A DNA stretch of 64,000 bases from Gammaproteobacteria bacterium (GTDB lineage: Bacteria; Pseudomonadota; Gammaproteobacteria; 21-64-14), in contig JALUXX010000012.1 in assembly GCA_027013145.1 (NCBI GenBank), positions 1 to 64,000 on the forward strand, given 5' to 3'. Of the stretch, positions 1 through 64,000 are shown one piece after another. Numbering within the stretch: position 1 is the stretch's first letter; the number at the start of each line of letters is the position of its first letter. The position numbers and the translations under genes were made by a program. Below the pieces are notes generated by a model that saw only the letters and a program-made list of their open reading frames with translations, made no database searches and was not told where the DNA came from.

Positions 1-187
1 TCGGTGTCGGGGGGGGGTGGGGGGGGCGTCAAGGGTGCGGGGGGGTGTCCGCCGGGCGACGGGTAGGGTCGGGCGTGTCGTTGGGCGCGGGCGGTGGCGT
101 CTGGTGTGGGCTCGGGCACGGATGGTTTCGGGGGGGGCGTGGGGCTTGGGTGGTTTGGCGGGATGGGGGGGATCTCTTGATGGCCTC

Positions 188-209
188 GGCCGGGCGAGCC
201 CGGCCCTAC
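188..209. repeat. Single REP-like palindrome
   Basis: A GC-rich palindrome (GGCCGGGCGAGCCCGGCC followed by CTAC) of the family that recurs at 2929, 2993, 6610, 8773-9360, 21673 and 21704. It lies just before the first gene. The preceding 1-187 is strongly G-biased and shows no convincing gene. Confidence 0.75.
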
Positions 210-250
210 AGGTGGGAAGTCCGCGGGGGGTGGTTGTCGCAGACCAGGTG

Positions 251-1135
251 ATGGAGCAGGTCGGGGTGCTCGGCGGCGGCGGGGCGGTGGGGGATGCGCT
301 GCTGCGGCGGCTGGCCGGCAGCGGCCGGCGGGTGACGGTGTTCTCGCGCCGACCTGTGGCCGGTGTTCCTGCGGGGGTGGAATGGCGGCGGTTGGCGGTC
401 GACAAGGGGTCGGGCGGGGCCGCGAGCGATGTGGAAGCACCATCGGCCATCGCGCTTTGGATCTGCATTGCGCCGATCTGGGTCGTGGAGGGCTATCGGG
501 CGCTCTTCGAGTCGTACGGGGCGCAGCGCATCGTCGCGCTGTCGTCGACCAGCCGTTTCGTGAAGGGGGATTCGAAGGATCGCGCCGAGCGGGATACGGC
601 ACAGCGGATCGCGGAAGGGGAGGAGCGGTTGACCCGTTGGGCGTCGGGGCGTGGGGTGGAATGGGTGATCCTCCGGCCGACGCTGGTCTACGGCGGGGGG
701 CGCGATCGCAACGTCGCAGAGATTGCGCGTTTCGTGCGTAGATTCGGCTTCTTCCCGCTGCTCGGTGAGGCGTCCGGTCTGCGCCAGCCGGTGCATGCGG
801 AGGACGTCGCGTCGGCCTGCGTGGCCGCGCTCGGGTCGACGGCGCCGCGCAATCGCTTCTATACGCTGTCCGGAGGCGAGACGCTCGCGTATCGGGAGAT
901 GGTCGCGCGCATCTGCCGGGCGACGGGTCGGCCGGCGCGCATGCCGCGCGTGCCGCTCTGGGCCTTCCGCCTCGGCGTGCGCGGGCTTCGGCTCCTGCCG
1001 CGCTATCGCGGGTGGACGCCGGAGATGGCGGAGCGGATGAACCGCGACCTCGTGTTCGGACACGAGGAGGCGGCTCGCGATCTGGGGTTTCGCCCGCGCG
1101 CCTTCCGCCCGACGCCGGCCGACGTGGGCGGCTGA
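251..1135 (+). CDS. NAD-dependent epimerase/dehydratase-like SDR protein
   Basis: The 294-residue protein starts at the ATG at 251; the frame is open further upstream, but that part is low-complexity and lacks family similarity. A Rossmann nucleotide-binding loop is visible at the N-terminus (VGVLGGGGAVGDALL). An SSTSR segment and an ILRPTLVYG segment follow, as in atypical/extended SDR sugar-nucleotide epimerases. The usual YxxxK catalytic pair is not evident after SSTSR, so catalysis is uncertain. It sits 80 bp upstream of a WecA/WbpL-type sugar-phosphate transferase on the same strand, which suggests a role in making or altering a nucleotide sugar for a surface polysaccharide. The substrate cannot be read from sequence. 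Confidence 0.8.
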   Translation: MEQVGVLGGGGAVGDALLRRLAGSGRRVTVFSRRPVAGVPAGVEWRRLAVDKGSGGAASDVEAPSAIALWICIAPIWVVEGYRALFESYGAQRIVALSSTSRFVKGDSKDRAERDTAQRIAEGEERLTRWASGRGVEWVILRPTLVYGGGRDRNVAEIARFVRRFGFFPLLGEASGLRQPVHAEDVASACVAALGSTAPRNRFYTLSGGETLAYREMVARICRATGRPARMPRVPLWAFRLGVRGLRLLPRYRGWTPEMAERMNRDLVFGHEEAARDLGFRPRAFRPTPADVGG

Positions 1136-1215
1136 TCGGGCGTGGCCGGGGCTGTCGGGCTGCGGGTGAGGGGGCGGACGGTGATCGGCCGCGCGTACCG
1201 GTGCGGGCCGGACAC

Positions 1216-2253
1216 GTGACCGCGTGGGTTGCGGTTGCGGCGGCGTTCGTGGTGGCACTCGGGCTCACGCGCCGCTTTCTCTCGCCCGACTCCCGCCTGC
1301 ACGTCCTCGATCATCCGAACGAGCGTTCTTTGCACTCCGCGCCGGTGCCGCGCAGCGGGGGTGTGGCGGTCGTGGCGGGGATCGTCGTAGCGGCGTCCAT
1401 CGCGGCGGTGGGCGGCGCGCTTCCCGTGGGGCTGGCCTGGATTGCGGCCGGCGGGGCGTTGCTGGTCGCGGTGGGGGTGGTCGACGACCGGCGGGGGCTC
1501 GGGGCGGGATGGCGGCTCGCGGCGCAGGTCCTGGCGGCGGGGCTCGCGGTCGCGGGCGGGTTGCGCTTCGGGCCGATCGCGGTGCCCGGGGCGGTGTTCG
1601 AGCCGGGCGCGGCGCTCGGCGTTGCGGTCACCGTCCTGTTCGCGGTGTGGTTCGTGAACCTGTACAACTTCATGGACGGTATGGACGGGTTCGCGGGCGG
1701 GATGGCGGTGTTCGGCTTCGGGGGGCTCGCGGCGCTCGGCGCCCTCGGCCACGCGCCGGGTTTCGCCGCGCTCAACGCGGTGGTGGCCGCGGCGGCGGGC
1801 GGATTCCTGATCTACAACTTCCCGCCGGCGCGGATCTTCCTCGGCGATGCGGGCGCCCCGGTGCTGGGATACCTCGCGGCGGCCTCCTCGTTGTGGGGCG
1901 TGCGCGCGGGGCTGTTCGCGATCTGGGTGCCGGTGCTGATCTTCTCGCCGTTCATCGCCGACGCCACGGTGACGCTGGCGCGGCGGGCGCTGCGGGGCGA
2001 ACGGGTGTGGCGCGCGCACCGCAGCCACTACTACCAGCGCCTCGTGCAGCTCGGCTGGGGCCACCGGCGAACGGTGCTGGCCGAATACGGGCTGATGGCG
2101 GCGGCGGTGGCGAGCGCCCTGGGTTCGCGGGGGATGGGGGTGGGCTGGCAGTGGGGGTTGATCGGGGTCTGGCTGGCGGGATACGGGCTGGTATTCGCGG
2201 GCATCGAGGTGCTGGAGCGGCGGAGGGGTTTGAAGACGGCCGGGTTGAAGTAG
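1216..2253 (+). CDS. MraY/WecA-family polyprenyl-phosphate sugar-1-phosphate transferase (WbpL-like)
   Basis: A 345-residue polytopic membrane protein that should move a HexNAc-1-phosphate-type sugar from UDP to undecaprenyl phosphate, the first step of O-antigen or similar glycan assembly at the inner membrane. Family signatures are in order: DHPNERSLHSAPVPRSGG in the first cytoplasmic loop, a VVDDRRGL acidic motif, NLYNFMDGMDGFAGG, FLGDAGAPVLGY and the HRSHYYQRL loop. About ten hydrophobic segments are present. A GTG start at 1216 is chosen because the first membrane helix follows directly; GTG 1201 is an alternative. WbpL pairs with WbpM in Pseudomonas O-antigen loci, and a WbpM homologue lies at 6896, separated here by a toxin-antitoxin island. 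Confidence 0.88.
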   Translation: MTAWVAVAAAFVVALGLTRRFLSPDSRLHVLDHPNERSLHSAPVPRSGGVAVVAGIVVAASIAAVGGALPVGLAWIAAGGALLVAVGVVDDRRGLGAGWRLAAQVLAAGLAVAGGLRFGPIAVPGAVFEPGAALGVAVTVLFAVWFVNLYNFMDGMDGFAGGMAVFGFGGLAALGALGHAPGFAALNAVVAAAAGGFLIYNFPPARIFLGDAGAPVLGYLAAASSLWGVRAGLFAIWVPVLIFSPFIADATVTLARRALRGERVWRAHRSHYYQRLVQLGWGHRRTVLAEYGLMAAAVASALGSRGMGVGWQWGLIGVWLAGYGLVFAGIEVLERRRGLKTAGLK

Positions 2254-2584
2254 GCGGGGGGATGTTCGAGTGACGGCTTTCACGCAGGGCGAGTTCCCGG
2301 CTGTCTTGGTCGTGCCGGCGCAGAATTTCGAGGATGGTGGCAGTGGAGCAGTTTCCGCGCCGGATCCACACGACCTTGGGCGGTGCGCCCAGGAGGAGGC
2401 TACGCTCATGGAAGTCCGCATCTTTGGTGACGACGATCAGGTCGTTTTTGCGGGCGTACTCCCAGACTTCACTGTCAGAGGCGGAACCCAGCCCGACCCT
2501 ATGGACATGGACACAGCCGGGATACAGATCCGATAGCGATTCAACCAGATGCGGTGACAGGTTCTGGTCGAAAAGCAGTCTCAC
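1952..2584 (-). CDS. DUF5615 PIN-like toxin, with aberrant C-terminal extension
   Basis: Residues 1-100 match the DUF5615 PIN-like family: RLLFDQNLSPHLV at the start, VTKDADFHERSLL in the middle and PKVVWIRRGNCST afterwards. The acidic residues expected of a PIN-like nuclease are present. The GTG start overlaps the stop of the DUF433 gene (GTGA), the usual antitoxin-then-toxin arrangement. Family members end near 110-115 residues. Here the normal end is lost and the frame continues about 100 Pro/Ala/Arg-rich residues antisense into the 3' part of the sugar transferase gene (about 300 bp overlap). The tail is probably read-through; the toxin is either C-terminally damaged or carries a non-functional tail. 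Confidence 0.75.
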   Translation of the reverse strand: MRLLFDQNLSPHLVESLSDLYPGCVHVHRVGLGSASDSEVWEYARKNDLIVVTKDADFHERSLLLGAPPKVVWIRRGNCSTATILEILRRHDQDSRELALRESRHSNIPPPTSTRPSSNPSAAPAPRCPRIPARIPPARPRSTPTASPPPSPANPGRSPPPPPSARIRPAPFAGGPSRAARGAGSSGCGARATPVRPAAPAAPASPWRRR

Positions 2585-2808
2585 GCGGTGGATGCCAACT
2601 GGTGGCGTTCGCGGTCGGCGGCGTAGCTCAGGCAGGCCTGGATGTCGTCCGGCGTGAGATATGGAAAATCGGCGAGGATCTGTTCCGGGGTCATTCCCGA
2701 GGCGAGATACTCCAGGACATCGTAGACCGTGATCCGCATTCCACGGATGCAGGGCTTCCCGCCCCTCTTTCCGGGCTCGATCGTGATCAGATCGCGGTAA
2801 TTTGTCAT
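2581..2808 (-). CDS. DUF433 antitoxin
   Basis: A 75-residue DUF433 protein with the hallmark IEPGKRGGKPCIRGMRITVYD segment split over the first third, then DVLEYLASGMTPEQILADFP and LTPDDIQACLSYAADRE. DUF433 proteins carry a helix-turn-helix and act as the DNA-binding antitoxin of DUF5615 PIN-like toxins. It lies first in the operon, and its stop overlaps the toxin start by four bases. A good sigma70-type promoter sits about 40 bp upstream on the same strand (2854-2882). Length and motifs look intact. Confidence 0.88.
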   Translation of the reverse strand: MTNYRDLITIEPGKRGGKPCIRGMRITVYDVLEYLASGMTPEQILADFPYLTPDDIQACLSYAADRERHQLASTA

Positions 2809-2853
2809 GATCGATCAGAACCCTCGGCTTCCGGGCAGGGACGAACGAATCCA

Positions 2854-2882
2854 ATTATTTGGCGGCGTTCGGGTACTGTCAA
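2854..2882 (-). promoter_or_regulatory. Sigma70-type promoter of the DUF433/DUF5615 operon
   Basis: On the minus strand, TTGACA (2882-2877), a 17-bp spacer and AATAAT (2859-2854) give a near-consensus promoter. Transcription should start near 2847, leaving a leader of roughly 39 nt before the DUF433 ATG at 2808. Confidence 0.7.
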
Positions 2883-2928
2883 CCGGCTGCCACGCCATCC
2901 GGCGCCGGACGCCTAACGATCGGCGGGC

Positions 2929-3014
2929 GTAGGGCGGGGCTTGCCCCGCCGACGACACCCGTACATACGGCGTCGGGACGGTCAACCGCCTCGGCCGGGC
3001 AAGCCCGGCCCTAC
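2929..3014. repeat. Pair of inverted REP palindromes (BIME-like)
   Basis: Two palindromic units of the same family in opposite orientation, at 2929-2950 (GGCGGGGCTTGCCCCGCC core) and 2993-3014 (GGCCGGGCAAGCCCGGCC core). They occupy the non-coding stretch between the DUF433 promoter and the IS607-type element. The remaining 3015-3373 shows no gene that I can support. Confidence 0.75.
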
Positions 3015-3411
3015 GTGGCTCGGTGGGAGCTGGGGGTGTGCGTGGGGATGTCGTGGCCGAAGGTTGTTTCTTCGCCGGCGGGGATCATCCCGCCCTGGCC
3101 GCCCTGAGGGGGGCGGGCTTGCGCGGGGGTAGCGCAACGCCCCGGCGGAAATCGCGCGCCCCGCTTTTCTTTCGCGGGCTTATACGGCTGAGCAGAGGGG
3201 GCGGCGGCGATCCGGGTCGGGGGCCACGGGCGAACGGAAAATCTGCGGTGGTCGATGCCGCGGGAATGAGTGGGCCCGCGGTGTCGGTGAAGGGTTGGGG
3301 CACGGCCCGGCCTGTCGTCTGGTCGCGCGGGTATTACCGTGAATGAGGAGGAACTCGTTGGAGATAGGGGCTCGAACAGTTCACTGAATAGTTGCGCATT
3401 CCTGCGCTTTA

Positions 3412-4056
3412 ATGTATGTTGTGTACATGTCGCGTAAGATGGTCAGCATCCGCGAAGCCGCCGAGTTCCTGGGCGTCTCCGCGCAAACACTGCGGCGCTG
3501 GGAGCGCGAAGGCAAGCTCGTCCCTGATGAGCGCACGCCGGGTGGGCGTCGGCGCTACGACTTGGCGCGGCTGCGGCCGGAACAGTTCCATGCGCCCGAG
3601 GCAGCACGTCGCACCATCGCCTATGCCCGCGTGTCAAGTCACGACCAGAAGGAGGATCTGGAGCGACAGAAGCAGGTGCTTGAGATGTACTGCGCCCGGC
3701 AAGGCTGGACGTTCGAGGTCATTGCCGACCTGGGTTCGGGCATGAACTATCACAAGAAGGGCCTCAAGCGGCTGCTGGATGCGATTATCAACGGCGAAGT
3801 AGGGCGCTTGGTCATCACCCACAAAGACCGACTGTTGCGTTTCGGCGCGGAACTGGTGTTCGTCATCTGCGAGGCCAGGGGCGTCGAGGTCGTGATTCTC
3901 AACCAAGGCGAGGACACGACGTTCGAGGAAGATTTGGCGAAGGACGTTCTGGAGATCATCACAGTGTTCAGCGCTCGGCTCTACGGCTCGCGCTCACGCA
4001 AGAACCAGAAGCTGCTCGACGGCGTGCGTGCTGCGGTGGAGGCGTCGCAATGCTGA
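3412..4056 (+). CDS. tnpA: IS607-family serine recombinase transposase TnpA
   Basis: A 214-residue protein. Residues about 7-45 form a MerR/excisionase-type winged helix (VSIREAAEFLGVSAQTLRRW, with the wing TPGGRRRYD). The rest is a small serine recombinase: TIAYARVSSHDQKEDLERQ carries the nucleophilic serine, and THKDRLLRFG carries conserved arginines. The C-terminal helix (SARLYGSRSRKNQKL) is characteristic of IS607 transposases. It moves the element through serine-recombinase chemistry with little target specificity. Its last seven bases overlap the tnpB start, implying translational coupling. The ATG at 3412 gives the full-length family protein; the internal ATG at 3427 is an alternative. 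Confidence 0.93.
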   Translation: MYVVYMSRKMVSIREAAEFLGVSAQTLRRWEREGKLVPDERTPGGRRRYDLARLRPEQFHAPEAARRTIAYARVSSHDQKEDLERQKQVLEMYCARQGWTFEVIADLGSGMNYHKKGLKRLLDAIINGEVGRLVITHKDRLLRFGAELVFVICEARGVEVVILNQGEDTTFEEDLAKDVLEIITVFSARLYGSRSRKNQKLLDGVRAAVEASQC

Positions 4057-5246
4057 TCGCACACAAAATCGCGCTCGACCCAAACAACGTGCAGTCCACC
4101 TATCTGGCCCGCGCGGCGGGCACGGCGCGGTTCGCGTACAACTGGGCGCTGTCCGAGTGGAAGCGCCAGTACGAGGCATGGAAGGCCGACAACCGCTTGC
4201 CAAAACCTTCGCAGGCAGCGCTGCGCCGCCAGTTGAACGCCATCAAGCGCGAGCGGTTCCCCTGGATGCTGGAAGTGACCAAGAACGCGCCGCAGATGGC
4301 GATCATCCAGTTGGGGCAGGCATTTCAGAATTTCTTCGCGGGCCGTGCCCGCTATCCGACTTTCCGCAGGAAGGGCGTGCACGACCGCTTCACGCTCACC
4401 AACGACCAGTTCGACATCGACGGTTCACGCCTGCGTATCCCGAATCTCGGTTGGGTGCGCATGCGCGAGACGTTGCGCTTCACCGGAAAGGTCATGTCGG
4501 CCACGGTCTCCCGTGTGGCCGACAAGTGGTTCGTCAGCATCACTGTTGACACGCCCGACAGTTCGCATCTGCCAAAAGCCGAAAACCAAGGCGCGGTGGG
4601 TGTCGATCTGGGCGTGTCGGCGCTGGCGACGCTCTCGACGGGAGAAACCATCCCCGGCCCGAAAGCTCACAAGGCGCTGCTGGACCGCTTGCGCAGGCTC
4701 TCGCGGAGCCTGTCGCGCAAGCAGAAAGGATCGAGCAACCGGCGCAAGGCCAAAGCCAAACTGGCGAAGCTGCATGCCCGCATCGCCCATGTCCGCTCGG
4801 ACGCCATGCACAAGCTCACAACGGACCTCGCCCGCCGGTTCCACACCATCGGCATCGAGGATCTGAACGTGCGCGGCATGATGACGAACCGCCACCTGGC
4901 CCGCTCCATCGCCGACATGAGCTTCTTCGAGTTCCGGCGGCAATTGGAGTACAAGGCCGCGATGCGCGGCGGCGTCGTGAAGGTGGCGGATCGCTTCTAT
5001 GCCAGCAGCAAGACGTGCTCGGCTTGCGGGCACAAGCTGGAAGCCTTGCCGCTGTCTGTGCGCGAATGGACATGCCCGGCTTGCGGCATCGTCCACGATC
5101 GCGACGTGAACGCCGCGATCAACCTGAAGAACATGGCCGTGAGTTCCACGGTTTCAGCCTGTGGAGAGGAAGGCTCTGGCCGCGCTCGCAAGAGCGCGGT
5201 GAAACCGTCCTCGACGAAGCAGGAAGTCAGCTTTGTTCCTGTTTAG
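4050..5246 (+). CDS. tnpB: TnpB, RNA-guided RuvC-like nuclease of the IS607 element
   Basis: A 398-residue TnpB of usual length. It has an N-terminal helix-turn-helix/OB-like region, then a split RuvC domain: the first Asp in GAVGVDLGVSALATL, the Glu in IGIEDLNVRGMM, and the last Asp in HDRDVNAAINL. The two zinc-ribbon knuckles (CSACGHKL and CPACGIVHDRD) are complete. TnpB proteins of IS200/605 and IS607 elements are known to be guided by a transposon-encoded omega RNA and to cut donor sites after excision, favouring retention of the element. All catalytic residues that can be judged are present, so it is probably functional. It starts inside the end of tnpA. Confidence 0.93.
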   Translation: MLIAHKIALDPNNVQSTYLARAAGTARFAYNWALSEWKRQYEAWKADNRLPKPSQAALRRQLNAIKRERFPWMLEVTKNAPQMAIIQLGQAFQNFFAGRARYPTFRRKGVHDRFTLTNDQFDIDGSRLRIPNLGWVRMRETLRFTGKVMSATVSRVADKWFVSITVDTPDSSHLPKAENQGAVGVDLGVSALATLSTGETIPGPKAHKALLDRLRRLSRSLSRKQKGSSNRRKAKAKLAKLHARIAHVRSDAMHKLTTDLARRFHTIGIEDLNVRGMMTNRHLARSIADMSFFEFRRQLEYKAAMRGGVVKVADRFYASSKTCSACGHKLEALPLSVREWTCPACGIVHDRDVNAAINLKNMAVSSTVSACGEEGSGRARKSAVKPSSTKQEVSFVPV

Positions 5247-5274
5247 GCAGGAATGAGCAAGTCTGACGGAACAG
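5130..5274 (+). ncRNA. Putative omega RNA region of the IS607 element
   Basis: By analogy with characterised TnpB systems, the guide-RNA scaffold is encoded by the last part of tnpB plus the right end of the element, and the guide is the flanking sequence beyond the right edge. Here that covers the low-conservation TnpB tail and the segment around the GCAGGAATG end repeat. The predicted guide would begin near 5275, at the start of the vapB-like gene. Position and processing are inferred; I cannot fold the RNA. Confidence 0.35.
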
Positions 5275-5277
5275 CCT

Positions 5278-5523
5278 ATGGGTACGATCGTCACGAGCAG
5301 GGGGCGGATCACCATTCCGAAGAGAATCCGCGAAGCGTTGGGATTGAAGCCGGGCAGCGAGGTCGAATTCGACGTCGAGGAGGGGCGCATCGTCATCCGC
5401 AGGGCCGGTGCGCCGAGGGGACGGCGGCCGGGGCGGAAGGATCGATTCACCCGCGCGCGGGGGTGTGCGACCATACCGTGGCGTACGGACCAATTGATGG
5501 CGCTGCTGCGTGGCGGGGAATGA
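5278..5523 (+). CDS. AbrB/MazE-type antitoxin (VapB-like)
   Basis: An 81-residue protein with an N-terminal swapped-hairpin AbrB domain (TIVTSRGRITIPKRIREALG, then LKPGSEVEFDVEEGRIVIRR). Its C-terminal tail ends ARGCATIPWRTDQLMALLRGG, which is the toxin-binding tail typical of VapB. It should bind its own operator and neutralise a PIN-domain VapC. The matching vapC directly downstream is broken (5530-5637), so this is an orphan antitoxin. The IS607 element lies only four bases upstream of the ATG and has cut the gene off from its original promoter. Expression now probably depends on read-through from the element. Confidence 0.88.
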   Translation: MGTIVTSRGRITIPKRIREALGLKPGSEVEFDVEEGRIVIRRAGAPRGRRPGRKDRFTRARGCATIPWRTDQLMALLRGGE

Positions 5524-5529
5524 TCGGTC

Positions 5530-5637
5530 GTGGTTGGCGCGAACGCCCTTGTGGATGTGTTGATGGGCGATTCTGGCGGGGCGCGCTGGGCGACCGCAGG
5601 ACTTCGGTTTGTGATCGTTTATCTGCGAGATCATTGA
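5530..5637 (+). pseudogene. Truncated vapC (PIN-domain toxin) remnant
   Basis: Starting at GTG 5530, six bases after the VapB-like stop, the frame reads VVGANALVDVLMGDSGGA, which resembles a VapC N-terminus (usually VVDANALVD...). The first catalytic Asp is replaced by Gly, and the frame stops after 35 codons instead of about 130. Loss of the active-site acid and of the remaining domain make this a dead toxin. It is too short for ordinary ORF calling; recognition rests on position and the first 18 residues. Confidence 0.65.
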
Positions 5638-5755
5638 ACACGGCTTTCAGATTGCAGGCGGGGAGTCGGAGGATGCGGCGGCCGCCTCCCGGATAGTGAT
5701 GAGTGTGGGCTGGCGCTTTCGGGAACTGTTCAGTAAGCGGAGGGGAGGTGAATCG

Positions 5756-5959
5756 ATGAAACTGAAGGTAATCATTCATGAGGCGGAGGAGGGAGGCTAT
5801 TGGGCCGAAGTCCCTTCCATTCCCGGCTGTGCCACGCAGGGAGAGACGTTCGATGAGCTTCTCGGAAACATCTACGAAGCCGTCGAGGGGTGTTTGTCCG
5901 TGGATGTTGCAGATGTTGCGATAACGGAAAAAGACAAGATTCTGGAGATCGCGGTGTGA
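5756..5959 (+). CDS. hicB: HicB-type antitoxin
   Basis: A 67-residue HicB-family protein: the start [20 protein letters not shown], then [22 protein letters not shown], is the partial RNase H-like fold of HicB. It neutralises the HicA mRNA interferase. A strong Shine-Dalgarno tract (GGAGGGGAGG) precedes the ATG at 5756; the longer upstream frame lacks family similarity. The short form has no C-terminal DNA-binding domain, so autoregulation may need the HicA complex. The order is antitoxin first, with a GTGA overlap into hicA, the reverse of the classical hicAB order but common for this subtype. Confidence 0.9.
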
Positions 5960-6162
5960 AGGCGATCTCGGGTAAAGAGTTCGCGAAGTTGCTTGAAAAG
6001 AAGGGCTGGGAATTGCGAAGAACCAAGGGGAGCCATCACATCTACGTCAAGGCCGGAAGCGCGGTGCGCATTTCCGTACCGGTACATGGTAACAGCCCGC
6101 TGAAGATCGGCCTGCTGAGGCACCTGATGAAGACCGCCGGAATCGACGAGCAGGAGTTATGA
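5956..6162 (+). CDS. hicA: HicA-type mRNA interferase toxin
   Basis: A 68-residue HicA protein with a double-stranded-RNA-binding-like fold: [21 protein letters not shown], split before SHHIYVK with the catalytic histidine, then [23 protein letters not shown]. It cuts mRNA when not bound by HicB. The GTG at 5956 overlaps the hicB stop and gives the normal family length; longer in-frame starts only add hicB-overlapping residues. The key histidine and the C-terminal helix are present, so the pair looks functional. Confidence 0.9.
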
Positions 6163-6225
6163 CATCGATGGGGCGAGCCGAGGTGTCCATCGGGGCGAAC
6201 GACCCTGACGATCGAGGACCAACGC

Positions 6226-6522
6226 ATGACGACCTCCGGGCGGGTTTTCGAACGCCCATTGAGGGTGGAAGGCGCCACTCCCTAGGTGGACCAGTGGCTG
6301 AGTCAGCCGGTCGTCACCGTCCTCACCCCTGGTTCTTCCCACTGGCGGATCTTGCGCAATCTTCTGATGCGGACCGGCTCCGGCGGCAACTCGACCGCCG
6401 ACGCGCCTATCGCCGCTCTCGCCCTGGAACATGTCTACACCGCCTATTCCTGCGATCATGACGTCAAGCGGTTTCCAGGGCTGAAGCCCATCGATCCGCT
6501 CGCCGAACCGCGCGGAGCATAG
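6226..6522 (+). pseudogene. Decayed PIN-domain (VapC-like) toxin with an in-frame amber stop
   Basis: Reading from 6226, the frame gives TTSGRVFERPLRVEGATP, then an amber codon at 6283-6285, then VDQWLSQPVVTVLTPGSSHW. The last part, STADAPIAALALEHVYTAYS followed by CDHDVKRFPGLKPIDPL, is the C-terminal half of a VapC with its conserved acidic residues. The N-terminal half is not recognisable in any frame upstream. It follows hicA by 63 bp. This is a second, independent broken PIN toxin in the same island. Confidence 0.7.
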
Positions 6523-6895
6523 ATGCAGTTCGGCCGCGAGAGCGACGGGACATGGGTTGGTCCGGCGGCGCGGTGGCTGGCCGGGTTTTGTGCAGGTTGG
6601 CAGGTCGTCGGCCGGGCAAGCCCGGCCCTACGCCGGATCGGCGGAAACGCGGGAAGTGCGGGGTGGAGGTCGTGCCGTGGATTGATCCCCTCTCCCCGGC
6701 CCGGCGCCGGGCGGGCAGGGCCGGGTCTGCGGGGGACGGCGGGTTCGGGTGGCGCATCGGCGTGCGGGTAAACCCGCGGGGTCCGGTCGCTGTCGGCGGG
6801 CGTCGGGCGCGCCGGTGCGCGGTTTGTGAGCGCGCGGGGGTGGAGTAGTATGGGGCGCCTCGGGAATCGGCACGGCGAGAGGGGGTGAGGGGTCG
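6523..6895. other. Non-coding gap with one REP palindrome
   Basis: The segment holds one REP palindrome at 6610-6631 (GGCCGGGCAAGCCCGGCC core plus CTAC) and GC-rich sequence. No gene is supported. The last bases before 6896 contain a purine-rich ribosome-binding tract (GAGAGGGGGTGAGGGG) for the WbpM-type gene. Confidence 0.6.
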
Positions 6896-8776
6896 ATGAA
6901 CCGCATCCTGGCCCGGCTGCGCAGCCGCGTGGCGGCGGTGGTGCACGATCTGGCGATGATCCCGCTGGCGTGGCTCGGGGCCTACTGGCTGCGCTTCAAT
7001 CTCGAGTCCGTGCCGGAGCCGTTCCTGCGCCATGCGCTCTACGCGCTGCCGGTGGTGTTCGTGGTGCAGGCGGGGTTCTTCTGGTACTTCGGGCTCTACC
7101 GCGGGGTGTGGCGGTTCGCCTCGCTGCCGGATCTCGTGCGCATCGGCTGGGCGGTGTCGATGGGTATGCTGGTCTCGGCCGTGCTCATCTTCTTCCTCAT
7201 GCGTCTTCAGAGCGTGCCGCGCTCGGTGTTCCCGCTCTATGCGCTGCTGCTCGGCACGCTGCTCGGCGGCCCGCGGCTGCTGTATCGCTGGCTCAAGGAC
7301 CGCAGGCTCTACACGCAGGCAGGCAGGCGGGTGCTGATCGTCGGCGCGGGCCGGGCGGGGGAGATGCTCGCGCGCGAGATGCTGCGGGCGCCCGAGCATA
7401 CCTATGAGCCCGTGGGGTTCGTGGACGACGACCCCGCGCGCCGGGGCAGCGAGATCCACGGCGTGCGCGTGCTCGGGGATTGCGAGGCGATCCCGGAACT
7501 CGTGGTGCGCCACGGCGTGGAGTCCATCGTGGTGGCGATGCCCTCGGCCACCGCGCGTCAGATGCGTCGCGTCGTGGATCTGTGCGCCGGGGCCGGGGTG
7601 CCGGTGCGGACGCTGCCCCCGATGGATGCGGTGGTGTCGGGACGGGCGGCGCTGGGGGAACTGCGCGAGGTGGCCATTGAGGATTTGCTCGGGCGCGAGC
7701 CCGTGGCGCTCGACTGGGCGGCGCTGCACGAGGGGCTCTCGGGGAAGATGGTGCTGGTCACCGGCGGCGGGGGGTCGATCGGCGCGGAACTGTGCCACCA
7801 GATCGCGCGTCTGGGACCGGCGGCGATCGCGGTGCTGGAGCAGGGCGAGTTCAATCTCTACGACGTGGAGATGAAGCTGCGCGAGCGGTACCCGGCGCTG
7901 CAGATCCACCCCTGCCTGGGCGACGTCACGGACCGCGTCGCGGTCGAGCACCTGATGCAGGGCCTGCGCCCCGATGTGGTATTCCACGCGGCGGCCTACA
8001 AGCACGTCCCCATGCTCGAGGGGCAGACGCGCGAGGCGGTGCGCAACAACGTGCTCGGCACGCGGGTGATGGCGCAGGCGGCCCACCGGCACGGTTGCGA
8101 GGCCTTCGTGCTGATCTCCACGGACAAGGCGGTCAATCCGGCCAACGTCATGGGCGCGACCAAGCGGGCGGCGGAGATGATCTGCCAGGGGCTCGCGCAG
8201 CAGTCGACGACGCGTTTCATCACCGTGCGTTTCGGCAACGTGCTCGGCTCGGCCGGGAGTGTAGTGCCGCTGTTCCGCCGCCAGATCGAGGCCGGCGGGC
8301 CGGTGACGGTGACGCACCCGGAGGTCACGCGCTATTTCATGACCATCCCCGAGGCGTGCCAGCTCATCCTGCAGGCGGCGGTGATGGGGAAGGGCGGGGA
8401 GATCTTCGTGCTCAACATGGGCGAGCCGGTCATGATCCGCTATCTGGCCGAGCAGATGATCCGGCTGAGCGGGCGCGAGCCGCACGAGGAGATCGCGATC
8501 ACTTACACCGGTCTGCGGCCGGGCGAGAAGCTCTACGAGGAGCTGTTCCACGACCAGGAGAACCTGCTGCCGACGGCCCATGCGCAGATCCTGCTGGCGC
8601 GCGCACGCCGCGCCGAGTGGTCGCAGCTCTCCGCGGGGCTCGAGGAGCTGGAGCGGGCGTGCGCGGAGTACGACGAGAAGCGGGTGGACGCGCTGCTGCG
8701 CGCGCTCGTGCCCGAGTTCGGCGCGCCCGGACGCGCGCCGGACAACGTCGTCCAATTGAACCGCGCGCCGGCGTAG
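6896..8776 (+). CDS. wbpM: WbpM/PglF-type membrane UDP-sugar 4,6-dehydratase
   Basis: A 626-residue protein. About four N-terminal membrane helices precede a CoA-binding-like Rossmann domain (RRVLIVGAGRAGEMLAREM, near 140-160). A second, catalytic SDR domain starts near residue 283 (VLVTGGGGSIGAELCHQI). The active site reads ISTDKAVNPANVMGATKR: Met replaces the Tyr of YxxxK, as in WbpM itself. This family converts UDP-GlcNAc to its 4-keto-6-deoxy derivative for O-antigen or glycoprotein sugars. Its natural partner is the WbpL-like transferase at 1216. The TAG stop lies inside the first unit of a REP array, so an upstream unit may have supplied the present C-terminus. Confidence 0.92.
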   Translation: MNRILARLRSRVAAVVHDLAMIPLAWLGAYWLRFNLESVPEPFLRHALYALPVVFVVQAGFFWYFGLYRGVWRFASLPDLVRIGWAVSMGMLVSAVLIFFLMRLQSVPRSVFPLYALLLGTLLGGPRLLYRWLKDRRLYTQAGRRVLIVGAGRAGEMLAREMLRAPEHTYEPVGFVDDDPARRGSEIHGVRVLGDCEAIPELVVRHGVESIVVAMPSATARQMRRVVDLCAGAGVPVRTLPPMDAVVSGRAALGELREVAIEDLLGREPVALDWAALHEGLSGKMVLVTGGGGSIGAELCHQIARLGPAAIAVLEQGEFNLYDVEMKLRERYPALQIHPCLGDVTDRVAVEHLMQGLRPDVVFHAAAYKHVPMLEGQTREAVRNNVLGTRVMAQAAHRHGCEAFVLISTDKAVNPANVMGATKRAAEMICQGLAQQSTTRFITVRFGNVLGSAGSVVPLFRRQIEAGGPVTVTHPEVTRYFMTIPEACQLILQAAVMGKGGEIFVLNMGEPVMIRYLAEQMIRLSGREPHEEIAITYTGLRPGEKLYEELFHDQENLLPTAHAQILLARARRAEWSQLSAGLEELERACAEYDEKRVDALLRALVPEFGAPGRAPDNVVQLNRAPA

Positions 8777-9360
8777 GGTCGGGCTTGCCCGGTCGTGGCC
8801 GTGGCCGTGGCCGTGGGCCGGTCTGACGTCGTTCGGATCGGGCGCCGTCGGCGGGGCAAGCCCCGCCCTACCGGTGCCCGGGTCGGCCTGGGAGGTGGGG
8901 TAGGGCCGGGCTTGCCCGGTCGACGTCGTCGACCGGAATGGCGTCGTTTGGATCGGGCGTCGTCGGCGGGGCAAGCCCCGCCCTACCGGTGCCCGGGTCG
9001 GCGTGGGAGGTGGGGTAGGGCCGGGCTTGCCCGGCCGTGGCCGTGGACCGGTCTGACGTCGTTCGGATCGGGTGTCGTCGACGGGGCAAGCCCCGCCCTA
9101 CGGGTGCCCGGGTCGGCGTGGGAGGTGGGGTAGGGCCGGGCTTGCCCGGCCGACGTCGTCGACCGGAATGGCGTCGTTCGGATCGGGCGCCGTCGGCGGG
9201 GCAAGCCCCGCCCTACGAGGCCGATGCTGTGGTCCGGTCTGATGTCGTTTCGGATCGGGCGTCGTCGGCGGGCCGAGGCCCGCCCGACGGAGCCGGCGAC
9301 GTGGATCGGGCAGATGTCGTTTCGATCCGGCGCCGTGGCGGGCCGAGGTCCGCCCTACGG
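8773..9360. repeat. Periodic BIME-like array of inverted REP palindromes
   Basis: Ten palindromic units alternate in orientation: forward GTAGGGC(C/T)GGGCTTGCCCGG-type units near 8773, 8900, 9015 and 9130, and reverse GGCGGGGCAAGCCCCGCC-type units near 8850, 8965, 9081 and 9195, with two degenerate reverse units near 9267 and 9337. Forward units 8900, 9015 and 9130 are spaced exactly 115 bp. Each 115-bp block also carries a conserved linker (GACGTCGT... GGATCGGG and GGTGCCCGGGTCGGCGTG). The first interval is longer because of a GTGGCC-type microrepeat. No gene is supported here; frames read through it encode only repetitive peptides. Confidence 0.9.
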
Positions 9361-9393
9361 GTGCCGCGATCGGCGTGTGGGTACGCTCGGCGC

Positions 9394-9720
9394 TTATCGC
9401 AACAGCCGTCGCTGCAGCAGTGTCTGCAGGTCCCGGCGGCCGTCCAGCACGCAGTGGATGTCGACGTTGCGGCCGGTGACTTGGTAGATCACGCGGTACG
9501 GCTTGAAATGGACCTCGAGGTAGGTGGTCACCCCGATGCGATCGAGTTCCGGCGGCACATGGCCGCGGTCGGGTAGCTCGGCGAGACTCAGGCAGAGGTG
9601 TTCGAGTCGATCGAGGACGTGATGCGCGTTCTGCGCCGAGTCGTTGGCTGCGACGTATGTGTAGATGTCGATCAGGTCCCGTTCGGCGTCCTCGACGACC
9701 CGGACACGGTAACGCTTCAC
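9394..9720 (-). CDS. RelE/ParE-family toxin
   Basis: A 108-residue RelE/ParE-superfamily toxin. KRYRVRVVEDAERDLIDIY is the typical first helix-strand unit, and HFKPYRVIYQVTGRNVDIHC is the conserved arginine-containing core, followed by LDGRRDLQTLLQRRL. Members inhibit translation or gyrase; the sequence alone does not decide which. The GTG start overlaps the stop of the Phd-type antitoxin gene (GTGA), so the two are translationally coupled. The longer-than-usual spacing motif CLSLAELPDRGHVPPEL matches the ParE/RelE subgroup that pairs with Phd/YefM antitoxins. It looks complete. Confidence 0.88.
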   Translation of the reverse strand: MKRYRVRVVEDAERDLIDIYTYVAANDSAQNAHHVLDRLEHLCLSLAELPDRGHVPPELDRIGVTTYLEVHFKPYRVIYQVTGRNVDIHCVLDGRRDLQTLLQRRLLR

Positions 9721-9998
9721 CCGCTCCGTTTCCTGATGCGGCGGCGCACGTCGGCAAAGGCCTTTCTGGCGGGTTTGGTGCGGCCGTGCGCCAGGCTCCC
9801 GGAACTCTGGGCCAGCATCTTGAGCAGTGCCAGGGACTCCTGGGTCTGCTCGTAGTCGGTGATGTCCTGCAGCACGGCCCTGGCTTCCCCGTGCTGGGTG
9901 ATGACGATCGGCTGGCGGCCCTCCGCGACGCCACGTATCGCTTCAGCCGTGTGGCTCTTGAGGTAGCTGATCGGTTTTACGCATTCGCTGAGTTTCAT
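9717..9998 (-). CDS. Phd/YefM-type antitoxin
   Basis: A 93-residue antitoxin. KLSECVKPISYLKSHTAEAI followed by VITQHGEARAVLQDITDYEQ is the Phd/YefM DNA-binding core that represses its own operon. The C-terminal part (SLALLKMLAQ and beyond) is the flexible toxin-binding segment. The ATG at 9998 is chosen because the core begins directly after it; the upstream extension of about 20 residues is basic and unrelated. Toxin and antitoxin lie between the REP array and galU, oriented away from galU. Confidence 0.88.
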   Translation of the reverse strand: MKLSECVKPISYLKSHTAEAIRGVAEGRQPIVITQHGEARAVLQDITDYEQTQESLALLKMLAQSSGSLAHGRTKPARKAFADVRRRIRKRSG

Positions 9999-10440
9999 GC
10001 CGAATCGTACCCGGGTCCGAATGGTCCCAAAGATAGACCTTTTTTGGGGCCGGCGCAAAGGCCGCCGAGGGGCCCCGCGGACCAGGCCCGCACTTGTCCG
10101 GCGGTCGTTGCGGCATGCGTCGGCGAGGCATGAATATCCGCATCAAATGTTGTAGAGTTGCGGCGCGGAAGGACCCCGCCGCGATCGGCATCACGGCCGG
10201 TATCGACGGCCGGCCGCAGGCCGGGAGAGGTCCCGGCGGCCGCTTCGCTCCGGAGCCCTCCCTTGAGCGCGGGGGAGGGAAAAGCGGGGTTTGCGTGCCG
10301 GCGAGGGGTGGGAATGGCGGCAGGCCGGACCGAGATGGCCAGGAGGAGCAGATGACAGGATGCGAGACGGGCGTGATCGTGTGTGCCCGGCACCGGAGTG
10401 AGGTGTCCTGCGGGGCGATTCGGCCGGGTCGGGTGCCCCG
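9999..10440. other. Intergenic region between the Phd/RelE pair and galU
   Basis: About 440 bp without a supported gene. It contains an imperfect hairpin near 10257-10281 (CCCTCCC and GGGAGGG arms), which resembles a common GC-rich dispersed repeat. It must hold the divergent promoters of the antitoxin and of galU, but no strong -35/-10 pair stands out. The short stretch directly upstream of galU has no clear Shine-Dalgarno sequence. Confidence 0.5.
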
Positions 10441-11313
10441 ATGAGCGTGGGCGCGATCACCAAGGCGGTGTTTCCGGTGGCCGGGATGGGGACGCGGTTC
10501 CTGCCGGTGACCAAGGCGACGCCGAAGGAGATGTTGCCGATCGTCGACAAGCCGCTGATCCAGTATGCGGCGGAAGAGGCGGTGGCGGCCGGCGTGCGCG
10601 AGCTGATCTTCGTCACCAGCAGCAGCAAGCGGGCGATCGAGGATCACTTCGACAAGAACTACGAGTTGGAGTCGGAGCTGGAGAAGCGCGGCAAGCGGGA
10701 GCTGCTCGAGATCGTGCAGGGCGTGGTCCCGGAGGGGGTGTCGTGCGTGTACGTGCGCCAGCCCGAGGCCCTCGGTCTGGGGCACGCGGTGCTGTGCGCG
10801 CGGCCGGTGGTCGGGAAGGATCCCTTCGCGGTGATCCTCGCCGACGACCTCATCGACGGCGGCGCGGATCCGTGCCTCGCACAGATGTCGCGCCTGCACG
10901 CCGAGCACGGTTGCAGCGTGTTGGGCGTGGAGGAGGTCCCGGCCGCGGATACCGACAAGTACGGGATCGTCGACACGGAAGACGCGGGCGAGCGGATCGG
11001 GCGGCTGCGCAGCATCGTGGAGAAGCCACGCCCGGCCGAGGCCCCGTCGCGCCTCGCCGTGGTGGGGCGCTACATTCTCACGCCGCGTATCTTCGATCTG
11101 CTCGCGGCGACCCCGCGCGGGGCCGGCGGGGAGATCCAGTTGACCGACGCCATCGCGCGATTGCTGGAATCGGAAACGGTGCTGGCCTACCGCTTCCACG
11201 GGCGGCGCTACGACTGCGGCAGCAAGCTCGGTTATCTTCAGGCGACCGTCGAATACGCGCGCAAGCACCCGGAACTCGGTCCGGGCTTCGAGGCCTACCT
11301 CAAGGGCGTGTGA
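10441..11313 (+). CDS. galU: UTP-glucose-1-phosphate uridylyltransferase
   Basis: A 290-residue nucleotidyltransferase that makes UDP-glucose, the donor for polysaccharide, LPS core and osmolyte synthesis. The GalU signature is clear: [19 protein letters not shown] with the nucleotide-binding loop, then [30 protein letters not shown] and an acidic metal site in [29 protein letters not shown] segment near the end is also typical. Length matches bacterial GalU. Placement near the wbp-type genes fits supply of nucleotide sugars. It is followed by a dispersed palindromic repeat pair rather than by an obvious terminator. Confidence 0.96.
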
Positions 11314-11322
11314 CGGCCTCGT

Positions 11323-11425
11323 CCCCGGATTGCGCTGCGCTTCATCCGGGCTACATGAAACACCCCCGGATTGCGGCACATGCCTGTTCGTAGCCCGGAT
11401 GCAGGCCGTAGGCCGGAATCCGGGG
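11323..11425. repeat. Second family of dispersed palindromes, inverted pair
   Basis: Two copies of a different repeat face each other: one at 11323-11354 (CCCCGGATTGCGCTGCGC then TTCATCCGGGCTAC) and one at 11390-11425 (GTAGCCCGGATG ... CCGGAATCCGGGG), with a partial copy between. This resembles a REP common in gammaproteobacteria. It lies between the end of galU and the end of the convergent motB-like gene and may act in 3'-end formation or stability. Confidence 0.75.
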
Positions 11426-11454
11426 TGGCTTACGCGCGGAGAGGTCGTTTTAGC

Positions 11455-12561
11455 TCACTTCCTGCAATTTCCGGAGGATTCGCACGGACCCTTCGACGAA
11501 GACCTCGCGATCGGTGCGGAGCGATGGAGGTGGAGTACCAGCGTGACGCGCCGATTTTGGGCACGCCCGACGGGGGTGGCGTTGCTTGCGCGCGGGCGGG
11601 TGTCGCCGTAGCCGACGGCGCTGAGGCGGTCGGGGGCCACGCCGCGGGCGATCAGGTAGCGCGCGACGGTGGTGGCGCGGGCGGTGGAGAGTTCCCAGTT
11701 GCTCGGATAGCGCGCGGTGTGGATGGGGGTGTCGTCGGTATAGCCTTGCACGGAGACCGCGTAGCGGTTTCGTGCGAGCAGCGCCGCGATGCGGTCGAGC
11801 ACGGCGCGCCCGGCGGGGGAGAGTTGCGCGTCGCCGGCGGGGTAGAGGAGGTCGTCGGTGAGGATCAGGTTGATCGCGCCGGGGGTGCGCACGATCTGCA
11901 CCTGATGGCGCAGGTCCTGCGGGAGGATGATCGGGGCCGGATGTGCGGCCGGCGCCGCGGCATGCGACGCGCGTGCGGGAACCGGTTGCGGGCGCGTCGG
12001 CGAGTGCGAGGACGTGCTATCGACCCGGGCCGACGGGGCCGGGGTGACGGCGGTCTGCACGGGGGCCGGCGCCAAGGGGACGCGCGGCGCCGGCGCGGGG
12101 CGCAGGATCAACGGGGCCGCGTGGGGCGGTTGCCAATCGAGCGCGGGAACGACGCGGGCCGGGGGCGTCGGCGCGTGGGTGCGTTTCGCGGCGCGGTGGA
12201 CCGGAGCGGGGGCCTTGGGCACCACCCGTGGATTGACGGGCGCGGGCCGGACCGGAGCCGGCGGCGGCGCGGCGTGCGGGCGGGGCCGGGCGACCGAATG
12301 GGCGGGCGCCTGTGCCTTGGGCGGCGCGGCGGCCGCCGGTCGGACCGGCAACGCGCGGGCCGGGTGCGGCTTCGGCGCGGGTACGCGGCTGTAGGCGAAG
12401 AGCAGCACGAACACCGTGAGCAGCAGCATCACGAGGTCGGCGAAGCTCAGCAGCCAGACCGCGTCGCCGTCCTCCTTGACGGGCTCGATCGGCAGCGCCA
12501 CAGTGCCCGGCGCGACCGCCGCCACGCGCGGGCGCGCGGGGGTTCGCCACTCAGGCCGCAT
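11455..12561 (-). CDS. motB: MotB-like stator protein with OmpA-type peptidoglycan-binding domain
   Basis: A 368-residue protein. A single membrane helix near 32-58 (WLLSFADLVMLLLTVFVLLF) contains the Asp that carries protons or sodium ions in MotB/PomB. A long Pro/Ala/Arg-rich linker follows (about residues 60-215). The C-terminal OmpA-like domain (VSVQGYTDDTPIHTARYPSN, then WELSTARATTVARYL and NRRVTLVL) anchors the stator to peptidoglycan. It overlaps the upstream motA-like gene by 11 bp. The linker, over 150 residues, is much longer than in ordinary MotB. No other flagellar gene is in the window, so a role in flagellar rotation or another cell-envelope motor is inferred. Confidence 0.85.
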   Translation of the reverse strand: MRPEWRTPARPRVAAVAPGTVALPIEPVKEDGDAVWLLSFADLVMLLLTVFVLLFAYSRVPAPKPHPARALPVRPAAAAPPKAQAPAHSVARPRPHAAPPPAPVRPAPVNPRVVPKAPAPVHRAAKRTHAPTPPARVVPALDWQPPHAAPLILRPAPAPRVPLAPAPVQTAVTPAPSARVDSTSSHSPTRPQPVPARASHAAAPAAHPAPIILPQDLRHQVQIVRTPGAINLILTDDLLYPAGDAQLSPAGRAVLDRIAALLARNRYAVSVQGYTDDTPIHTARYPSNWELSTARATTVARYLIARGVAPDRLSAVGYGDTRPRASNATPVGRAQNRRVTLVLHLHRSAPIARSSSKGPCESSGNCRK

Positions 12562-13363
12562 GCGCCAATCCGGCCGTGGCCGGCGCCGCGGGCGCCTGCT
12601 GCACCATGCAGGCGGTGAGGGTGTCGCGGATGATGAACGGGTGGCGGCGCTGGTGCAGCAGGACGATCCCCTCCAGCACCACGTTCATGATCACCGCACG
12701 CTGCTGGTTGCAGCGTTCCATCTTGATCGCCAGCGGCTTGAAGACGAGGTTGGCGAGCACGATGCCGTAGAGGGTCGTGACCAGGGCGAACGACATCCCC
12801 GCGCCGATCTGCGCGAGGCCCGCGTGCCCGAGGCTCCCGAGGATCTGGGTGAGACCGAACAGCGTCCCGAGCATGCCGAACGCGGGCGCGAACGAGGCCA
12901 TGGTGCGCAGGATCTGGGCGTCGGCCTGCTCGCGGGTGCGGGCGCCGGCCGCGCGCCACTGCATGACCTTGACGACCTCGTCGAGGGGTTCGCGGTCGAT
13001 GACCATCTGCGCGCCGCTGCGCAGCAGCGGGTCGCGGACCTGCTCCAGGACGCGCTCGGCCGCCGGCAGGTTGCCGTTGCGGTACCAGTGGGCGAGTTCC
13101 AGGAGCTGGCGGATCTGCGTGTCGGCGTTGACCTCCGGATCGTGCAGCAGCCCGCGCAGGGAGCGCGCCACGCGCGCCACGTCCCCGATCGGGCGGCTCA
13201 CCAGCGTGGCGGCCAGGGTCCCTCCCAAGACCATCAGCAGGCCGGGCAGGTTGATCAGCACGCCGAAGCGCTGGTGGGAGAACAGCGCCGCGGCGGTGAG
13301 GATGAAGGCCCCGCCCAGCAGGCCGAACAGGGTCGACTGTCGCGTCTTCAGAATCCGGTTCAT
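12551..13363 (-). CDS. motA: MotA/TolQ/ExbB-family proton-channel protein (MotA-like)
   Basis: A 270-residue, four-helix membrane protein: helices near 10-28 and 33-53 (INLPGLLMVLGGTLAATLVS), then a large cytoplasmic loop, then helices in FAPAFGMLGTLFGLTQIL and ALVTTLYGIVLANLVFKPLA. This is the MotA layout, and PGLLMVLGGTLAATLV is the MotA family signature region. It couples ion flow to torque with the MotB-like partner directly downstream. The ATG at 13363 follows a good ribosome-binding tract (GGAGGGACC), so upstream in-frame residues are excluded. Confidence 0.87.
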   Translation of the reverse strand: MNRILKTRQSTLFGLLGGAFILTAAALFSHQRFGVLINLPGLLMVLGGTLAATLVSRPIGDVARVARSLRGLLHDPEVNADTQIRQLLELAHWYRNGNLPAAERVLEQVRDPLLRSGAQMVIDREPLDEVVKVMQWRAAGARTREQADAQILRTMASFAPAFGMLGTLFGLTQILGSLGHAGLAQIGAGMSFALVTTLYGIVLANLVFKPLAIKMERCNQQRAVIMNVVLEGIVLLHQRRHPFIIRDTLTACMVQQAPAAPATAGLAHAA

Positions 13364-13688
13364 AACGGTCCCTCCGTTCCTGCGGGGAGGGAGAGCAAGT
13401 TTCGTACCGGGCCGGCTCCGGGCGTTCCCACCGGAGCCGATCGGCCGTAAAGGGACTTTCGATCCGCAATCGGTGGCGGACATGCCTGACCGGCGGCAAG
13501 AACTTGCCGCTTCGGAAGCCGGCGATTCGCCGGATCATGCCGCCTTTCCGCCCGCAGTGGACCGTCGTCCTGCAGCTGTCGCAGCCCGATTCAAGCAGGG
13601 GGATAGACGCGACGCTAGAGGATTACCAGCAAGGGGATGGCGTGTGGATCGGCAAGGGGTCGCGGTGGATGGCGGCCGGGTAGGGCAC
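13364..13688. other. Divergent intergenic region with an inverted repeat
   Basis: Between motA (minus) and the zinc-ribbon membrane gene (plus) lie about 325 bp. They contain an 8-bp inverted repeat at 13493-13510 (GCGGCAAG and CTTGCCGC arms, 2-bp centre). A GCCGATCG box on the minus strand near 13435 partly resembles a flagellar sigma28 -10 element, but no TAAA -35 is correctly spaced. No gene is supported. Confidence 0.5.
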
Positions 13689-14552
13689 ATGAGCGAAGAC
13701 ACCAGTACCGCAGCGTCGGACGGATCCCAAGCCTCCAGACGATTGACGAGTGTAGACTGGCTGCTGGCCGCCGGAGTCTTCGCAATAAATGGGGTACTGG
13801 TCTACGTTGCAGCTCCCCGTTTCGTATACCTCGATCCGAAATTCGGGCTGGTGGGCGTGATGGGATTGGGGTTTGCGGGTGCCGGCGTGATAACGGCCTG
13901 GTGTCTTTTCTCCTGGCAGGTGCCTGATCTGTCCGAAGGAGGGCTGATCGTGCAAACGGCGCGGATCCTTGGATGGGGACTCATCGGGACGGTACTCGCT
14001 GCGTTGCATCTTCACAGCGGCAGTCGCGGGCCCTGGGGATTGCTGCGACACGGCGTTCCCCCGGGTGGCCACCTCGCACTTGGGGGGCGCGGTCCGGGAT
14101 ACGTCCTGGCTACTTCGATGGCCGCCTACGGACAGCTATGGACTGCGCTTCGGGCGCTCGTCTACCCTTCCGGTGCCCGTCGCAGCCTGAGTACCGGGCC
14201 GAATCGGCGGGCACCGGCCGCGGCTCAGGATCGTCCCGGGTTACCCGGTTCCGCCGTCGCCGAAGCGACGCCTCTCTGTCCGCGATGCGGCGGCGCGGCA
14301 GTGGAGCCGCACCGCAGTTGGAGGACGATCCTGAAGGTCGCCATCGTCGCGATGGTGGCGAGTCCGTATGGAATGTCCGACGAACTGCGCCAGCGGGGGA
14401 CGCGTTGGACGTGCCGTACCTGCGGGCATCATTTCGTCGCCCCGACCGCCCTGCCGATGGATCGATTCGTGCAGCGCCTACGGGCGCGCCTCGGATTGCC
14501 CGTACTCTTGATCCTCCTGGCCGCCGCGCTATTACTGCTCACCCTCGTCTAG
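13689..14552 (+). CDS. Hypothetical membrane protein with a C-terminal zinc ribbon
   Basis: A 287-residue protein that I do not recognise. It has hydrophobic helices near residues 23-41, 52-73, 88-104 and 135-152. A CPRCGGA knuckle near 200 and a CRTCGHH knuckle near 245 form a probable zinc ribbon, interrupted by a short hydrophobic stretch (KVAIVAMVASPYG). A final membrane helix (LPVLLILLAAALLLLTLV) ends the protein. The ATG at 13689 is the first start that fits the membrane segments; a GTG at 13641 is also possible. It stands alone between motAB and hipBA. Function is unknown. Confidence 0.6.
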   Translation: MSEDTSTAASDGSQASRRLTSVDWLLAAGVFAINGVLVYVAAPRFVYLDPKFGLVGVMGLGFAGAGVITAWCLFSWQVPDLSEGGLIVQTARILGWGLIGTVLAALHLHSGSRGPWGLLRHGVPPGGHLALGGRGPGYVLATSMAAYGQLWTALRALVYPSGARRSLSTGPNRRAPAAAQDRPGLPGSAVAEATPLCPRCGGAAVEPHRSWRTILKVAIVAMVASPYGMSDELRQRGTRWTCRTCGHHFVAPTALPMDRFVQRLRARLGLPVLLILLAAALLLLTLV

Positions 14553-14637
14553 ATGTCCTGCAGCTCGGTAGCTAACGCGAACACGGTCGCCGTGCAATGT
14601 GTCACGACTCTCGCACCCTGGCGGCAGATCTTTCCGT

Positions 14638-14793
14638 GAAATATTAAAAAAATATCTAAAATCATTATAATATATAAGTTGATTAATTACGAACATTAAG
14701 ATAAAGCTATCTGGACTCTCGGGATCTTATTATACATATAAAAGTGATCATAAGCTTGCAAACTTAGATATACTAAGTATAAACTTGTATGTT
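14638..14793. other. AT-rich island upstream of hipBA
   Basis: About 155 bp of strongly AT-rich sequence in an otherwise very GC-rich window. It contains runs such as ATTAAAAAAATATC, several TATAAT-like hexamers (e.g. 14666-14671), and the hipB promoter/operator. AT-rich leaders of this kind are typical of horizontally acquired modules and are favoured by H-NS-like silencers. Confidence 0.75.
14756..14783 (+). promoter_or_regulatory. hipBA promoter with a palindromic operator in the spacer
   Basis: TTGCAA (14756-14761) and TATAAA (14778-14783) are 16 bp apart. A perfect palindrome (ACTTAG, five-base centre, CTAAGT; 14762-14778) fills the spacer. A repressor bound there would block RNA polymerase, as expected of HipB autoregulation. 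The transcription start would fall near 14790, four bases before the hipB ATG, so the mRNA would be leaderless or nearly so. Confidence 0.55.
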
Positions 14794-15159
14794 ATGAGTT
14801 TCCTCGATCCGCTATCGGACCGGGAAGTCGCGCGCCGCCTCGGCGAGCGGATCCGTGCGCTGCGCCTGCGGCGCAACCGCACGCAGGCCGAGGTGGCGAA
14901 GGCGACGACCCTGAGCCTCGGGACGATCCAGGCGCTGGAGGCCGGGGAGGGCAAGCTCGTGAACCTGGTCGCGGTACTGCGGGAGCTGGGCGCGCTGGAC
15001 TCGCTCGATGCGCTGCTCGCCGGGCCGCAGGCGAGTCCGCTGGAGCTGGCGCGCCGCCGCGGTCGCCCGCGGGTGCGGGCGACCGGGCGCCGGGGACGGC
15101 GCAAGGGCGCGGCGAAGCCGGGCGCTCCGGCACCCGCGGAGGACGACGAATCATGGTGA
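14794..15159 (+). CDS. hipB: HipB-type antitoxin (XRE helix-turn-helix)
   Basis: A 121-residue protein. Residues about 12-65 form a Cro/CI-type helix-turn-helix (LGERIRALRLRRNRTQAEVA, then TTLSLGTIQALEAGEGKLVN). The C-terminal tail is basic and disordered (RRRGRPRVRATGRRGRRKG). HipB binds operators in its own promoter and holds the HipA kinase inactive. The ATG at 14794 is preferred over a TTG nine bases earlier. The gene overlaps hipA by seven bases. The long RGRP-type basic tail is typical of a HipB subgroup found with this class of HipA. Confidence 0.87.
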   Translation: MSFLDPLSDREVARRLGERIRALRLRRNRTQAEVAKATTLSLGTIQALEAGEGKLVNLVAVLRELGALDSLDALLAGPQASPLELARRRGRPRVRATGRRGRRKGAAKPGAPAPAEDDESW

Positions 15160-16454
15160 GTCCGGTCGCGGCGATGGTGCGCCTGTGGGGCCGCGAGGTC
15201 GGGGCGGTGGCGTGGGACGCGCAGCGCGGGGTGGGCGCCTTCGAGTTCACCCCGGAATTCCTCGACGCGGGCTATGACCTCGCCCCCCTGCACATGCCGC
15301 TCGAGCGCGCCCACGGTGCGATCTTCGAGTTCCCGGCGCTGCCCCGGGAGACCTTCCTCGGGCTGCCGGGGCTGCTCGCCGACGCGCTGCCGGACCGGTT
15401 CGGCAACGCCATCATCGACGCCTGGCTCGCGCGCACGGGCCGCGACGCGGCCGGCTTCAGCCCGGTCGAACGCCTGTGCTACACGGGAACGCGCGGCATG
15501 GGCGCGCTCGAGTTCGCGCCGGCGATCGTCCCGGCGCTCGACCGCTCCGTACCGGTCGAGGTCGGCGAACTCGTCGAGCTGGCGCAGGCCATCGTCGGTC
15601 GCCAGGACGGGCTCCGGGGGCACTGGGGCCGCGACGAGCGCTCCAACCGCGGCGCGCTGCTCGACATCCTGCGCGTGGGCACCTCGGCCGGCGGCGCACG
15701 GCCGAAGGCGGTGATCGCGATGAACGATGAGGGCCGGATCCTCTCCGGCCAGACCGACGTCCCGCCCGGGTACACCCACTGGATCCTGAAATTCGACGGG
15801 GTCGCGGACCTCGAACTCGGCGCGCCGAAGGGCTATGGGCGCATCGAGTACGCCTACCACCGCATGGCGAGCGCCGCCGGTATCGAGATGCGCGAGTGCC
15901 GCCTGCTCGAGGAGGGCGGGCGCGCCCACTTCCTGACCCGGCGCTTCGACCGCGACGACGGCGGGAAGCTGCACCTCCAGTCCCTGTGCGGCGTCGCCCA
16001 CTACGACTTCAACGCCGCCGGCGCCTACGGCTACGAACAGGCCTTCGAGGTCATGCGCCGGCTGCGCCTGACCAAGGCCGAGGCCCTCCAGCAGTACCGG
16101 CGCATGCTCTTCAACGTCGTCGCCCGCAACCAGGACGACCACACCAAAAACATCGCCTTCCTCATGGGGCGCGACGGTCGCTGGCGCCTGGCCCCGGCCT
16201 TCGACGTCACCTACGCCCACAACCCCCACGGGATCTGGACGAACCGCCACCAGATGTCCATCAACGGCAAGCGCGACGGCTTCACGCGTGCGGACCTGCT
16301 CGGCGTGGGCCGCTCGATCGGGCTCGCGCGTCCCGCCGAGGTACTGGAGGAGGTCGTCGAGGCGGTCGCGCGCTGGCCCGAGTTCGCGCGCGAGGCCGGG
16401 GTTCCCGCACCGCGCATCGCCGAGATCGGGGCCGAGCACCGGTTGCGGTGGTGA
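15153..16454 (+). CDS. hipA: HipA-type serine/threonine kinase toxin
   Basis: A 433-residue kinase of the HipA/PI3-4-kinase-like fold. HipA of E. coli phosphorylates glutamyl-tRNA synthetase and induces growth arrest. Visible elements: the activation-loop region GTSAGGARPKAVIAM, a nucleotide-binding Lys in THWILKFDG, the catalytic motif NVVARNQDDHTKNIAFL and the metal-binding LAPAFDVTYAHNP. The N-terminal subdomain (VRLWGREVGAVAWDAQRGVG) is the HipA_N/couple-hipA type. All kinase motifs look intact. It is translationally coupled to hipB. Its codon usage is GC-rich like the host, unlike the AT-rich leader in front of the operon. Confidence 0.93.
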   Translation: MVSPVAAMVRLWGREVGAVAWDAQRGVGAFEFTPEFLDAGYDLAPLHMPLERAHGAIFEFPALPRETFLGLPGLLADALPDRFGNAIIDAWLARTGRDAAGFSPVERLCYTGTRGMGALEFAPAIVPALDRSVPVEVGELVELAQAIVGRQDGLRGHWGRDERSNRGALLDILRVGTSAGGARPKAVIAMNDEGRILSGQTDVPPGYTHWILKFDGVADLELGAPKGYGRIEYAYHRMASAAGIEMRECRLLEEGGRAHFLTRRFDRDDGGKLHLQSLCGVAHYDFNAAGAYGYEQAFEVMRRLRLTKAEALQQYRRMLFNVVARNQDDHTKNIAFLMGRDGRWRLAPAFDVTYAHNPHGIWTNRHQMSINGKRDGFTRADLLGVGRSIGLARPAEVLEEVVEAVARWPEFAREAGVPAPRIAEIGAEHRLRW

Positions 16455-16524
16455 CCGGACGGGGGCCGGCGGCGACCGGAATCCCGCCCCTGCCGGCCGC
16501 CGCGTTGCGCGCCCCGCGCCCGCG

Positions 16525-16929
16525 TCAGTCCGCGCGGCGCTTCACCGGCTTCGTGGCCCGCATCGCCTTGGCGGGCGGCTCGAGGGTCCCGGGGATGTGG
16601 CGGTTGCCCCACTTCACCATCGCGCGCAGGACGGGGCCGAGATCGCGGCCCCTGTCGGTCAGGTGGTAGGCGTAACGCGGCGGCCGCTCCTGGTAGAGGG
16701 TCTTGTGCACGATACCGGCCCGCTCGAGGCGCCTGAGCCGCTCGGCGAGGATATTCGTCGGGATCCCCTCCGGGGAACGGTTCAGTTCGCTGTAGGTGCT
16801 CTTGCCGAGCAGCAGGTCGCGCACGACCAGCAGCGTCCACTTGTCCCCGAGCACGTCCAGGGTCCCGGCGACGGGGCAGGGCGAGCGGCTTGGTGCGAGC
16901 GAGGTCCCTGTTTTTCTGCGTGCTTTCAC
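16525..16929 (-). CDS. HxlR-family transcriptional regulator
   Basis: A 134-residue winged-helix protein. CPVAGTLDVLGDKWTLLVVR is the defining HxlR start; TNILAERLRRLERAGIVHKT is the recognition helix region; AYHLTDRGRDLGPVLRAMVK completes the wing. HxlR proteins act as redox- or ligand-sensing dimers that control adjacent detoxification genes. A GTG at 16929 gives the normal N-terminus; a TTG at 16971 would add 14 unrelated residues. It is divergent from a glutathione-S-transferase gene, and a perfect palindrome in between (16990-17012) is the probable operator. Confidence 0.9.
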   Translation of the reverse strand: MKARRKTGTSLAPSRSPCPVAGTLDVLGDKWTLLVVRDLLLGKSTYSELNRSPEGIPTNILAERLRRLERAGIVHKTLYQERPPRYAYHLTDRGRDLGPVLRAMVKWGNRHIPGTLEPPAKAMRATKPVKRRAD

Positions 16930-16953
16930 GGATTCAGGATAACACCTTCCGTA

Positions 16954-17012
16954 GTGACTTGTTAATTGCAATCCACTGGGTTAGGCTCTGTAACTTGTAA
17001 ATAACAAGTTAC
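16954..17012. promoter_or_regulatory. HxlR operator: perfect palindrome plus a degenerate second copy
   Basis: Arms GTAACTTGT (16990-16998) and ACAAGTTAC (17004-17012) surround a five-base centre. A second, degenerate site with the same spacing begins GTGACTTGT at 16954. The perfect site overlaps the likely -10/start region of the GST gene (TTGCAA at 16966, about 17 bp before TGTAAC). The degenerate site lies nearer the regulator's own start. This arrangement fits repression of both divergent genes. Confidence 0.7.
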
Positions 17013-17032
17013 GGAAACGAAGGGAGGCCGCC

Positions 17033-17668
17033 ATGCAGATCGTGCTGCACTACACGCATCGCACCCGCGCCATCCGCCCGCGCTGGTTGCTGGAGGAGTT
17101 GCGGGTCCCGTACCGCCTCGAACTGGTAGACCTCTTCGGCGGCGGGGCGAACACGCCGGAGTACCGGCGCATCCATCCGCTGGGGCGGGTGCCGGCCCTG
17201 GAGGTCGACGGACGTATCCAGCTCGAGTCCGGGGCGATGTGCCACTGGCTCGCGGACCGCTTCCCCGCGGCGGGGCTCGCCCCGGCGGCCGACGACGCGC
17301 GGCGCATCGCCTACGAACAGTGGATGTTTTTCGTGCCGGGGACGCTCGAACCGCCGGCGTGGCTGGTGACCCTGCACACGAAGATCCTGCCGCCCGCGCA
17401 GCGCATCGAGGCCGTGGTGCCCTGGGCACGGGAGCGGTACCTCGAAGCCGTGCGCGTCCTCGATAACGCGCTCGACGGCAGGACCTACCTGCTCGGCGAT
17501 CGCTTCTCGGCCGCCGACATCCCCGTGGGATCGACGCTGATGTGGCTGCCCGACGCACTGGAACCGTTTGTGCGGCTGCGCGACTACGTCGGCCGCCTGC
17601 GCGCGCGCGAGGCCTTCCTGCGCGCGGCGTCCGATCCGCAGGCGGACACCGGCGGCGGGGGCTCCTAA
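17033..17668 (+). CDS. Glutathione S-transferase
   Basis: A 211-residue cytosolic GST. The N-terminal thioredoxin-fold domain (VLHYTHRTRAIRPRWLLEEL, with RVPALEVDGRIQLESGAMC carrying the cis-Pro and the ES glutathione-binding turn) is followed by an all-helical C-terminal domain (LLGDRFSAADIPVGSTLMW contains the N-capping/hydrophobic staple motif). It conjugates glutathione to electrophiles or acts as a peroxidase; the substrate is unknown. The ATG at 17033 follows AAGGGAGG. It shares a control region with the HxlR gene and is followed after 38 bp by a MAPEG protein, so the pair is probably a detoxification operon. Confidence 0.92.
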   Translation: MQIVLHYTHRTRAIRPRWLLEELRVPYRLELVDLFGGGANTPEYRRIHPLGRVPALEVDGRIQLESGAMCHWLADRFPAAGLAPAADDARRIAYEQWMFFVPGTLEPPAWLVTLHTKILPPAQRIEAVVPWARERYLEAVRVLDNALDGRTYLLGDRFSAADIPVGSTLMWLPDALEPFVRLRDYVGRLRAREAFLRAASDPQADTGGGGS

Positions 17669-17706
17669 CCCCCCACCAAACGCTCGAAGGCGCGACGGAG
17701 GGACCG

Positions 17707-18105
17707 ATGACCACCGAACTCACGATGCTCTACGCCAGCGCCGTTCTCGCGCTGTTTCAGTTCGTCCCCTATACGCTCGGCTATCTTCAGCACTGGGGCT
17801 TCGCGATCGCCGCCGGCAATCGCGCGGATACGCCGCCGCTGCCGGCGTGGGCGGAGCGCTCAATCCGCGCCCACCGCAACATGACCGAGAACCTCGTGCA
17901 CTTCGCCGCGATCGTGCTGATCGCGAAGTCGATCGGTGTCTCGAACGAGGTCACGGCGGTCGGGGCGAGCCTGTTCTTCTACGCCCGGCTCATCTACGCG
18001 ATCGTCTACACCGCGGGCATACCGTGGCTGCGTACCTTGGTCTTCGCGGCGGGCGTGGCCGGCGAGCTGATGGTCGCGAGCCAGATCCTCACCGCGGGCG
18101 CCTAG
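17707..18105 (+). CDS. MAPEG-family membrane protein
   Basis: A 132-residue protein with four membrane helices. It matches the MAPEG family (membrane-associated proteins in eicosanoid and glutathione metabolism), with the family pattern PLPAWAERSIRAHRNMTENL followed by HFAAIVLIA. Such proteins are glutathione-dependent transferases or peroxidases in the inner membrane. It lies 38 bp after the GST gene on the same strand and would be under the same HxlR control, joining a soluble and a membrane glutathione enzyme. Confidence 0.88.
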   Translation: MTTELTMLYASAVLALFQFVPYTLGYLQHWGFAIAAGNRADTPPLPAWAERSIRAHRNMTENLVHFAAIVLIAKSIGVSNEVTAVGASLFFYARLIYAIVYTAGIPWLRTLVFAAGVAGELMVASQILTAGA

Positions 18106-18281
18106 GGTCGGCGGGTCGCCGGCGGCGTCAGAACCAGATCTCTGGGCAGCCCTCTCTGGGCAGCCCCGCGTCTTCGGGATGTGGTTCACCGGCAGCGCCA
18201 CCGCCGGGAGGATCAGCGGCCCCAGCGCGACCGCGATCGGCACCTAACACACGTCGAGGCCGCCGACGCGCGGTTTCGGCC

Positions 18282-18468
18282 GACCTCCGGGCCGAGTGTC
18301 TGCGATTCGAGCAGGAGTCCTTCGGGGCCCTCCACCAGACGCTCGCCGCGCCCGCCCAGGCGGAGCAGGGTGCAATGGGCAGAGATCGAGGAGGCCCTGC
18401 ACGCCTTCGAAGACCGCGACGGCTTCGAAGGCCCGTGCGAACTGCTGATCGCCGTCGGCGCGACTTGA
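18282..18468 (+). pseudogene. C-terminal remnant of a class I SAM-dependent methyltransferase
   Basis: Two adjacent frames carry pieces of one domain end: DLRAECLRFEQESFGALHQT in one frame, then, after a shift, QWAEIEEALHAFEDRDGFEG followed by PCELLIAVGAT in another. The second piece resembles the C-terminus of UbiE-type methyltransferases. No catalytic SAM-binding region precedes it, and 18106-18281 holds no gene. The 575 bp between the MAPEG and GFA genes is therefore mainly a decayed gene. Recognition is by eye and moderate. Confidence 0.45.
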
Positions 18469-18680
18469 TCCGACCCCAAGTGCGCGACCACCCCGGCCCC
18501 GCTATGGTAGCCGCAGAGGGGGAGGGGCCGGGAAGCACAGGGGTCGGGCTCGGAGTCGCCGCCCGCGAAAAAATGTCGGAAGGCCCCGCCACCGTATAAT
18601 GGATAATGGGTGTCGACTCCGGCCCGAGCCACCGTGGCCCTGGAGTTTCACCCCGCCACCAAGCTACCGGAGGCACCATC

Positions 18681-19103
18681 ATGCCCGACCAGACCTACCA
18701 AGGCGGTTGCCTGTGCGGCGCCGTCCGTTTCGCGGCTCAAGGCGCAGTCGCGCGCTTCACGCACTGCCACTGCGGGCGCTGCCGCAAGGCCACCGGAACC
18801 GGGCACGCGACCAACCTCATCCTGAAACCGGGCCGCGTCGCCTGGCTGCAGGGGGAGGATAAGGTCCGCCGCTACCGTCTCCCCGAAGCGGAACGGTTCG
18901 CGACCAGCTTCTGCGCCGAGTGCGGCAGCCCGCTCCCGCGCGTCGCGGCCGAACTCGAAATGGTCGTGATCCCGGCGGGTTCCCTCGACACCGATCCCGG
19001 CCTCCGGCCGCAGGGCCACATCTTCTGGGACTCCCGCGCCGAGTGGTCCTGCCCCGCGGCGGGACTCCCGACGTACCCCGAGTATCCACCGACCGCCGGG
19101 TGA
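18681..19103 (+). CDS. GFA/Mss4-like zinc-binding protein
   Basis: A 140-residue protein of the glutathione-dependent formaldehyde-activating (GFA)/CENP-V fold. Zinc ligands are visible: GGCLCGAVRF, HCHCGRCRKATG and TSFCAECGSPLPR. These proteins bind zinc and often act on small glutathione adducts, but enzymatic activity is rarely proven. The ATG at 18681 follows an AGGCACC tract; upstream in-frame sequence lacks similarity. It is followed by about 280 bp with an AT-rich patch (ATAAT and ATTAT arms, 19174-19187) before the AraC-MGMT gene. Confidence 0.88.
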   Translation: MPDQTYQGGCLCGAVRFAAQGAVARFTHCHCGRCRKATGTGHATNLILKPGRVAWLQGEDKVRRYRLPEAERFATSFCAECGSPLPRVAAELEMVVIPAGSLDTDPGLRPQGHIFWDSRAEWSCPAAGLPTYPEYPPTAG

Positions 19104-19387
19104 AGGGGATGGGGGACCGGGGGCAGCGGTCGTCCGGCTCCTATCGATGGGCCTACCCCCGCAGTTATTTAACATAATATACATTATACGAACCATACAG
19201 GACAGGAATCGTTCGGTGCGGTCGCCCGGACCGCCCGGCGCAACCGCAAGATCCGGATTGAGTGTTCCGGGTCGGATCCTGATACTTCCGCCATCGGCCT
19301 TTGATCTGAATATTTGGATGCGGCCCACGGTCCTCATGTCGGCCGCGCGTCCCCGGGTGAGCGGACCGGTGAAGTCTGAACCTGAAC

Positions 19388-20242
19388 ATGAAGTCTGAAC
19401 CTGAAGCGGCATCGTCGGACTACCGCCGCATCGCCAAGGCAATCGAGTTCATTGCCGACCGGGCGGGCAGCCAGCCGACCTTGGGCGAGATTGCCATGCA
19501 TGTTCACCTGAGTCCTTACCATTTCCAACGCCTGTTCTGCCGTTGGACGGGGGTGACGCCGAAACGATTTCTGCAGATCCTGACGCTGGAGCATGCCAAG
19601 GCGCTCCTGCGCCAAGCGAAGCCTCTGCTTGAGGTCTCCGACGCCATCGGCTTGAGCAGTGCGTCGCGCCTGCACGACCACTTCGTCCGTCTGGAAGCCG
19701 TGACGCCGGGCGAATACAAGACGGGCGGCGCGGGCATGATCATCGAACATGGTATTCATCGTAGCCCGTTCGGAAGGGTCTTTATCGCCGCCACCCCTCG
19801 GGGGATCTGCAGCCTCTCGTTCCTCGCGGGTCCCGGAGACGATGGGCAGCCGGGCCGCTTACACAGATCATGGCCGCATGCCGCCCTGCGCCGGAATCCC
19901 GCACGGACGCGCGGCCTGGTCAACGTCATCTTCGGTGAGGGCGGAAAGCCGGACAGGCCGCTCTCGCTGCATGTCCATGGCACGAATTTTCAGATCAACG
20001 TATGGAAGGCGTTGATGAAGATACCCGCGGGGCGGGTCGTGAGCTACGGGGACGTGGCCAGGGTGATCGGGCATCCCCATTCCGCGAGGGCGGTTGGATC
20101 GGCGGTGGGTGCAAATCCCGTCGCATTCGTCATCCCCTGCCATCGCGTCATCAGGCAATCCGGCGGGCTGGGCGGCTACCAGTGGGGCGAGACTCGCATG
20201 CATGCGATTCACGCCTGGGAGATCGCGCGCTCTGAAGCCTGA
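19388..20242 (+). CDS. AraC helix-turn-helix fused to methylated-DNA-protein-cysteine methyltransferase (Ada C-terminal type)
   Basis: A 284-residue fusion. Residues about 10-110 are an AraC-type DNA-binding domain (TLGEIAMHVHLSPYHFQRLF, then TPKRFLQILTLEHAKALL). Residues about 120-284 are an O6-alkylguanine-DNA alkyltransferase with active-site motif FVIPCHRVIRQSGGLGGYQW and IPAGRVVSYGDVA. The N-terminal Ada methylphosphotriester (zinc Cys) domain is absent, so it can repair O6-methylguanine but cannot be the classical Ada switch. A 17-bp segment (GAAGTCTGAACCTGAA-type) is repeated around the start (19371-19402), so the N-terminus may have been duplicated. Confidence 0.9.
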   Translation: MKSEPEAASSDYRRIAKAIEFIADRAGSQPTLGEIAMHVHLSPYHFQRLFCRWTGVTPKRFLQILTLEHAKALLRQAKPLLEVSDAIGLSSASRLHDHFVRLEAVTPGEYKTGGAGMIIEHGIHRSPFGRVFIAATPRGICSLSFLAGPGDDGQPGRLHRSWPHAALRRNPARTRGLVNVIFGEGGKPDRPLSLHVHGTNFQINVWKALMKIPAGRVVSYGDVARVIGHPHSARAVGSAVGANPVAFVIPCHRVIRQSGGLGGYQWGETRMHAIHAWEIARSEA

Positions 20243-20359
20243 TGGCCGCGGGTTTCGGGATGTGGTCCGCGAGATGGCCGCGTACCGAGCCGGGACCCGA
20301 TCTACTTCCCGTCCCCGATCGGGTACCATTGAAAGCCCGCCAACGGCCGGTCCGTTCCC

Positions 20360-21496
20360 ATGGATGACGATGACGAATTCGCACTCGATCCCGATCTCAT
20401 TTACCTCAATCACGCCGCCGTAGCCCCCTGGCCCAGGCGCACCGCCGCCGCCGTGAGTGCGTTCGCCGAGGAGAACGCGCGTTTCGGCTCGCGCAACTAC
20501 CCGGTCTGGGTCGAGACCGAAACACGGCTGCGGACCCGGCTCGCACGGCTGCTCAACGCCGCGTCCAAAGACGACATCGCGCTGCTCAAGAGCACCTCCG
20601 AGGGCCTGTCGGTGGTCGCCTACGGTCTCGACTGGCGGGCCGGCGACCGGATCGTCACCGCGCGGGAGGAATTCCCCTCCAATCGCATCGTCTGGGAATC
20701 GCTGGCCCCGCTGGGGGTGTCGGTGGGTGCGGTCGCCCTGACCGGCGCGCCGGATCCCGAGGCCGCGTTGATCGCGGCCCTGGATCGGGATACCCGCCTG
20801 CTCAGTGTGAGCGCGGTCCAGTACGGCGACGGGCTGCGGCTCGATCTGGAACGCCTGGGGCGCGAATGCCGGCGGCGCGGCGTGCTGTTCTGCGTGGATG
20901 CGATCCAAGCGCTCGGGGCCGTCGCGTTCGACGTGCAGGCGATCGGAGCCGATTTCGTGACCGCCGACGGACACAAGTGGATGCTGGGCCCCGAGGGCCT
21001 CGCGCTTTTCTACGTTCGCCCCGAGCTGCGCGAGCGGATCGCGTTGCGGCAGTACGGCTGGCACATGGTCGAGCACGCCGGGGATTTCGACCGCCGCGAC
21101 TGGGAGCCGGCCCGCACCGCGCAGCGCTTCGAGTGCGGGAGCCCGAACATGCTGGGGATCCACGGGCTGGAGGCCAGTCTGGGCCTGCTCGAGACCGTCG
21201 GAATGACCCGTGTGGAATCAGAACTAAAACGCAAAATGAATTGGTTACATGACAAACTGTCGAAATTTGATGAACTGGAGGTGCTGTCGCCCGGAGACCC
21301 GGCGCGGCGTGCGGGGATCCTGACCTATCGCCCCCGCCACGTCGAGCCGCGCATCCAGTTCGAGGCCCTTCGGGCCGCGGGGGTGCAATGCGCGCTGCGT
21401 GGGGGCGGCATTCGACTATCTCCGCATTTTTACACGAAAGAAAGTCAATTGGAGTCTACTTCTAATCTTATTTATAAGTTTTCCCACGGCGGCTGA
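20360..21496 (+). CDS. Class V aminotransferase (cysteine desulfurase-like)
   Basis: A 378-residue PLP enzyme of fold type I. DLIYLNHAAVAPWPRRT opens the family, LLFCVDAIQALGAV-like sequence (FCVDAIQALGAVAFD) supplies the PLP-pyridine Asp and FVTADGHKWMLGPEGLALFY contains the Schiff-base lysine. Relatives include isopenicillin-N epimerase-like and SufS-like proteins; no desulfurase Cys loop is obvious, so the substrate is open. Two stretches (about 21223-21276 and 21418-21485) are much richer in A/T than the rest of the gene, which suggests recombination. It stands alone; a REP pair follows. Confidence 0.85.
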   Translation: MDDDDEFALDPDLIYLNHAAVAPWPRRTAAAVSAFAEENARFGSRNYPVWVETETRLRTRLARLLNAASKDDIALLKSTSEGLSVVAYGLDWRAGDRIVTAREEFPSNRIVWESLAPLGVSVGAVALTGAPDPEAALIAALDRDTRLLSVSAVQYGDGLRLDLERLGRECRRRGVLFCVDAIQALGAVAFDVQAIGADFVTADGHKWMLGPEGLALFYVRPELRERIALRQYGWHMVEHAGDFDRRDWEPARTAQRFECGSPNMLGIHGLEASLGLLETVGMTRVESELKRKMNWLHDKLSKFDELEVLSPGDPARRAGILTYRPRHVEPRIQFEALRAAGVQCALRGGGIRLSPHFYTKESQLESTSNLIYKFSHGG

Positions 21497-21672
21497 GGCC
21501 GGATTCCCGTCGCAGGCGGAAGGTTTCGGGTCGGTTCCGCGACTCAGTACTGAGGGCCGCTCGGCCGCTAACCTGTCGGGCCCCTCCGGACCCCGGGCGG
21601 TTGGATGCAACCATGCTCCGTCGGATGAGGTCTAAAATATCAAATACATCATAGGGTTCGTTGGACGGCGTC

Positions 21673-21725
21673 GGCCGGGCAAGCCCGGCCCTACAGCTTG
21701 ATCGGCCAGGGAAGTCCGGCCCTAC
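21673..21725. repeat. Two direct REP palindromes upstream of the beta-oxidation operon
   Basis: One perfect unit (21673-21694, GGCCGGGCAAGCCCGGCC core) and one degenerate unit (21704-21725, GGCCAGGGAAGTCCGGCC) lie in the same orientation about 20-75 bp before the amidase ATG. The operon's promoter must overlap or precede them. Confidence 0.75.
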
Positions 21726-21746
21726 AGTTTGGACGATGGAGTGACC

Positions 21747-22778
21747 ATGGGGCTTCGGCTGACAGAGTCACTCGGTAGAAGGATCAGCGCCTGGCTCACG
21801 CGCGACCGCGGGCCGGCGTGCACGACGACGTTGTGCGATTTCGACCGGCTGCGCTTCGAGATCCGGCCGGGCGACGTGATCCTCGTCGAGGGCCGCAGCC
21901 GGGTCAGCGACGTCATCAAGCTGATCACCCAGAGCCCCTGGACCCATGCGGCCCTCTATATCGGTCGGGTCCACGACATCGCCGATCCCGCGGTCCGCGA
22001 ACGGGTGCTCGAATGCTATGACGGGGACCCGAACGAGCAACTGCTCGTCGAGGCGCTGCTCGGCGAAGGGACGCTGGTCAACCCGATCACCAAGTACCGC
22101 TCGGAACACCTGCGCATCTGCCGCCCCGGCGCCCTCGCCCCCGCCGACGCACAGAAGGTCATTGCGCGTGCGGTCTCCCGACTCGGCTCGGATTACGACG
22201 TGCGTCAGTTGCTCGACCTCGCGCGCTTTCTGTTCCCGTACAGTTTTCTGCCGCGGCGTTGGCGTTCGACCCTGTTCGAACACAACGCCGGCGCGCCCAC
22301 GCGCACCGTCTGCTCGTCGATGCTGGCCGAAGCCTTCGGTGCGGTCCACTTCCCCATCCTGCCGATCATGGAACGCCTGCCGGGAGGCGGCGTGCGGCTC
22401 TATCAGCGCAACTTCCGCCTGTTCACTCCGCGGGATTTCGACTATTCTCCCTACTTCGAGATCATCAAGTATCCGTATCTGGGGATCAACGAACTGGCCT
22501 CGTATCGCAAGCTGCCCTGGGACGAGTCGGGGCGGGTGTGCAACGCCGAGAACGATTGTTATCTTCCGGATCCGTTGCCGGAAGCGGTTGCGCGCGCGAC
22601 GTCGGTCGTTGGTGCGTTGCCTCCGGGCGGATCCGGTGTCGCACCGGAGTCGGACCCGCGCGCCGATACCGGTGATGTGACGGCCGCTGGCGCGGCGCGG
22701 GGGCTGGGGGCATTGTTGCGACCCTTAGGTCACCTGACTTCCGCGCTTCACGCCAAGAAGCGGGGGGATCCCGGATGA
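21747..22778 (+). CDS. Permuted papain-like amidase of the YiiX/NlpC-P60 superfamily
   Basis: A 343-residue protein. RPGDVILVEGRSRVSDVIKL and SPWTHAALYIGRVHD carry the His of a circularly permuted papain fold, and PTRTVCSSMLAEAFGAVHFP carries the catalytic Cys further on. Such YiiX/YaeF/LRAT-like proteins hydrolyse or transfer acyl groups on lipids or peptides. No signal peptide is evident. The ATG at 21747 is preferred over a TTG 18 bases earlier. Its stop overlaps the start of fadE (ATGA), and this coupling to a fatty-acid-degradation operon favours a lipid substrate. Confidence 0.75.
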   Translation: MGLRLTESLGRRISAWLTRDRGPACTTTLCDFDRLRFEIRPGDVILVEGRSRVSDVIKLITQSPWTHAALYIGRVHDIADPAVRERVLECYDGDPNEQLLVEALLGEGTLVNPITKYRSEHLRICRPGALAPADAQKVIARAVSRLGSDYDVRQLLDLARFLFPYSFLPRRWRSTLFEHNAGAPTRTVCSSMLAEAFGAVHFPILPIMERLPGGGVRLYQRNFRLFTPRDFDYSPYFEIIKYPYLGINELASYRKLPWDESGRVCNAENDCYLPDPLPEAVARATSVVGALPPGGSGVAPESDPRADTGDVTAAGAARGLGALLRPLGHLTSALHAKKRGDPG

Positions 22779-25249
22779 GCGCCGCCGCCTGGACGATCGG
22801 TATCGTGGTACTTGCGGGCGCCCTCGCCTACCTGCGGATCCCGCTGATCTGGTCCACGCTCGCGATCGCCGCCTGGCTCGTCGGCCTGACGGCGGCCGGC
22901 ACCACCCTTTGGGCCGTGATCCCCCTGTGGTTGATCCTCGGCGCGATCGGCGTTGTGCTCAACGTCCCGCAACTGCGCCGGCGCTGGATCAGCGATCCTG
23001 TGTTCAGTCTCTTCCGCACGGTACTCCCGACCATGTCCGCCACCGAGCGCGAGGCGCTCGAAGCGGGCAGCGTGTGGTGGGACGCCGAGCTGTTCAGCGG
23101 GCGCCCGCGCTGGCAGCGTCTGCTGGATGCCGATCCGCCGCGGCTGTCGGAACGCGAGCAGGCCTTCCTCGACGGACCCGTCGAGGAACTGTGCCGGATG
23201 CTCGACGACTGGCGCATCACGCACCACGACCGCGATCTCCCCCCGGAGGTCTGGCGGTTCCTGAAGACGCAGGGGTTCTTCGGGATGATCATCCCCCGCG
23301 CCTACGGCGGATTGGGCTTTTCCGCGCTCGCGCACTCGACGGTGGTCATGAAGGTCGCCAGCCGCAGCATCACCGCAGCGACCACGGTGATGGTCCCCAA
23401 TTCGCTCGGTCCGGCGCAGCTCCTGCTCGAATACGGCACCGACGAGCAGAAGCGCTACTACCTCCCGCGCCTCGCGCGCGGCGAGGAGGTCCCCTGCTTC
23501 GCCCTCACGGCGCCGGAGGCCGGCAGCGACGCGGCCTCGATGCCCGACAACGGTGTCGTCTGTCGCGGGACCTTCCAGGGGCGCGAGATCACCGGGATCC
23601 GCCTCAACTGGAACAAACGCTACATTACGCTCGCCCCGGTAGCGACCGTGCTCGGCCTGGCGTTCAAGCTCTACGACCCGGATCACCTCCTCGGAAAGCA
23701 GGAAGCGTTGGGAATCACGCTCGCGCTCATCCCGACCGACACGCCGGGGGTGGTCACCGGGAGGCGCCACCTGCCGCTGGACATCCCCTTCCAGAACGGG
23801 CCCACCCAGGGCAAGGACGTATTCATCCCCCTCGACTGGATCATCGGCGGCGTGGACCGCGCCGGACAGGGTTGGCGCATGTTGATGGAATGCCTCGCCG
23901 ACGGCCGATCGATCTCGCTGCCGGCGTTGAGTACCTCCGCCGGCAAGGTCGCCGCGTGCGCCGTCGGCGCATATGCGCGCGTGCGCCGGCAGTTCAAGGT
24001 GCCCATCAGCCAGTTCGAGGGCGTCGAAGAGGCGCTCGGGCGTATCGCCGGGACCGCCTACCTCATGGATGCGGTGCGGCGCGTGACCACCGGCGCGGTC
24101 GATCGTGGGGCCAAGCCCGCGGTCCTCTCGGCGATCGCCAAGTACCACCTGACGGAGCGGATGCGTACCGTGACCAACGACGCCATGGACGTCCTCGGCG
24201 GCGCGGGCATCTGCCTCGGACCGCGCAACGTGATGGGGCGCGGGTACCAGGGGGTGCCCATCAGCATCACGGTGGAGGGCGCGAACATCCTCACCCGCAA
24301 TATGATCATCTTCGGCCAGGGCGCCATCCGCTGTCACCCCTATGTCCTGCAGGAGATGGAGGCGGTCGCCGAACGCGACGCCGGGCGCGGCGCACGGGCC
24401 TTCGATCGGGCGCTGTTCGGTCATATCGGCTTCATCCTGAGCAACGTCGTGCGCGCATTCGTGCTCGGCCTGGGCGGGGCGCATCTGTTGCCGGTACCGG
24501 GTCCCCGGGAGTCGCGCCGCTGGGCGCGGCAGGTCACGCGCATGAGCGCGGCCCTGGCGCTCGCCTCGGACGCGGCGATGATCGTCCTCGGCGGCAGCCT
24601 CAAACGGCGCGAGCGCCTCTCGGCGCGCCTCGGCGACGTGCTCAGTCACCTCTACCTCGTATCGGCATGCCTGCACCACTATCGCGACCAGGGCGCCCAC
24701 CGCTCCGACCTGCCCCTGCTCGACTGGGCATGCGCCGACTCCCTGTACCGTACGCAGGACGCCCTGCTCGGCCTGCTGCGCAACTTCCCCAACCGGCCCG
24801 TCGCCTGGCTGCTCTACGCGCTTATCTTCCCGCTCGGCGCCCGCTACCGGCCGCCGCGCGACGACCTGACCCATCGCGCCGCCGCCCTGCTCCTGGAGCC
24901 CTCTCCGACCCGCCACCGGCTCACGGAGGGGATCTTCATTCCGGACGATCGGACGCAGACCATCGGGCGCCTGGAGTACGCACTCGCCCGGGTGCTCGAG
25001 GCCGAGCCGGTGGAGCGGCGGCTGCACGAGGCGGTCAAGCAGGGCGTGCTCCCGGACGCCGACGCCGACGCGCTGATCGCGGCGGGGCTCGCCCAGGGAT
25101 TGATCACCGAGGAGGAGGCCGCGACCCTGCGCGAGGCGCATGCGGCCCGCTACGAGGCGATCACCGTGGACGACTTTCCCCCGGACTTCGGCCTCGGCGG
25201 CGTCCCCGGCGCGGTTGTGCAGACCGACGCGCGCGGCGCGTCCGCCTAG
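22775..25249 (+). CDS. fadE: FadE-type acyl-CoA dehydrogenase
   Basis: An 824-residue FAD enzyme that performs the first step of beta-oxidation. Length and layout match E. coli FadE: two N-terminal membrane helices (about 7-60), then the acyl-CoA dehydrogenase core (FALTAPEAGSDAASMPDNG flavin contact; DVLGGAGICLGPRNVMGRGY; VEGANILTRNMIIFGQGAIR) and a long C-terminal FadE-specific region. It is translationally coupled to the amidase gene upstream and lies first among the oxidation enzymes. It should act at the inner membrane. Confidence 0.93.
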   Translation: MSAAAWTIGIVVLAGALAYLRIPLIWSTLAIAAWLVGLTAAGTTLWAVIPLWLILGAIGVVLNVPQLRRRWISDPVFSLFRTVLPTMSATEREALEAGSVWWDAELFSGRPRWQRLLDADPPRLSEREQAFLDGPVEELCRMLDDWRITHHDRDLPPEVWRFLKTQGFFGMIIPRAYGGLGFSALAHSTVVMKVASRSITAATTVMVPNSLGPAQLLLEYGTDEQKRYYLPRLARGEEVPCFALTAPEAGSDAASMPDNGVVCRGTFQGREITGIRLNWNKRYITLAPVATVLGLAFKLYDPDHLLGKQEALGITLALIPTDTPGVVTGRRHLPLDIPFQNGPTQGKDVFIPLDWIIGGVDRAGQGWRMLMECLADGRSISLPALSTSAGKVAACAVGAYARVRRQFKVPISQFEGVEEALGRIAGTAYLMDAVRRVTTGAVDRGAKPAVLSAIAKYHLTERMRTVTNDAMDVLGGAGICLGPRNVMGRGYQGVPISITVEGANILTRNMIIFGQGAIRCHPYVLQEMEAVAERDAGRGARAFDRALFGHIGFILSNVVRAFVLGLGGAHLLPVPGPRESRRWARQVTRMSAALALASDAAMIVLGGSLKRRERLSARLGDVLSHLYLVSACLHHYRDQGAHRSDLPLLDWACADSLYRTQDALLGLLRNFPNRPVAWLLYALIFPLGARYRPPRDDLTHRAAALLLEPSPTRHRLTEGIFIPDDRTQTIGRLEYALARVLEAEPVERRLHEAVKQGVLPDADADALIAAGLAQGLITEEEAATLREAHAARYEAITVDDFPPDFGLGGVPGAVVQTDARGASA

Positions 25250-25333
25250 GACGCTGCCGGATACGCAAACGAGGGCACTGGGCCCCGAACAACAAGCGGC
25301 CGACGACGGCCGTAAGCGGCGCCAGGAGGTGCT

Positions 25334-26650
25334 ATGGCACAACAAAGACGTCAGGGCTATTCCCGGCGTGCCGTCTATGTCGTCGACGGGAGCCGCACGC
25401 CGTTTCTGAAGGCGAAGGACCGTCCCGGTCCGTTCGCGGCGGCCGATCTCGCCGTCGCCGCGGGGCGTCCGCTGCTGGCGCGCCAACCCTTCGAACCGCC
25501 CGAACTCGACGAGGTGATCCTCGGTTGCGTCATGCCGAGCGCCGACGAGGCCAACATCGGTCGCATCGCCGCCCTGCGCCTGGGTTGCGGCGACCGCGTC
25601 CCGGGCTGGACCGTGCAGCGCAACTGCGCCTCCGGGATGCAGGCCCTCGACTGCGCCGCGCGCAGCATCGCCGACGGGCGCTCGCAACTGGTCCTCGCCG
25701 GCGGGGTCGAGGCCATGAGCCACGCGCCGGTGCTGCTCAGCGAGGCGATGGTCGCCTGGCTGGGGGCATGGCGCGGGGCGCGCAGCGCCGGACAGCGCGC
25801 GCGTGTGCTGGCGCGGCTACGCCCGCAGCATTTCCGGGTCATCATCGGTCTGCTGCGCGGGCTCACCGATCCGGTGGTCGGGCTGTCGATGGGACAGACG
25901 GCGGAGAATCTCGCCTACCGGTTCGGGATCACGCGCGCGGCCATGGACCGGTTCGCGCTGGAGAGCCACCGGCGTCTCGCCGAGGCGCAGGACGCGGGGC
26001 GCCTGGCGGAGGAGATCGAGCCGATCTTCGATGCGACCGGGCGCTGTCACGACGCCGACGACGGACTGCGGCGCGACAGCGATCCGGAAAAGCTCGCGCG
26101 CCTGCGGCCGGTCTTCGACCGCCCCTTCGGCAACGTCACCGCCGGAAACAGCGCCCAGATCACGGACGGCGCGGCGTGGCTGATCCTCGCCTCGCGCGAG
26201 GCCGTGCGCCGCCATCGCCTGCCCGTGCTCGGCCGCATCGTGGACTGCAGTTGGGCCGCCCTCGATCCGGCGCAGATGGGACTCGGGCCGGTGCACGCGA
26301 GCACGCCGCTGCTGCAACGCCACGGCCTCGGGCTGCAGGACGTGGACTGCTGGGAGATCAACGAGGCCTTCGCCGCCCAGGTCCTGGCGTGCCTCGCGGC
26401 CTGGGAGGACGAGGACTACTGCCGCACGGAGCTTGGGCTCGAGGGCGCGCTGGGTGCGCTCGATCCGGCACGCCTGAACGTGGACGGCGGCGCGGTCGCG
26501 CTCGGGCATCCGGTGGGCGCCACCGGCGCGCGGATCGTACTGCACACGCTGCGGGTGCTGGAACGCACGGGCGGGCGGCGCGGCGTCGCCACGCTGTGTA
26601 TCGGCGGCGGCCAGGGCGGCGCCATGCTGGTGGAACGGGACGCGGGGTAG
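25334..26650 (+). CDS. fadI: Acetyl-CoA C-acyltransferase (thiolase, FadI-like)
   Basis: A 438-residue thiolase that cleaves 3-ketoacyl-CoA in beta-oxidation. The nucleophilic Cys lies in VQRNCASGMQALDCAARS; the second loop is NVDGGAVALGHPVGATGAR; the last motif, ATLCIGGGQGGAMLVERD, holds the acid/base Cys. Length is closer to FadI than FadA. A strong ribosome-binding tract (CAGGAGGTGCT) precedes the ATG. It lies 84 bp after fadE and 8 bp before the multifunctional enzyme gene, so it is one operon. Confidence 0.93.
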   Translation: MAQQRRQGYSRRAVYVVDGSRTPFLKAKDRPGPFAAADLAVAAGRPLLARQPFEPPELDEVILGCVMPSADEANIGRIAALRLGCGDRVPGWTVQRNCASGMQALDCAARSIADGRSQLVLAGGVEAMSHAPVLLSEAMVAWLGAWRGARSAGQRARVLARLRPQHFRVIIGLLRGLTDPVVGLSMGQTAENLAYRFGITRAAMDRFALESHRRLAEAQDAGRLAEEIEPIFDATGRCHDADDGLRRDSDPEKLARLRPVFDRPFGNVTAGNSAQITDGAAWLILASREAVRRHRLPVLGRIVDCSWAALDPAQMGLGPVHASTPLLQRHGLGLQDVDCWEINEAFAAQVLACLAAWEDEDYCRTELGLEGALGALDPARLNVDGGAVALGHPVGATGARIVLHTLRVLERTGGRRGVATLCIGGGQGGAMLVERDAG

Positions 26651-26657
26651 CAACGGC

Positions 26658-28697
26658 ATGGTCGAGGAGATCCGAGGGACCCACTGGTACACCGAGACCG
26701 ACGGCGACGGGATCGTGTGGCTGCACCTGGACAAGGCCGACGCGGCGACGAACGTCCTCTCGGCCGAGGTCCTGCAGGAGCTGCAGGGCCTGCTCGGCGA
26801 GATCGAGTCACGCGCCCCGCGCGGCCTGGTGTTTCTGTCGGACAAGGCCAACGGCTTCATCGCCGGCGCCGACGTCTCGGAGTTCACCAAGCTGACCGAC
26901 GCCAGCGACGCGCGCCGTGCGATCGGCGCCGGGCAGGGGGTGATGGACCGCATCGACGCCCTGCCCTTCCCCACGGTCGCCATGATCCACGGCTTCTGCC
27001 TCGGCGGCGGGCTGGAACTGTCGCTGGCCTGCCGTTACCGCGTCGCCGAGGACGCACCGGCGACGCGCCTCGGACTGCCGGAAGTGATGCTGGGGATCCA
27101 CCCCGGCTTCGGCGGCAGCGTGCGCGCCGTGCGCACGCTCGGAGCCCCCGCGGCGATGGACCTGATGCTCACCGGACGCACGGTGAGCGCGCGCGCGGCC
27201 CGGCGCATCGGCCTGGTCGACCATGTCGCGCCCCTGCGCCATCTGCGTGCGGCGGCGCGTTCGCTGGTGCTCAATCCGCCGTCGCCGCAGCGACCGGGCC
27301 TGACGGCGCGCGCGGCGGGCAACGCCCTGGTGCGTCCGTGGCTCGCGCGCTACCTGCGGCGCAAGGTCGCGGCCAAGGCGCCGAAGGAGCACTACCCGGC
27401 GCCTTACGCGCTGATCGAGATCTGGGAGCGCTACGCCGACCAGCCGCGCCGCATGTACGAGGCCGAGGCCGATTCGGTCGCGCGCCTGATCCTCACGCGC
27501 ACGGCGCGCAATCTGGTGCGCGCGTTCTTCCTGCGCGAGCGGCTCAAGTCGGCCGGGCGCCTGGACGGCTACGACCCGCACCACGTGCACGTCGTCGGCG
27601 GCGGCGTCATGGGCGGGGACATCGCCGCCTGGTGCGCGCTGCAGGGTCTGCGCGTCACGGTGCAGGAGAGCAACCGCGAGAACCTGGGGCGCGCGATTGC
27701 GCGTGCGCACGGGCTCTATCGCAAACGGCTCAAGGAGCCGCGCGCGGTCCAGGCCGCCATGGACCGCCTCATCCCGGACCTGCGCGGCGCCGGCGCGGCG
27801 CACGCGGACGTGGTGATCGAGGCGATCTTCGAGGACGAGCAGGCCAAGTCCGCCCTCTTCCGCGAGATCGTGCCGCGCCTGAAGCCCGATGCGCTGATCG
27901 CCACCAACACCTCCAGCATCCCGCTGGAGAGCCTGGCGCAGGCGCTCGACGCCCCCGAACGCCTCGTGGGGCTGCACTTCTTCAATCCGGTCGCGAAGAT
28001 GCCGTTGGTCGAGGTGGTCTCGGGGCCGCAGACCGCGCCCGAGGTGGCGGCGCGCGCGGCGGCCTTTGCCCGGCGTATCGACCGCCTGCCCCTGCCGGTC
28101 CGGAGCGCGCCCGGCTTCCTCGTCAACCGCATCCTCATGCCCTATCTGCTCGAGGCGGTCACGCTCGAGTCCGAGGGCGTGCCCGGGGCGTGGATCGACC
28201 GCGCGGCGGTGCGTTTCGGCATGCCCATGGGGCCGCTCGAGCTGGCCGACGCGGTCGGACTGGACGTGTGCCTGTCGGTGGCCGGCATCCTCGCCGAGCG
28301 CCTCGGCGGGACGGTCCCGGAGCGCCTGCGCGGGCTGGTGGCGGCGGGACGACTCGGGCGCAAGAGCGGCCGCGGCTTCTACGAGTACCCCAAGGGCAAG
28401 CCCGTCAAGCCGGCGCCGGACAAGGGCGGCGCCCCACCCGACGATCTCACCGATCGCCTGATCCTGCCGATGCTCGACGAGGCGGTCGCGTGCCTGCGCG
28501 AGCGGATCGTCGACGGCCCTGACCTCGTCGACGCGGGCATGATCTTCGGCACCGGCTTCGCCCCGTTTCGCGGCGGGCCGGTCGAGTACATCCGCGAACA
28601 GGGCGTCGGCGCCCTCACGCAGCGCCTGCAACGGCTGGAGAAGGCGTATGGCGCGCGGTTCGCGCCGGACACGGGGTGGTCGACACTGAACCTTTGA
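26658..28697 (+). CDS. fadJ: Fatty-acid oxidation multifunctional enzyme (enoyl-CoA hydratase / 3-hydroxyacyl-CoA dehydrogenase)
   Basis: A 679-residue two-part enzyme. The N-terminal crotonase domain has GFIAGADVSEFTKL, GGGLELSLACRYRVAED and LGLPEVMLGIHPGFGGSVRA with both catalytic glutamates. The C-terminal NAD-dependent dehydrogenase has VHVVGGGVMGGDIAAWCALQ, GLHFFNPVAKMPLVEVVSG with the catalytic His, and APGFLVNRILMPYLLEA. It carries out hydration and oxidation of 2-enoyl-CoA and forms a complex with the thiolase upstream. Length fits FadB/FadJ proteins, slightly short. Confidence 0.93.
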   Translation: MVEEIRGTHWYTETDGDGIVWLHLDKADAATNVLSAEVLQELQGLLGEIESRAPRGLVFLSDKANGFIAGADVSEFTKLTDASDARRAIGAGQGVMDRIDALPFPTVAMIHGFCLGGGLELSLACRYRVAEDAPATRLGLPEVMLGIHPGFGGSVRAVRTLGAPAAMDLMLTGRTVSARAARRIGLVDHVAPLRHLRAAARSLVLNPPSPQRPGLTARAAGNALVRPWLARYLRRKVAAKAPKEHYPAPYALIEIWERYADQPRRMYEAEADSVARLILTRTARNLVRAFFLRERLKSAGRLDGYDPHHVHVVGGGVMGGDIAAWCALQGLRVTVQESNRENLGRAIARAHGLYRKRLKEPRAVQAAMDRLIPDLRGAGAAHADVVIEAIFEDEQAKSALFREIVPRLKPDALIATNTSSIPLESLAQALDAPERLVGLHFFNPVAKMPLVEVVSGPQTAPEVAARAAAFARRIDRLPLPVRSAPGFLVNRILMPYLLEAVTLESEGVPGAWIDRAAVRFGMPMGPLELADAVGLDVCLSVAGILAERLGGTVPERLRGLVAAGRLGRKSGRGFYEYPKGKPVKPAPDKGGAPPDDLTDRLILPMLDEAVACLRERIVDGPDLVDAGMIFGTGFAPFRGGPVEYIREQGVGALTQRLQRLEKAYGARFAPDTGWSTLNL

Positions 28698-28704
28698 GGT
28701 TTCG

Positions 28705-30504
28705 ATGAGCGGCCCCCGCGACTACTTCATCACCCCCGAACAGGCCGGCACCCTGGCCGGGCTTTTCCGCGAGCGCGTGCACCGCGCCCCGGACACGACC
28801 GCCTACCGTGAGTACGACGCGGCGGCGGGCCGCTGGGTTGACTATCGCTGGCACGACATTGCACGACTCGCCGCCCGCCACCAACAGGCCTTCGCGGCGG
28901 AGGGGCTCGCGGCAGGCGACCGCGTCGCCGTGATGCTGCGCAACTCGCATGAGTGGGTGGCCTGGGATCAGGCCGCACTCGGCCTCGGCCTCGTCGTGGT
29001 CCCGCTCTACGTGGAGGACCGCCCGGAGAACACCGCCTACGTGCTCGGCGACGCCGGGGTGCGCGTGCTGCTGATCGAGGGGACCGAACACTGGCACCGG
29101 CTGCAACCGCTGCTGGGCGATCTCCCGGACCTGCAGCGGATCGTCACCCGCGACCCGGTCGTCGACGAAGATCCGCGCCTGCGCCCGCTCTCCGCATGGC
29201 TCCCCGAAGCCGCGCCCGCGTTCGCGGCGCGCGCCCTCGACCCCGCGACTCCAGCGACCATCGTCTACACGTCGGGGACGACCGGCAAACCGAAAGGGGT
29301 GGTCCTGAGCCACCGCAACATCCTCACCAACACCTTCGCGAGCGTATGCGCCGTGCCCGCGGAACCGGACGACCGCTTCCTGTCGTTCCTGCCGCTCTCA
29401 CACATGCTCGAGCGAACCGCGGGCTACTACCTGCCGATGATGAGCGGGGCGAGCGTCGCCTTCGCGCGTTCCATCCCCCAGCTCGCCGAGGACCTCGAGG
29501 GACAGCGTCCGACGGTGCTGATCTCGGTCCCGCGCATCTACGAGCGCGTGTACAATCGCCTGCGCGCGCAGCTCGAGGAACGTCCGCCGACGGCACGGCG
29601 GCTGTTTGCGCTGACCGTCTCCGTGGGTTGGGCCCGGTTCCTCCACCGCCAGCGGCGGGGGCCGTGGCGGCCCTCGTTCCTGCTCTGGCCCCTACTGCAA
29701 CGGGTGGTCTCGCGCAAGGTCATGCAGCGCCTCGGCGGGCGCATGCGCGCGGCGATCTGCGGCGGCGCCCCGCTCTCCCTGGAGGTGGCGCGCCTGTTCA
29801 TCGGTCTGGGCCTCGAACTCCTGCAGGGCTACGGCCTGACGGAGGCCAGCCCGGTGATCGCCGTGAACCGCACCCACGACAACGACCCCGCCGGCGTCGG
29901 CCCGCCGCTCGACGGGGTCGAGGTGCGCATCGGCGCGGGCGGCGAACTCCTCGCCCGGGGTCCCAACGTGATGCTCGGCTACTGGAACCGGCCCGAGGCG
30001 ACGGCACAGATGATCGACGCCGAGGGTTGGCTGCACACCGGCGACACCGCGCGTATCGAGGACGGTCGCGTCTATATCACCGGGCGTCTCAAGGAGATCA
30101 TCGTGCTCGCCAACGGCGAGAAGGTGCCGCCCGCGGACATGGAACTGGCGATCGCCCTGGATCCGCTGTTCGAGCAGATCATGGTGCTCGGCGAGGGGCG
30201 GCCCTATCTGACGGCCCTGGCGGTCCTGAACGCCGACGCCTGGCGTACACTGGCCGCGCAGCGCGGACTCGATCCGGAGGATCCGGCCTCGCTGCGGGCG
30301 GAGGCGGTCCAGACCGCGGTGCTGGAGCGTATCGGCCGGCGCCTCTCCGCCTTTCCCGGCTACGCCCAGGTGCGGCGCGCCGCGCTGCTGCTCGAGCCCT
30401 GGACCATCGAGGCGAACCTGATGACCCCGACGATGAAACTGCGCCGCCGCGAGATCCTGGAGCACCATGCCGATCTCGTGGACGAGCTCTACGAGGGACA
30501 CTGA
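28705..30504 (+). CDS. Long-chain acyl-CoA synthetase (AMP-forming)
   Basis: A 599-residue ANL-superfamily ligase that activates fatty acids to acyl-CoA. The P-loop TIVYTSGTTGKPKGVVLSHR, the QGYGLTEASPVIAVN motif and the hinge ITGRLKEIIVLANGEKVPPA are intact. The large size and the C-terminal ending are of the eukaryote/FACL type (AMP-binding, long-chain) rather than E. coli FadD. The gene starts seven bases after the multifunctional enzyme and supplies its substrates. Confidence 0.92.
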   Translation: MSGPRDYFITPEQAGTLAGLFRERVHRAPDTTAYREYDAAAGRWVDYRWHDIARLAARHQQAFAAEGLAAGDRVAVMLRNSHEWVAWDQAALGLGLVVVPLYVEDRPENTAYVLGDAGVRVLLIEGTEHWHRLQPLLGDLPDLQRIVTRDPVVDEDPRLRPLSAWLPEAAPAFAARALDPATPATIVYTSGTTGKPKGVVLSHRNILTNTFASVCAVPAEPDDRFLSFLPLSHMLERTAGYYLPMMSGASVAFARSIPQLAEDLEGQRPTVLISVPRIYERVYNRLRAQLEERPPTARRLFALTVSVGWARFLHRQRRGPWRPSFLLWPLLQRVVSRKVMQRLGGRMRAAICGGAPLSLEVARLFIGLGLELLQGYGLTEASPVIAVNRTHDNDPAGVGPPLDGVEVRIGAGGELLARGPNVMLGYWNRPEATAQMIDAEGWLHTGDTARIEDGRVYITGRLKEIIVLANGEKVPPADMELAIALDPLFEQIMVLGEGRPYLTALAVLNADAWRTLAAQRGLDPEDPASLRAEAVQTAVLERIGRRLSAFPGYAQVRRAALLLEPWTIEANLMTPTMKLRRREILEHHADLVDELYEGH

Positions 30505-30506
30505 CG

Positions 30507-30926
30507 ATGAGCGACGAGGATCGGTCGTCCGCACACGGGGAACTGGCCCTGCGCGTGGCCCCCATGCCGCGCGACACCAATGCCGCCGGTGACGTCTTCG
30601 GCGGCTGGCTGATGGCGCAGGCCGACGTCGCCGGGAGCATCGCCGCCTACCGGCGCGCGCGCGGGCGCGTCGTCACCGTCGCCGTCAACTCGTTCGTGTT
30701 CCTGGAACCCGTCTACGTCGCCGACCTGGTGAGCTTCTACTCGCAGGTCGTACGCGTGGGAAACACCTCACTCACCGTCGACGTCACCGTCTTCGTAGAG
30801 CGCGACCGCGGGCGCAAGGGCGTCGGCGACCATATCAAGGTCGCCGAGGCGCGCATCACCTACGTCGCACTCGACGAGCACCGCCGCCCGCGCGCGGTGG
30901 ACCCGCCCGGTGTCGGCGCCAGCTGA
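30507..30926 (+). CDS. yciA: Acyl-CoA thioesterase (YciA-like hot-dog fold)
   Basis: A 139-residue hot-dog thioesterase. LRVAPMPRDTNAAGDVFGGW, then LMAQADVAGSIAAYRRARG is the YciA/acyl-CoA thioesterase signature with the catalytic Asp and Asn region; VTVAVNSFVFLEPVYVADLV follows. It hydrolyses acyl-CoA and may relieve CoA trapping in the oxidation operon. It begins two bases after the ligase stop and ends the operon. A convergent gene follows 18 bp downstream with no clear terminator. Confidence 0.9.
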   Translation: MSDEDRSSAHGELALRVAPMPRDTNAAGDVFGGWLMAQADVAGSIAAYRRARGRVVTVAVNSFVFLEPVYVADLVSFYSQVVRVGNTSLTVDVTVFVERDRGRKGVGDHIKVAEARITYVALDEHRRPRAVDPPGVGAS

Positions 30927-30944
30927 GAGCGCCGCGCGGCGGGC

Positions 30945-32591
30945 TCACACCGGCGGCCGGCCACGCTGCGTCCCGGCGGCCGTCCCGTGCACCGGTAGCC
31001 ACGCCCGGTAGCGGTCCGCCCCGCGGCGGCTGCTTCCCGGACGGCGCGAGGTGTCCTTGCGCCGGTCGAAGCGCGCGCGCCGCTCGATGCGTGCCCCGGT
31101 CTCCGGCAGGTGCAGGGGCACCGACTCCGTGCGCCCGAGGCGGGTGAGGACCGCCGGGACCGGGAACGCTTCAAGATACTCTTCCGGGAGGCCGAGCAGC
31201 TGCTCCTTGAAGGCGTCCGGCGCGTAGAGCATGGGAATGAGATTGTTGTAGTAGGCCGCCTTGGCCGTCATCCGCATCGCGTCGCCGTCGACCGCGAGGT
31301 ATCCGAGGTCCGCAAGCGCCGCGGTCAGATCATGGAAGGTGCGGGCGAAGTCGACTCCGTACTTGTACTCGAGCTCACGCGTGCCTGCGAACGTGAAGCG
31401 CAGTTTGCTCGTCAGTTCGCGGCAGGCGTCCATCTCCGGAGTCAGGTCGTCGACGGTGGCGATCGGCGCCCGCCCCGCATCGATGGCTGCGTAGTACCCC
31501 TTGAGGGCAGCGATGTTCTGATACGGCCGGCGCGGGGCGTAGCCCTGGGCGTTGATGCCCAGGGCGACCAGCGGCAGGTTGTCCCAGCGCCGAAGCTGAT
31601 GGCGATAGGACCCGCGCGCGGGATCGACGAACACGTTCTGCAGGACGCGCCGGTAGCCGAGGTCGGCGAGCAGCGCCTCGGCCTCGGAGAAGCGGCGGAT
31701 CTTTCCGGCGTAGTCCGGGTCTTTAGGGGGAAGCAGTTCGTCCTTGGGCCGGTTGCGCTGGCTGTCGAGCGCGTAGATCGAGAACCCGGGGACGCCGACC
31801 TGGTGGAAACGAAGCAGCGTCCGCATCAGCGTATCCGCGGCCTCCCCTTCGAATCCGTACATCGTATCGACATTCACGTTGCCGATCTGGGTCACCGCGT
31901 CGTCGAGTTCGCCGATCGCCTCACGCACGGAATAGTCGCGATTGAGGGCCGCAAGCAGCCGCTCGTCGAGGGTCTGGATCCCGTAGCTCAGGCGGGTCAC
32001 GCCCAGATCGCGCAGCAGCCGGACCTTGGTCCGGGGCAGCGTACCCGGCGCGGATTCCACCGTGATCTCGGCGTCGGGCTCGAGCCTGAAGTTGCGCCGC
32101 AGCGCCGCAAACAACCGCTCCAGGAGGGCGTCATCGAGAAACGTCGGCGTGCCGCCGCCGAGGTACACCGATTCGCACACGCGATCGGAGACCGCCTCCC
32201 TGTAGAGCGCCATTTCGCGGATCAGGTAATCGACATACGTGGCTGCCTGCTCGATCCCGCGCCCCGGGAGCACGGCGTAGTAGCAGAACCGGCACAGCGT
32301 CCGGCAAAACGGAGTATGCAGATACAGGCTGAAGCGATCCCGCATCGGAGAGGACCGGGAGAACAGTTCCGCCGTCGTATCCGGCGGCTGGGACTTGGTT
32401 ACCACCGGCGGCGGAAAGACCCAATCGAAACACGGAAAGAAATCGTTATTGATCCGCAGCGACTCGGCCAGTCTCCGCGGCAGGGACGCGGGGTCCAGAG
32501 GCGGCAACGTCGCATGCACGCCGTCGGGATCGAGTTCCGGGGTCCTGCCGAGCCGGGAGCGCTTGTTGAAGTTGGGATGGTAGTGCTTCAC
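30945..32591 (-). CDS. HemN/HemW-like radical SAM protein of unknown substrate
   Basis: A 548-residue protein. A 90-residue N-terminal segment without recognised homology precedes the radical SAM barrel; the iron-sulfur motif is YLHTPFCRTLCRFCYY (CxxxCxxC), followed by VYLGGGTPTFLDD and SYGIQTLDERLLAALNRDY. A HemN-type C-terminal region is present up to about residue 470. Relatives include coproporphyrinogen dehydrogenase HemN, HemW and class C methyltransferases such as ChuW. The fourth Cys of true HemN (CxC) is replaced by Tyr. The last 45 residues are Arg-rich. It follows an XRE regulator gene by 80 bp in the same direction. Function unknown. Confidence 0.75.
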   Translation of the reverse strand: MKHYHPNFNKRSRLGRTPELDPDGVHATLPPLDPASLPRRLAESLRINNDFFPCFDWVFPPPVVTKSQPPDTTAELFSRSSPMRDRFSLYLHTPFCRTLCRFCYYAVLPGRGIEQAATYVDYLIREMALYREAVSDRVCESVYLGGGTPTFLDDALLERLFAALRRNFRLEPDAEITVESAPGTLPRTKVRLLRDLGVTRLSYGIQTLDERLLAALNRDYSVREAIGELDDAVTQIGNVNVDTMYGFEGEAADTLMRTLLRFHQVGVPGFSIYALDSQRNRPKDELLPPKDPDYAGKIRRFSEAEALLADLGYRRVLQNVFVDPARGSYRHQLRRWDNLPLVALGINAQGYAPRRPYQNIAALKGYYAAIDAGRAPIATVDDLTPEMDACRELTSKLRFTFAGTRELEYKYGVDFARTFHDLTAALADLGYLAVDGDAMRMTAKAAYYNNLIPMLYAPDAFKEQLLGLPEEYLEAFPVPAVLTRLGRTESVPLHLPETGARIERRARFDRRKDTSRRPGSSRRGADRYRAWLPVHGTAAGTQRGRPPV

Positions 32592-32670
32592 CGCCGTCCT
32601 CCGTGTCGGCCGATGCGACCTCCCCCGGTCCAGGATCGAGTCGCAGCGAGTTCCTTTCCGAGAGCCGCAC

Positions 32671-32976
32671 CTAACCGGGGCGCAGCGGCGTCTCCTCGCC
32701 CGCCGCGGCGGACGCGCCCTGCGGACCGGTCTGCGTGCGCAACAGCTCGTACACCGGAAGCCCGAAGGCGTCGGCGATCTTCTCGATGTTGTCCAGGCTG
32801 ATGTTGCGTTCGGCGCGCTCGACCGAGCCGATGTAGCTGCGGTGCAGGCCGGACAGCCGGGCCAGCACCTCCTGCGACCAGCGGTGGCGAAGGCGCAGCG
32901 CGCGGATGCGCGCGGCGAGCCGGCCCCGGGCGCGCGGCCGCCGGATGGACGGCGTCGGTTCCTCCGGTGATGTCAT
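32671..32976 (-). CDS. XRE-family transcriptional regulator
   Basis: A 101-residue protein with one Cro/CI helix-turn-helix (LAARIRALRLRHRWSQEVLA, then RLSGLHRSYIGSVERAERNI) of the type that binds palindromes. A short Pro/Arg N-terminus and a C-terminal tail flank it. The ATG at 32976 follows AAGGAGGGGCC. It is upstream of and co-directional with the radical SAM gene, so they are likely co-transcribed. It may control that gene and the divergent DUF1800/DUF1501 pair. Confidence 0.85.
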   Translation of the reverse strand: MTSPEEPTPSIRRPRARGRLAARIRALRLRHRWSQEVLARLSGLHRSYIGSVERAERNISLDNIEKIADAFGLPVYELLRTQTGPQGASAAAGEETPLRPG

Positions 32977-33287
32977 CGCGGCCCCTCCTTGCCGTCGTTT
33001 GTTCTCGTGCAAAGCCGGCATGCGCACCGCGTAAGCGATGGCGATCCTTCGTCCGGCGGCCCGAATCTACCGCATGCCGCCCTATCGGTGCAATCGCGGA
33101 CGAACGTTGCGCGACCGTACGTGGCAACGGCAAGCATGCACGGACGCCGGGCCGTGTCGTACCGCCGATGACGCAAACGGCACGGAGGGGGGCCAACCCG
33201 GGCGCATGGGTCCCGCGCCTCGTCAACCGGTGTCAACCGCATCGGCGGTCGCGCGTTGATTCATCCGGGAGCGGCGGAATCGAGGCC
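32977..33287. other. Divergent intergenic region
   Basis: About 310 bp between the XRE regulator and the DUF1800 gene. No gene and no clear -35/-10 pair is visible; it must contain the promoters of both directions. Local GC is lower near 33010-33140. Confidence 0.4.
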
Positions 33288-34649
33288 ATGTCCGTGCGGA
33301 TCGCATCGTCGGCGCTGTACGAGCGGTTGACGCTGGGGTGGGCCCCCTGGGACCGTCGGGAGGCGGACCTCGGGGATCCCGACCCCTGGCTGCACGCCCA
33401 ACTCCATCCCGGGTCCGAGCCGGCCGCGTTGCGCACGCGCCTCGCCGCGCTCGAAACCCTGGAGTTGACCCCGAAAGCGCTCTTCGACCGCTATCTGCCG
33501 CCGCGTGCGCAACGCCGCGATCCGCAGGTTCGGCGCGAGTATCGTCGGCGCGCGCGCACGATCTATCGCCAGGCCTTCGCCGCCCGCGTGCTGCGCGGCC
33601 TGCACAGCCCCTGGCAGTTGCGCGAGCTGCTCGTGGACTTCTGGTTCAACCACTTCAACGTCTTCGCCGGCAAGGGGCTGTGCCGTTTGTGGGTGGGCGC
33701 CTTCGAGACGCAGGCGATCCGCCCGCACGTATTCGGCCGCTTCCGCGATCTGCTGCTCGCCACGGCGCGCCACCCGGCGATGCTCTTCTATCTCGACAAC
33801 TGGCTCAATACCGCACCCGGTTCCCCGGGCGCGCGCGGGCGCATGCGCGGGCTCAACGAGAACTACGCGCGCGAGGTGATGGAACTCCACACCATCGGCC
33901 TGGGTTACACCCAGGCCGATGTGGCCGGGGCGACGCACCTGCTCACCGGCTGGGGCCTGGATCGGCGCACGGGCTTTGCGTTCGACCCGGACCGCCACGA
34001 TTTTTCATCCCAGACCGTGCTGGGGAGGCGCTTTTCCGGCGGCGAGGCCGAGGTGTTCGCGTTCCTCGATTTTCTCGCCGCTCATCCCGCCACCGCCCGG
34101 CACGTGAGCCGCGAGATGGCGCGTTATTTCGTCGCCGACCGGCCCGCCGACGCGCTCGTGGATCACATGGCGGCGAACTTCCTCTCGTCGAAGGGCGATC
34201 TGCGCGCGCTGACCGGGGCGATGATCGAGCACCCCGCGTTCGCGCGCGCGGCCGCGCGGCGCGACAAGTTCCGCACGCCGTACCGCTATGTATTGGCGAC
34301 CTTGCGCGCCTGCGGCTGCGAGGTGCGGGAGTTCCGTCCGCTCATCGGCATCCTGCGCCGCCTGGGGCAACCCCTCTACGGCTGCCTGAGCCCGAACGGC
34401 TGGCCGAGCACCGCCTCGGCCTGGCTCTCGCCCGATGCCCTGGCGGCGCGGCTCGACTTCGCGGTCGCCCTGGGGGGCGGCTGGCTGCCGCTCGACCCCG
34501 GGCGCCCGCGCGGCGAGCCCTATGTCATCATCGCCCCCGCCGCCGGGGATTCCTTTTGGGGACGGCGCGAGCGGGCGGCGTGGGCGGCGGCCCCGCAACG
34601 GTTGCGCCCCGCCGTGCGCCTGGGTGCGCCCGCGATGCAGTATTGCTGA
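33288..34649 (+). CDS. DUF1800 domain protein
   Basis: A 453-residue DUF1800 protein: RELLVDFWFNHFNVFAGKGL, then a GLNENYAREVMELHTIGLGY segment and AGATHLLTGWGL are typical. DUF1800 proteins are almost always encoded beside DUF1501 proteins; their biochemical role is unknown. No convincing signal peptide is seen at the chosen ATG 33288; other in-frame starts upstream lack family similarity. The gene ends 14 bp before the Tat-signalled DUF1501 partner, so the two are co-transcribed. Confidence 0.85.
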   Translation: MSVRIASSALYERLTLGWAPWDRREADLGDPDPWLHAQLHPGSEPAALRTRLAALETLELTPKALFDRYLPPRAQRRDPQVRREYRRRARTIYRQAFAARVLRGLHSPWQLRELLVDFWFNHFNVFAGKGLCRLWVGAFETQAIRPHVFGRFRDLLLATARHPAMLFYLDNWLNTAPGSPGARGRMRGLNENYAREVMELHTIGLGYTQADVAGATHLLTGWGLDRRTGFAFDPDRHDFSSQTVLGRRFSGGEAEVFAFLDFLAAHPATARHVSREMARYFVADRPADALVDHMAANFLSSKGDLRALTGAMIEHPAFARAAARRDKFRTPYRYVLATLRACGCEVREFRPLIGILRRLGQPLYGCLSPNGWPSTASAWLSPDALAARLDFAVALGGGWLPLDPGRPRGEPYVIIAPAAGDSFWGRRERAAWAAAPQRLRPAVRLGAPAMQYC

Positions 34650-34663
34650 CAGGAGTCGAAGGC

Positions 34664-35884
34664 ATGCGGCGACGCGCGTTCCTGAAGCTGGCGGCCGCGG
34701 GCACCCTGGGCTGGAGAAGCACCGCTTGGGGGTGGGCGGCCCGCGCGACGGCCCCCGGTCCGCGGCTCGCCGTGGTGTTCCTGCGCGGCGCGGCTGACGG
34801 GCTCAACGTCGTCGTGCCGTATACGGAGGACGAGTACCACGAATACCGCCCGACCATCGCGCTGGCGCAGCCGGGCGGGCGCGGCGGGGTCCTGGACCTC
34901 GACGGGCGCTTCGGGCTGCATCCGGCGCTGAGTCCGCTCCTGGATCTCTGGCGCCGGCGCGAACTCGCCTTCGTCCACGCCTGCGGTTCACCGGACCCCG
35001 ATCGCTCGCACTTCGAGGCCCAGGCCTACATGGAGACCGCCACACCCGGCGTGCGCACCACGCGCAGCGGATGGCTCAACCGTCTGGCCGCCGCGCTCGA
35101 CCTGCGCCATGCGGCGCAGACCGTGGCCTTCGGCGCGAACGAACCCCTCATCGTGCGCGGCCCGGCGCCGACGACGACCTTTCCCGCGGGACGCGGCGCG
35201 CTGCGTCCGCAACCGCTGGACCGCGACCCCGTGCGCCGCGCCTTCGATCCGCTCTACCGCGACGATCCGCGCCTGGGTGAGATCTACGCCGAAGCCCTGC
35301 ACACCCGCGCCACCCTGCTGGCCGCGGCGCGACGGGAGGGAGCCGACGCCGACAACGGCGCCGGCGACCCGGCCGGCTTTCCGGGCGACGCCGAGCGCGC
35401 GGGGCGGATCATGGCGGGGGATCGCCACTTGCGGCTGGTGTTCTTCTCGCTCGGCGGTTGGGACACGCACGTCGACGAAGGCGCGGCACAGGGGACGCTC
35501 GCCGCGCGCCTCGCGCCCCTCGGCCGGGGCCTGATGGCCCTGCGCGCGGCCCTCGGGCGAAGCTGGCGCGAGACAGTGGTCCTGGTCGTCTCCGAGTTCG
35601 GCCGCACGGCACATGAGAACGGCAATCGCGGCACCGACCACGGCCACGGCAACGTCCACTGGGTCCTCGGCGGTGCAGTGCGCGGCGGCCGCGTCTACGG
35701 GACGTGGCCGGGACTCGCCGAATCGGCCCTGTATCAGGGCCGCGATCTCGCCGTGACCACCGACTTCCGGTCCGTCATCGACGTCCTGCTCGCGAACCAC
35801 CTCGGGCTCTCCCCGCACGCGCGCGAGCGGGTGTTGCCGGGATTCGGACGCGGCCACAAAGGTCTCGACGGCTTGCTTGCGTAA
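34664..35884 (+). CDS. DUF1501 domain protein with a Tat signal
   Basis: A 406-residue protein. The N-terminus MRRRAFLKLAAAGTLGW has the twin-arginine motif and a hydrophobic stretch, so the folded protein is probably exported. RLAVVFLRGAADGLNVVVPY, SPDPDRSHFEAQAYMETATP, FFSLGGWDTHVDEGAAQGTL and SEFGRTAHENGNRGTDHGHG are the DUF1501 signature of the alkaline-phosphatase/sulfatase-like superfamily; Asp and His residues of the latter motifs are probable metal ligands. It pairs with the DUF1800 gene upstream. Substrate unknown. Confidence 0.88.
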   Translation: MRRRAFLKLAAAGTLGWRSTAWGWAARATAPGPRLAVVFLRGAADGLNVVVPYTEDEYHEYRPTIALAQPGGRGGVLDLDGRFGLHPALSPLLDLWRRRELAFVHACGSPDPDRSHFEAQAYMETATPGVRTTRSGWLNRLAAALDLRHAAQTVAFGANEPLIVRGPAPTTTFPAGRGALRPQPLDRDPVRRAFDPLYRDDPRLGEIYAEALHTRATLLAAARREGADADNGAGDPAGFPGDAERAGRIMAGDRHLRLVFFSLGGWDTHVDEGAAQGTLAARLAPLGRGLMALRAALGRSWRETVVLVVSEFGRTAHENGNRGTDHGHGNVHWVLGGAVRGGRVYGTWPGLAESALYQGRDLAVTTDFRSVIDVLLANHLGLSPHARERVLPGFGRGHKGLDGLLA

Positions 35885-35897
35885 AGGTGATGTGTCC

Positions 35898-35979
35898 GGG
35901 GACAGAGTCGGTACGCCTCGTGCTGCGCGGGGCAGCGGGGGGACAGAGTCGGTACGCCTCGTGCTGCGCGGGGCAGCGG
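35898..35979. repeat. Tandem 41-bp repeats of the MITE left end
   Basis: Copies beginning GGGGACAGAGTC at 35898 and 35939 repeat with a 41-bp step and lead into GGGGTCAGAGTC at 35980, the left end of the complete element. Each unit contains GGTACGCCTCGTGCTGCGCG or a near copy. They look like partial duplications of the element's terminal segment. Confidence 0.75.
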
Positions 35980-36136
35980 GGGGTCAGAGTCGGCACGCCC
36001 CGTGCGGCGCGGGGCCCCCCGGTTTCCTCCCGCGCGTCCCGACTCCGACCCCGCGCGGACGAGGGGTCGGAGTCAGCGCCCGGAGGATGGCGTGGCGGGA
36101 TCCCGCCGCGGCCTTGGGGGCGATGACTCTGACCCC
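35980..36136. mobile_element. MITE/REP-like element, copy A
   Basis: A 157-bp element bounded by a 12-bp perfect inverted repeat (GGGGTCAGAGTC and GACTCTGACCCC). An internal hairpin uses the related arms GACTCCGACCCC (36041) and GGGGTCGGAGTC (36063). A very similar copy lies at 36604-36759. It has no coding capacity, so it would need a transposase in trans; the ends resemble sequences often seen around REP-associated (Y1) transposase genes. Confidence 0.7.
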
Positions 36137-36244
36137 GATGACCACGCTGACCCCGGTCACCACGAGGCCGGGCCGACACGAACACGGCGCCGCGCGGGCA
36201 GCTCGGGATCCAGGTTCGTATGTGATACATGAGGAGTATTCTAT

Positions 36245-36574
36245 ATGTTACTTACTAAGTTACGGTTTTCTGTTTTGCTCGCGACGCTGGCCCTAGCCGG
36301 CTGCGCCGTTCCGGCCAGCGGTGAAGCGGAACTGAACGTCGCCGTGCCCCCGCCACCGGCGCGGGTCGAGGTCGTCGGCGTCGCACCCTTCCCCGGCGCC
36401 GTCTGGATCCGTGGTCACTGGATCCGGCGCGGCGACGACTGGGTGTGGATCAAGGGCTACTGGGCGCGGCGCCCGGTCCCCTATGCGCGTTGGATTCCCG
36501 GCCACTGGGTCCTGCGCGGTTGGGGGTGGCACCGCCACTGGCACTGGGTTCCGGGCCACTGGCGGGAATGGTGA
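36245..36574 (+). CDS. Small YXWXPGHW-repeat lipoprotein
   Basis: A 109-residue protein with a lipoprotein signal (helix FSVLLATLALAGC with lipobox LAGC). The mature part carries repeated GHW/GYW modules (AVWIRGHWIRRGDDWVWIKG, then YARWIPGHWVLRGWGW and WVPGHWREW), the YXWXPGHW repeat family found in envelope lipoproteins of proteobacteria. Function unknown. The first 60 bases and the region before it are lower in GC. The gene is bracketed by two MITE-like elements (35980-36136 and 36604-36759). Confidence 0.85.
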   Translation: MLLTKLRFSVLLATLALAGCAVPASGEAELNVAVPPPPARVEVVGVAPFPGAVWIRGHWIRRGDDWVWIKGYWARRPVPYARWIPGHWVLRGWGWHRHWHWVPGHWREW

Positions 36575-36603
36575 GCCGCGACTCGCGCATCGACGGGCGG
36601 TCC

Positions 36604-36759
36604 GGCGTCAGAGTCGGCACGTCGACGTACAGCGCGCGGCCCCGCGGTTTCCTCCCGCGCGTCCCGACTCCGACCCACCGAGCCCAAGGGGTCGGAGTCA
36701 GCGCCCGGGATGACGTGGCGGGATCCCGCCGCGGCCTTGGAGGCGGTGACTCTGACCCC
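36604..36759. mobile_element. MITE/REP-like element, copy B
   Basis: A 156-bp near-copy of the element at 35980-36136. Its ends are GGCGTCAGAGTC (one mismatch) and GACTCTGACCCC, with the same internal GACTCCGACCC...GGGGTCGGAGTC hairpin and the shared segment GGATCCCGCCGCGGCCTTGG. Together with copy A it frames the lipoprotein gene. Confidence 0.7.
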
Positions 36760-36793
36760 GGTGACCTACCCCGGTGACCACGGATCACCGCGC

Positions 36794-39691
36794 TCAACCC
36801 GCCCGCGAGGCCGCTCCCGCCGGCCGGGCGGAGACCCACCGCAGCGTGTCCTCCCAGTCCAGCGGCTTGCTGACGTAGTGCCCCTGCACCCCGTCGCAGC
36901 GCAGTTCCCGCAACCGCGCGAGCTGCTCGGCACTCTCCACCCCTTCGGCGATGACGTCGATCCCCAGCGGCTTGGCCATCGCGACGATCGCCGTCACGAC
37001 CACGACGCAATCCGGATCCTTGAGGATCTTCCGCACAAAGCTGCGGTCGATCTTCAGCGCCTGCGGTGCGTAGCGGCGCAGTTGGGGGGCGGTGACAGCC
37101 CCGGTGCCGTAGTTGTCGAGATGGAGCCGGACGCCCAGCTCGCGCAGGCCGCCCAGCGTGCGCGCGAGCTTCGGGTCGGCCGGTTCGCTGAGGGTCCGCT
37201 CGGCCACGTCGACGGCCAGCCGGCACGGGTCGGCGCCGGCCCGCTGCAGGGCGTCGCCCAGCATCTGCACCAGGGTCGGGTCGAGGAACTGGCGCGTGGA
37301 GAGGTTCAGGGCGAGATGAAGTCCGCGGACGCCGTGGTCCGTCAGTGCACGCGCCCGGCGGCAGACCTCCTCCAGCACCCAGGCGCCGATCGGCCCGATG
37401 AGCCCGGACTCCTCGGCGAACGGCAGGAAGTTGGAAGGCAGTACGCGCCCAAGCTCGGGATGATCCCAGCGCAGCAGCGCCTCCAGGCCGATCGGACGGC
37501 AGGCGCCGATATCCGTCGTCGGCAGGTAGTGCAGCGCAAACTCCCCGTGATCCACCGCGCGACGCAGACTCCTTTCCAGGTTCAGGCGCTCGTTGACACG
37601 CGCGGCGACCGCCTGGCCGTGGAAGGAATAGGTGGCGCGCCCGGCCGCCTTCGCGCGATACATCGCATCGTCGGCCTTGCGGATCAGCACGTCGATCTCG
37701 GTGCCGTCGCCCGGATACAGACTGACGCCGATACTTGCCGCGACCCGCACAGATCGCCCTTCCAGTTCCAGCGGTGCGGCGAGGGCCGCACGCAACTTCT
37801 CCACGACCACCACCGCATCCCGCTCGTGCGCCAGGTTGGTCAGGGCGACGACGAACTCGTCACCGCCGATACGTGCGACCACATCGCTCTCCCGCACCGC
37901 GCCGGCGAGCCGCGATCCGACCGCCTTGAGCAGGGCGTCGCCGGCCTCGTGGCCGAGGGTATCGTTGACCGGCTTGAAGTGGTCGAGGTCGATGAACAGC
38001 ACCGCCAGGATACGCCCCGCGCGCCGCGCCTGAACCAGCGCCCGGCCGACACGCTCGTGCAACAGCCGACGGTTCGGCAGCCCGGTCAGGGCATCATAGT
38101 TGGCCAGGTGGTGGATGCGTCCCTCGGCGAGCTTGCGCTCGGTGATGTCGCGGACGACGAAGACCATCCCCCCGTCGGGCATCGCGGTGAGCGAGAGTTC
38201 CTGCGGGAAGGTGCTGCCGTCGGCACGCCGGCCGATACACTCCCCGCGCCAGTGGCGGTGCGCCATGAACGGCGGGAGGATCTCCCGCCCGAAGCGCTCC
38301 AGTTCGCGTTCGTCGTACAGCGATCGCCACGTACGACCGAGCAACTGCGCCCCGTCGGCGACGCCGTGCAGCCGGGCCAGGGCACGATTCGCGTAGGTGT
38401 AGCGCCCGTCCTCGTCGACGATCGCCATCCCGTCGACGGAGGCCTCCATGGCCGCCAGATTCCCGCGCACTGCGGCCTGCGCCGCGCGCCGTCCGCGGGC
38501 GTCACCCCGCGCCCGCATCAGCAACCCGCAGAGGGACGCCAACGGGCGCAGCCGCTCCGCGTCCGCCTGCGAATAGCCGTGCCGGCGGTTGGCGAGTGCC
38601 GCCACGCCCACCAGTTCGCCACCCGCATGGAGGGGAATCACCAGGAGCGAATCGATCGCCGGATGCCCGGGCGGCAGCCCGCGTTCGGGGCCCTCGTCGC
38701 AGCGCCCGTTGCGCACGAGGGGCGCACCCGCCGCGCACACGCGACCCAATGCCGTCTGGGGGTCGTCGACCTCCATGGCCTCGAGATCGAATACGCCGTC
38801 CGTCATGACGCCGCGCAGGGAGAACCGGGGTCGTCCGTGATCGGGGTACACGACCTCGCCGAGGATCCCGTACGGGCTGGAGGTGAGGGCACACAGCGGT
38901 TCGAGGAGCGCCGCGAACCACTCGCGCTCGTCGAGTCGCTCGGCGGGCAGCGCCAGCATTGCGTTCATGGCTGCGGCTTCCGGCGCCGGTTTCGCGTCGG
39001 TGGCGGGCGCGGGCGCCAGATCGCGCCACGCGCCGAAGAGCAGCAACGCGTACAGGATATCCACACCGCCGCCGGCGACGGTCCGGTGCGTCGCCAGTGC
39101 CGCGGCCCCCAGCACCGTACCCCAGAGTCCGGCCTGCCACAGCCAGTAGTCGAACCGCCCGTTGCGGCGATGACGACCGGCCCAGACCCCGGCGAGGAAC
39201 AGCAGCGTGGCGGCGGCGAGCGGTCCCAGCCACAGAATCACCCACGGCGCCGTGGCGCCGAGGCCCGCGCTCGCGCCGAGGGTGACGAGGGTCCGTCGCC
39301 GGCGCAGTGTCGGATCCCAACCGGTGAGGATGCGCGCCAGCCACAGGCACGTGGCGAGGACCAGGACGGCGGCGAGTGTCGGGTCACTGGTGCCGAGCGG
39401 GGCCGGCGACAGCGCGGCCGCGAGTTGCCCCGGGCCTTGCAACTCCAAAGCGGCCGCGAGCAGCAAGCCGACGCCCACGCCGAGCCGTTGCCCCTCGCGT
39501 CGATGCTGATACGCGGCCAGCGACAGGATCCCGGCGCAGGCCGCCAGCATGGGACCGAGGACCGCCGGGATCGGGGGCAACCTCAGGCCGGAGGCGGTGA
39601 ACCATTGCCGCCCGACCGCGTAGGCGATCAACAGCAGCAGGAGCGGCACAAAGGCCCGCAGCATCGAGTGGAACCCGCTGGCACGATTCAT
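36794..39691 (-). CDS. Membrane GAF-PAS-GGDEF-EAL cyclic-di-GMP signalling protein
   Basis: A 965-residue protein. Several N-terminal membrane helices (about 1-200), a GAF domain (about 250-400), a PAS domain (about 415-530), a GGDEF domain with intact RIGGDEFVVAL (about 545-705) and an EAL domain (about 715-965). The EAL motif is GLEALLRWDHP, with LNLSTRQF, a conserved Glu in VAERTL, LKIDRSFV and AEGVES. The usual DDFGTG is LDNYGTG, so the second loop-6 Asp is Asn. The GGDEF half should be able to make c-di-GMP; hydrolysis may be weakened. The ATG at 39691 starts the first membrane helix. Confidence 0.9.
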   Translation of the reverse strand: MNRASGFHSMLRAFVPLLLLLIAYAVGRQWFTASGLRLPPIPAVLGPMLAACAGILSLAAYQHRREGQRLGVGVGLLLAAALELQGPGQLAAALSPAPLGTSDPTLAAVLVLATCLWLARILTGWDPTLRRRRTLVTLGASAGLGATAPWVILWLGPLAAATLLFLAGVWAGRHRRNGRFDYWLWQAGLWGTVLGAAALATHRTVAGGGVDILYALLLFGAWRDLAPAPATDAKPAPEAAAMNAMLALPAERLDEREWFAALLEPLCALTSSPYGILGEVVYPDHGRPRFSLRGVMTDGVFDLEAMEVDDPQTALGRVCAAGAPLVRNGRCDEGPERGLPPGHPAIDSLLVIPLHAGGELVGVAALANRRHGYSQADAERLRPLASLCGLLMRARGDARGRRAAQAAVRGNLAAMEASVDGMAIVDEDGRYTYANRALARLHGVADGAQLLGRTWRSLYDERELERFGREILPPFMAHRHWRGECIGRRADGSTFPQELSLTAMPDGGMVFVVRDITERKLAEGRIHHLANYDALTGLPNRRLLHERVGRALVQARRAGRILAVLFIDLDHFKPVNDTLGHEAGDALLKAVGSRLAGAVRESDVVARIGGDEFVVALTNLAHERDAVVVVEKLRAALAAPLELEGRSVRVAASIGVSLYPGDGTEIDVLIRKADDAMYRAKAAGRATYSFHGQAVAARVNERLNLERSLRRAVDHGEFALHYLPTTDIGACRPIGLEALLRWDHPELGRVLPSNFLPFAEESGLIGPIGAWVLEEVCRRARALTDHGVRGLHLALNLSTRQFLDPTLVQMLGDALQRAGADPCRLAVDVAERTLSEPADPKLARTLGGLRELGVRLHLDNYGTGAVTAPQLRRYAPQALKIDRSFVRKILKDPDCVVVVTAIVAMAKPLGIDVIAEGVESAEQLARLRELRCDGVQGHYVSKPLDWEDTLRWVSARPAGAASRAG

Positions 39692-39888
39692 AATTTTGCT
39701 GCTCCGCCGGCGGCCGCCGGGTGGCGGCCGGCACGCGGATTCGTCCTCCCTGGTCAAAACCAGTGCGGTACACAGCAAATTTCACGCCAATTCTGGGAAA
39801 CGCGCGGGACCGACGGCGGTCGGTGGGAGCGCGGCCACACGCCTCCGGGCCGATCAGGCCCAGCCCGACCGACTGCCGCGGAGGGCCG

Positions 39889-40434
39889 TCAGGGAAGGCG
39901 TTCGAGACGCAACGGGTGCCCGCGCTCGAGGGCGCCGCGAAAGGCCTCCACCTCGGCGGGGGCGGCGCCCTGGAGGATGACGAGGTGATTTCCCGATTCC
40001 ACCGCCCGGTGCAGATCGTGGAGGACCGCCTCCGGCAACCCGTGGCGGTGAAGCGCATGCGCGAGGTGCGACCAGGCGGCCGCGCCGGCCAGCGCACCGC
40101 CCCCGAGCACGGCCCCCGTCGCACCGCCCACCACGGCCTCGACCAGGGGGCCCACGATCAGGACCGCGCCCACGCCCGGAAACAGGAACAGGCCCGCGGC
40201 TCCCGCCAGCATCCCGAGCAGTCCGCCCCAAAGCGCGCCGCTCGTCGCCCACACCTTCACCTCCTCGCCGAGGCCGGGGTGCAGGAGGCCGAGCACGTCG
40301 TCGCCTTCCCGCTCGAGCCGGCCGAGGACGGAGATCCGGTCCATCGGCGCGCCGGCCTCGATGGCCGCCTCGACGGCGCGGTGGGCGCCGTCCTGATCGG
40401 CGAACAGCGCTACGAGAAAATGTTTGTCCGCCAT
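39889..40434 (-). CDS. Glycine-zipper membrane protein (DUF1269-like)
   Basis: A 181-residue protein. An N-terminal region (FLVALFADQDGAHRAVEAAI) like that of general-stress/DUF1269 proteins precedes a Gly/Ala-rich double membrane segment (GALWGGLLGMLAGAAGLFLF, AVVGGATGAVLGGGALAGAA) typical of glycine zippers. The C-terminal part (HLVILQGAAPAEVEAFRGAL) is soluble. Function unknown; such proteins are linked to stress. The ATG at 40434 is selected because the N-terminal domain starts there. Confidence 0.7.
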   Translation of the reverse strand: MADKHFLVALFADQDGAHRAVEAAIEAGAPMDRISVLGRLEREGDDVLGLLHPGLGEEVKVWATSGALWGGLLGMLAGAAGLFLFPGVGAVLIVGPLVEAVVGGATGAVLGGGALAGAAAWSHLAHALHRHGLPEAVLHDLHRAVESGNHLVILQGAAPAEVEAFRGALERGHPLRLERLP

Positions 40435-40466
40435 CGACCGAAATCCCCCGGGCGCCGTAACCGCCT

Positions 40467-41267
40467 TCAGGTTGGAACCGTCGCGGCGCCCGCCGCCGCA
40501 ACGGCGAACAGGGCATGGAAGTTCTCCGTCGTCCGCTCGGCGACCTGTGCGAACGGAATACCGCGAAGCTCGCCGATGCGCGCGGCGACGTGATGGACAT
40601 AGCCCGGCTGATTCGGCCGCCCGCGAAACGGCACCGGGGCAAGGTACGGCGAGTCGGTCTCCACCAGCATCCGGTCCAGCGGCACCCGGCGCGCCACGTC
40701 CTGCAGCTCCAGCGCGCTGCGAAACGTCACGATCCCGGAAAACGAGATATGCAGGCCGAGATCGAGTGCGCGCCGCGCCGTCTCCCAGTCCTCGGCGAAG
40801 CAGTGCATGACCCCGCCGACCGCGCCCGCATCCTCCTCGGCGAGGATGCGCAGCGTGTCGGCGCGCGCTGCGCGGCTGTGTACGATGAGGGGTTTGTTCA
40901 CACGACGGGCGGCGCGGATATGCGTACGGAAACGTTCCCGCTGCCATTCGAGGTCACCTTCGCTGCGGTAATAGTCGAGCCCCGTTTCGCCGACGGCCAC
41001 CACCGCGGGGTCCCGCGCGAGCGCCGCGAGCTGCGCCTCGTCGGGTTCGCCGGCGCTGTGCTCGTTGGGGTGGAGCCCGACCGAGACGCTCACGCCCGGC
41101 AGGGGATCGACGAGCGCGCGCATCGCCGGGTAGCGGTCCAGATTCACGGCCACGCACAGCATATGGCCGACGCCGTGGGCGCGCGCGGCCTCGAGCACGC
41201 CGGGCAGGCCACCTTCGTAGCGGTCGGGTTCCAGCAGATCGAGGTGGCAGTGGGAGTCGACGAGCAT
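40467..41267 (-). CDS. TatD-family metal-dependent DNase (YcfH-like)
   Basis: A 266-residue TIM-barrel hydrolase. Metal ligands are visible: VDSHCHLDLLEPDRY, VGETGLDYYRSEGD, PLIVHSRAA, VMHCFAEDWE and VETDSPYLAPVPFRGRPNQP. TatD-family enzymes are 3'-5' DNases; YcfH occupies the same position after holB-linked genes in E. coli. It ends the minus-strand string that runs from yceD through fab, tmk, holB and pilZ. Confidence 0.92.
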   Translation of the reverse strand: MLVDSHCHLDLLEPDRYEGGLPGVLEAARAHGVGHMLCVAVNLDRYPAMRALVDPLPGVSVSVGLHPNEHSAGEPDEAQLAALARDPAVVAVGETGLDYYRSEGDLEWQRERFRTHIRAARRVNKPLIVHSRAARADTLRILAEEDAGAVGGVMHCFAEDWETARRALDLGLHISFSGIVTFRSALELQDVARRVPLDRMLVETDSPYLAPVPFRGRPNQPGYVHHVAARIGELRGIPFAQVAERTTENFHALFAVAAAGAATVPT

Positions 41268-41307
41268 CTCGCCTTCCGGCGCGGGCGCCCCGGAGCGGGA
41301 CCGCGGC

Positions 41308-41673
41308 TTACATCGTGTGGGTGGAGCGGTCGGATTCGAGGGCGCCCGCCAGGTAGGTCTCGATCTTCTTGCGGGCGACGCCCCCGTCCTTGTCGCTGAA
41401 CTGAATGCCGATCCCCGCCGGACGATTGCCCTGCGCCCCCTTGGGCGTGATCCAGACGACGCGCCCGACGATGGGAACCTTTTCGGCCTCCTCCATCAGC
41501 GAGAGCAGGATGAACAGCTCGTCGCCGAGCTGATACTGCTTGGCGGTCGGGATGAACAGGCCGCCGCCCTTCACATAGGGCATGTACGCCGCATAGAGGG
41601 CGCTCTTGTCCTTGATGGTCAGCGACAGGATCCCCTGCCGCTGACCGCCCCGCGGGGCCTTCGGTTCCGCCAT
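41308..41673 (-). CDS. pilZ: PilZ-domain protein of the type IV pilus kind
   Basis: A 121-residue protein beginning near GILSLTIKDKSALYAAYMPY and GGGLFIPTAKQYQLGDELFI, as in the PilZ protein needed for type IV pili. The RxxxR c-di-GMP-binding motif is absent, as in that subclass. The ATG at 41673 is chosen; a GTG at 41685 fits a purine-rich tract equally well. Position between holB and tatD is conserved in related bacteria. Confidence 0.88.
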   Translation of the reverse strand: MAEPKAPRGGQRQGILSLTIKDKSALYAAYMPYVKGGGLFIPTAKQYQLGDELFILLSLMEEAEKVPIVGRVVWITPKGAQGNRPAGIGIQFSDKDGGVARKKIETYLAGALESDRSTHTM

Positions 41674-41707
41674 CCCGTGTCTCACTCTCCGCGTGGACGC
41701 CGCGCCG

Positions 41708-42703
41708 TCACCCGCGCCCCCGGCGAAGGGGCGCCGACAGCTCCCGCCATTCGATGAATACGTCCTCGAGCAGCAGTTGGTCGTTCATCGACCCGGCCGC
41801 TTCGCGCTCCCCCGCGCCGAGGCGGTCCAGATAGCGAAACAGGCGCTGCGGCGGGCACGCCGCCGCCAGGCGCTGCAGCGGTTCGCGCAGGTCCGGGTGA
41901 CGCAACACCGCCGGCTGCGAACTGCAGCGCAAGCGTACCATATCCATGACGCAGGACGACAACCACCGCAGGGTCTCGCCGGCGCCGCGCGCCGCACAGC
42001 GCTGCGCGGCGGCGGCCGGGTCTGTGCGCCCGCCCGCGACGGCGGCGAGTTCCCGCACCAGCTCGGGGCGCGGGTCCTCGGCCCCCGAGCGGATCCACTC
42101 CAGGGCCGCGAACGGCGCCCCCCCAGCCCGCGCCAGCGCGCCGTCCACCTCCTCGCCGCCGGCGTTCGCATTCAACCAGGCGAGGGCGGCGGCGCGCGGC
42201 GGCAGCGGGAATACGATGCGCTGACAGCGGCTGCGCACCGTGGCGGGCAGCATACCGGCGCGGTCGCTGACCAGTAGGAGCATGGTGCGCGCTCCGGGCT
42301 CCTCGAGCGTCTTGAGGAGCGCATTGGCTGCCGCGATCGTCATGCGTTCGGCGCCGACGATGAGCGCCACGCGCCAGCCGCCGTAGTTTCCGCTCAGGGT
42401 CAGGAACCCGCACAGTGCACGGACCGCGTCGATGGGAATCGCCCGCCCCTCGACCGGATCGAGACGGAACCGGTCCGGATGCGTGCCCGCGGCGCTCAGG
42501 CGGCAGGCGCGGCAACGACCGCAGGCCCGACCCCCCGCGACCGGAGTCTCGCACAGGAGTGCGCGCGCCCACTCCTCCGCAAAGGCCCCCTTCCCGATCC
42601 CCTGCGGGCCGGCGAGCAACACTGCGTGCGGCAGACGCCCGCTCTCCCGGCGCCGTTGCAGGTACCGCCAGGCGTCGTCCCACCACGGGGGCGTCGAACT
42701 CAT
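41708..42703 (-). CDS. holB: DNA polymerase III subunit delta prime
   Basis: A 331-residue clamp-loader subunit. The AAA+ P-loop (VLLAGPQGIGKGAFAEEWAR), a zinc module (CGRCRACRLSAAGTHPD), and VALIVGAERMTIAAANALLK then TLEEPGARTMLLLVSDR are conserved; the SRC motif (RSRCQRIVFPLP) is present. The ATG at 42703 follows a GGCGGAG tract; a GTG at 42748, eight bases after the tmk stop, is an alternative. Confidence 0.94.
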   Translation of the reverse strand: MSSTPPWWDDAWRYLQRRRESGRLPHAVLLAGPQGIGKGAFAEEWARALLCETPVAGGRACGRCRACRLSAAGTHPDRFRLDPVEGRAIPIDAVRALCGFLTLSGNYGGWRVALIVGAERMTIAAANALLKTLEEPGARTMLLLVSDRAGMLPATVRSRCQRIVFPLPPRAAALAWLNANAGGEEVDGALARAGGAPFAALEWIRSGAEDPRPELVRELAAVAGGRTDPAAAAQRCAARGAGETLRWLSSCVMDMVRLRCSSQPAVLRHPDLREPLQRLAAACPPQRLFRYLDRLGAGEREAAGSMNDQLLLEDVFIEWRELSAPLRRGRG

Positions 42704-42755
42704 CGGCTCCGCCCCGGGACCGGCCCGTAATTCACACTCGCCTTCCACCGCGGCC

Positions 42756-45359
<2,604 letters not shown>

Positions 45360-45360
<1 letters not shown>

Positions 45361-46769
45361 CACCGCCCGCCCGCCGCCGTGTCGTCGAGCGCCAGGACCA
45401 GGCCGCGCGCCTTGTGCCGGGTCTCCTCCAGTTCGTACGCCGGCACCGAATCGGCGACGATCCCGGCCCCGGCGCGCAGGGTGATGCGGTCCCCGCATTG
45501 GACCATGGTGCGGATGAGGATGTTCAAGTCGAGGTCCCCGCTGCGATCGAGGTAGCCCAGCGAACCCGTGTAGGCCCCGCGGCCCACCGTCTCGAGTTCG
45601 GCGATGATCTCCATGCAGCGCACCTTGGGACAGCCGGTGATGGTGCCGCCGGGGAAGACCGCGCGGATGACCTCCGCGGGGCTCGTCCCCGCGCGCAACT
45701 CACCCGCGATGGCCGATACGATATGGTGGACGTGCGCATACGACTCGAGTTTCATCAACTCCTCGACCCGCACGCTACCGTAGCCGCATACGCGCCCGAG
45801 GTCGTTGCGCTCGAGGTCCACCAGCATCACGTGTTCGGCGCGCTCCTTCGGGTGCGCCAGGAGCGCCCGCGCCGCGGCCCGGTCCGGCCCCACCCGCGGG
45901 CGGGTACCGGCGATCGGACGCGTCTCCACGCGCCGGCCGCATACGCGCACCAGCCGTTCGGGGGAAGAGCCGATCAGCGCCGCACCGCCCCAGCGCGCGA
46001 AGGCGGCGAACGGCGCCGGATTTCGGCGCCGCAGTCGCTCGTAGACCGTCGCGGGCGTGACCCCTGGGAGCAGCCGCCCGCGCCAGGCGCGCGACAGATT
46101 GACCTGGAAGACATCGCCCTCCCGGATATAGCGCCGGATGCGCTCGACGCCGTCGAGGTAGGCCTGCGCGGGATCCTCGACGAGCGGAGCGGCGAGCACC
46201 GCACCGGCGCCCTCCCGCACGGGCGCGCACGTCCTCAGATCCCGGTGCATTTGCGCCACCAGCTCCTCGCCGCCCGCCTCCGCCACCAGATGTACCGCGT
46301 CGCAGAGCCGGTCGCGGACGATCGCGGCCGGGATACGCAGCGCCAGCGCCACCGGGAGGTCCGCGGGGGCCGGCGGCAGGCACAGACGGGGTTCGACCTC
46401 CGCCGCCAACTCGTAGCCCAGGTACACGAACCAGCCACCGCCGAAGGGCAGCGGCGGGGTCGGCGGCGCGACGCGACCCCCACCCTCGGCGCGCCACCAA
46501 CGGTCGAGCGCGTCGAGAAATCCGCCGCTGCGGGCGATCCCCGGCGGCGCGCTCAGTCTGCCGTCCGCGAACAGCGCCAGGGCGGGGCCGGGGAAGGCGA
46601 GCAGCAGATCGAAGCGGCCCGCTGGGGTTCCGGGCGCGACGCTCTCCAGCAATGCCGGGTAGCGTTCCGGATGACGCCGGTGCAGGTCCAGCAGGTCGAT
46701 CCCGCGGACCGGGACCCGCTCGCTGATCCCGGCCGACGCGGGGCGGTCGGACAGGGAGTGCGTCGACAT
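45360..46769 (-). CDS. pabB: Aminodeoxychorismate synthase component I
   Basis: A 469-residue chorismate-binding enzyme. VFQVNLSRAWRGRL, ALIGSSPERLVRV, VETRPIAGTRPRV, PKERAEHVMLVDLERNDLGR and AVFPGGTITGCPKVRCMEII are family motifs. The lysine of PIKGT in E. coli PabB is Ala here (PIAGT), as in anthranilate synthase and some other PabB. Linkage to pabC supports the PabB assignment. A glutaminase partner (PabA) is not in the window. Confidence 0.9.
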
Positions 46770-46784
46770 GGGCGGTGGCGGAAA

Positions 46785-48023
46785 CTAGATCCCGCGCAGG
46801 AGCAGTGTCGCGTTCGTACCGCCGAAGCCGAAGGAGTTCGACAGTGCGACACGCACCTTGGCCGCGCGCGCCGTGCCCGGAACGAAGTCGAGATCGCACT
46901 CCGGGTCCGGGTTCTCCAGGTTGATCGTCGGCGGCTCGACCTGATCGCGGATCGCGAGCACCGTGAACACCGCCTCGATGCCCCCGGCCGCGCCCAGCGT
47001 GTGACCGGTCATCGATTTCGTCGAGCTGACGGCGAGGCGGCGCGCGTGATCGCCGAAGGCGGCCTTGATCGCGTCGCACTCGGCCCGGTCGCCCGCGGGC
47101 GTGGAGGTCCCGTGGGCGTTGATGTAGTCCACCGCCGCCGGTTCCAGCCCGGCGTCGCGCAGCGCATTGAGCATGCAGCGGCGGGCGCCGTCGCCGCCCT
47201 CCGAGGGCTGCGTCATGTGGTAGGCATCGCCGCTCATGCCGTAGCCGGCGATCTCGGCGTAGATGCGGGCGCCGCGCCGGCGGGCGAACTCGTACTCCTC
47301 GAGCATCAACACGCCGGCCCCGTCGCTCAACACGAAACCGTCGCGATCACGGTCCCAGGGCCGGCTCGCCCGCTGCGGATCGTCATTGCGCGTCGACAGG
47401 GCGCGCGCGGCGGCGAATCCGCCGAGCCCCGTGGGGGTCGTCGCCATCTCGGTGCCGCCGGCGAGCATCGCGTCGGCATCGCCGTAGGCGATGATGCGCG
47501 CCGCCTCGCCGATATTGTGGGTACCGGTGGTACAAGCCGAGACCACCGATAGGTTCGGACCCTTGAGCCCCAGCAGGATCGAGAGGTTCCCGGAGACCAT
47601 ATTGATGATGCTGCCCGGGATCAGGAACGGCGAGATGCGCCGCGGTCCTCCGTCCAGATACGACTGATGCCCGCGTTCGATCCAGCTCAGCCCGCCGATG
47701 CCCGAGCCGATCGCGACGCCGATGCGCGCGGCGTTTTCGTCCGTGACTTCCAGGCCGGAGTCCTCGAAGGCCTGGCGCGCGGCCGCGATCCCGTAATGGA
47801 TGAACGGGTCGCACTTGCGTGCATCCTTCGCCGATAGGTGGAGGGTCGGATCGAAACCCTTGACCGTACCACCGAAACGGACGGCGAAGTCGGACACGTC
47901 GAAATGGGTGATCGGGCCGATGCCGCTGCGCCCGGCAAGGATGTTCTCCCACGCCTCGCCGACGGTGTTGCCGACGGGGGAGACGATCCCCAGCCCGGTG
48001 ACGACTACACGTCTGCCGATCAA
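46785..48023 (-). CDS. fabF: 3-oxoacyl-ACP synthase II
   Basis: A 412-residue condensing enzyme that elongates acyl-ACP with malonyl-ACP. The active-site Cys lies in [20 protein letters not shown]; the two His are in [20 protein letters not shown] and [20 protein letters not shown]. Length and motifs match FabF. It lies 190 bp after acpP with a strong hairpin in the gap, so part of its expression may be separately controlled. Confidence 0.95.
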
Positions 48024-48055
48024 GAGTCCTCCCCTCTACCCTGCGCAAAAGCAAC

Positions 48056-48090
48056 GGGCCGCAGCCCCGCAACGGCGGTGACCGCGGCCC
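48056..48090 (-). terminator. Hairpin between acpP and fabF (possible attenuator)
   Basis: Arms GGGCCGC and GCGGCCC enclose about 21 bases; on the minus strand the hairpin is followed by GTTGCTTTTGC, a short partly U-rich run. It could end a fraction of acpP transcripts, which fits the need for far more ACP than FabF. Confidence 0.45.
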
Positions 48091-48214
48091 GCCCGGAAGC
48101 TGTCCGGGCAACCCGTTCCCCGTCGACCGCCGGTGCCGGGGTAAGGACCCCCGGTCGCCCGCAGCGCGCGTGGGAACGTCCTTGCCGGACGGGTTCCAGC
48201 CTCTCCTGCGGGAT

Positions 48215-48451
48215 TCAGTTCAGGTGTGCGTTGATGTAGTCGACGGCCTGCTGGACCGTGGTGATCTTTTCGGCCTCCTCGTCGGGAATCTCGCACTCGA
48301 ACTCCTCTTCCAGGGCCATCACCAGTTCGACGGTGTCCAGGGAATCGGCGCCGAGATCGTCGACGAACGACGCATCGGGCGTCACTTCCTCGTCCTTGAC
48401 GCCCAACTGCTCCACGACGATCTTCTGGACGCGTTCTGCGACACTGCTCAT
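48215..48451 (-). CDS. acpP: Acyl carrier protein
   Basis: A 78-residue [23 protein letters not shown] contains the Ser that carries phosphopantetheine (DSLD). The ATG at 48451 has a good Shine-Dalgarno sequence (GGGAGGTT). It carries growing acyl chains between the Fab enzymes. It lies between fabG and fabF, with its own likely promoter just upstream. Confidence 0.97.
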
Positions 48452-48494
48452 GAGCGGTCTAACCTCCCAGACAGGATTGAAAAATGCGTGCGGT

Positions 48495-48523
48495 ATTGTA
48501 GTGAATCCGCACTGCGTGTTCCA
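48495..48523 (-). promoter_or_regulatory. Possible acpP promoter
   Basis: On the minus strand TACAAT (48500-48495) is preceded at 17 bp by a weak -35 (TGGAAC, 48523-48518). Transcription would start near 48488, about 37 nt before the acpP ATG. A dedicated acpP promoter is common in gammaproteobacteria. Confidence 0.4.
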
Positions 48524-48631
48524 CAGATGCCGGGGCCGTATCGCCCCCATCGGGCCAAGTTACCGGAATCCGGTGGAAATTCCCCGGCGCGGCGGGCCCG
48601 CGCGCGGCGCACGGACGGGGCCATCGGCCGG

Positions 48632-49375
48632 TCAGGCCATGTACATCCCTCCGTTGACGTGCAGCGTCGCGCCCGTGATATACGCGGCCGCGGGCGAGAC
48701 GAGAAACGCCACCACCTGCGCCACCTCCTCCGGTGTACCGAGCCGTTGCAGGGGGATGGTCTCCAACAGTGCACGCCGCTGCTCATCGGGCAGGCCGCGG
48801 GTCATGTCGGTGTCGATGAAGCCGGGCGCGACCGCGTTGACGGTGATCGCGCGTGATCCGACCTCGCGGGCGAGCGAGCGCGTCAGACCGACGAGCCCGG
48901 CCTTCGCGGCCGAGTAATTGACCTGTCCCGGGTTGCCGCTGTACGCGACCACCGAGGTCACGTTCACGATGCGCCCGCGACGCGCCTTCATCATCGGGCG
49001 CAGGCACGCCCGGCACAGGCGGAAGGCGGCGCTCAGATCGACGCGCAGCACATCGTCCCACTCCTCGTCCTTCATGCGCAGCATCAGGTTGTCGCGCGTG
49101 ATGCCGGCGTTGTTCACGAGGATCGTGGGCGCCCCGGGGCCTTTCGCCAGATCCGCGATCAGGGCGTCGATCGCTCCGGCGTCCCCGACCTCGAGCACCC
49201 GCCCCTCCCCGGAACCGACCGCGGCGAGTTCCGCACCGACGGCCTCGGCGCCCGCCTTCCCGGTGGCGGTGCCGATCACGTGGGCGCCGCAGCGGGCCAG
49301 CTCGTGCGCGATCGCCCGCCCGATCCCGCGACTGGCACCGGTCACGAGCGCGATCTCCTTTTCCAGGGTAGTCAC
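48632..49375 (-). CDS. fabG: 3-oxoacyl-ACP reductase
   Basis: A 247-residue SDR. VTGASRGIGRAIAHELAR is the cofactor loop; LVNNAGITRDNLMLRMKDEE, then the catalytic Ser in VNVTSVVAYSGNPGQ and NYSAAKAGLVG carrying YxxxK. It reduces 3-oxoacyl-ACP with NADPH. The GTG start is backed by a near-perfect Shine-Dalgarno tract (AAGGAGGT) five bases upstream. Confidence 0.96.
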   Translation of the reverse strand: MTTLEKEIALVTGASRGIGRAIAHELARCGAHVIGTATGKAGAEAVGAELAAVGSGEGRVLEVGDAGAIDALIADLAKGPGAPTILVNNAGITRDNLMLRMKDEEWDDVLRVDLSAAFRLCRACLRPMMKARRGRIVNVTSVVAYSGNPGQVNYSAAKAGLVGLTRSLAREVGSRAITVNAVAPGFIDTDMTRGLPDEQRRALLETIPLQRLGTPEEVAQVVAFLVSPAAAYITGATLHVNGGMYMA

Positions 49376-49390
49376 CGTCGACCTCCTTCC

Positions 49391-50344
49391 CTATTTCCCG
49401 CCGTCTGCGGCCAGGGCCGCGTCGAGCCCGGCGGGATCCTCGACGCAGCGAACCTCCAGGCCGCGGTCGATGCGCCGGATCAATCCGGCCAGGACCCGGC
49501 CGGGTCCGGCCTCGATCACGGTGCGCACGCCGCGCCCGGCGATCGCCTGCACGCTCTCCACCCAGCGCACCGGATGGTCGAGCTGACGCGCGAGCGCCGC
49601 GCGGATCTGTGCGGGATCGTCGAACGCGCACACGTCGGCGTTTTGCACGACCGGGATGCGCGGCGCCCGCAGATCGGTCTGCGCCAGGCGTTCGGCCAGG
49701 CGCTGTGCAGCCACGCCCATCAACGGGCAGTGCGAGGGTACGCTCACCGGCAGCGTGACCACGCGCCGGGCGCCGGCGGCGCGTGCGAGCCCGCCGGCCC
49801 GTTCCACCGCGTCGCGATGTCCCGCGATGACCACCTGTCCGGGGGCATTGTAGTTCGCCGCGGCGACGACCCGCCCCTGCGCGGCCTCTGCGCACAACTC
49901 ACGCACGCGCGCGTCGTCGAGCCCGAGGATCGCGGCCATCGTCCCGACCCCCTCGGGCACCGCCTCCTGCATCCAGGTGCCGCGCGCCTCGGTCAGCGCC
50001 ACCGCGTCGGCGAAGCCGAGCGCGTCGGCGCACACGAGCGCGGTGTACTCACCCAGGCTGTGTCCGGCGAGGACCGCCGGTTCCGGACCGCCGGCCGCGC
50101 GCCACACGCGCCACACGGCGACCCCCGCCGCGAGCATCGCGGGCTGGGTGCAGGCGGTGCGGCTCAGCTCCGCCTCCGGCCCGTTCGCGGCGATCGCCCA
50201 CAGGTCGTAGCCTAGTACGGCCGAGGCCTCGGCGAAGGTCTCCCGCACCTGCGGGTGACGCTGCGCCAGCGCAGCGAGCATGCCCACCGCCTGCGAGCCC
50301 TGGCCCGGGAACACCATGGCAAGGGTGGAATCCTGTCCGCTCAT
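49391..50344 (-). CDS. fabD: Malonyl-CoA-ACP transacylase
   Basis: A 317-residue acyltransferase. VFPGQGSQAVGMLAALAQRH opens the enzyme; the nucleophilic Ser is in LAGHSLGEYTALVCADAL; SVPSHCPLMGVAAQRLAE carries the His partner. It loads malonate on ACP. It lies 15 bp before fabG in the conserved fabH-fabD-fabG order. Confidence 0.95.
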   Translation of the reverse strand: MSGQDSTLAMVFPGQGSQAVGMLAALAQRHPQVRETFAEASAVLGYDLWAIAANGPEAELSRTACTQPAMLAAGVAVWRVWRAAGGPEPAVLAGHSLGEYTALVCADALGFADAVALTEARGTWMQEAVPEGVGTMAAILGLDDARVRELCAEAAQGRVVAAANYNAPGQVVIAGHRDAVERAGGLARAAGARRVVTLPVSVPSHCPLMGVAAQRLAERLAQTDLRAPRIPVVQNADVCAFDDPAQIRAALARQLDHPVRWVESVQAIAGRGVRTVIEAGPGRVLAGLIRRIDRGLEVRCVEDPAGLDAALAADGGK

Positions 50345-50408
50345 TCACCAATCCCCGACCGGTTCCGCCGGCGACCGCCCGGAAGGTCCGGACGGGCGCG
50401 TACGCGGA

Positions 50409-51377
50409 TCAGAATCGCAGCAGCGCCGCACCCCAGGTGAAGCCCCCGCCGAAGGCCTCCATCAGCACGGTGGCGCCCGGCTGCACGCGTCCGTCGCGCA
50501 CCGCGGTGTCCAGCGCGAGCGGGATCGACGCCGCGGAGGTGTTTCCGTGGCGGTCCACGGTGACGACGACCCGCTCCATCGGCATGTCGAGCTTGCGCGC
50601 GGTGGCGGCGATGATGCGGATGTTGGCCTGATGCGGGATCAGCCAGTCGATGTCCGCCTTCTTCAATCCGTTGGCGTGCAGCACCTCGGTCACCATGCGC
50701 CCGAGGGTGTTCACCGCCATCCGAAAGACCTCGTTGCCTTTCATACGCACCGTCGCCTCGCCGCTTCGAAAGCGCTCCGGATGCTCGGAGATGCCCGCGG
50801 GCACTGTCAGGAGGTGTTCGTAGTGCCCGTCGGCGTGCAGATGCGTGGAGAGTATGCCCGCACGCTCGGACGCCTCGAGCACCACCGCCCCCGCCCCGTC
50901 GCCGAACAGCACGCAGGTCGAACGATCGTTCCAGTCGAGGATGCGCGAGAGCGTCTCCGCGCCGACCACCAGCGCCCGCCGGGCGGCCCCGGTGCGGATG
51001 AATTTCTCCGCCACCGCGAGGGCGTAGACGAACCCGGTACAGACCGCCTGCACGTCGAAGGCGGCGCAGCCGTGGATCCCCAGGCGCGCCTGCAGCAGGC
51101 AGGCGGTGCTCGGGAACACACGGTCGGGGGTGGTCGTGGCGACGACGATGAGATCGATCTTGCGCGCCTCGATCCCCGCCGCATCCAGCGCCCGCCGGGC
51201 GGCCGCCTCCGCCAGGTCGCAGGTGGTCTCCCCCTCCGCCGCGACATGGCGCTCGCGGATCCCCGTGCGCTCGCGGATCCACGCATCGGAGGTCTCGACC
51301 ATCCGCTCGAGATCGGCGTTGGTCAGCACCTTTGCGGGGAGACAGGCGCCGGTCCCGGTGATGCGCGCGTAGCTCAA
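50409..51377 (-). CDS. fabH: 3-oxoacyl-ACP synthase III
   Basis: A 322-residue initiating condensing enzyme (acetyl-CoA plus malonyl-ACP). The Cys lies in [20 protein letters not shown]; the His/Asn are in [19 protein letters not shown] and [17 protein letters not shown]. The start is a TTG at 51377 that overlaps the plsX stop (TTGA); the next upstream frame belongs to plsX, and the first residues [19 protein letters not shown] match the family start, so the rare TTG is preferred. Confidence 0.93.
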
Positions 51378-52402
51378 CCTGCCCGCCTCGCCGCCAGCAG
51401 GCCGGCCAGGCCGTCGCGGATCTTGTCGGGCACCGCCTTGTCGACCTCGACGTTCGCGATGCGAATGGCGTTGGCAAAGGCGAAGGCGTCGGCGCCGCCG
51501 TGGCTCTTGACGACGATCCCCTGCAGTCCGAGCAGGCTGGCGCCGTTGTAGCGGCGCGGATCGATCCGCGCCTTCAGCCCTTTGAGCGCCGGCAACGCGG
51601 CGAGCCCCGCGAGGCGGTTGAAGAGATTGCGCCCGAATTCCTGCTTCACGGTGTCGGCGATGAAGCGCGCGACGCCCTCGCTGGTCTTGAGCGCGACGTT
51701 GCCCACGAAACCGTCGCAGACCACGACGTCCGCGGCCCCGGCGTAGACGTCGTCGCCCTCGACGAAGCCGATGTAGTTCAGCGTGCTCTCGGCCAGGAGC
51801 TGCGCCGCCTCGCGGACCCGCTCGTTGCCCTTGATCTCCTCCTCGCCGATGTTCAGCAGCCCGACCCGCGGCCGCGGATTGTTGTCCACCGCGCGCACCA
51901 GCGCCGCGCCCATCACGGCGAATTCGAACAACTGCTCCGCGGTGCAATCGACATTGGCGCCGAGATCCAGCATATAGGTATGCCCGTTGGCGCACGGCAG
52001 CGCCGAGATGATCGCGGGGCGGTCCACCCCCGGCAGTGTCTTGAGGACGAAGCGCGAGATCGCCATCAGGGCCCCGGTGTTACCGGCGCTCACACAGGCC
52101 TGCGCCGCGCCTTCCTTGACCAGGTTGACGGCCACGCGCATCGAGGAGTCCTTCTTGGCGCGCAGGGCGTGCGAAGGCAGGTCGTCCATCTCCACCCGCT
52201 CCGAGGCGTGATGGATCTCGAGCCGCGAGCGTAGCCGCCCGCCCGCTCCGGACAGCGCCGGTTCGAGCACTTCGCGCTGACCCACGAGCACCAGGCGCAG
52301 CGCCGGCAGCTCGGCGAGCACGCGCAACGCCGCCGGGACCACGACTTCGTGACCCTCGTCCCCGCCCATCGCGTCGAGGGCGATCGTGCGCACGGTACTC
52401 AC
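51374..52402 (-). CDS. plsX: Phosphate acyltransferase PlsX
   Basis: A 342-residue enzyme that makes acyl-phosphate from acyl-ACP for phospholipid synthesis. [80 protein letters not shown] and [13 protein letters not shown] are family motifs. A GTG at 52402 is chosen as start; a GTG at 52393 is nearly as good, and no clear Shine-Dalgarno decides between them. Confidence 0.93.
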
Positions 52403-52482
52403 CGCCCGCACGCACTGGGTCGCGGCGCGCGGACCGGGCTGTAATCGAAGGGAGACACGGATCGGCGCCCCGGGACCCGGGA

Positions 52483-52662
52483 CTACTCGTCCTCGCCCGG
52501 CACGACCTTGCGGCCGCGATAGTGACCGCTGGGACTGACGTGGTGGCGCCGGTGCGTCTCGCCCGTGGTGGGTTCGATCGACAGCGCCGGCGCCTCGAGG
52601 GCGTCGTGGGCGCGTCGCATGCCGCGTCGCGAAGGGGTCTTTCGGGATTTCTGTACTGCCAT
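52483..52662 (-). CDS. rpmF: 50S ribosomal protein L32
   Basis: A 59-residue ribosomal protein: [20 protein letters not shown] then [17 protein letters not shown] is L32. It lacks the zinc Cys residues, as in E. coli L32. The place between yceD and plsX is the conserved gammaproteobacterial order. Confidence 0.97.
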
Positions 52663-52803
52663 GGCTCCTGGCTCCAGTTTCCGCCCGCCGCGGGCGTCCG
52701 GTACTTCGTTGCAAATCATTCCGTCGCCGGCGCCCGCGCCGCCGACCGCGTCCCGCCCCTCGTCGTCCCGCCGCCGCACGGCGAGCGGTCCCGGACGGGC
52801 CTG

Positions 52804-53322
52804 CTAATGCCCTCGCTTCAACCGCTCCAGAACGGCGAACGGACCCTCGCCGTGCCTGCGGGCGTCGTCGTCACCGGCCCGATAGGGCGTGCGAACCGGG
52901 CAGTGCTCGCCCTCGGCATGCAGCGCCACCAAGGGCAGGCCGAGAATCAGCTCGTCCTCGACCGCCTCGGCGATCGCGAGCGGCGCCGACCCCACGAGGA
53001 GCGGTTCGTATTCCGCCGGCAGGCGCTCGGCCTCCGACTCCGTGCGCACGAGACCCAACATCAGCTCGCGCTCGACCCGCACCTCCATCGGCTCGAGGCA
53101 GCGCTGGCAGGTCATGCGCAACCGGGCCGCGACGCGCCCGGCGATGAAGCGGATTCCCTGCAGGTCGCGGTCGAACCGCAGTTCCGCGTAGGCCTCCCCT
53201 TCCCGATCGCACAACGCACCGGTCAGCCGCGGCATGCGCGCCAGGGCGATGTGACCGCACAGGTCCACCCCCTGCTCCGCGCGGCGCAGGGCATCGACAC
53301 GGTCCGGTAGGCGCCTCGGCAT
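52804..53322 (-). CDS. yceD: DUF177 protein YceD (23S rRNA accumulation protein)
   Basis: A 172-residue DUF177 protein. [40 protein letters not shown] and [20 protein letters not shown] followed by C are family motifs. YceD is linked with 23S rRNA processing or ribosome assembly. The ATG at 53322 gives the family N-terminus ([16 protein letters not shown]); no strong Shine-Dalgarno is visible. It leads the rpmF-plsX-fab operon. Confidence 0.9.
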
Positions 53323-53506
53323 CAAGCCCGGCAATATAGCCGGTCTGCGCCGCGGTGTCAAAGTAAAATTCCTTTAGAAACGGGCGGCTAGATCCCGCCT
53401 GCCACGGCCCCCGGCTTGACGGTCTGCGGAGGGCCGTGGAAACTGGGCGCGTCGAGACACCCGGCTTCGCCGACACCGGCGGCGCGGACCCGGCGGCGTG
53501 GGTTTC

Positions 53507-54925
53507 ATGATCCGAAAGCTCCTGATCGCCAATCGCGGGGAGGTCGCGGTGCGCATTGCCCGCGCCTGCGCCGAACGCGGCGTCACCTCGGTGGCGGTCT
53601 ATACCGACGCCGACCGCCACGCCCTTCACGTCAAGAAGGCCGACGAGGCCTACCATATCGGTCCCGAGTCGGTGGCCGGCTACCTCAACGTCCACCGCCT
53701 GGTGGATCTCGCGCTCGCGACCGGATGCGACGCGATCCACCCCGGCTACGGCTTTCTCTCCGAGAACCCGCTCCTCGCCGAGACCTGCGACCGGCGCGGG
53801 ATACGTTTCGTCGGCCCCCCCGCGGCCGTGATCCGCGCGATGGGCGACAAGACCGAGGCCCGGCGCACCATGCGCCGGGCGGGGATCCCGGTGACACCGG
53901 GCAGCGACGGCAACGTCACCGACCTCGCGGAGGCGCTCGCCATCGCCGGGGAAATCGGCTACCCGGTGATGCTCAAGGCGACCTCCGGGGGCGGCGGGCG
54001 CGGCATCCGCCGGTGTGCCTCGCCGGCGGAGCTGCGCCGTCACTACGAGCGCGTGCTCTCGGAAGCGGAGAAGGCCTTCGGCCGTGCCGAGGTGTTCCTG
54101 GAGAAGTGCATCGACCGCCCGCGCCACATCGAGGTGCAGATCCTCGCCGACCGCCACGGCAACGTCGTCCACCTGCTCGAGCGCGACTGCTCGATCCAGC
54201 GTCGTCATCAGAAGCTCATCGAGATGGCGCCCTCGCCGCAGATCGATACGGAACGACGGGCGGAGCTGGGTGCGCTCGCGGTGCGCGCCGCGCGTGCCGC
54301 CGGCTACGAGAACGCCGGCACGGTCGAGTTCCTCGTCGGCGAAGACGGAAGCGTCCAGTTCATGGAGATGAACACACGGCTTCAGGTCGAACACACCGTC
54401 ACCGAGGAGATCACGGGGATCGACATCGTCCAGGAGCAGATCCGCATCGCCGACGGGGAACGCCTGGGGTTCACGCAGGAGGACGTGCGCGCCGAGGGCG
54501 TGGCCATGGAGTTCCGCATCAACGCCGAGGACCCCAAGAACGACTTCCTGCCGAGCTTCGGGCGCATCACCCGCTACTTCGCCCCCGGCGGGCCCGGGGT
54601 ACGTACGGACGGCGCGATCTACACCGGCTACGACATCCCCCCCTACTACGACTCGATGTGTGTCAAACTCACCGTCTGGGCGCGCGACTGGGACGGTGTC
54701 CTGCGGCGCGCCCGGCGGGCCCTGCGCGACATCGGCGTGTTCGGCGTGCGCACCACCATCCCCTATCACCTGCGGATCCTGGAGGATCCGGAGTTTCGCG
54801 CCGGGCGCTTCGATACGGGCTTCGTGGAACGCCATCCGGAACTGGCCGAGTACGCCGAGCACCGGCCGCGGCGCGAACTGGCAGCGGCGATCGCAGCCGC
54901 CCTGGCCGCGCAGACGGGGCTCTGA
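53507..54925 (+). CDS. pycA: Pyruvate carboxylase subunit A (biotin carboxylase)
   Basis: A 472-residue biotin carboxylase of the AccC type. LIANRGEVAVRIARACAERG, AIHPGYGFLSENPLLAE, VMLKATSGGGGRGIRRC (ATP grasp), IEVQILADRHGNVVHLLERD and FMEMNTRLQVEHTVTEEITG are conserved. Its pairing with a carboxyltransferase/biotin subunit 38 bp downstream, and no sodium-pump subunits nearby, favour two-subunit pyruvate carboxylase over acetyl-CoA carboxylase. The ATG at 53507 is chosen; a GTG nine bases earlier is possible. Confidence 0.9.
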   Translation: MIRKLLIANRGEVAVRIARACAERGVTSVAVYTDADRHALHVKKADEAYHIGPESVAGYLNVHRLVDLALATGCDAIHPGYGFLSENPLLAETCDRRGIRFVGPPAAVIRAMGDKTEARRTMRRAGIPVTPGSDGNVTDLAEALAIAGEIGYPVMLKATSGGGGRGIRRCASPAELRRHYERVLSEAEKAFGRAEVFLEKCIDRPRHIEVQILADRHGNVVHLLERDCSIQRRHQKLIEMAPSPQIDTERRAELGALAVRAARAAGYENAGTVEFLVGEDGSVQFMEMNTRLQVEHTVTEEITGIDIVQEQIRIADGERLGFTQEDVRAEGVAMEFRINAEDPKNDFLPSFGRITRYFAPGGPGVRTDGAIYTGYDIPPYYDSMCVKLTVWARDWDGVLRRARRALRDIGVFGVRTTIPYHLRILEDPEFRAGRFDTGFVERHPELAEYAEHRPRRELAAAIAAALAAQTGL

Positions 54926-54963
54926 GGCGGCCGTTCCGTTTCCCGGGAGAGGGGCTGATCGAG

Positions 54964-56778
54964 ATGCCAGCGGTCCGGATCACCGACGTCATCCTGCGCG
55001 ACGCGCACCAGTCGCTCATCGCCACGCGCATGCGCACGGAGGACATGCTGCCGGCCTGCGCGCGCCTGGATGCGGTGGGCTACGGCTCGCTCGAGGTCTG
55101 GGGCGGGGCCACCTTCGACGCCTGCCTTCGCTACCTCAAGGAGGACCCCTGGGAACGCCTGCGCCGCCTGCGCGAGGCGCTGCCGAAGACCCCGCTGCAG
55201 ATGCTCCTGCGCGGCCAGAATCTGCTCGGCTACCGCCACTATCCCGATGACGTCGTGAAGGCCTTCGTCGAGCGCGCCGCGGTCAACGGCATCGATGTGT
55301 TCCGGATCTTCGACGCGCTCAACGACGTGCGCAATCTGGAGGTGCCGGTCAAGGCGGTCAAGGCGCTCGGCCGGCACGCGCAGGGTACGATCTGCTACAC
55401 GACCAGCCCGGTCCACGACGTGGCGCGCTTCGTCGAAATGGGCCGTGCGCTGGAGGCGATGGGCTGCGACAGCATCGTCGTCAAGGACATGGCCGGGCTG
55501 CTCACGCCGATGGTGGCCGCCGAGCTGTTCCGCGAACTGCGCGCGGCGGTGCGCGTGCCGCTGCAGTTGCACAGCCACAACAGCGCCGGACTCGCGGCGA
55601 TGTCCCACCTCAAGGCGATCGAAAACGGCTGCACGGGTGTCGACACGGCCATCTCCGCGTTCGCCGACGGCCCCAGCCACCCGGCCACCGAGAGCCTGGT
55701 GGCGGCGCTGCGCGGCACTCCTTACGACACCGGGCTCGACCTCGCGCTGCTCCAGTCGATCGCCGCCTACTTTCTGGAGGTGCGGCGCAAGTACCAGCGC
55801 TTCGAGGGCGGCTACACCGTGCCCGACACGCGCGTGCAGATCAACCAGATCCCCGGCGGGATGATCAGCAATCTGCACCAGCAGTTGCGCGAACAGGACG
55901 CGCTCGGACGCCTCGACGAGGTCTTCGCCGAGATCCCACGCGTGCGCGAGGACCTGGGCTATCCGCCCCTGGTGACCCCCACCTCGCAGATCGTCGGCAC
56001 GCAGGCGCTCCTCAACGTGCTCACCGGCACGCGCTACAAGACCATCACCAACGAAGTCAAGCTCTATCTGCAGGGCCGCTACGGGCGGCCGCCCGCACCG
56101 GTGAGCGAGCGCGTGCGCCAGCTCGCGATCGGCAACGCCGAGGTGATGGAGGGCCGGCCGGCCGACGCCCTCGCCCCGGAGATGGACGCGCTGCGCGAAT
56201 CGGCCGGTGCGCTGGCCCGTAGCGACGAGGACGTGATGACGCTGGCGATGTTCCCGGAGCTGGGGCGCGAGTTCCTCGAGCAGCGCGCCGCGGGCACCCT
56301 GGTCCCGGAGCCCCTGCAGACTCCGCAGACGCACGCCCCGGCGGCGGTACCCACCGAGTTCAACGTCACCCTTCACGGGGAGACCTACCACATCAAGGTC
56401 ACCGGCAGCGGGCATCAGGACCGCGAGCAGCGCCCCTTCTACGTCTACGTCGACGGCATGCCCGAAGAGATTCTGGTGGCGGCCCTGGACGGGCCCGCGG
56501 CGACACCGGCGGGTGGGCGCCCCGGCGGCGTGCAGGGCAGCCGCCGGCCGCGACCGAGCGGGCCCGGGCACGTGGCGACGGCCATGCCGGGCACCGTCGT
56601 CGAGGTCAAGGTCAAGGCCGGTGACCGCGTCGCGGCCGGGGATCCGCTGCTGATCTGCGAGGCGATGAAGATGGAGACCGAGATCCAGGCCCCGATCGCC
56701 GGCGCGGTCGCGGCGGTCCATGTCGGCAAAGGAGACAAGGTGAATCCGGACGAGACGCTGATCGAGATCGCACCGTGA
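54964..56778 (+). CDS. pycB: Pyruvate carboxylase subunit B / oxaloacetate decarboxylase alpha-type carboxyltransferase with biotin domain
   Basis: A 604-residue protein. The carboxyltransferase domain starts VRITDVILRDAHQSLIATRM, with CARLDAVGYGSLEVWGGATF, LLRGQNLLGYRHYPDDVV, LHSHNSAGLAAMSHLKAIEN and SAFADGPSHPATES. The C-terminal biotinyl domain carries the target Lys in LLICEAMKMETEIQAPIAGA. The Pro/Ala linker lies near 500-525. With PycA it should make oxaloacetate from pyruvate. The GTG of maf overlaps its stop. Confidence 0.9.
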   Translation: MPAVRITDVILRDAHQSLIATRMRTEDMLPACARLDAVGYGSLEVWGGATFDACLRYLKEDPWERLRRLREALPKTPLQMLLRGQNLLGYRHYPDDVVKAFVERAAVNGIDVFRIFDALNDVRNLEVPVKAVKALGRHAQGTICYTTSPVHDVARFVEMGRALEAMGCDSIVVKDMAGLLTPMVAAELFRELRAAVRVPLQLHSHNSAGLAAMSHLKAIENGCTGVDTAISAFADGPSHPATESLVAALRGTPYDTGLDLALLQSIAAYFLEVRRKYQRFEGGYTVPDTRVQINQIPGGMISNLHQQLREQDALGRLDEVFAEIPRVREDLGYPPLVTPTSQIVGTQALLNVLTGTRYKTITNEVKLYLQGRYGRPPAPVSERVRQLAIGNAEVMEGRPADALAPEMDALRESAGALARSDEDVMTLAMFPELGREFLEQRAAGTLVPEPLQTPQTHAPAAVPTEFNVTLHGETYHIKVTGSGHQDREQRPFYVYVDGMPEEILVAALDGPAATPAGGRPGGVQGSRRPRPSGPGHVATAMPGTVVEVKVKAGDRVAAGDPLLICEAMKMETEIQAPIAGAVAAVHVGKGDKVNPDETLIEIAP

Positions 56779-57377
56779 ACGGGCCGGACCCCGCAAGCCC
56801 CCGCCCGCTGGTGCTCGCTTCCACTTCCCCTTACCGGCGCGAGCTGCTCGCGCGCCTGCGCCTGGAGTTCACGGTGCATGCCCCGGAAGTCGACGAGACC
56901 CCGCACCCCGACGAGGCCCCCGAGGCGCTCGTGAAACGGCTCGCGCAGGCCAAGGCGCGGGCCGCGGCGCCGGCGCATCCCGACGCCCTCATTATCGGCT
57001 CCGACCAGGTGGCGGTGCTGTCCGGGCGCATCCTCGGGAAACCGGGCGATGCGGAGAACGCACGCCTGCAGCTCCTCCACGCCTCCGGACGCAGCGTACG
57101 CTTCGCCATCGGCCTCGCGCTTCTCGACAGCGCGAGCGGACGCATACAGGCCGACGTCGTGCCCTTCGAGGTCGTCTTCCGGCGCCTGACCCGCGAGCAG
57201 ATCGACCGCTACCTCGAGCGTGACCGGCCGTTCAACTGCGCCGGCAGCTTCCGCTCCGAGGGCCTGGGAATCGCCCTGTTCGAGCGCCTCGCCGGGGATG
57301 ATCCGACCGCCCTCATGGGGCTGCCGCTCATCCGCCTCACGCGCATGCTCGAAGCGGAGGGCGTTCAGGTCCTCTGA
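56775..57377 (+). CDS. Maf-family nucleotide pyrophosphatase (YceF-like)
   Basis: A 200-residue Maf protein. VLASTSPYRRELLARL, PEVDETPHPDEAPEALVKRL, ALIIGSDQVAVLSGRILGKP and NCAGSFRSEGLGIALFERL are the YceF subset, known in E. coli to cleave 7-methyl-GTP. GTG start overlaps the pycB stop (GTGA). Its end overlaps the convergent HAD gene by 13 bp. Confidence 0.92.
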   Translation: MNGPDPASPRPLVLASTSPYRRELLARLRLEFTVHAPEVDETPHPDEAPEALVKRLAQAKARAAAPAHPDALIIGSDQVAVLSGRILGKPGDAENARLQLLHASGRSVRFAIGLALLDSASGRIQADVVPFEVVFRRLTREQIDRYLERDRPFNCAGSFRSEGLGIALFERLAGDDPTALMGLPLIRLTRMLEAEGVQVL

Positions 57378-58075
57378 ACGCTCGCCGCCACGCGGGCGCT
57401 GCGCTCCCCCTCCGCCGGCGCGGCGCGCGCGGCCAGCCACTGCGGCAGCCGGTCGATGGCCGGCAGGCAACCCGCCGGGGCCTGGCGCAGCAGCCGCGGG
57501 CGATCGTGTACGCCGTAGAGGACGGCGAGTGCGTCGGCCCCGGCCTTGCGCGCCATCTCGAGGTCGTACTCGGTGTCGCCGACGACGAGCGCCTCGGCGG
57601 CGGGCACCTCCAGTTGCGCGAGGATCTCGCGGAGCATGGCGGGGTCGGGTTTGGAGCGGGTCTCGTCGGCGCAACGCGTGGCGTGGAAGCGGTCCCCCAG
57701 GCCGGTGCGCTCCAGTTCCCGCGCCAGTCCGCGACGGCTCTTGCCGGTGGCAACCGCGAGCAGATACCCCTGCGCCGAGAGATCCCGCAGGACCTCCGCG
57801 GCCCCTGGAAACAACTGCGGTGGGCGGCGGGTGTCGAGAAAGCGCACGCGGTAGCGTTCCGCGCAGCGGCGCTTGAAGGCCGCGTCACAACCGGGAAACA
57901 GTGCCTCCAGCGCCTCGTGCATCCCCAGCCCGATCACCTCGCGCAGGCGCGCCTCGGCGTGCTCCGGCGCGCCGAGTTCGCGGAAGGCCGCGCGCATGCT
58001 GGCGACGATGTGCGCAGCCGAATCCATCAGCGTGCCGTCCCAGTCGAAGACCAACAGTCGGTAACGTGCGCTCAT
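57365..58075 (-). CDS. HAD-superfamily phosphatase (Gph-like)
   Basis: A 236-residue HAD hydrolase. Motif I is LLVFDWDGTLMDSAAHIVAS; motif II is AVATGKSRRGLARELER; motif III/IV are KPDPAMLREILAQLE and VVGDTEYDLEMARKAGADAL. Related to phosphoglycolate phosphatases, but substrate is not decided. Its ATG overlaps the rluC stop, so both are co-translated. Confidence 0.9.
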   Translation of the reverse strand: MSARYRLLVFDWDGTLMDSAAHIVASMRAAFRELGAPEHAEARLREVIGLGMHEALEALFPGCDAAFKRRCAERYRVRFLDTRRPPQLFPGAAEVLRDLSAQGYLLAVATGKSRRGLARELERTGLGDRFHATRCADETRSKPDPAMLREILAQLEVPAAEALVVGDTEYDLEMARKAGADALAVLYGVHDRPRLLRQAPAGCLPAIDRLPQWLAARAAPAEGERSARVAASVQRT

Positions 58076-59025
58076 TTCGCCTCCAGCCGCTCCAGCACGG
58101 CGCGCAGGTCATCGGGCAGCGGCGCACTCGCGCTCCAGGCGCGCCGGCCGTCCCCCGCGTCGAGGGCGACGAACTGCGCATGCAGGAACAGCCGCCGCAG
58201 CCCCAGCTCGCGCATGCGCCGGTTGAATTCCGCATCGCCGTACTTCCCGTCCCCGGCGACCGGGTGCCCGCTGTGGGCGGCGTGCGCGCGGATCTGGTGC
58301 GTCCGTCCGGTCGACAGATCCACCTCCATCAGGGTCGCGTCGCGGAAGCGGGTCAGCGGACGGAAACGGCTCACCGAGACCTTGCCGCGCGCGTCGACCG
58401 CCACGAGCCGTTCGCCGCCGTGCGCCACGCCGCGCAACAGCGGCGCGCGGATCTCCCGCTCACCGCCCGCCCAGCGTCCCGCCACCAGGGTCAGGTAGCG
58501 CTTCTCCATGCGCCCTTCACGCAGTGCCCGGTGCGCGATACCCAGTGCGGCGCGGTTGCGCGCCACCATCAGGCAGCCGGACGTATCCCGGTCCAGGCGG
58601 TGGACGAGTTCCAGTCCGCGCTCCCGGGGATAGAGCGCGCGCAGGCGCTCGATCACCCCATAGGCGATCCCGGAGCCGGCGTGGACGGCAACCCCGGCCG
58701 GCTTGTCCAGGACGAGCAGATCGGCATCGCGGTAGAGGATCCGCTCCTCCAGCCAGGCCGAGTCCTCCGCGGCCGGCGGCGGGCGCTCCGCGCCCGTGCG
58801 CAACGGGGGGATCCGCACCTCGTCACCGGCGCGCACCCGGTAGTGGGCGCGGATCCGCCCGCGATTGACGCGGACCTGACCGGTGCGCAGCACGCGGTAG
58901 ACGTGACTGCGCGGCACCCCCTTCATGTGCCGCACCAGAAAGTTGTCGATGCGCTGACCGGCCTCCTCCGCGTCCACCACGACCGTGCGGACGGGGCCGC
59001 GGGCGCTGTTCGACTCGCCGCTCAT
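58072..59025 (-). CDS. rluC: 23S rRNA pseudouridine synthase RluC
   Basis: A 317-residue enzyme. An S4 domain (QRIDNFLVRHMKGVPRSHVY, then RVLRTGQVRVNRGRIRAHYR) precedes the pseudouridine synthase domain with the catalytic Asp in LELVHRLDRDTSGCLMVARN and STGRTHQIRAHAAHSGHPVA. RluC modifies positions 955, 2504 and 2580 in E. coli. It is divergent from rne, as in E. coli. Confidence 0.93.
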   Translation of the reverse strand: MSGESNSARGPVRTVVVDAEEAGQRIDNFLVRHMKGVPRSHVYRVLRTGQVRVNRGRIRAHYRVRAGDEVRIPPLRTGAERPPPAAEDSAWLEERILYRDADLLVLDKPAGVAVHAGSGIAYGVIERLRALYPRERGLELVHRLDRDTSGCLMVARNRAALGIAHRALREGRMEKRYLTLVAGRWAGGEREIRAPLLRGVAHGGERLVAVDARGKVSVSRFRPLTRFRDATLMEVDLSTGRTHQIRAHAAHSGHPVAGDGKYGDAEFNRRMRELGLRRLFLHAQFVALDAGDGRRAWSASAPLPDDLRAVLERLEAK

Positions 59026-59057
59026 CGCGCGCGATCATACCAGTTCGACGGGCTCAA

Positions 59058-59086
59058 TTGATGCGCCTCCCTAACACTGATATAGT
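59058..59086 (+). promoter_or_regulatory. Sigma70-type promoter for rne
   Basis: TTGATG (59058-59063), a 17-bp spacer and TATAGT (59081-59086) form a good promoter. Transcription should start near 59093. Confidence 0.65.
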
Positions 59087-59778
59087 CGCTGCGGAGACTC
59101 GCAGCCCGTCCGGGCACCCGAAGACCTGCACGGCGGAAGGGAAATCGACGTCGATTCCATGCCTTCCGTATGCGGTGCGGGGAGTGCCGCACGGAGCAGA
59201 TCCCCGTGGGCCGGGATCGCGGCACCGTCCCGGCCCGGCCCGAGGGTGTCGCGACCGCCCGGACGATTCTGCGTGGAGTCCTCCCGTGTGCCGTGCGGGA
59301 TCTTTCGATCCGCGGCGCGGCGCTGATTCGGTTTTTTCCCGCCCCCGGCACTGCGACCGGACGACGGCCCGACCCGATCCGGGTTCGCGCACGGTCGACC
59401 TCGCAGCACCGGGAGGAAGGCGGAGCCCCGTGCGGTCCGGCAAGGCCGTACGGCACAGGGCAGGAAACTGACCGGCCATGACCGACCGACCGCACGCCAT
59501 CGCCCACGTCCCGACCGCCCGCGAAACGCACGCAGGGCGGGGAGCCGCGGCGTACGTCGCGGCCTGGTTCTGGTTGCTGGCCGCTCGCTTGGTCCCATCA
59601 GACAGCGCGCCCCGACCCGCGATGCGGGCCGGGGCAGCGGCCCCTCGAGCCCCGCATCGCCCCGAGCGGCGTCCGCCAGGCGGCGGATCGCAGCCGGTCG
59701 CGACGGACCCGGCGCGGCCGCTGTCCGCACGGCGGCCCTTCGCGGGGATCCGCCGCGGGCGCCGGAGAGATCAAAATC
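59087..59778 (+). other. Long 5' leader of rne
   Basis: About 690 bp between the probable promoter and the rne ATG contain no supported gene. The sequence has several GC-rich inverted segments (for example TGCGGTGC with GTGCCGCA near 59170). In E. coli a roughly 360-nt structured leader lets RNase E cut its own mRNA; this leader is about twice as long. Short frames inside it have no family similarity. Confidence 0.55.
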
Positions 59779-62337
59779 ATGAAGCGTATGCTGATCAACG
59801 CAACTCACCCGGAAGAGTTGCGCGTGGCCATGGTGGACGGCCAGCGCCTCTACGACCTCGACATCGAGGCCGTCTCGAGGGAACAGAAGAAGTCCAATAT
59901 CTATAAAGGCAAGGTCACGCGCGTCGAGCCGAGCCTCGAAGCCGCCTTCATCGATTACGGTGCCGACCGGCACGGATTCCTGCCGTTCAAGGAGATCGCC
60001 CGCGCCTACTTCGACGCGGCGGCCGGCAAAGACGGCGGCCGCGTCCAGATCAAGGACGCGATCCGCGAGGGTCAGGAACTCATCGTCCAGGTGGACAAGG
60101 AGGAGCGCGGCACCAAGGGCGCGGCGCTGACCACCTTCATCAGTCTCGCCGGGCGCTACCTCGTCCTGATGCCGAACAATCCGCGCGCCGGGGGCGTCTC
60201 GCGCCGCATCGAGGGCGAGGAGCGCCAGTTGCTGCGCGACGCGGTCAGCGCCCTCAACATCCCCGAGGACATGGGCCTGATCGTGCGTACCGCGGGCGTA
60301 GGCCGTGCCGCGGAGGAGCTGCAGTGGGACCTCGACTACCTGTTGCACGTCTGGGAGGTCATCCGCAAGGCGGCGGACGAGCGCCCCGCCCCGTTCCTGG
60401 TGTTCCAGGAAAGCAACCTCATGATCCGCGCCCTGCGCGACTATCTCTCCGCTGACATCGGCGAGATCCTCGTCGACCAGGCCGAGGCCTACGAGCAGGC
60501 GCGTGCATTCATGCAACAGGTGATGCCGCAAAACCTCGGCAAACTCAAGCGCTACGAGGACGGCACCCCGCTGTTCACGCGCTTCCAGATCGAATCGCAG
60601 ATCGAATCGGCGTTTCAGCGCACGGTGCAGCTGCCCTCCGGCGGCGCCGTGGTCATCGACCACACCGAGGCGCTGGTCTCCATCGACATCAACTCGGCGC
60701 GCGCCACCAAGGGCAGCGATATCGAAGAGACCGCCCTGAACACCAACCTCGAGGCGGCCGAGGAGATCGCCCGGCAGCTGCGGCTGCGCGACCTCGGCGG
60801 GCTCATCGTCATCGACTTCATCGACATGGGCCCCGCGCGCAACCAGCGGGAAGTGGAAAACCGGCTGCGCGACGCCCTCAAGGCCGATCGGGCACGGGTG
60901 CAGGTCGGGCGCATCTCGCGCTTCGGTCTGCTCGAGATGTCGCGCCAGCGCCTGCGCACCTCCCTGGGCGAGACCGCGCTGGAGGTCTGCCCGCGGTGCA
61001 ACGGCCAGGGCACGATCCGTGGCGTGGAGTCCCTCGCCCTCTCGATCCTGCGCCTGCTCGAAGAGCAGGCCATGAAGGACCGCACCGCGCGCGTCGTCGC
61101 CACGGTGCCGGTGCCGGTGGGCACCTATCTGCTCAACGAGAAGCGCGACGCCCTGGCGGAGATCGAACTCCGCTACGGGATCTCCGCCCTCGTGGTGCCG
61201 GACCCGACCTTCGAGACGCCGCGCTTCGAGGTGCAGCGGCTGCGCAGCGACGAACTCGAGGGCGATGCCGCCCGGACGGCCAGTTACCGGATGGTGCACG
61301 CACCCGAACCGGCCGCGGCCGAACTCCCCTTCGTCGCGCCCCGCGAGGCGCCCGAGGTCCCGGCGGTGCGCAGCGTCGCACCGCGCGCCCCGGCACCGGC
61401 GCGCCCGGCGCCCGCGGCGTCGCCGGCATCGACGCGGACCGGGGAGTCGGGGCGCGGCGGCGGCTTCCTGCGGCGGCTGTGGTCCAACCTGTTCGCTCCC
61501 GACACCGCACCGGTCGCCGAACCGGAAACGGCCCCGGCACCGGTCGCGGAACGCACCGGCGGCGCGTCCCGGCGCCCCGCAGGGGCGTCGGGACGCAGCG
61601 AGCGCGGCGCCGACGGGCGCAACGCCCGGCGGCGGCCGCGCCGCAGCGGGAACGCCCAGGGCCGTGGGCGCCCCGCCTCTAGCCCCCGCGGCACCGCGGA
61701 CATGACGCGGGGCGCCGCGGGCGGCGGCGGCCCCGGCTCGACGCGCGAGCGCAACGAACCCGACGGACGGCCGGCGTCCACCTCCACGTCCACCCCGAAC
61801 GCCCCCGCCGCCGAGCGGCCCGCACCGCCGGCCGCCGGCGCCGACGGAGCCCCCCCGGCGGCGGGCGCCGAAGGTCCGGGCACGACGACCCGGCCCCCCA
61901 GCCGGCGCGGCCGCCGTGGCGGACGTCGGCGGCGCCGCGAACCCGGGGCGTCTCCAGCAGGATCTCCGGCCGGATCCCCGAGTGCCTCTTCTGGAGGGGG
62001 CCCTGAGGGCGGCGCGGACCGCGCGAGCGCTCCGACGGGCGCGCCCGGCGGGACCGCGGGCGTGACAGCCGACGATCCGGGTCAACGGTCCCCGGCCGGC
62101 GGCGCAGGGGCGTCTGCGTCCCGCGGCGCCGACTCGCCGGTGCCCTCCGCGGGGGCGGGCGGCGCCGCATCGGCGCCGTCGCGGACGACGGCGGACCCCC
62201 CGGGCCCGGAGCGACCGGCGTCGTCGACGACGCCCGAAGGCGGGGATCGCGCGCCCAAGGAGAATGCTCCGGCGCCCCGCGACGACGGGTCGCAGGCCGG
62301 GCCGTTGCGCGCGGCAGTCCCCGAAGAGAAGGGCTGA
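59779..62337 (+). CDS. rne: Ribonuclease E
   Basis: An 852-residue RNase E. Catalytic half: [20 protein letters not shown] start, S1 domain with [20 protein letters not shown], RNase H-like and 5'-sensor regions, then the Mg ligands in [20 protein letters not shown] and [20 protein letters not shown], and the zinc-link [20 protein letters not shown]. The non-catalytic half (about 525-852) is Pro/Ala/Arg-rich and disordered with basic patches (RRRGRRG-like), shorter than in E. coli (1061 residues). It leads mRNA decay and rRNA/tRNA maturation at the membrane. Confidence 0.95.
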
Positions 62338-62361
62338 GAGGCTGAAGGCCGGGGGAGGAAA

Positions 62362-62389
62362 CCGCTCGCGTCTGCCGGGACGCGAGCGG
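62362..62389. terminator. Bidirectional hairpin terminator between rne and the phosphatase gene
   Basis: A perfect 11-bp stem (CCGCTCGCGTC and GACGCGAGCGG) with a six-base loop lies between two convergent genes. On the minus strand it is followed by TTTCCTCC, giving a short U run; on the plus strand no U run follows. Confidence 0.7.
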
Positions 62390-62400
62390 GAGGGTGGGCC

Positions 62401-62946
62401 TTACGGGCCGAACCGGGCCTGCATCCCCCGGGTCGTGTCGCCTGCGGGCAGCCCGTGGCGCCGGCGGAGGGCCTCGAGCAGCGCGCGGCTGCCCTCCTCC
62501 ACAAGGCTCAGTACGCGCTCGAAACCGCCGGTACCGCCATAGTAGGGGTCCGGCACCTCGCGGGCGACGGGATTGCGCACGAACGAGAGGAACAACCGCA
62601 GGCGCCCGCGGTATTCCTCCGGGCACGCGGCCTGGAGTTCCTCGAGATTCTCGCGGTCCATGGCCAGGATGTAGTCGAAGGACTCGAAATCCTCGATGCA
62701 CACCCGGCGGGCGCGTATGCCGCTCAGGTCGATCCCGCGCCGCTCGGCGGCGCGCGCCGCCCGCTCGTCCGGTGGTTTGCCGACGTGATAGGCGTGCGTC
62801 CCGGCCGAGTCGATCTCGAAGTACTCCGCCAGCCCCTCGCGCTCGACCAGGGCGCGAAACACGCCCTCCGCCGTCGGCGAGCGGCAGATGTTGCCCATGC
62901 AGCAGAACAACACCCGGATCCGATCGTTCCGTCCCTGTTCGTCCAT
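62401..62946 (-). CDS. Low-molecular-weight protein-tyrosine phosphatase
   Basis: A 181-residue phosphatase. The P-loop is VLFCCMGNICRSPTAEGVFR (CxxxxxRS); the acid is in EVPDPYYGGTGGFERVLSLV. Members remove phosphate from Tyr (or Arg), often in exopolysaccharide control. The ATG at 62946 is chosen by alignment of the P-loop to the start. Standing alone and convergent with rne. Confidence 0.92.
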   Translation of the reverse strand: MDEQGRNDRIRVLFCCMGNICRSPTAEGVFRALVEREGLAEYFEIDSAGTHAYHVGKPPDERAARAAERRGIDLSGIRARRVCIEDFESFDYILAMDRENLEELQAACPEEYRGRLRLFLSFVRNPVAREVPDPYYGGTGGFERVLSLVEEGSRALLEALRRRHGLPAGDTTRGMQARFGP

Positions 62947-63033
62947 CGCCGCACCCGGCCGGCAGGGGCCCCATCGCCCGCGCAACGAGTATAACAAACC
63001 CCGCACCCGCGGAGCCCGGCGGCGCACGCCGCC

Positions 63034-63570
63034 CTACCAGCAGGACCCGAGCGTGCCGCCCGAGCCCGTAAACCCGCGTTGGCCGGCCGAGTCCAGGGTG
63101 AGGCTCCCGCAGACGTCCTGATCCTGGCCGCCTTTCGCCGTCGGGGCCGCCGTCAGCACGTAGCTGCTCGCGATCGCCCCCGTGCTCCCCGGTTTGACCG
63201 ACAGGTCGTAGTACCCCTCGGGACTGGCGGTGCCCGGATAGGCCAGCCCGCACGCCGAACCGGCGCATCCCGTGGGCGGGGTGATCACGTCCGTGTAGGT
63301 GTTGTACAGGGTGTAGAAGCGCTCCTCGTCGGCGGCCGCCTTCTCCAGCAGCACCTGCGCGTCCGAGCGCCGGCTGGCCATCACCCGGGAACGATAGGAG
63401 GGATAGGCGATCGCCACCAGGATCGCGAGCACGACCAACGTGATCATGAGTTCGATCAAGGTGAATCCGACCATGGCCCGCGCGGGACCGCCCGCTTCGC
63501 GCCCGGGCCGCCGTGCCGCCCGCGCAGGCGGCGACCCGTCCGTGGCATGACGCGCGATCGGGTCAGCCAT
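63034..63570 (-). CDS. pilE: Type IV pilin-like protein PilE
   Basis: A 178-residue prepilin. GFTLIELMITLVVLAILVAI then AYPSYR is the N-methylated helix; PilD should cleave after the Gly. Two Cys in the C-terminal region (CAGSACG and SLGSCW) may form the D-loop disulfide. The ATG at 63570 gives a 36-residue leader with RR and R residues and has a GGGGAA tract; an ATG at 63474 would leave only MVG before the cut, so it is less likely. It is a minor pilin of the pilE/pilY1 locus. Confidence 0.85.
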   Translation of the reverse strand: MADPIARHATDGSPPARAARRPGREAGGPARAMVGFTLIELMITLVVLAILVAIAYPSYRSRVMASRRSDAQVLLEKAAADEERFYTLYNTYTDVITPPTGCAGSACGLAYPGTASPEGYYDLSVKPGSTGAIASSYVLTAAPTAKGGQDQDVCGSLTLDSAGQRGFTGSGGTLGSCW

Positions 63571-63862
63571 CGCTTCGTTCCCCGCGGTCGCGACGGGGCT
63601 GCGTCCTACGCCCATGCCCCTTCTCCGTCCCCTGGTCGGTCGTGCGCTTCCCATCGTGTCCGGATCGGGGGGCGCCTTCGGTACCGGATTGTCCGGCCCA
63701 AGGGTGCGGAGTACCGATCATGCGCAGCGCCAGCTCCGTACCGGTGGGGGCCACGTCGTCGGTCTTCGCGCAGCCGGAGACCGCCGCACCCGACGATGTC
63801 CGGACCCCGGCCCACGCCGTCGTCAGCAGAATCGTTACGAACAACACCGCTACCTTTCGCAT
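63563..63862 (-). CDS. Small exported hypothetical protein
   Basis: A 99-residue ORF beginning KVAVLFVTILLTTAWAG, a probable signal peptide, followed by a polar, Arg/Gly/Thr-rich part without known family. Its stop overlaps the pilE start by eight bases and it sits between pilE and the gene at the window edge, so it is likely co-transcribed. The second half may not be meaningful. Function unknown. Confidence 0.45.
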   Translation of the reverse strand: MRKVAVLFVTILLTTAWAGVRTSSGAAVSGCAKTDDVAPTGTELALRMIGTPHPWAGQSGTEGAPRSGHDGKRTTDQGTEKGHGRRTQPRRDRGERSDG

Positions 63863-63893
63863 GTTGGACCGCCTCCGCCGCGGGATGCGCGGC

Positions 63894-64000
63894 TCATTGA
63901 ACCTCCCACCACGACCAGCGCCCGCTCTGTGCGGCGCCGCCGCGCTCCTTGACCGACTGGATGTTCCCGCTGGACTCGGAGATGAGCTTGACGTCCCCGA
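63894..64000 (-). CDS. C-terminal end of a PilY1-like protein (partial)
   Basis: On the minus strand a frame runs in from the window edge and ends DVKLISESSGNIQSVKERGG, then ...SGRWSWWEVQ and stop. Only 35 codons are visible. The position directly upstream of pilE and the W-rich SWxE ending fit PilY1, the large tip adhesin of type IV pili. The call rests mainly on context. Confidence 0.45.
   Translation of the reverse strand, partial: GDVKLISESSGNIQSVKERGGAAQSGRWSWWEVQ

Follow-up and report, generated by a model that had tools for sequence, protein, structure and literature searches.

Apparent turnover of the AT-rich control region in a hipBA operon with conserved genes

In E. coli K-12 hipBA, HipB is described as binding cooperatively to four operators of the form TATCC-N8-GGATA, and a C-terminal tryptophan is described as conserved for the protein (PMC3376134). 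The HipBST system of Legionella has three genes, and its published account gives 18-nt sites made of six-base repeats with 53-bp gaps, the first site lying 24 nt before the start codon (PMC10653801), while HipB operator arrays are also noted in Caulobacter (PMC7029023). Leaderless repressor messages with operators over the promoter are described for paaR2-paaA2-parE2 and lambda cI (PMC8630535), and for Mycobacterium tuberculosis leaderless toxin-antitoxin messages are reported in 32 of 37 pairs with a primary start (PMC3898074). The original prediction followed up here concerned a hipBA operon in a 64,000-nucleotide stretch of gammaproteobacterial DNA (“the window”, i.e., the whole stretch analysed; contig JALUXX010000012.1 of assembly GCA_027013145.1, ~70% GC, from a genome of 3.28 Mb), and proposed a leaderless hipB promoter with a HipB operator inside its spacer. 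Since HipB operator arrays, leaderless repressors and leaderless toxin-antitoxin pairs are known, neither half of this idea is new in kind.

The operon in the window shares with that of E. coli K-12 its organization as one operon, an HTH repressor-antitoxin with a C-terminal tryptophan and a HipA kinase domain. The E. coli operator, however, differs in half-site and length from the motif AATAGnC-N8-GnCTATT that we found upstream of the window's relatives, and the window has neither site; within its AT-rich control region (hereafter the island, Table 1) there is no TATCC, no GGATA and no 5-8-5 dyad above shuffle level. As presented in its source, Legionella hipBST resembles the relatives in having several inverted-repeat operators 5′ of hipB, one of them overlapping the promoter, but differs from them in being a three-gene system with another site size and spacing (PMC10653801). 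The leaderless start of paaR2 is described as mapped by 5′ RACE (PMC8630535), whereas the one in the window is predicted. Likewise, M. tuberculosis is an actinobacterium in which leaderless genes are described as common (PMC3898074), whereas the coding-like frames of the window mostly bear Shine-Dalgarno (SD) motifs, with an SD-like motif (at least 3 bases) at a candidate start in 26 of 27 frames and a longer one (at least 4 bases) in 21 of 27, vs. 11 of 27 internal control starts.

The assignment of the locus to hipBA was sound. The hipA product matches the Pfam domains HipA_C (9.4e-52) and, at its N-terminus, Couple_hipA (2.9e-16), both above cut-off, and is the single HipA_C match found in the whole genome; the product of hipB, directly 5′ of hipA, matches HTH_31 and HTH_3, also above cut-off. 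A profile built from 42 HipB homologues matches the HipB chains of E. coli, Legionella and P. fluorescens (4yg1, 4z5h, 2wiu, 8ezt, 9u9g), and in fold the AlphaFold model of the hipB product (mean pLDDT 79.9) is similar to HipB chains as well as to other HTH proteins. The window's HipB also ends in tryptophan, as do 44 of the 54 close homologues (the window included) but 55 of 123 overall. Given these domains, the profile and fold matches and the terminal tryptophan, the locus is, as far as its sequence tells, an ordinary single-copy chromosomal HipBA type II toxin-antitoxin pair, in which the roles of toxicity and neutralisation are predicted. Inside hipB, positions 15061–15084 hold a 10-bp perfect GC-rich inverted repeat (GGTCGCCCGC-GGGT-GCGGGCGACC), and the C-terminal half of HipB has a GRxRxRASG-like stretch after the HTH domain (15061–15087; majority consensus of 42 homologues). 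Before the island lies a 203-codon open frame (13943–14554, forward strand) that has no Pfam match; its second half contains two cysteine pairs, CPRCGG and CRTCGHHF.

Table 1 Features of the hipBA locus in the window (positions relative to hipB count back from its ATG).
Feature	Position	Strand	Description
AT-rich control region	14638..14793		156 bp before hipB, 23% GC
TTAAAA-16-TATAAT	14644..14671	+	Top-scoring promoter-like pair of the island; -10 starts at -128; 11.7 bits
TATTAT at exactly -66	14728..14733	+	Commonest family -10 position; without a matching -35; possible relic
TTGCAA-16-TATAAA	14756..14783	+	Promoter of the original prediction; -10 starts at -16; 8.2 bits
Predicted hairpin	14760..14801	+	18 pairs (3 G-U); would hold the hipB start codon region in transcripts begun upstream
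Inverted repeat ACTTAG-ATATA-CTAAGT	14762..14778		Candidate operator
Two-codon frame ATG-TTA-TGA	14789..14797	+	Stop overlaps the hipB start (ATGA); sequence only
hipB	14794..15159	+	HTH antitoxin/repressor of 121 aa; Gln46 in the recognition helix (residues 42-49)
hipA	15153..16454	+	Kinase toxin of the HipA family, 433 aa; 7-nt overlap with the end of hipB

Much of what had been read directly from the island was borne out. Its very AT-rich setting is the sole one of its kind in the window; among 150-bp stretches separate from it, the lowest GC content is 47%. The hexamers TTGCAA (14756–14761) and TATAAA (14778–14783) do flank the repeat, with a 16-bp spacer at 14762–14777, and counting 7 nt on from the -10 puts the expected start at 14790, about four bases from the hipB ATG at 14794. 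An SD region had been said to be missing, and no SD-like motif was found in -16 to -5 of hipB. The two-codon frame in Table 1 would be relevant if transcription begins at 14789. The repeat, described as a perfect palindrome, has perfect 6-bp arms around a 5-bp middle, ATATA, that is asymmetric. When the island was shuffled 1000 times with dinucleotides kept, 74% of the shuffles held an inverted repeat with arms of at least 6 (51% with a spacer of up to 5), so the repeat alone is at chance level (P about 0.5) and was rejected as a significant feature by itself; indeed, no tested DNA dyad in the island exceeds shuffles. A genome-wide search for the ACTTAG...CTAAGT site, put forward as a way of finding it elsewhere, was run over the 3.28 Mb and returned the one occurrence at zero mismatches and two more places at 2 mismatches, i.e., no other exact copy. 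An IHF-like site at 14673 (one mismatch) was set aside as no evidence, since shuffles average 1.0 such sites.

Neither promoter candidate in the window is far from chance. TTGCAA and TATAAA match the consensus hexamers at 4/6 and 5/6 positions, respectively, and the island has three such pairs where shuffles average 1.4. Scored with approximate matrices, the upstream TATAAT at 14666–14671, which the original prediction had itself named as its refuter, outscores TATAAA (11.7 vs. 8.2 bits). A best-of-island score of 11.7 bits was reached in 7% of 1000 shuffles; for TTGCAA-16-TATAAA the position-specific shuffle P is 0.07, while a best-of-island score this high occurs in 70% of shuffles. With a criterion drawn up once the case was known, a promoter-like pair enclosing a repeat near the ATG arose in 1.1% of 2000 shuffles. 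The predicted hairpin over the hipB start codon folds at -12 kcal/mol (z -3.56; P 0.003 of 1000 shuffles), for a stretch chosen after a first fold. Folds with z below -3 at -40 to +12 were found in 4 of 54 loci, and two of these four are the two members of the window's genus.

To place the island among its relatives, 138 loci with hipB and hipA were gathered from scans and genome searches, giving 123 distinct upstream regions, the window's among them (5 loci with hipA missing or a short upstream region were dropped, and loci lacking a HipB match were uncounted); the close set comprises 53 relatives with HipA identity of at least 58%. AT-rich upstream regions are usual (median 32% GC vs. 58% in coding sequence), and the hipB upstream region is the most AT-rich part of the locus in 73 of 120 loci, with no other 100-bp window equalling it. 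A free EM search for an operator drifted to an AT-rich motif and was discarded, therefore we used a consensus read by eye from the same loci and then fixed for counting. The resulting 22-bp motif, AATAGnC-N8-GnCTATT (at least 9/12), has 87 sites in the 53 relatives vs. 4.5 expected from shuffles, an excess that is partly by construction because the consensus came from the counted loci; its positional pile-up at -22 (23 of 53), -63 (16) and -123 (7) is unaffected by this. The motif is present in 41 of the 53 relatives and absent at 9/12 in the other 12. The copy at -22 to -1 extends to the ATG, and AGG, GAG, GGG or GGA lies within -12 to -5 in 19 of the 23 loci that have it. HipB presumably binds this motif; among the papers listed by a literature search it was not met as a stated operator, and a co-occurrence of hipB with both half-site strings in one paper was rejected, as the strings lie in primer sequences. 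In seven further loci (L009, L010, L134, L136, L137, L139 and L140), HipB forms a subgroup with [AG]KRT[LV]ERxE recognition helices, and apparent CGTCA/TGACG-like half-sites run up to the ATG upstream of hipB, as judged by eye.

Promoter positions follow a similar regularity. A TATAAT match (at least 5/6) lies at -67 to -65 in 25 of the 53 relatives and not in the other 28, and among 122 loci promoters of at least 10 bits number 18 in the -70 bin and 10 in the -65 bin (0.8 and 0.5 expected), with smaller peaks at -50 (5) and -45 (9; 0.7 expected for each). Because strong promoters concentrate at about -66, with the lesser peaks at -50 and -45, many relatives are probably leadered. Few loci have a strong promoter close to the ATG (2 and 2 of 122 in the -20 and -15 bins; 0.7 and 0.8 expected). 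The plan of a -66 promoter, with operators over its -10 and over the SD, is thus common, not universal. An SD-like motif (at least 3) was found in 40 of the 54 close loci, the window being among the 14 that have none, and loss of the SD was not associated with a better near-ATG promoter (14 vs. 40 loci, P 0.68). In one SD-less locus (L040, also L173), whose HipB is 57% identical to the window's and which has no -66 promoter, positions 172–199 hold TGGACA-16-TATAAT, which places a -10 at exactly -16 relative to hipB (12.3 bits, reached in 0 of 200 shuffles), and an operator-like copy (9/12) lies over that -10. Of the loci examined it is, on sequence grounds, the best candidate for a leaderless hipB message. 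The arrangement originally imagined may therefore exist, more convincingly there than in the window.

The window departs from this plan at every element. Its best match to the family operator is 7/12, at shuffle level, and at -66 a promoter scores 3.5 bits. By comparison, its orthologue in BMS3Bbin13 (L034/L115), a genome of the same genus where HipA is 81% identical and hipBA occupies the equivalent chromosomal place, next to the motAB-like genes that it also adjoins in the window, has TTGACC-16-TATAAT at -66 (13.9 bits) and an operator, AATAGCC...GTTGATT, at -63 (10/12), but only 7/12 at -22. The island does not align with the BMS3Bbin13 upstream region (local alignment z 0.5), and against the 53 relatives there is no convincing alignment (best z 3.9, uncorrected for multiple trials). 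A repeated new operator, spaced as in the family, was also looked for and rejected: 22-mers 41 bp apart match at up to 13/22, which 125 of 1000 shuffles reach. In the recognition helix of HipB, residue 46 is Gln in the window and Lys in BMS3Bbin13 and in 44 of the 54 close loci; an operator of at least 9/12 is reached in 39 of the 44 Lys46 loci vs. 2 of the 10 with other residues (Fisher P 4.5e-5, kin counted as independent), and the change to Gln in the window is a single event. Both genes look conserved, under purifying selection after divergence from the sister genome (dN/dS 0.26/0.88 for hipB and 0.13/0.65 for hipA, with dS near saturation). Since the -66 promoter, operator and SD are absent here and residue 46 is Gln, while the orthologue keeps promoter and operator, the control region and the repressor's specificity seem to have turned over together while the two genes were conserved. 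The order is represented in the comparison by two genomes, too few for footprinting this turnover within the lineage.

As to the origin of the locus, HipA relatives occur in 672 plasmid records, all below 60% identity, and in 4 phage records, with none confirmed in viral contigs; for HipB, a plasmid search at E 1e-5 gave none. A mobile origin was rejected: the sister genome has the hipBA locus too, next to the same motAB-like genes, which makes recent transfer unlikely. Upstream of hipB in BMS3Bbin13 (L034 2587–2611, -40 to -16) we also observed a perfect 25-bp palindrome, ATCTGAAATCC-ATG-GGATTTCAGAT, with 11-bp arms; arms of at least 11 arose in 0 of 2000 shuffles, and its 21-bp core pattern occurs once in that genome at zero mismatches. 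This palindrome is the structure behind the low fold z of the BMS3Bbin13 locus. It is a candidate operator or leader hairpin, distinct from the family operator.

Our preferred reading, with a probability of roughly 0.7, is an autoregulated hipBA operon whose AT-rich control region has lost the -66 promoter, the family operator and the SD, and whose HipB carries Gln46. Under the common plan, HipB dimers would occupy two 22-bp operators: the first lies over a sigma70 -10 at about -66, and the second, which ends at the ATG, covers the SD. The window has none of operator, -66 promoter and SD, presumably because they were lost rather than never present; HipB would still repress the operon, now from a new site within the island, and hipB would be translated from a start lacking an SD. 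Transcription would begin either at the upstream TATAAT, giving a long SD-less leader, or at TATAAA, giving a leaderless message.

The leaderless version, in which TTGCAA-16-TATAAA is the main promoter, transcripts start at 14789–14791 and HipB on 14762–14778 excludes polymerase in the manner of CI and PaaR2, is possible, though less likely than not. The motif positions fit it, as do the missing SD and -66 promoter, the -16 promoter of the SD-less locus L040 and the rarity of the joint arrangement in shuffles; a transcript begun at 14790 would, moreover, omit the 5′ arm of the hairpin. The hexamers are nevertheless weak, and the start as originally stated is disfavoured by the commonest family -10 at about -66, the few near-ATG promoters (which SD-less loci do not have in better form) and the stronger pair upstream. 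The chance-level repeat ACTTAG...CTAAGT is unlike AATAGnC-N8-GnCTATT in half-site and spacing, and as a HipB operator it does not fit the family geometry and is unproven. Direct blocking of polymerase by HipB agrees with the normal HipB mechanism and with the relatives' operator overlapping the -10; what is unsupported is the operator site in the window.

If instead the pair at 14644–14671 were the main promoter, a ~115-nt AT-rich SD-less leader would place the start codon in the hairpin and antitoxin translation would be low. This reading, about as probable as the leaderless one, draws on the island's top score and on most strong family promoters being leadered, although that score has a best-of-island P of just 0.07, -128 is uncommon as a family -10 position (best promoter of each of 54 loci), and a closed, SD-less start would translate poorly, yet both genes are conserved. 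A degenerate or silent promoter is possible too; that promoter, operator and SD were all lost by drift towards AT, leaving the operon barely expressed, is unlikely. All three family elements are indeed missing and island dyads do not beat shuffles, but the purifying selection that both genes have experienced after the sister-genome split argues against decay, as does the fact that relatives, in which AT-rich upstream regions are usual, keep the operator in 41 of 53 cases. Highly improbable, finally, is a translational switch by promoter choice, in which transcripts from the upstream TATAAT would be silenced by the hairpin, leaderless ones from TATAAA translated, and HipB at the dyad would shut the productive promoter, with L040 as a second shift from leadered and SD-using to leaderless.

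Returning to the loss of the common plan in an operon that would still be autoregulated, the useful part of this work lies in the comparison with relatives, where an operator half-site covers the SD and one protein site could affect both the promoter and the ribosome-binding site. The window offers a natural case of an apparent joint change in operator, promoter position and a residue of the recognition helix. Should a leaderless start be demonstrated, hipB would join the small number of HTH repressors from gammaproteobacteria that are known to have leaderless messages.

Follow-up and report, generated by a model that had tools for sequence, protein, structure and literature searches.

The TIR repeats of TIRtrons are described, in the passages of Di Nocera 2013 (PMC3733652) that deal with them, as sequences of moderate copy number with partly self-complementary, GGGGWSAS-type ends. 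They occur as singles, dimers, and groups or clusters, and are tied to Y1 tyrosine transposases that are kin to RAYT and belong to the GGGGWSAS-ended TIRYT/TIRtron class. This class largely corresponds to TnpAY1 subclass 2.1 (PMC6006769).

Our results reveal a family of hairpin repeats that resembles the TIR repeats of TIRtrons in these respects. Two inverted dimers of the family, copies A and B, flank a small lipoprotein gene in the window, which is the 64,000-nt stretch of gammaproteobacterial DNA that we analyzed. It is probable that A and B are non-autonomous TIR repeats whose multiplication was driven in trans by a TIRYT-type enzyme, and that they lie beside a resident lipoprotein gene. 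What we observed directly is the family, its architecture and stem pairing, the identity of its ends with those of TIRYTs, a junction stutter common to both, the lack of target-site duplications (TSDs), and a lipoprotein gene in the orthologous position in the only genus-mate. From these sequence features we infer that a TIRYT protein would be the mover of the units; the same conditional standing applies to which TIRYT this would be and to whether the units may still move. The features of the window are as follows.

18546..18625 (+): another, degenerate member of the family (39.9 bits, E 8.5e-6)
35898..35979 (+): left 41 nt of the element (GGGGACAGAGTC...), present as two identical tandem copies that run into A
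35980..36136 (+): copy A of the repeat, 157 bp, in which two palindromes of ~73 bp form an inverted dimer
35980..36052 (-): 73-bp palindromic unit of type II, left half of A, with the motif GGAGGAAA beside the 5' stem
36063..36136 (+): 74-bp palindromic unit of type I, right half of A
36129..36164 (+): tandem stutter at the right junction of A, 18 bp x2, made of CTGACCCC plus 10 nt of flank
36245..36574 (+): lipoprotein gene with WXXGXW repeats, 109 aa (PF12779, E 9e-6)
36604..36759 (+): copy B of the repeat, 156 bp, likewise an inverted dimer, with one mismatch in its left end
36604..36677 (-): 74-bp palindromic unit of type II, left half of B
36688..36759 (+): 72-bp palindromic unit of type I, right half of B
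36744..36779 (+): tandem stutter at the right junction of B, 13 bp x2.6

An earlier note on this DNA had described two copies of 156 to 157 bp on either side of the lipoprotein gene. A search within the genome confirmed them as direct copies with 88% identity over their full length (E 2e-50). The 12-bp terminal inverted repeats that the note assigned to them are exact in A (GGGGTCAGAGTC/GACTCTGACCCC) and at the right end of B, whereas the left end of B, GGCGTCAGAGTC, differs from the repeat at one position. The basic unit is not the 157-bp element, however, but a palindrome of about 73 bp; A and B are each composed of two different palindromes in inverted orientation, separated by a 10-bp spacer. 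Folding of the palindromic units is better than that of dinucleotide shuffles (z -2.3 to -5.9). A and B are one another's closest relatives, with 88% identity compared with at most 77% for the remaining full-length copies, and this similarity suggests sibling insertions or a local duplication.

A covariance-model search of the genome's contigs found approximately 60 distinct units of the family, which occur singly, in inverted pairs, and in clusters. The model was built on 43 units and returned 121 match rows, most places being scored on both strands. Units are 72 to 74 bp long, with a 67-bp variant on contig C29. The two unit types alternate: of 26 oriented pairs of neighbors separated by under 60 nt, 21 are inverted, and the same 26-nt spacer is seen on C11, C16, and C36. 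In the window, the family occupies extragenic positions. This layout of two inverted unit types with recurring spacers, arranged in extragenic clusters and lacking TSDs, is like that of the REPINs and BIMEs of RAYT (TnpA-REP). Unlike those elements, the aligned units of the family carry neither GTAG nor CGTC at the foot of the hairpin, and GTAG is likewise missing there from flanks and ends; its 73-bp units are longer than typical REPs, and its copies are fewer than in most such families.

The outer stem of the units is maintained by pairing. In columns 1-19 with 57-75, 95.2% of cells are paired, compared with 35-50% after a slide of one to three columns. Both sides of the stem have changed in 45 cells against a shuffle mean of 20, with compensatory change at columns 13/63, 14/62, and 18/58. 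Given that A follows a stop codon and B is located where two genes converge, an argument can be made that the palindromes are maintained mainly as RNA elements, such as 3' hairpins, terminators, or mRNA stabilizers, which spread by recombination and duplication with no transposase; A and B could then be a local duplication. Yet a DNA hairpin recognized by a transposase would conserve pairing too, and an Rfam search with the units returned no match. Moreover, the units are dispersed over many contigs and have ends in common with transposase TIRs, so that maintenance mainly as RNA elements appears improbable.

In addition, the copies had been called MITE-like. Like bacterial DDE MITEs, the family is short, non-coding, and dispersed, and the 12-bp inverted ends would suit classic MITEs derived from a DDE-type insertion sequence whose terminal inverted repeats read GGGGTCAGAGTC. 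Against such an origin, which we consider unlikely, stands the lack of TSDs: at the unit ends, duplications of 3-9 nt did not rise above chance, and 2-nt identity was seen 8 times with 4 expected. No matching DDE transposase was found, and the half-sites examined, among those on an incomplete list for the whole genome, lie in or beside palindromic units, with none bounding a larger element. Finally, the layout of inverted dimers and clusters with conserved spacers is REP-like rather than MITE-like, and the same class of ends bounds Y1 transposase genes. What survives of the earlier label is that A and B are non-autonomous hairpin repeats, but they are of the REP/REPIN-like kind, most likely Y1 (HUH) TIR repeats, with a basic unit of 73 bp.

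The reading of A and B as TIR repeats draws on the unit ends, GGGGTC[AG]GA, which match the terminal inverted repeats found at tyrosine transposase genes of the Y1 (HUH) type. We sampled 29 TIRYT or RAYT-like genes from across the class, including one from this genome. The motif GGGG[AT]C[AG]G[AT] occurs no more than 200 nt upstream of 22 of them (0.039 expected) and at both ends of 16, and 12 genes have the longer GGGGTC[AG]GAG (0.019 expected). Two TIRYT genes (L294 and L295) have GGGGTCGGAGTGATTTAAT at both ends, and a further one (L299) is preceded, at a distance of 72 nt, by the exact 12-mer GGGGTCGGAGTC. Unit ends of the forms GGGGTCAG and GGGGACAG fit the GGGGWSAS motif. The commoner variant, GGGGTCGG, which accounts for most ends of the family, departs from that motif at position 7, yet it also bounds the TIRYTs L294, L295, and L299.

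This genome has five Y1_Tnp genes, one of the IS605 type and four RAYT-like. Recognizable inverted ends were found on three of the RAYT-like genes: GGGGACAGATTTATTT (C11:208880), GGGGACAGTATACC (C16:247218), and GGGTCGGTGACAA (C11:323658). The earlier note had proposed a search of the genome for a transposase flanked by the ends of A and B. The same end class does bound Y1 genes, but no TIRYT in this genome has exact GGGGTC[AG]GAGTC ends, its own TIRYT ends being related but different. The family may therefore be an orphan, or it may depend on an enzyme whose choice of ends is relaxed, and our claim concerns the kind of repeat, not membership in a specific TIRtron. Two further features set the family apart from TIRtron repeats, namely a 73-bp unit with a stem of ~19 bp and the stuttered junctions described below. 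The palindromic stems are longer than most TIRs that flank TIRYT genes, which is a point against the TIRYT reading. When two of the RAYT-like proteins were scanned, they scored 75.9 and 67.1 against NF047646, below the NCBIfam cut-off of 80, and in Pfam, Y1_Tnp alone was detected in them, with no HTH domain; they are thus candidate members of TnpAY1 subclass 2.1. Near similar palindromes in other genomes, a transposase was present at 1 of 80 loci within the stretch examined, with no enrichment. We also considered the IS605-type tnpA/tnpB pair (L042, C3:106255) as mobilizer and rejected it, as no motif ends were found near the pair. This pair is located 3.4 kb from a three-unit palindrome cluster near a contig end.

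Both the palindromes and the TIRYTs carry stuttered junctions, in which 6-8 terminal nt together with flanking sequence are tandemly repeated outside the end. These were found at 17 of 58 unit ends (0.04 at random positions) and at 13 of 65 TIRYT ends (0.02 at random positions); one TIRYT locus was counted twice among the 65, and its removal leaves 12 of 64. Long tandems were seen at 5 of the 58 unit ends and 10 of the 65 TIRYT ends, compared with 0.001-0.003 at random positions. The clearest stutter surrounds a single unit at C11:259149-259221, where perfect 17-mers are present in 6.0 copies on the left and 4.1 on the right.

L059 3055-3156 and 3215-3284: 17-mer arrays around the single unit at C11:259149, each repeat consisting of the unit's terminal nucleotides plus flank

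Because the stutter is common to unit ends and TIRYT ends, it provides a second link between palindromes and TIRYTs that is separate from end sequence. A family of hairpin repeats is thus tied to the little-studied TIRYT transposases by common end sequences as well as by junction scars. PMC3733652 notes that, in REP clusters, REPs can be reiterated in tandem together with the DNA that flanks them, and its passages on such reiteration contain no description that we found of the short junction form. It is conceivable, though doubtful, that the TIRYT reaction itself leaves the stutter (6-8 terminal nt with ~7-13 nt of flank) as its footprint; repeated nicking and re-copying across the junction of element and flank would then generate the tandem. 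If so, TIRYT activity would leave a readable scar unlike those of known transposases. To our knowledge, no experiment has yet demonstrated that TIRYTs are mobile, and the stuttered junctions offer a concrete feature to test. In the mechanism that we favor, a TIRYT would recognize the single-stranded hairpin of a unit in trans, and units would be copied into new intergenic sites with no target-site duplication. A and B would have landed to the left and right of a lipoprotein gene that was already resident and did not travel along.

The family itself appears to be specific to this genome. It is absent from the only genus-mate, G001 (best match E 0.59), where no direct insertion polymorphism can be read. 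A search of a collection of papers for the exact string GGGGTCAGAGTC and its complements returned unrelated matches only, and one for GGGGACAGA/TCTGTCCCC gave nothing relevant. We best read the A/B family as a new, genome-specific TIR-repeat family of a known kind. Related palindromes occur in three other members of the class (G058, G035, and G076; loci L255-L263), some of them only 31 bp long (GGGGTCGGAGTCG-AAGTG-CGACTCCGACCCC). Among these loci the interior differs in length from genome to genome, but the end is conserved.

It had been proposed that the whole of 35980-36759 could move as a composite non-autonomous transposon, with the 157-bp copies as its ends and a lower-GC lipoprotein gene as its cargo. 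Similar direct copies around one gene, each the other's closest relative, would be expected of such a unit. The gene itself does not fit this proposal. It is single-copy in the genome and its GC content is ordinary (68.8%, the 34th percentile of the window); AT richness is confined to a stretch before and over the gene start (36190-36330, 56.7% GC, 2nd percentile). Other copies of the family cluster with no such gene among them, and the TSDs that could mark a transposon are lacking here as well. Most directly, in G001, a decayed lipoprotein gene with in-frame stops occupies the same convergent position beside an orthologous GGDEF/EAL gene (61-63% identity). No repeat half-sites were found near it, the nearest weak match lying ~6.8 kb away. 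The earlier note held that a lipoprotein gene present at this spot regardless of the repeats would refute the composite unit, and the one informative relative shows such a gene, in decayed form. On the evidence of this single relative, the place of the lipoprotein gene predates the repeats or is independent of them. A composite transposon is accordingly very improbable, and the gene is most likely a resident and not mobile cargo. An apparent gene-carrying mobile unit thus resolves into a resident gene and repeats.

Comparison of the two genomes also bears on the insertion sites. G001 lacks a counterpart of the DUF1501 gene that precedes A, so the empty site of A is not readable there. The B site corresponds to a short intergenic stretch in G001, consistent with insertion, with flanks too diverged to place the exact join. 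As direct repeats, A and B could delete the lipoprotein gene by recombination. The encoded protein is like the PF12779 WXXGXW-repeat lipoproteins in having a lipobox-like signal as well as the repeats, and it scores 32.8 against the NCBIfam model lipo_BcpO, below the cut-off of 80. In G001, the decayed gene (L081 2496-2675) adjoins genes for an ArsR-like regulator and CusCBA-like proteins.
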